A program made the position numbers and the translations under genes. 11,530 nucleotides of DNA, from NCBI GenBank assembly GCA_030613765.1, contig JAUWLI010000061.1, forward strand, positions 1 through 11,530, written 5' to 3'. The DNA is from Phycisphaerae bacterium (GTDB lineage Bacteria; Planctomycetota; Phycisphaerae; Sedimentisphaerales; SG8-4). The notes beneath the pieces were generated by a model that ran no database searches, had not been told where the DNA came from, and was given only the letters and a program-made list of their open reading frames with translations. This document shows, piece by piece, positions 1-11,530 of the stretch. Positions within the stretch are counted from its first letter, which is position 1. Each line of letters begins with the position of its first letter.

Positions 1-812
1 ATAATGACAATATCATCTTTTTTGCAGTTCAGATACGCCTCTTTGAATCCCATGGAGGCATCACACTCATAAGTTGCAACAAACCTGGTCCCCAACTGGA
101 CTCCCTGGGCTCCTAACTCCATGAATCTATCAATATCAGCACCTGTATATATTCCGCCAGCGGCGATGATTGGAATGCTTTTGTTGAATTGCTCTTCATA
201 AAGCTTTACGACAGCGATCACTTCCGGCAGTATTTTTTCCAGCGCATAGTCAGGATTATCTATCTGGTCTTTTCTGAAGCCGAGATGCCCCCCGGCTAAT
301 GGCCCTTCTACAACCACGGCATCGGGCACATGAGAGTATCGTTTTGCCCAGGATTTAAATATAATTTTAGCCGCTCTCGCCGAAGATACTATAGGGACGA
401 ACTTCGTTGCAAGTTCACCCAGCCTATCCAGCGGTAATGTCTTAGGAAGCCCTATCGGCAGTCCTGCACCAAGGAAAAGCACATTTACACCTTCATCCAC
501 AGAACACTGGACAAGGTCATCGGAATCTGAAAGGGCTAACATTATATTTACGCCAATAATGCCGCTTGTTTGAGCTTTCGCCTTTCTTATGACTTTCCGC
601 AAGGCCCTTTCGTTCGCTTCCCACGGATTTTCGTTCCAATCGGTTTCGAACTGACCAATTCCAGGGGTGGCAATAACTCCAATACCGCCGGCATTTGCAA
701 CCGCTGAGGTCAAATTTGATAAGGAAATGCCGACGCCCATTCCCCCCTGGACAATTGGTATCTCGGCTTCCCAATCCCCTATCCGCAGTTTTGGCATCTT
801 GTTAAGACTCAT
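1..812 (-). CDS. Nitronate monooxygenase-like NAD(P)H-dependent flavin oxidoreductase, partial
   Basis: The first 270 codons of a flavin-dependent TIM-barrel enzyme of the nitronate monooxygenase (2-nitropropane dioxygenase)/FabK-like family; the 3' end lies beyond the left edge. I read the translation from the ATG at 812. It shows the N-terminal FMN segment 'VQGGMGVGIS' (21-30), 'AGGIGVIATPG' (41-51), the family 'EGPLAGGHLG' (169-178) with the likely catalytic His176, the phosphate-binding 'IPIIAAGGI' (213-221) and 'GAQGVQLGTRF' (234-244). Family members oxidise alkyl nitronates with FMN, or act as enoyl-ACP reductase II or other flavin reductases, so the substrate is not fixed by sequence. 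The start is supported by the Shine-Dalgarno-like GAGGTAG a few bases upstream. It is the last visible gene of the larE-pta-ackA direction, 142 bases after ackA, so it may be co-transcribed or have its own promoter. Family assignment is firm; physiological role is open. Confidence 0.88.
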   Translation of the reverse strand, partial: MSLNKMPKLRIGDWEAEIPIVQGGMGVGISLSNLTSAVANAGGIGVIATPGIGQFETDWNENPWEANERALRKVIRKAKAQTSGIIGVNIMLALSDSDDLVQCSVDEGVNVLFLGAGLPIGLPKTLPLDRLGELATKFVPIVSSARAAKIIFKSWAKRYSHVPDAVVVEGPLAGGHLGFRKDQIDNPDYALEKILPEVIAVVKLYEEQFNKSIPIIAAGGIYTGADIDRFMELGAQGVQLGTRFVATYECDASMGFKEAYLNCKKDDIVI

Positions 813-840
813 ATACTACTACCTCACATAACATTCAATC

Positions 841-881
841 GCCCGGCTAACTGCCAGGCATCTAAAGTTGGCTGGATTATA
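841..881 (-). promoter_or_regulatory. Leader of the flavin oxidoreductase gene: possible -10 box and GC hairpin
   Basis: The 142-base gap between ackA and the flavin oxidoreductase gene contains, on the minus strand, a perfect TATAAT at 881-876. Downstream of it is a 7-bp hairpin with arms GCCTGGC (859-853) and GCCGGGC (847-841), one G-T pair and loop AGTTA. No good -35 box lies 16-18 bp upstream of the TATAAT and no T tract follows the hairpin. It could be a weak internal promoter with a structured leader, or just a processing or stabilising hairpin. Confidence 0.25.
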
Positions 882-954
882 ATACATAATAATCCTTTTG
901 GGAAGCCAAAACGAAAGCCTTGTATTTTAATTTACTTCTTTATCCGTTCTTCGT

Positions 955-2175
955 TTATTCCTGCTTTGACACAATCGGCTGTTCGCATCTGGTCAACTCA
1001 TAAGTATCATTGGCAATAGCGACCTGCTCATTTGCCGGAATTACAAAGACTTTGACTCTGCTGTCGGTGGTACTGATTTCAGCTTCTTTTGCGACAACCG
1101 TCTTGTTTTTTTCCTCGTCAAGCTGGACGCCTAATTGATTTAGGCCGGTACATATCTGCTGACGCAGGAACACGGCGTTTTCCCCTATACCACCCGTAAA
1201 GACTATAGCGTCAACTGTATCCAGAACGGCACAATATACGCCGATGTACTTCTTGATGCGGTAGCAGAAAATATCGATAGCGAGCTGTGCCCGAGAATTG
1301 CCCTGGCCTGCAAGTTCCACGAGATTTCTCACGTCGTTCGAGACACCTGATATTCCGAGCAGACCGCTTTTCTTGTTGCACAGCTCTTTCAATGCTTTTA
1401 CGTCGTATCCTTTATCGCCAAGATAAAAGAGTATCGACGGGTCAAGGTCGCCGGAGCGCGTTCCCATCGGCACACCCTCCAGAGGCGTAAATCCCATAGA
1501 GGTATCAATTGACCTGCCCTGTTTCACGGCGGTAATAGAGCAGCCATTTCCAAGATGACAGGTAACGGTGTTGATATTATATTTCCCACGGCCCATTATG
1601 GAAGCGGCACGCCTGGCAACATATCTGTGCGAGATTCCGTGGAAACCATATCTGCGAATCCCGTATTGCTCGTAAAGTTCGTACGGCAAAGCATACATGT
1701 ACGCGGTTTTCGGGATGGTGGCATGAAATGCGGTGTCAAAGCAGGCAACCTGCTTTGCGTCAGGAAGTCTGCGCTGCACGGCCCGAACGCCTGCGAGGTT
1801 AGGAGGATTGTGCAGCGGAGCAAGCTCTGCGTACTTCTCTATAGATGCAATTACCTTTTCATCAATATTTACAGAGTAAGTGAACTCTTCGCCTCCGTGA
1901 ACTACCCTGTGACCAACGGCACTAATTTCAGAAAAGTCCTGTATAACTCCCACATCTCTGCCGACAAGAGTCTCCAATATAAACTCCATTGCCTTTCCGA
2001 CATCTTCGATCTTTGTTTGCACGGCGTGGGTCTTGCCATTAAAGAAATGAGAGAGTTCTGATCTTTCCTCTCCAATTCGTTCGACCACACCGTGGGCCAG
2101 GACCTCCGCCTGTGGCATATTGTACAAGTGATACTTGACCGAGGAGCTACCTGCATTGATGACGAGTACTTTCAT
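955..2175 (-). CDS. ackA: Acetate kinase
   Basis: Cytoplasmic acetate kinase of the ASKHA fold: acetyl phosphate + ADP to acetate + ATP, reversible, the ATP-yielding last step of acetate fermentation. Full length at 406 residues. Every active-site position known from the Methanosarcina enzyme is recognisable: Asn7 and Ser10-12 in 'NAGSSS', Lys14, Arg90 in 'VGHRVVHGG', His122 in 'LHNP', Asp147 in 'FDTAFH', His179 in 'YGFHGISH', Arg240 in 'MGTRSGDLDP' and Glu383 in 'ANEQ'. 'FTGGIGEN' (326-333) is the late phosphate/nucleotide motif. The ATG at 2175 gives the canonical 'MKVLVINAGSSS' start and has a modest AAGGA about ten bases upstream. It follows pta by 60 bases on the same strand, the usual partner, so Pta and AckA form a complete acetyl-CoA to acetate route. 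Nothing in the sequence suggests a defect. Confidence 0.97.
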   Translation of the reverse strand: MKVLVINAGSSSVKYHLYNMPQAEVLAHGVVERIGEERSELSHFFNGKTHAVQTKIEDVGKAMEFILETLVGRDVGVIQDFSEISAVGHRVVHGGEEFTYSVNIDEKVIASIEKYAELAPLHNPPNLAGVRAVQRRLPDAKQVACFDTAFHATIPKTAYMYALPYELYEQYGIRRYGFHGISHRYVARRAASIMGRGKYNINTVTCHLGNGCSITAVKQGRSIDTSMGFTPLEGVPMGTRSGDLDPSILFYLGDKGYDVKALKELCNKKSGLLGISGVSNDVRNLVELAGQGNSRAQLAIDIFCYRIKKYIGVYCAVLDTVDAIVFTGGIGENAVFLRQQICTGLNQLGVQLDEEKNKTVVAKEAEISTTDSRVKVFVIPANEQVAIANDTYELTRCEQPIVSKQE

Positions 2176-2235
2176 CTTAAAATTATCCTTTCACTATATG
2201 CGCCATTCTTGGCATTTTCATGTGGTGCTTGTTAT

Positions 2236-3234
2236 CTACACCAATTGCACCAAAGTTAAAACCACTGCTGAAATTATGTCATCCACACTTGCACCTCTTG
2301 AAAGGTCTGTGATGGGTTTTGCAAATCCCTGCAGGAACGGCCCAATGGCCTGGGCGCCGGCCATATATTGTGTGAGCTTGTAAGCGATATTTCCGGAAGT
2401 AAGGTCGGGGAAAATAATAACATTGGCCCTCCCCGCCACAGGACTTTCATCCTTAACTTTCTTGGCAGCTATCCTTGGAATTATTGCCGAGTCCGCCTGA
2501 AACTCGCCGTCAATAGCCAATTCAGGTTCCCGTGCCCGCGCTATCTTTAGAGCCTCTTTAATCTTATCCACACATGGCCCGAAAGCACTGCCCTTGGTAG
2601 AGAATGATAACAGGGCTACACGCGGTTCCTTGCCGAGAAGTCTCCTTGCACTTGCAGCCGAAGCCAGCGCAATATCGGCGAGTTGTTCAGCCGTAGGGTC
2701 GATGTTGACAGCGCAGTCGGCGTAAATGAAGGTTTTGTCCTTTTCTCCAAGAAACTCGGGTACAACCATAATAAAATAGCTGGAAGGAGTCTTGAGCCCA
2801 GGGCTCAATCCTACTGTCAAGACTCCGGCTTGAATAAGAATCGATGTCGCACTGGCAACACCACCCACAAAAACATCAGCATCGCCGCAAGCTACCATCA
2901 TGCCCGCGTAGAATAGTGGCTTGACGACTATGCGTTTTGCCACAGCGGCGGAAATACCATCTCTTCGGCGGCTGTAATTTTCAGCATAAAAATCGATTTT
3001 ATGATTTTTTTTGGGATTTATGGTTTTGATACCATCGAGATCGACCCCGGCTTTTTCGATTGCGGTTTCAAGCTGTTCGGGTTTTCCGAGCACAATTGGT
3101 TGCGCAATATCTTCATCTTTAAGTCTTCGAGCAGCCTGAATTATCCGCTCGTCTCTACCCTCCGGCAGAACAACGGAAAAATTGCGACCCACAATCTTCT
3201 GCGTAAAAGCTCTGACTATATCCTTCTTTACCAC
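2236..3234 (-). CDS. pta: Phosphate acetyltransferase (short form)
   Basis: Phosphate acetyltransferase: acetyl-CoA + phosphate to acetyl phosphate + CoA, feeding AckA. At 332 residues it is the short, catalytic-domain-only form, without the N-terminal DRTGG/P-loop regulatory part of enterobacterial Pta. Visible family features are '[11 protein letters not shown]' (21-31), 'GDADVFVGG' (117-125), 'SFSTKGSA' (210-217), 'GEFQADSAI' (243-251) and the C-terminal signature '[17 protein letters not shown]' (298-314), with Ser312, Arg313 and Asp319 aligning with the catalytic Ser309/Arg310/Asp316 of the Methanosarcina enzyme. The start codon is GTG at 3234, supported by AAAGGGA about seven bases upstream. 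It begins 16 bases after the larE stop, and the Shine-Dalgarno lies in that gap, indicating a shared transcript with larE. The related MaeB C-terminal and phosphate butyryltransferase families are less likely given the signature and the ackA neighbour. Confidence 0.96.
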
Positions 3235-3250
3235 GTTACTTCCCTTTACT

Positions 3251-4087
3251 TCAATAAAGGCTTTTTCGCTTCTCGTCTTCTGAGAGCGGTTCGTTCAAGG
3301 AACCTGAGCGGAAGCCCTGCAGGTCGACGGTCACAAATTTAAATCCGAGCGATTTCACCTTCTCGATTATCTTCGAGCGGTTTGGCTCTGTTGTAACTTT
3401 GTCAATATCCTGCGGATTAACCTCAATTCGGGCAACGATATCGTGATGGCGAACGCGGAATTCGACCAGCCCAATCTTCCTTAAAAAGTCTTCGGCCTCC
3501 TCGATTTGCTTCAGTCGCTTTTCCGTAACCTCCAGACCATAGCTGATTCGCGAGGCAAGGCACGGAGACGCGGGAACATCGGCTGTGGGCAAGTTCAAGT
3601 CTCTGCTTAACCGGCGAATATCGTCCTTGGTAAGCTTGGCCTCCATTAGCGGGCAGTGGACATCGAGGACTTTAGCCGCTCGATTACCCGGCCTAAAGTC
3701 ATCCTTATCGTCAAAATTGCTGCCGCAAACAACGCATTTAAAATCCTCCTCTTTGGCAATATCGATAAGGAGTCCGTAAAGATGTGATTTGCAGTGGAAA
3801 CAACGGTCGGCCTTGTTGGCGGCGTACTTATCATCCGAAAGCTCGTCTACGGTCACCTCTTTAATCTGTGCCCCGATAATTTTTGCGCATTTTAGGGCCT
3901 GGTCGTACTGTGAGCCGGCCAGGGATGGGCTTACACCTATACAAGCCAGCACATTTTCAGAACCCAGCGTATCGACAGCCGCCTTTAAAAGAAAGGTACT
4001 ATCCACCCCGCCGGAGTAGGCAACAACGACTTTACCCAGCTTTTTGAGCATTTGCTGAAGCAAATTATACTTTTCCTTGATATCCAC
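3251..4087 (-). CDS. larE: ATP-dependent sacrificial sulfur transferase LarE (nickel-pincer cofactor synthesis)
   Basis: PP-loop ATP pyrophosphatase of the LarE family. LarE adenylates and then thiolates the carboxylates of the pyridinium biscarboxylic mononucleotide made by LarB; LarC then inserts nickel to give the cofactor of LarA racemases. The PP-loop 'SGGVDS' is at 25-30, '[13 protein letters not shown]' at 122-134 and the C-terminal '[14 protein letters not shown]' at 253-266, all typical of LarE. Cys96 and Cys99 ('DRCFHCK') plus Cys176 ('SPCLASR') are the three-cysteine set of the [4Fe-4S] type, whereas lactobacilli carry only the sacrificial Cys. Start choice: the reading frame stays open far upstream through the tRNA gene, so the 5' end must be inferred. 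GTG at 4087 gives 278 residues and lies two bases after the tRNA discriminator. TTG at 4063, with AAGGA about ten bases upstream, would give 270. pta follows after 16 bases. Confidence 0.9.
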
Positions 4088-4089
4088 AC

Positions 4090-4161
4090 AGCCGATGGTG
4101 AGAGTCGAACTCACAACCTCAGCTTTACGAAAGCTGTGCTCTACCATTGAGCTACATCGGC
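4090..4161 (-). tRNA. tRNA-Thr (anticodon CGT)
   Basis: A complete 72-base cloverleaf on the minus strand. The acceptor stem GCCGATG/CATCGGC is 7 of 7 paired and the D stem is GCTC/GAGC. The anticodon stem CAGCT/AGCTG encloses loop TTCGTAA with anticodon CGT (template positions 4129-4127), reading ACG threonine codons. The T stem GTGAG/CTCAC encloses loop TTCGACT. The discriminator is T at 4090; no CCA is encoded, so it must be added after 3' trimming. It heads the larE-pta-ackA direction with its own promoter just upstream, and the likely larE start codon follows two bases after the discriminator. Confidence 0.96.
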
Positions 4162-4174
4162 ATTTACGCCGGCT

Positions 4175-4203
4175 ATAATACTGATCATTGCCTGGCTTGT
4201 AAA
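4175..4203 (-). promoter_or_regulatory. Sigma70-like promoter of tRNA-Thr-larE-pta-ackA
   Basis: On the minus strand there is a -35 TTTACA (4203-4198), a spacer of exactly 17 bp, and a -10 TATTAT (4180-4175), each one mismatch from consensus. The predicted start falls about 4170-4167, only a few bases before the mature tRNA 5' end at 4161. This placement suits a tRNA promoter. The only candidate for transcription of larE that I see nearby is this one. Confidence 0.6.
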
Positions 4204-4358
4204 GAGGCTTCATAAGGTCATTTAACAAGCGGCCTGAACAATTTTTTTCGTCTCGTTCGCGGGCAGAAGCCAAAGGACCGAGAACAAAAATCCGACATCG
4301 GACTGCTTTTTTACGCCCTTCTGCGTGGCTCAAGACAGGCCTTTGGGCGGAGGTGAAA

Positions 4359-4671
4359 TTGGCTTTGTTTGGCTTTGTTTTGTCGGAACCCGAAAACGCG
4401 GTTTTTTTCATAATCCCTTTTGACAAAGAGGGTTGCATTGGTTTTTGTCGTTTCGAAGTTTGGCTTTGTTTTTTCGGGGCCCGAATTGGCGGTTTATTTT
4501 CATAACCCACTGTTAAAATAGAAGTTACGTTCATTTTGGCTTTTTTGAATTTGGCTTTGTTTGGGTTTGTTTGGCTTTGTTTTTTCCCAATTGACCAAGT
4601 GTCCATTTTATCATAATCCCTTGTTATTACTTTAGTTACGTTAAACTTGACTTTTCGGAATTTGGCTTTGT
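4359..4671. repeat. Degenerate intergenic repeat array (units about 92-111 bp)
   Basis: The core TTGGCTTTGT occurs at 4359, 4369, 4460, 4551, 4571 and 4662. A second conserved block, CATAA(T/C)CC, occurs at 4409, 4501 and 4612, and GTTACGTT-like sequence recurs near 4525 and 4635. Spacings of 92 and 111 bp for the second block show about three decayed units. Read on the minus strand they give 'KKQSQT', 'NKAKF' and 'KTKPN' strings. Such strings are, from memory, common spurious translations in Phycisphaerae intergenic DNA. Because some spacings are not multiples of three, I do not think the array is coding. Confidence 0.7.
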
Positions 4672-4704
4672 TTTGCAAAAAAAGTCTGATTTGTAAAGTT
4701 TTCA

Positions 4705-4736
4705 TTACATCTGTAAATGTATCTTTACAGGTGTAA
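4705..4736. promoter_or_regulatory. Pair of TTACA-N2-TGTAA palindromes, 20 bp apart
   Basis: Two 12-bp palindromes with the same half-sites lie at 4705-4716 (spacer TC) and 4725-4736 (spacer GG; its arms extend to TTTACA/TGTAAA at 4724-4737). They start exactly 20 bp apart, about two helical turns. TACA-N2-TGTA is the known operator core of the CopY/BlaI/MecI repressor family. The two copies can also pair with each other as a 13-bp stem (4705-4717 with 4724-4736, one wobble, six-base loop), so a hairpin reading is possible. No regulator or obvious target promoter adjoins them. Confidence 0.35.
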
Positions 4737-4763
4737 AGCGCCATAAAGAGTCGTAAGTCTTTT

Positions 4764-4860
4764 ATTAATCGCGGATTACGCTGATTAAACGGATTTTTTG
4801 GCCACAAAAATGCACAAAAAACACAAAGAAACAAAGAAAATAGGCATAGGGGGCACAGAG
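4764..4860. repeat. Probable dispersed-repeat remnant in gene-free DNA
   Basis: This stretch consists of 'GCGGATTACGCTGATTAAAC' (4771-4790), then 'GCCACAAAAATGCACAAAAA' and further CACAAAGAAA-type A-rich sequence. Blocks of this kind recur between genes in planctomycete and other environmental genomes, from memory. I see no second copy in the window, no start codon with a ribosome binding site and no codon structure. The surrounding bases from 4861 to 5077 hold nothing I can identify. Confidence 0.35.
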
Positions 4861-5077
4861 ATTTTGGCCGGCTGGTTGTTCTCGGCAAGCTATGCTCTAA
4901 AAGCGAGCTTTTGACGCAGAGAATTGCCTTCGTCCACAAGGCCATTGAAACGGCCTTTTTCAGAAGCCGGCTAAATAAGTGTTTATTAGGTGCTTTATTA
5001 ACCATTAATACACCAAAATGTTTAAAAACTTGGCTTTTATGATGCAAAATAATGCTTTTTTAGTTGTTTAAACTGTT

Positions 5078-5165
5078 TCCCTGCCTACTGCATGCAGGGA
5101 TACGTGGGCCACGGCCCCACTCGTGCGGTTCTCCGCTAAATCCTGCGCCTACTGGCGGTTTACGT
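5078..5165. repeat. Hairpin-rich, GC-richer intergenic element
   Basis: The element stands out from its AT-rich surroundings. It contains a 7-bp hairpin TCCCTGC/GCAGGGA (5078-5084 with 5094-5100, nine-base loop) and a second short inverted repeat GTGGG/CCCAC (5104-5108 with 5116-5120). The phrase CTGC(G)CCTACTG occurs twice (5081-5090 and 5143-5153, imperfect). This suggests a dispersed palindromic element of the REP kind or a small mobile remnant. Whether it is repeated elsewhere in the genome cannot be judged here. Confidence 0.3.
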
Positions 5166-5225
5166 TTACCTTCTGAAAAACATAGTGGTATTTTAACAGA
5201 TTATCAAACATGAGTAAAGAAAAGA

Positions 5226-5255
5226 ATGACCAAAAAAGAACTTTTTTTTGGTCAT
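5226..5255 (-). terminator. Hairpin terminator of the GLUG-repeat protein gene
   Basis: Twenty-six bases past the stop of the minus-strand GLUG gene is a long inverted repeat: ATGACCAAAAAA (5226-5237) pairs perfectly with TTTTTTGGTCAT (5244-5255), extended by one G-T pair, with a four-base loop. On the minus strand it is followed by TCTTTTCTTT. The stem is AT-rich, but position and T-rich tail fit intrinsic termination. Being symmetrical, it could also act on transcripts arriving from the other side. Confidence 0.55.
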
Positions 5256-5281
5256 GGATTCTAAATTTCAGTTCCAGTTCC

Positions 5282-6529
5282 CTATTTCTCTTCCATCCAT
5301 TGGTTTGCCGTGATAGCAAAGTCGAGGAAGTTTACGATTCGGTCTTTGTTGATATCTGAAGGCAGGTAGACTCTCAGGTAGGGATAGGTCTGGTTTTCAC
5401 CTATGTTCCAGATGTTGATGAAGTTCCAACCAGCATCGGTGAAGGTGCTTCTTGTTTGCATCTGTGGGGTGGGCAGGCCTGCTACATTGATAACTGGGCC
5501 TCCGTTTAATCCAATACTTTCGGTTACACCGTGGGTCTGGCTGTCAGTGTCCCAGAAGCAGTTCAGAACAACATCCCAATTTCCCCCCACCAGACCGCCG
5601 ACAGAGTCACCACCGTTGACATCGCCGGTAGAATAGCAGTTCGAGACGTTGGCATTATTAGACCCCATCAATCCGCCGACAAACCGCCCGCCGCTTACAT
5701 TACCGGTAGAATAGCAGTTCGAGACGATTCCAAAAGTATAACCTGTCAGGCCGCCGATAGTTTCACCAGTTCCGCTCACATCGCCGGTGGAATAGCAGTT
5801 TGAGACACTACTGTAAATTGCAGATCCCACCAGACCGCCGACAGAGCCACCACCGTTGACATTGCCGGTAGAATAGCAGTTCGAGACGATTGCCTTAGTA
5901 TAACCTGCCAGGCCGCCGATAGCTTCGTTAGTTCCGCTCACCTCGCCGGTGGAATAGCAGTTTGAGACACTACCGTATTCAAACCTCCCCATCAGACCGC
6001 CGACATTGTTAACACCGTTGACATCGCAGGTAGAATAGCATTTCGAAATGGTACCTTCATTAGTAGAGCCCACCAAACCACCGACAATCCAGCCACCGCT
6101 GACAGAGCCACCTTCAAGGCCCAGGTTGCTGACGTCGCCGTCACCATCTATGTAGCCGAACAGCCCCAAATACCGGCTACCAACCCCGCCGTCGATGTTC
6201 AGGTTTTTTATCTTATGGTCGTTTCCATCAAAGACACCCGAAAAGGCAACTCCCTGAAACCCACTTTCACTATCATTCACATCACAAGCAATTACAGCCC
6301 TATCATACACCATCCCTGCCAAATTAACATCGGTCTCCAATCTCGTGAAGCCCGCCCAGTAATTGGCGTCAGCCGCAAAGTCATTGAAATCCTCTAATGA
6401 CTGTATCAGCCACGGGTCTTCCTGCGTACCTGAGCCATCCAAAGCTACAGCAGTATTTACGCATAAGCCGACCATTACTAATACAGTGATTTTCCTCAAC
6501 AGGTTTGAAATCCTCGCTATAACCGTCAT
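5282..6529 (-). CDS. Secreted GLUG-repeat protein with C-terminal dockerin-like tail
   Basis: A 415-residue exported protein of unknown function. Residues 1-29 form a signal peptide: positive start (Arg6, Arg12, Lys13), hydrophobic 'ITVLVMVGLCV' and an AVA site at 27-29. Residues 30-145 have the usual opening of these proteins ('GSGTQEDPWLIQSLEDF', 'FSGVFDGNDHKIKNL'). Residues 149 to about 316 are tandem GLUG motifs of 26-27 residues, consensus GGLVG-x(4-6)-VSNCYSTG-x-VSG, likely building a beta-solenoid. Residues 391-411 ('SDINKDRIVNFLDFAITA' onward) match the first Ca-binding loop and helix of a dockerin-like module, common at the ends of planctomycete secreted proteins. Such proteins are thought to sit on the cell surface or in polysaccharide-degrading assemblies; binding partner unknown. 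The start is supported by AGGAGG six bases upstream of the ATG. It stands alone, with its own terminator. Confidence 0.85.
   Translation of the reverse strand: MTVIARISNLLRKITVLVMVGLCVNTAVALDGSGTQEDPWLIQSLEDFNDFAADANYWAGFTRLETDVNLAGMVYDRAVIACDVNDSESGFQGVAFSGVFDGNDHKIKNLNIDGGVGSRYLGLFGYIDGDGDVSNLGLEGGSVSGGWIVGGLVGSTNEGTISKCYSTCDVNGVNNVGGLMGRFEYGSVSNCYSTGEVSGTNEAIGGLAGYTKAIVSNCYSTGNVNGGGSVGGLVGSAIYSSVSNCYSTGDVSGTGETIGGLTGYTFGIVSNCYSTGNVSGGRFVGGLMGSNNANVSNCYSTGDVNGGDSVGGLVGGNWDVVLNCFWDTDSQTHGVTESIGLNGGPVINVAGLPTPQMQTRSTFTDAGWNFINIWNIGENQTYPYLRVYLPSDINKDRIVNFLDFAITANQWMEEK
5582..6085 (-). repeat. 81-bp tandem coding repeats with a 162-bp higher-order duplication
   Basis: The phrase GAATAGCA recurs at 5631, 5709, 5790, 5871, 5952 and 6033, spacings of 78, 81, 81, 81 and 81 bp, each encoding the 'CYST' core of a GLUG motif. 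Alternate units are more alike than neighbours: residues 187-240 and 241-294 (5971-5810 and 5809-5648) share the order SVSNCYSTG, IGGL-x-GYT, IVSNCYSTGNV. The GGAATAGCAG phrase and its flanks are identical at 5789 and 5951. This indicates growth by duplication of a two-motif, 162-bp block. Confidence 0.8.
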
Positions 6530-6549
6530 ATCTACCTCCTGCCCCCCAA

Positions 6550-6578
6550 TATTTAACTTTTAAGCCAATTTTCGACAA
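6550..6578 (-). promoter_or_regulatory. Weak candidate promoter of the GLUG-repeat gene
   Basis: On the minus strand, TTGTCG (6578-6573) is followed after 17 bp by TAAATA (6555-6550), about 20 bases before the ribosome binding site. The -35 matches consensus at four of six bases, the -10 at only three. It is the best pair I found in this leader, but it is not convincing. Confidence 0.22.
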
Positions 6579-6660
6579 ACACACGGCTCAAAATCGCACA
6601 ACAGCAAAGAAAACCTCACAGATTTGCTAAAAAGACATTACCATAAATTCGGGGATGTGT

Positions 6661-6719
6661 CAAATAAAAAAACACAAAAATGGATTCCTACTCCCGTAAG
6701 GGATATTTTTCACAGGAAT
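6661..6719 (-). terminator. Possible terminator downstream of the cupin gene
   Basis: The 299 bases between the GLUG and cupin genes hold no gene. About 110 bases past the cupin stop, the minus strand has an interrupted hairpin: ATTCCT/AGGAAT outside (6719-6714 with 6689-6684) and TCCC/GGGA inside. It is followed by a T-rich run, CCATTTTTGTGTTTTTTT. The hairpin also resembles the ATTCC...GGAATGACA palindromes scattered in many environmental genomes. Nearer the cupin, CCGAAGG/CCTTTCGG (about 6778-6798) forms a bulged hairpin without a T tract. Confidence 0.35.
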
Positions 6720-6828
6720 GACAAATGGCACAATCGAAGAAGCAGGGATATTAAAGTCAAATGCTTCGCCACCGGCTCTCCGAAAGGAGTCCTTCGGACA
6801 GCATGACAACGCAAAACGGTCAGTTTTT

Positions 6829-7170
6829 TTAGTCGAAGTATTCGTCTTTGGGATCGAAGGCGGGGATAGAGACGTTTACGATTCGCATCTTGCCTACCGC
6901 ACGATGGCGGCAGCCGGGCTTTATGAAGATAGCAGTGAACGGCTTAACCGGCACCATTTCGCCATCCAACTCCATGTGCCCAACGCCTTCAAGGACAAGA
7001 TAGACCTCCGTTAGCTTTTTATGATAATGGACCTTTGCATCCTTTTCGATATCGACTATGTGCATCGTGGCCACTGTATTATCCGGGTCGACAAAGGCCC
7101 GCCGTGAAAAACCGCAGGGGCACTTGACGGCATCGATATCGTGAAACTGTGTTATCATATAGTTCGCCAT
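6829..7170 (-). CDS. Small single-domain cupin protein
   Basis: A 113-residue cytoplasmic cupin. Motif 1 is 'VHYHKKLTEVYLVLEGVG' (47-64), with metal ligands His48, His50 and Glu55. Motif 2 is 'FIKPGCRHRAVG' (82-93), with His89 as the fourth ligand. A complete 2-His/Glu/His set predicts a bound divalent metal. Proteins of this size act as sugar-phosphate isomerases, epimerases, dioxygenases or small-molecule sensors, and the sequence does not choose between them. The ATG at 7170 has AGGTAG about eight bases upstream. It is divergent from the phosphofructokinase operon across a 238-base gap with promoters on both strands, so a link to that sugar pathway is possible but unproven. An unusual 'KCPCGFSRRAF' (16-26) near the N terminus has two cysteines, Cys17 and Cys19. 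Confidence 0.85.
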   Translation of the reverse strand: MANYMITQFHDIDAVKCPCGFSRRAFVDPDNTVATMHIVDIEKDAKVHYHKKLTEVYLVLEGVGHMELDGEMVPVKPFTAIFIKPGCRHRAVGKMRIVNVSIPAFDPKDEYFD

Positions 7171-7251
7171 TTTAAGCTACCTGGAATAAATTGTTAGAAA
7201 ATCAAGCAAAGCCATCCCCAAGCTGCGCTTGAGGCTGCCACCCAGCTGTCG

Positions 7252-7280
7252 GATATAGTTTGCCATATTCTGCTCTACAA
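7252..7280 (-). promoter_or_regulatory. Candidate promoter of the cupin gene
   Basis: On the minus strand TTGTAG (7280-7275) is separated by exactly 17 bp from TATATC (7257-7252), predicting a transcript start near 7245 and a leader of about 75 bases before the ATG at 7170. A short hairpin, CAAGC/GCTTG (7219-7223 with 7227-7231), lies in that leader. The match to consensus is moderate. Confidence 0.38.
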
Positions 7281-7322
7281 ACAGGCCCGATTTCGCTGAT
7301 TTTTAGGCCAAAACAAATTATA

Positions 7323-7351
7323 TTGAAATCCTGATAGTCGTATTGTATATT
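7323..7351 (+). promoter_or_regulatory. Sigma70-like promoter of the pfp-SDR-HAD-larA operon
   Basis: TTGAAA (7323-7328), a 17-bp spacer and TATATT (7346-7351) form a good promoter, with the start expected near 7358, about 50 bases before the first ATG. Its -35 box is 42 bp from that of the divergent cupin promoter, so a regulator binding in 7281-7322 could control both. I see no clear operator there. Confidence 0.55.
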
Positions 7352-7408
7352 CTGCCGAACTGAGGCAATTTAATCAAGACTGTAAAAAACTGTAAGGGAG
7401 TAATTACG

Positions 7409-8674
7409 ATGAATTCTAAAGCCAATGCAATTGTGGCACAATCGGGGGGGCCGACCGCAGTAATCAATTCGAGTGCCTGCGGTGTTGTCCAGGAAGCAAT
7501 GAAATCGGGCAAAATCGGGCGGGTAATAGGCGCCACCAACGGCATATTAGGTGTTTTAGGCGAGGATTTGTTCGATATTTCCGCAGAAAAGCCGGAAACC
7601 ATCGAGGCACTGAAGCAAACACCCGCGGCAGCCATCGGCTCGTGCAGGTATAAGCTAAAATCACTCGAAGAATCCAAGGCGGATTTCGAAAGAATACTCG
7701 ATGTCTTCAAGGCCCACGCCATCCATTACTTCTTCTATGCCGGCGGTAACGACTCGATGGACACCGCCGACAAGGTCAATAAGCTGGCAGCAGATGCCGG
7801 TTACGAGCTGGTCTGCATGGGTATTCCGAAAACGGTTGATAACGACCTTGCGTGCACGGACCATTGTCCGGGGTATCCAAGCGTTGCTAAATACGTTGCG
7901 ACCTGTGCAGCCGAAGCAGGCAGAGATACGGAAGCACTTTACACACATGACACCTGTACTATACTTGAAGTGATGGGCAGAAACGCCGGCTGGATAGCGG
8001 CAGCGACGGGCCTTGCCGTAACCTGCCCCGAAGATGCACCGCATCTCGTATATCTGCCTGAAGCAGGTTTCTCCTGGGACAAATTCATCAGCGATGTCAA
8101 GCAGGTGCTCAAGGAACTGCGCAGGGTCTTTATCGTTGCAGGTGAGGGGCTAAAAGACGACAAAGGCGAATACATCACCTCCGACTCCGGAGCCTTCGCC
8201 AAGGACGACTTCGGCCACGTGCAACTTGGCGGCGTAGGTGATATGCTCAAGGCTGTGATTGAGAAGGAGGTGGGCATAAAGGCACGCTTTAATAAGCTCG
8301 GCACCAATCAGCGAACAGCCATGCACTTTGGTTCGCTGACCGATGTCAACGAGGCCTATATGTGCGGGCAAATGGCTGTAAAATATGCGATGGATGGCGT
8401 CAATGGTAAAATGGTAACTCTGGTTCGTGAGGCCGGGCCGGAATACAAATGCACAACAGGATTAGCAGAGTTGCGAGATGTGGCCAACGGGGAAAAGAAA
8501 GTGCCCGCCGAGTATATAAATGATAAGGGCAATCATATCACCGATGCGATGCGAGATTATGTCAGGCCGTTAGTGCAGGGCGAAGCACCGGTAACAATCG
8601 GTAAAGATGGACTGCCCGTTTTTATGAGATTCGAACGCAAACCGTTAGAGAAGAAATTACCAAAGTACCTTTGA
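7409..8674 (+). CDS. pfp: 6-phosphofructokinase, pyrophosphate-dependent type
   Basis: Phosphofructokinase-family enzyme: fructose 6-phosphate + PPi to fructose 1,6-bisphosphate + Pi, reversible, serving glycolysis and gluconeogenesis; such enzymes often also accept sedoheptulose 7-phosphate. Full length at 421 residues. Donor use is indicated by two positions. 'GGNDS' (112-116) places Asp where ATP enzymes have Gly104 (E. coli GGDGS). 'PKTVDND' (140-146) places Lys where ATP enzymes have Gly124 (PGTIDND). Both changes mark PPi use. The catalytic Asp of 'TVDND' and the substrate motif 'MGRNAGW' (189-195) are intact. The first Asp of GGDGS, which helps bind Mg-ATP, is Asn here. The ATG at 7409 has AAGGGAG about eight bases upstream and a good promoter. 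It leads a plus-strand operon; the SDR gene starts 16 bases after its stop. Confidence 0.92.
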   Translation: MNSKANAIVAQSGGPTAVINSSACGVVQEAMKSGKIGRVIGATNGILGVLGEDLFDISAEKPETIEALKQTPAAAIGSCRYKLKSLEESKADFERILDVFKAHAIHYFFYAGGNDSMDTADKVNKLAADAGYELVCMGIPKTVDNDLACTDHCPGYPSVAKYVATCAAEAGRDTEALYTHDTCTILEVMGRNAGWIAAATGLAVTCPEDAPHLVYLPEAGFSWDKFISDVKQVLKELRRVFIVAGEGLKDDKGEYITSDSGAFAKDDFGHVQLGGVGDMLKAVIEKEVGIKARFNKLGTNQRTAMHFGSLTDVNEAYMCGQMAVKYAMDGVNGKMVTLVREAGPEYKCTTGLAELRDVANGEKKVPAEYINDKGNHITDAMRDYVRPLVQGEAPVTIGKDGLPVFMRFERKPLEKKLPKYL

Positions 8675-8690
8675 TTAATAAGGATGAACA

Positions 8691-9509
8691 ATGAAAGAGC
8701 TGTTTGACATCAAAAATAAAGTAATTGTGATTACAGGGGCCGGGGGCGTTCTTTGCGGCACGATGGCCAAGGCACTGGCTCAAGCCGGTGCAAAAATCGC
8801 CGTTCTGGACATAGATGAAACCGCCGCGGCCGAAGTTGCTGATGAAATTGGAACCAGTCAGGGCCAGGCCATCGCGGTCAAATGTAACGTATTAGATAAA
8901 GAGAGTCTGGGTCGCGCCCGCGAGGAAATCAATTCCGAGTTCGGCCAAATCGACATACTGATTAACGGAGCCGGCGGAAACAAAAAAGAAGCCACGACTT
9001 CGCCGGACCTTTCCTTTTTCGACCTGCCGGCCGAAGCCATTCGGTTTGTTTTCGACCTCAATTTCATCGGCACATTGCTGCCAACGCAGGTTTTCGGTAA
9101 ACAGATGTCTGAAAACGGTGCCGGCGTGATACTGAATATTTCGAGTATGAACGCTTTCCGTCCCCTGACGAAAATCGCCGCATACTCAGCCGCCAAAGCC
9201 GCCGTCAGCAACTTTACCCAATGGCTGGCGGTACACGTTTGCCAAAACTATTCCAAAGACATCCGCGTCAATGCAATTGCACCGGGATTTTTCCTGACCG
9301 AACAGAACAGGTTCCTCTTGACCGATGAAGAGACCGGAGAGCTGACCGACCGCGGCAAAACAATTATCGACCATACGCCGATGGGACGGTTCGGTGAGGC
9401 CCAAGAGCTGATAGGAACAGTCTGCTGGCTGCTCAGCGATGCAGCGAAATTCGTCACTGGTGTTGTTGTCCCCATCGACGGCGGCTTTTCCGCCTTTAGT
9501 GGAGTATAA
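8691..9509 (+). CDS. SDR-family oxidoreductase resembling D-mannonate oxidoreductase (YjmF/UxuB type)
   Basis: A 272-residue short-chain dehydrogenase/reductase. The Rossmann motif is the variant 'TGAGGVLCG' (15-23), where the usual second and third Gly are Val20 and Cys22; the Bacillus YjmF type has the same 'GVLC'. Asp40/Asp42 after the second strand suggest NAD(H) preference. 'INGAGGN' (91-97), Ser151/Ser152, Tyr165 and Lys169 ('YSAAK') complete the active site. 'VNAIAPGFFLTEQN' (193-206) and the ending 'PIDGGFSAFSGV' are close to the D-mannonate/D-fructuronate oxidoreductases of hexuronate pathways, as I remember them. A role in interconverting a 2-keto sugar acid and an aldonate is therefore likely, though uxuA, kdgK and kdgA are not in view. 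AAGGA sits six bases before the ATG. The HAD gene follows after 17 bases. Confidence 0.87.
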   Translation: MKELFDIKNKVIVITGAGGVLCGTMAKALAQAGAKIAVLDIDETAAAEVADEIGTSQGQAIAVKCNVLDKESLGRAREEINSEFGQIDILINGAGGNKKEATTSPDLSFFDLPAEAIRFVFDLNFIGTLLPTQVFGKQMSENGAGVILNISSMNAFRPLTKIAAYSAAKAAVSNFTQWLAVHVCQNYSKDIRVNAIAPGFFLTEQNRFLLTDEETGELTDRGKTIIDHTPMGRFGEAQELIGTVCWLLSDAAKFVTGVVVPIDGGFSAFSGV

Positions 9510-9526
9510 TTTTCAGGAGAAAGAAA

Positions 9527-10435
9527 ATGACCGACCCAGCACAACCTTTAAAAGACTTTAAGCCGAAAAAGAAATTTTTCGTCGGTATCGATTCGGACGG
9601 CTGCGCGTTTGACACGATGGGGATAAAGCAGCGGGAATGCTTTTGTCCCTGGCTGATTGGCTATTTCGGCCTACAGCCGGTGGCTCATGCAGTTCGTGAA
9701 TGCAAGGAATTTGCCGATTTGTTTTCCAAAACGCGTGGATTCAACCGACATAAAACCACTAAGCGCATCATAGCAGAGCTACTGCCGGCCCATCCAATGG
9801 TCACAGCAAGAGGCTTTAAGGTGCCGCAATACCCACACTATTTTGCCTGGGTCGATGACCCCAACAGTATGCTCAGTAACGATGGACTCAAACAGGCCAT
9901 CGAAAAGGCCACGGACCCGGATGTTAAAAGCGAACTGGAAAACGCGCTGGCCTGGAGCGAAAAGGTCAACGAGTCTATAGGCCAGATTGTCAAGGGCCTG
10001 CCTCCGTTTCCTTACGTCCGCGAGAGCCTGGAAAAAATCACACCTCTGGCCGACGCCATAGTTGTCTCGGCAACGCCGAACGAGGCACTTGCCCGCGAGT
10101 GGGAAGAACACGACATTTCCAAGTATGTCGAGGTCATAGCAGGCCAGGAAATGGGGAAAAAGGCCCAGCATCTCGAATACGCCACAAAAGGTAGATACGA
10201 AAAGGACCATGTCATAATGGTCGGCGACGCCCCCGGTGATATGAAAGCCGCCAAGGCGAATGATGCGCTGTTTTACCCGATTAATCCGGGCAATGAGGTC
10301 AAATCCTGGACGAGATTCCACGATGAAGCCTTCGATAAATTCATCAATGGCGAATACGCGGGCGAATACGAGGAAAAAGTGATTGCGGAATTCGACGCCT
10401 ACCTGCCTGAGAGACCACCCTGGGAAAAAACTTGA
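9527..10435 (+). CDS. HAD-family hydrolase, probable phosphatase
   Basis: A 302-residue haloacid dehalogenase-superfamily protein. Motif I is 'GIDSDGCAFDTM' (20-31), with nucleophile Asp22 and acid Asp24. A large cap insertion, about 31-170 and mostly helical by appearance, follows. Motif II is 'VVSATPNE' (179-186), motif III the lysine in 'GKKAQH' (210-215) and motif IV 'VGDAPGDMKAA' (232-242), with Asp234 and Asp238 as Mg ligands. DxD plus this motif IV indicates a phosphotransfer enzyme, most simply a sugar-phosphate phosphatase. The long C1 cap, the C-terminal extension after 250 and the 'DSDGC' variant of the usual DxDGT set it apart from phosphoglycolate phosphatases, and I do not recognise the subfamily. 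AGGAGAAAG precedes the ATG. Its place between the SDR and LarA-type genes suggests a shared carbohydrate substrate. Confidence 0.85.
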   Translation: MTDPAQPLKDFKPKKKFFVGIDSDGCAFDTMGIKQRECFCPWLIGYFGLQPVAHAVRECKEFADLFSKTRGFNRHKTTKRIIAELLPAHPMVTARGFKVPQYPHYFAWVDDPNSMLSNDGLKQAIEKATDPDVKSELENALAWSEKVNESIGQIVKGLPPFPYVRESLEKITPLADAIVVSATPNEALAREWEEHDISKYVEVIAGQEMGKKAQHLEYATKGRYEKDHVIMVGDAPGDMKAAKANDALFYPINPGNEVKSWTRFHDEAFDKFINGEYAGEYEEKVIAEFDAYLPERPPWEKT

Positions 10436-10478
10436 ACCGTAAAGCGACTTAAGAAACACTCTTCGTGAGATATAAATA

Positions 10479-11530
10479 ATGGTAATCGAGCGACAAAGCA
10501 AAGACGGTTACGTTGAAAACGAGCAAGCTGCAGAAGCAATCGCCGAGTTCTTTGCGCAAAACGACTACACCGGCAAACGGCTTCTGCTGATAGTTCCCGA
10601 CAACACCCGTTCCGGCCCTATCGGTGACATTTTCAAAATCGTCTATGATTGTTTGGAGCAAAAGGCAAAGACTGTAGATATCCTTGTCGCACTCGGAACT
10701 CATCAACCTCTGACGGAAGAGCAAATCTGCACAAGGCTTAACATAACATCCGATGAGCGAAGCAGTAAATACGCATCGGTTAAATTCTTCAATCACGAAT
10801 GGCAAAAACCTGAAACGCTCACTTCTATTGGAACAATCTCTGCCGACGAAATCGGCGGAATAACCGAGGACCTTTTTCACGAAGAAGTTGATGTACGGGT
10901 TAATAAACTTCTCTTCGATTATGATGAATTTTTCATCTTAGGTCCCGTCTTCCCTCACGAAGTAGTCGGCTTTTCCGGGGGACATAAGTATATCTTCCCG
11001 GGAATCGCAGGCGAGGAAATCATCAATTTCTTCCATTGGCTCGGTGCCGTGTGCACAAATCCACAAATCAATGGCAATATATGGACAACACCACGAAAAG
11101 TGGTGGAAAAAGCGGCATCATTTGTAAAAATGCCCAGAAAATTATTCGCTATTGTCGCCGTTGAAGACAAACTTAAGGGACTGTTTGTCGGCGATTGTGT
11201 AGAGGCTTGGGAAAAGGCGGCCCAGCTCTCCGAAAAAGTGCACATTGTCTATAAAGACAAGCCGTATAAAACGATTCTCGGCATCGCACCCACAATGTAT
11301 GACGACATCTGGACGGCAGCCAAAGCGATGTACAAACTCGAACCAGTAACCGCCGACGGCGGGACACTGATTATCTACGCACCTCACATTACTGAAATCT
11401 CATACACTCATGGCAAATTTATTGACCAGATTGGTTATCATACGCGAGACTATTTCCTAAAGCGAATGGACAAGTTCTCCGACATACCGCGTTCAGTGAT
11501 AGCACATTCCACACACGTTAAAGGCATCGG
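10479..11530 (+). CDS. larA: LarA-family nickel-pincer-nucleotide racemase/epimerase, partial
   Basis: The first 350 codons of a LarA homologue (lactate racemase superfamily); the 3' end is beyond the right edge. LarA enzymes invert C2 of 2-hydroxyacids by hydride transfer to a nickel-pincer nucleotide bound through a lysine. Key residues match Lactobacillus plantarum LarA by motif and spacing: Asp41 and Arg44 in 'VPDNTRSGP', His106 in 'FNHEW' (as His108), His160 in 'FPHEVVGF' (as His174), Lys170 in 'GFSGGHKYIFPG' (as Lys184, the cofactor link) and His186 in 'NFFHW' (as His200, nickel ligand). The 10- and 16-residue spacings of the last three are conserved. Differences from common LarA, as I recall it, are 'GTHQP' for GTHRP, 'DNTRSGP' for DxTRPxP and Trp after the Ni-ligand His. 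Start: an in-frame TAA at 10473 makes ATG 10479 the first choice; the ribosome site is weak (GTGAGA). It lies 43 bases after the HAD gene. Confidence 0.9.
   Translation, partial: MVIERQSKDGYVENEQAAEAIAEFFAQNDYTGKRLLLIVPDNTRSGPIGDIFKIVYDCLEQKAKTVDILVALGTHQPLTEEQICTRLNITSDERSSKYASVKFFNHEWQKPETLTSIGTISADEIGGITEDLFHEEVDVRVNKLLFDYDEFFILGPVFPHEVVGFSGGHKYIFPGIAGEEIINFFHWLGAVCTNPQINGNIWTTPRKVVEKAASFVKMPRKLFAIVAVEDKLKGLFVGDCVEAWEKAAQLSEKVHIVYKDKPYKTILGIAPTMYDDIWTAAKAMYKLEPVTADGGTLIIYAPHITEISYTHGKFIDQIGYHTRDYFLKRMDKFSDIPRSVIAHSTHVKGI

Follow-up and report, generated by a model that had tools for sequence, protein, structure and literature searches.

A HAD-family protein as a candidate gluconate phosphotransferase in a predicted uronate-to-pentose-phosphate operon of Phycisphaerae and other bacteria

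Four adjacent genes of a Phycisphaerae bacterium (contig JAUWLI010000061.1 of assembly GCA_030613765.1; the window is the whole stretch of 11,530 nucleotides that was analyzed) are, on balance, probably part of an operon that would carry uronates into the pentose phosphate pathway, with a HAD protein phosphorylating gluconate by phosphotransfer. More tentatively, we suggest that gluconate-phosphorylating enzymes include a third class, unrelated to the other two, of HAD-fold phosphotransferases to which this protein belongs and which would draw phosphate from PPi or from a sugar bisphosphate, possibly the one made by the PPi-type phosphofructokinase of the operon, and not from ATP. Members would be found in Planctomycetota, Bipolaricaulota, Chloroflexota, Armatimonadota, and other groups, in most cases alongside a pathway with a nickel-pincer gluconate epimerase.

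All four genes lie on the forward strand, separated by 16, 17, and 43 bases; the ORF calls reproduced the positions and spacing of the co-directional genes described in a first-pass annotation of this DNA. They encode, in order, a PPi-type phosphofructokinase (PFK) of 421 residues (7409..8674), a 272-residue SDR resembling D-mannonate oxidoreductase, the YjmF/UxuB-type fructuronate reductase (8691..9509), the HAD protein of 302 residues, matched by HAD_2 and proposed as the gluconate phosphotransferase (9527..10435), and a LarA homologue of the predicted D-mannonate/D-gluconate 2-epimerase (GntE) kind, matched by Lar_N (10479..11528). The last frame is open at the window end, with 350 residues present versus about 425 in relatives. 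LarE, the nickel-pincer cofactor sulfur transferase, is encoded on the reverse strand at 3251..4087 (TIGR00268, 314.2 bits, cut-off 150); its start is approximate, the HMM match spanning about 3293-4075 and a tRNA-Thr gene at 4090-4161 limiting its upstream end. A scan of the window for promoters and terminators gave signals no better than chance.

The best PDB match of the LarA homologue was 4NAR, which is GntE2, with 186 bits versus 41 bits for lactate racemase. All seven catalytic and cofactor-binding residues listed in PMC7583248 were found, in keeping with the earlier claim that the catalytic set is complete: D41, H75, H160, and K282 correspond to D72, H108, H174, and K298 of LarA, and the NPN cofactor residues R44, K170, and H186 to R75, K184, and H200. 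The EV/S loop and helix 11 W that mark groups 18-20 are present as E161-V162 and W278. For the A/V that the same groups have in helix 14, the alignment with 4NAR points to S339-V340 as the approximate position. With the NCBIfam model of group 18 (NF052594, putative hexonate epimerase), the window-truncated protein scored 183.5 bits against a cut-off of 500, and full-length relatives from other phyla scored only 179-197 bits; the homologue therefore belongs to a related branch and not to that family. A lactate racemase identity was considered and rejected, since NF033504 gave the truncated protein 73 bits against a cut-off of 460 and an EV loop stands in place of FF after the catalytic His. By its scores and signature residues, the protein groups with mannonate/gluconate 2-epimerases and not with lactate racemase, and its predicted substrate is an aldonate such as gluconate or mannonate, as had been proposed.

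The SDR scored above the cut-off of the D-mannonate oxidoreductase model (PRK08277, 402.6 versus 281 bits), which bears out its earlier description as mannonate-oxidoreductase-like. The reaction of this family is the conversion of fructuronate, a 5-keto acid, to mannonate. The family thus predicts that the SDR would act ahead of the epimerase, and not after it to yield a 2-keto acid, as the first-pass annotation had it. The PFK likewise scored above its PPi-dependent model (PRK14072, 550.3 bits, cut-off 273) and carries both GGND, at position 112, and PKTVDND, which we take to signify the use of PPi.

No NCBIfam family scored above cut-off with the HAD protein, whose matches were to PF13419 (HAD_2) and, weakly, to phosphoglycolate phosphatase. 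Motifs I-IV of the HAD superfamily consist of DxD, S/T, K, and DD. The corresponding residues (D22, D24, S181, K212, D234, and D238) were invariant in 55 of 55 aligned rows, the window included, as were K34, E37, R70, N73, R74, and W143, and together with fold matches these motif residues place the protein in the superfamily. A structure model built from the 55 rows (pLDDT 96.2) predicted a fold like those of HAD phosphatases and beta-phosphoglucomutase; it replaced a first model from 15 close relatives with a pLDDT of 43.7. The catalytic residues cannot tell a phosphatase from a phosphotransferase. The protein lies outside the known gluconokinase sequence families (FGGY and P-loop), and it could work like a gluconokinase without membership in either.

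A genome scan confirmed at least 585 relatives of the HAD protein. Neighbors were counted around the best 80 of these at least 585, on the same strand, above 80 bits, and within the fetched stretch, many contigs being short. By this count the LarA homologue was present in 59 of 80 stretches, the SDR in 55, 6-phosphogluconate dehydrogenase (Gnd) in 50, the PFK in 42, and UxaC in 16. In 20 loci, no LarA homologue above 80 bits lay within the fetched sequence. In 18 of the same 80 the PFK lay no more than 700 bases from the HAD frame, upstream in 17 and downstream in one. The conserved neighborhood foreseen in the first-pass annotation was thus recovered, and the comparison did not reveal a loss of gene order. 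The association of these genes is not due to chance. In relatives the cluster runs on into Gnd, often with UxaE and UxaC. A Bipolaricaulota locus (L057) has upstream genes for IolM and IolN, both over cut-off, and an IolO-like gene. Another locus (L044) adjoins glutamine synthetase and an ammonium transporter. Near-full-length Gnd copies kept the motifs that have a role in 6PGDH in 44-46 of 46 cases; with Gnd in 50 of the best 80 stretches, this indicates that the substrate must be supplied in phosphorylated form.

No gluconokinase was seen in the HAD clusters, that of the window included, and FGGY genes were found in only two of the best 80 of at least 585 HAD stretches, where they were closest to rhamnulokinase and ribulokinase. 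One operon reads UxaE-SDR-HAD-LarA-Gnd-PFK (L177) and another SDR-LarA-FGGY kinase-Gnd-IolO-like-UxaE (L175), so that the HAD gene and an FGGY kinase gene are exchanged in otherwise similar operons. This exchange was surveyed across 82 GntE-bearing genomes (27 Planctomycetota, 18 Armatimonadota, and 37 Chloroflexota): 35 had the HAD protein, 31 an FGGY kinase of the GntE-cluster kind, three a P-loop gluconokinase near GntE, and 13 none that was seen. At the thresholds used, none of the 82 genomes was seen to carry both the HAD protein and a gluconate kinase. GntE-positive Planctomycetota had HAD in 22 of 27 and the FGGY kinase in none; the corresponding numbers were six and nine of 18 in Armatimonadota (both in none, Fisher p 0.009) and seven and 22 of 37 in Chloroflexota (both in none, p 0.0006). 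Among 251 Chloroflexota genomes HAD was found in seven, all seven GntE-positive (p 9e-7). The Chloroflexota set retained 37 GntE matches of at least 473 bits, and HAD was absent from the genomes of the 16 matches of 278-317 bits that were dropped.

The result is sensitive to the FGGY threshold, which was 400 bits: with 200 bits instead, G280, a HAD genome at 207.6 bits, would count as having both proteins, and G516, at 198.9 bits, would come near. The FGGY gluconokinase model TIGR01314 was over cut-off in none of 36 HAD genomes, a result that says little because the GntE-cluster kinases themselves reach merely 211-255 of the 648.55 bits set for it; these kinases were therefore taken as queries instead. 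Their designation as probable gluconate kinases follows from their place and best model, three of the four scored being closest to the gluconokinase model and the fourth (L129) tying with xylulokinase, all below cut-off. The P-loop model TIGR01313 was also over cut-off in none of the 36 HAD genomes, a set that overlaps the survey at G008, G009, G034, and G035; elsewhere the survey covered fetched stretches, and so both the absence of overlap and the count of 13 without any candidate are weaker for the P-loop kind. The three genomes counted for that kind, which have neither HAD nor the FGGY kinase, encode a P-loop gluconokinase relative inside the GntE stretch (the model score was taken for L207 alone, and L190, with a partial match of 27 bits, was left out of the count). 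The surveyed genes often fall outside the fetched surroundings of GntE, the FGGY kinase lying inside the fetched GntE stretch in just one of 22 Chloroflexota and three of nine Armatimonadota, and HAD in just seven of 22 Planctomycetota. Genomes with HAD and those with the FGGY kinase form clusters on the GntE tree, with at least four changes between the two states in a quick tree, and an independent-pairs sign test on that tree was not significant, there being too few informative pairs.

The lack of overlap between HAD and the two kinds of gluconate kinase in GntE genomes makes it more likely that the HAD protein adds phosphate, probably the reverse of the role first suggested for it, the release or clearing of a phosphorylated intermediate. 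We infer the reactions from sequence, above all the HAD step. D-Fructuronate would be supplied by UxaC and UxaE in relatives, or by Iol enzymes in Bipolaricaulota, and reduced by the SDR to D-mannonate, whose C2 the nickel-pincer LarA homologue would invert to give D-gluconate. The HAD protein would then phosphorylate O6 of gluconate via a phospho-aspartate at D22, with PPi, a sugar bisphosphate, acetyl phosphate, or ATP as candidate donors. The resulting 6-phosphogluconate would be decarboxylated to ribulose-5-phosphate by Gnd, encoded downstream in relatives, and the PPi-PFK may act at the pentose-phosphate/glycolytic end. In organisms without transaldolase, PPi-type PFK has been suggested to phosphorylate sedoheptulose-7-phosphate (PMC5673643).

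A different and rather unlikely explanation is that the HAD protein is a metabolite-repair phosphatase and that gluconate is phosphorylated by a kinase encoded elsewhere, such as an XylB-like FGGY protein. PGP and Pho13, which would be the models for such a role, remove 4-phosphoerythronate, an inhibitor of Gnd. The PF13419 match, the nearest folds (phosphatases and beta-phosphoglucomutase), and the presence of FGGY genes in 16 of 16 HAD genomes searched agree with it; the proteins scored from these genomes include the XylB-like L081 as well as L092 (211 bits) and L096 (198 bits), which also match the gluconokinase model, and all three could phosphorylate gluconate. However, among PDB entries L081 matches two xylulokinases, with 163 and 154 bits, better than it does gluconate kinase, with 105 bits. 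Nor would a repair enzyme be expected to be restricted to GntE-positive genomes within Chloroflexota, or to avoid genomes with the cluster-type kinase when Gnd is present in both groups (six of six HAD-positive and eight of nine FGGY-positive Armatimonadota).

It is improbable that gluconate is phosphorylated by the adjoining PFK-family protein and that the HAD protein has another task. The frequency and proximity of the PFK in the HAD stretches and its presence in several HAD-positive Chloroflexota operons would fit, but the PFK was not seen in stretches such as L071, L076, L078, and L080, G191, which has no HAD, likewise carries a PFK relative close to GntE, and the window protein is over the PPi-PFK cut-off with the usual motifs. 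The KM of GntE2 for D-mannonate reportedly carries the unit mM. Phosphorylation of mannonate first, with the LarA homologue acting on 6-phosphomannonate, was shown in extracts of Lactobacillus suebicus (PMC6978723), but seems even less probable here, given that the nearest characterized LarA homologue, GntE2, takes D-mannonate in its free form, albeit at a KM of 17 (Table 2 of PMC7583248). A reversed pathway, in which HAD dephosphorylates 6-phosphogluconate to yield gluconate, mannonate, and uronates, would need a phosphatase where the kinase stands but is very improbable, as the neighbors look catabolic (the 16 UxaC genes, GH88 in L042, a sulfatase in L051) and the IolM, IolN, and IolO-like genes of L057 imply a hydrolysis step not expected to reverse. 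Transporter-like genes, named by eye and catabolic-looking in this sense, lie in L038.

Should HAD phosphotransfer to gluconate prove correct, a widespread family of at least 585 confirmed relatives without a function would gain one, and a phosphatase fold would substitute for a catabolic kinase over several little-cultured phyla. It would also link the nickel-pincer cofactor to uronate use, suggest a route that could spare ATP at gluconate phosphorylation, and close a gap in planctomycete uronate catabolism; in a published Thermogutta reconstruction, gluconokinase was not found (PMC5673643).

The GntE-GntK-Gnd branch of hexuronate catabolism in Thermotoga maritima is reportedly the subject of Rodionova et al. 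2012. The first-pass annotation knew of no described pathway with this gene set; the route itself, from uronate through mannonate, gluconate, and 6-phosphogluconate to pentose phosphates, has already been proposed for Thermotoga with a gluconokinase (PMC6978723 and PMC7583248), whereas searches of open PubMed Central papers listed no report of a HAD-type gluconokinase or of HAD at the position of the kinase. As described there for Thermotoga, T. maritima shares UxaC, UxaE, fructuronate reductase, an NPN-dependent 2-epimerase of this kind, and entry through 6-phosphogluconate dehydrogenase, and differs in its proposed gluconokinase; the present operon has HAD at this point and also encodes a PPi-PFK. 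Galacturonate fermentation by L. suebicus likewise brings uronate in as 6-phosphogluconate via mannonate, but mannonate is phosphorylated first, the organism has gluconate-kinase-like genes, and a phosphoketolase route follows (PMC6978723). With groups 18-20, which include GntE1 and GntE2 (PMC7583248), the LarA homologue shares the EV loop, the W of helix 11, and the residues for catalysis and NPN binding; it differs from group 18 in its score. Beta-phosphoglucomutase and a HAD pyrophosphatase of Bacteroides thetaiotaomicron (3quq, 3qut) are just 13-17% identical to the HAD protein and shorter, at about 220 residues versus 302, and many plain phosphatases match equally. ThrH, a HAD phosphoserine:homoserine phosphotransferase that makes phosphohomoserine, can replace a kinase in vivo, presumably via a phospho-enzyme (PMC1079889); its described role resembles the one proposed here, and its substrates differ. 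By analogy, beta-phosphoglucomutase and ThrH may serve as chemical precedents for phosphotransfer by the HAD protein.

The four co-directional genes that the first-pass annotation placed at 7409..11530 on the forward strand, with their positions and gaps, were present as it stated. They encode a PPi-type phosphofructokinase (PFK), an SDR that scores high enough to pass the model for D-mannonate oxidoreductase, a 302-residue HAD protein (9527..10435) that falls in no named family, and, lastly, a LarA homologue whose gene extends past the window end, with 350 of about 425 residues visible. The named close relatives of the window are metagenome-derived genomes of Planctomycetota, Phycisphaerae, Sedimentisphaerales. 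On the strand opposite to the operon, the same window carries larE (3251-4087, minus; TIGR00268), one of the nickel-pincer cofactor synthesis genes, directly after a tRNA-Thr (CGT) gene (4090-4161, minus); a 598-residue frame at 3251-5047 is overlong and reads through this tRNA. Also on the minus strand are adjoining acetate kinase and phosphotransacetylase genes (955-3234), a possible source of acetyl phosphate, and a gene at 5282-6529 for a secreted-looking protein with, by eye, GLUG-like repeats and a dockerin-like C-terminus.

The LarA homologue resembles GntE, the D-mannonate/D-gluconate 2-epimerase kind. Its best solved relative was 4NAR at 186 bits, with lactate racemase at only 41 bits. 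4NAR is GntE2 of Thermotoga maritima, for which epimerization of D-mannonate to D-gluconate was shown, and PMC7583248 also gives the residues for catalysis, cofactor binding, and the group signature. Of these, D41, R44, H75, H160, K170, H186, and K282 are found in the window protein, as are the E-V loop and W278 of the signature. Against the NCBIfam group 18 model, the partial window protein scored 183.5 of 500 bits, and four full-length relatives from other phyla scored 179-197 bits; all lie below the cut-off and thus the window protein belongs to a neighboring branch.

A HAD alignment scanned against genome contigs confirmed at least 585 relatives, and the neighborhood counts use the best 80 of these; a neighbor was counted if it lay in the fetched stretch on the same strand above 80 bits. 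Among these best 80, LarA was found in 59 stretches, the SDR in 55, 6-phosphogluconate dehydrogenase (Gnd) in 50, PFK in 42, UxaE in 25, and UxaC in 16, with Gnd and UxaC reference proteins named by NCBIfam and UxaE by Pfam PF16257. Within 700 bases of the HAD frame, the SDR lay upstream in 39/80 and LarA downstream in 34/80. In L001, whose HAD is the nearest among them (94% identity), Gnd comes after LarA, with UxaC further on; the window stops before this point. A gene similar to that for the GLUG-like window protein lies 3' of the L001 Gnd.

In six of the 80 loci (L012, L019, L035, L043, L045, L067), the LarA partner of HAD came from another branch, and the three scored (L035, L045, L067) exceeded the cut-off of group 18, "putative hexonate epimerases"; this pairing supports a putative gluconate/mannonate role for that group. 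No LarA was seen in the stretch for 20/80 HAD loci, some explained by short contigs; one such HAD (L044) had unrelated neighbors. These loci weigh against the role proposed for HAD below. A small cupin gene is divergent from the window operon (6829-7170, minus), and a relative on the opposite strand precedes PFK or the SDR in 15 of the best 80 loci; it is possibly linked to the pathway. A zinc alcohol dehydrogenase lies 3' of HAD in 7/80 (L005, L006, L013, L014, L017, L020, L021), joined in five by a second SDR, both standing before LarA where LarA is visible, hinting at entry of a further sugar acid into the same route. In six Bipolaricaulota loci (L057, L059-L062, L065) and one from Chloroflexota (L180), the set adjoins Iol-like genes related to those of L057. 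In L057, IolM and IolN, each scoring above its cut-off, precede the set together with an IolO-like gene that reached 230 of 300 bits. Inositol may therefore enter the same route. One locus (L010) has two HAD and two Gnd matches, the first HAD weaker (335 bits) and PFK partial (140 bits).

Gnd acts on 6-phosphogluconate. The Gnd copies retain the motifs of 6-phosphogluconate dehydrogenase, two of them in 46/46 and two others in 44/46. The operon gene set has no known gluconokinase, the place in which we propose HAD to serve as a gluconate phosphotransferase. FGGY genes occur in 2 of the best 80 HAD stretches, nearest to rhamnulokinase and ribulokinase, and the P-loop gluconokinase model gave no match above cut-off in 36 HAD genomes (best, 29 bits). 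HAD could instead be a repair phosphatase, with another kinase, a XylB-like protein being the candidate, phosphorylating gluconate. FGGY genes of any sort were found in all 16 HAD genomes searched, and two FGGY proteins of HAD genomes (L092 and L096) reach 211 and 198 bits with the gluconokinase model, but the xylulokinase model outscores it in both. Ten FGGY proteins, from G008 and four genomes with few each (G002, G003, G005, G007), were all nearest xylulokinase, rhamnulokinase, or ribulokinase models, 3/10 above a cut-off.

The proposed role of HAD as a gluconate phosphotransferase was set against the distribution of kinases in GntE-positive genomes, many of them draft assemblies without completeness values. 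A point against this role is that the FGGY kinases in GntE clusters owe their name to place and best model; none exceeds a cut-off and one tied with xylulokinase. In Armatimonadota, GntE-type LarA was found at E 1e-60 in 18/101 genomes, six with HAD. The FGGY kinase from the GntE cluster of L121, used as query, matched at 298 bits or more in nine, counting the genome it came from, and the match ranked after these dropped to 134 bits. None of the nine carries HAD; three genomes had neither. Gnd was present in 6/6 HAD-positive (in G059 split across two contigs) and 8/9 FGGY-positive Armatimonadota, G037 having a distant match only. In Chloroflexota, 53/251 matched at E 1e-60 and 37 were kept (at least 473 bits): seven had HAD, 22 FGGY (above 400 bits), none both, and eight neither. 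HAD occurred in 7/251 Chloroflexota, all among those 37 (hypergeometric 9e-7). In Planctomycetota, 27/246 genomes were GntE-positive: 22 with HAD, none with FGGY, five with neither. With the FGGY threshold lowered to 200 bits, one genome (G280) would have both, which counts against the proposed role. Fisher p values for HAD versus FGGY, which ignore kinship, were 0.009 (Armatimonadota) and 0.0006 (Chloroflexota). Relatives of P-loop gluconokinase were seen in three stretches (L155, L206, L207) from the 16 genomes that lack both HAD and FGGY, twice adjoining GntE and once Gnd; the one scored (L207) reached 176.9 bits versus a cut-off of 113.75. HAD, FGGY, and P-loop kinase were all unseen in 13/82 genomes across the three phyla.

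The exchange is visible within one phylum, L177 having the order UxaE-SDR-HAD-LarA-Gnd-PFK and L175 SDR-LarA-FGGY kinase-Gnd-(IolO-like)-UxaE. HAD lay inside the fetched GntE stretch in 7/22 Planctomycetota, 6/7 Chloroflexota, and 4/6 Armatimonadota, and the FGGY kinase in 1/22 Chloroflexota and 3/9 Armatimonadota. When HAD/FGGY states are mapped on a quick GntE tree, which covers 81 of the 82 proteins (all but that of G037), at least four changes are required, making more than one replacement likely; both states are clustered, and an independent-pairs test had too few informative pairs.

We found no published description of HAD in the gluconokinase place in the open PubMed Central literature. 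In PMC5673643, a planctomycete reconstruction reports neither gluconokinase nor transaldolase, and action of PPi-PFK on sedoheptulose-7-phosphate is suggested, a role that the operon PFK gene fits. The carbon route itself, from uronate through fructuronate, mannonate, gluconate, and 6-phosphogluconate to ribulose-5-phosphate, is outlined as a proposal for Thermotoga, with a variant in Lactobacillus suebicus, in PMC6978723.
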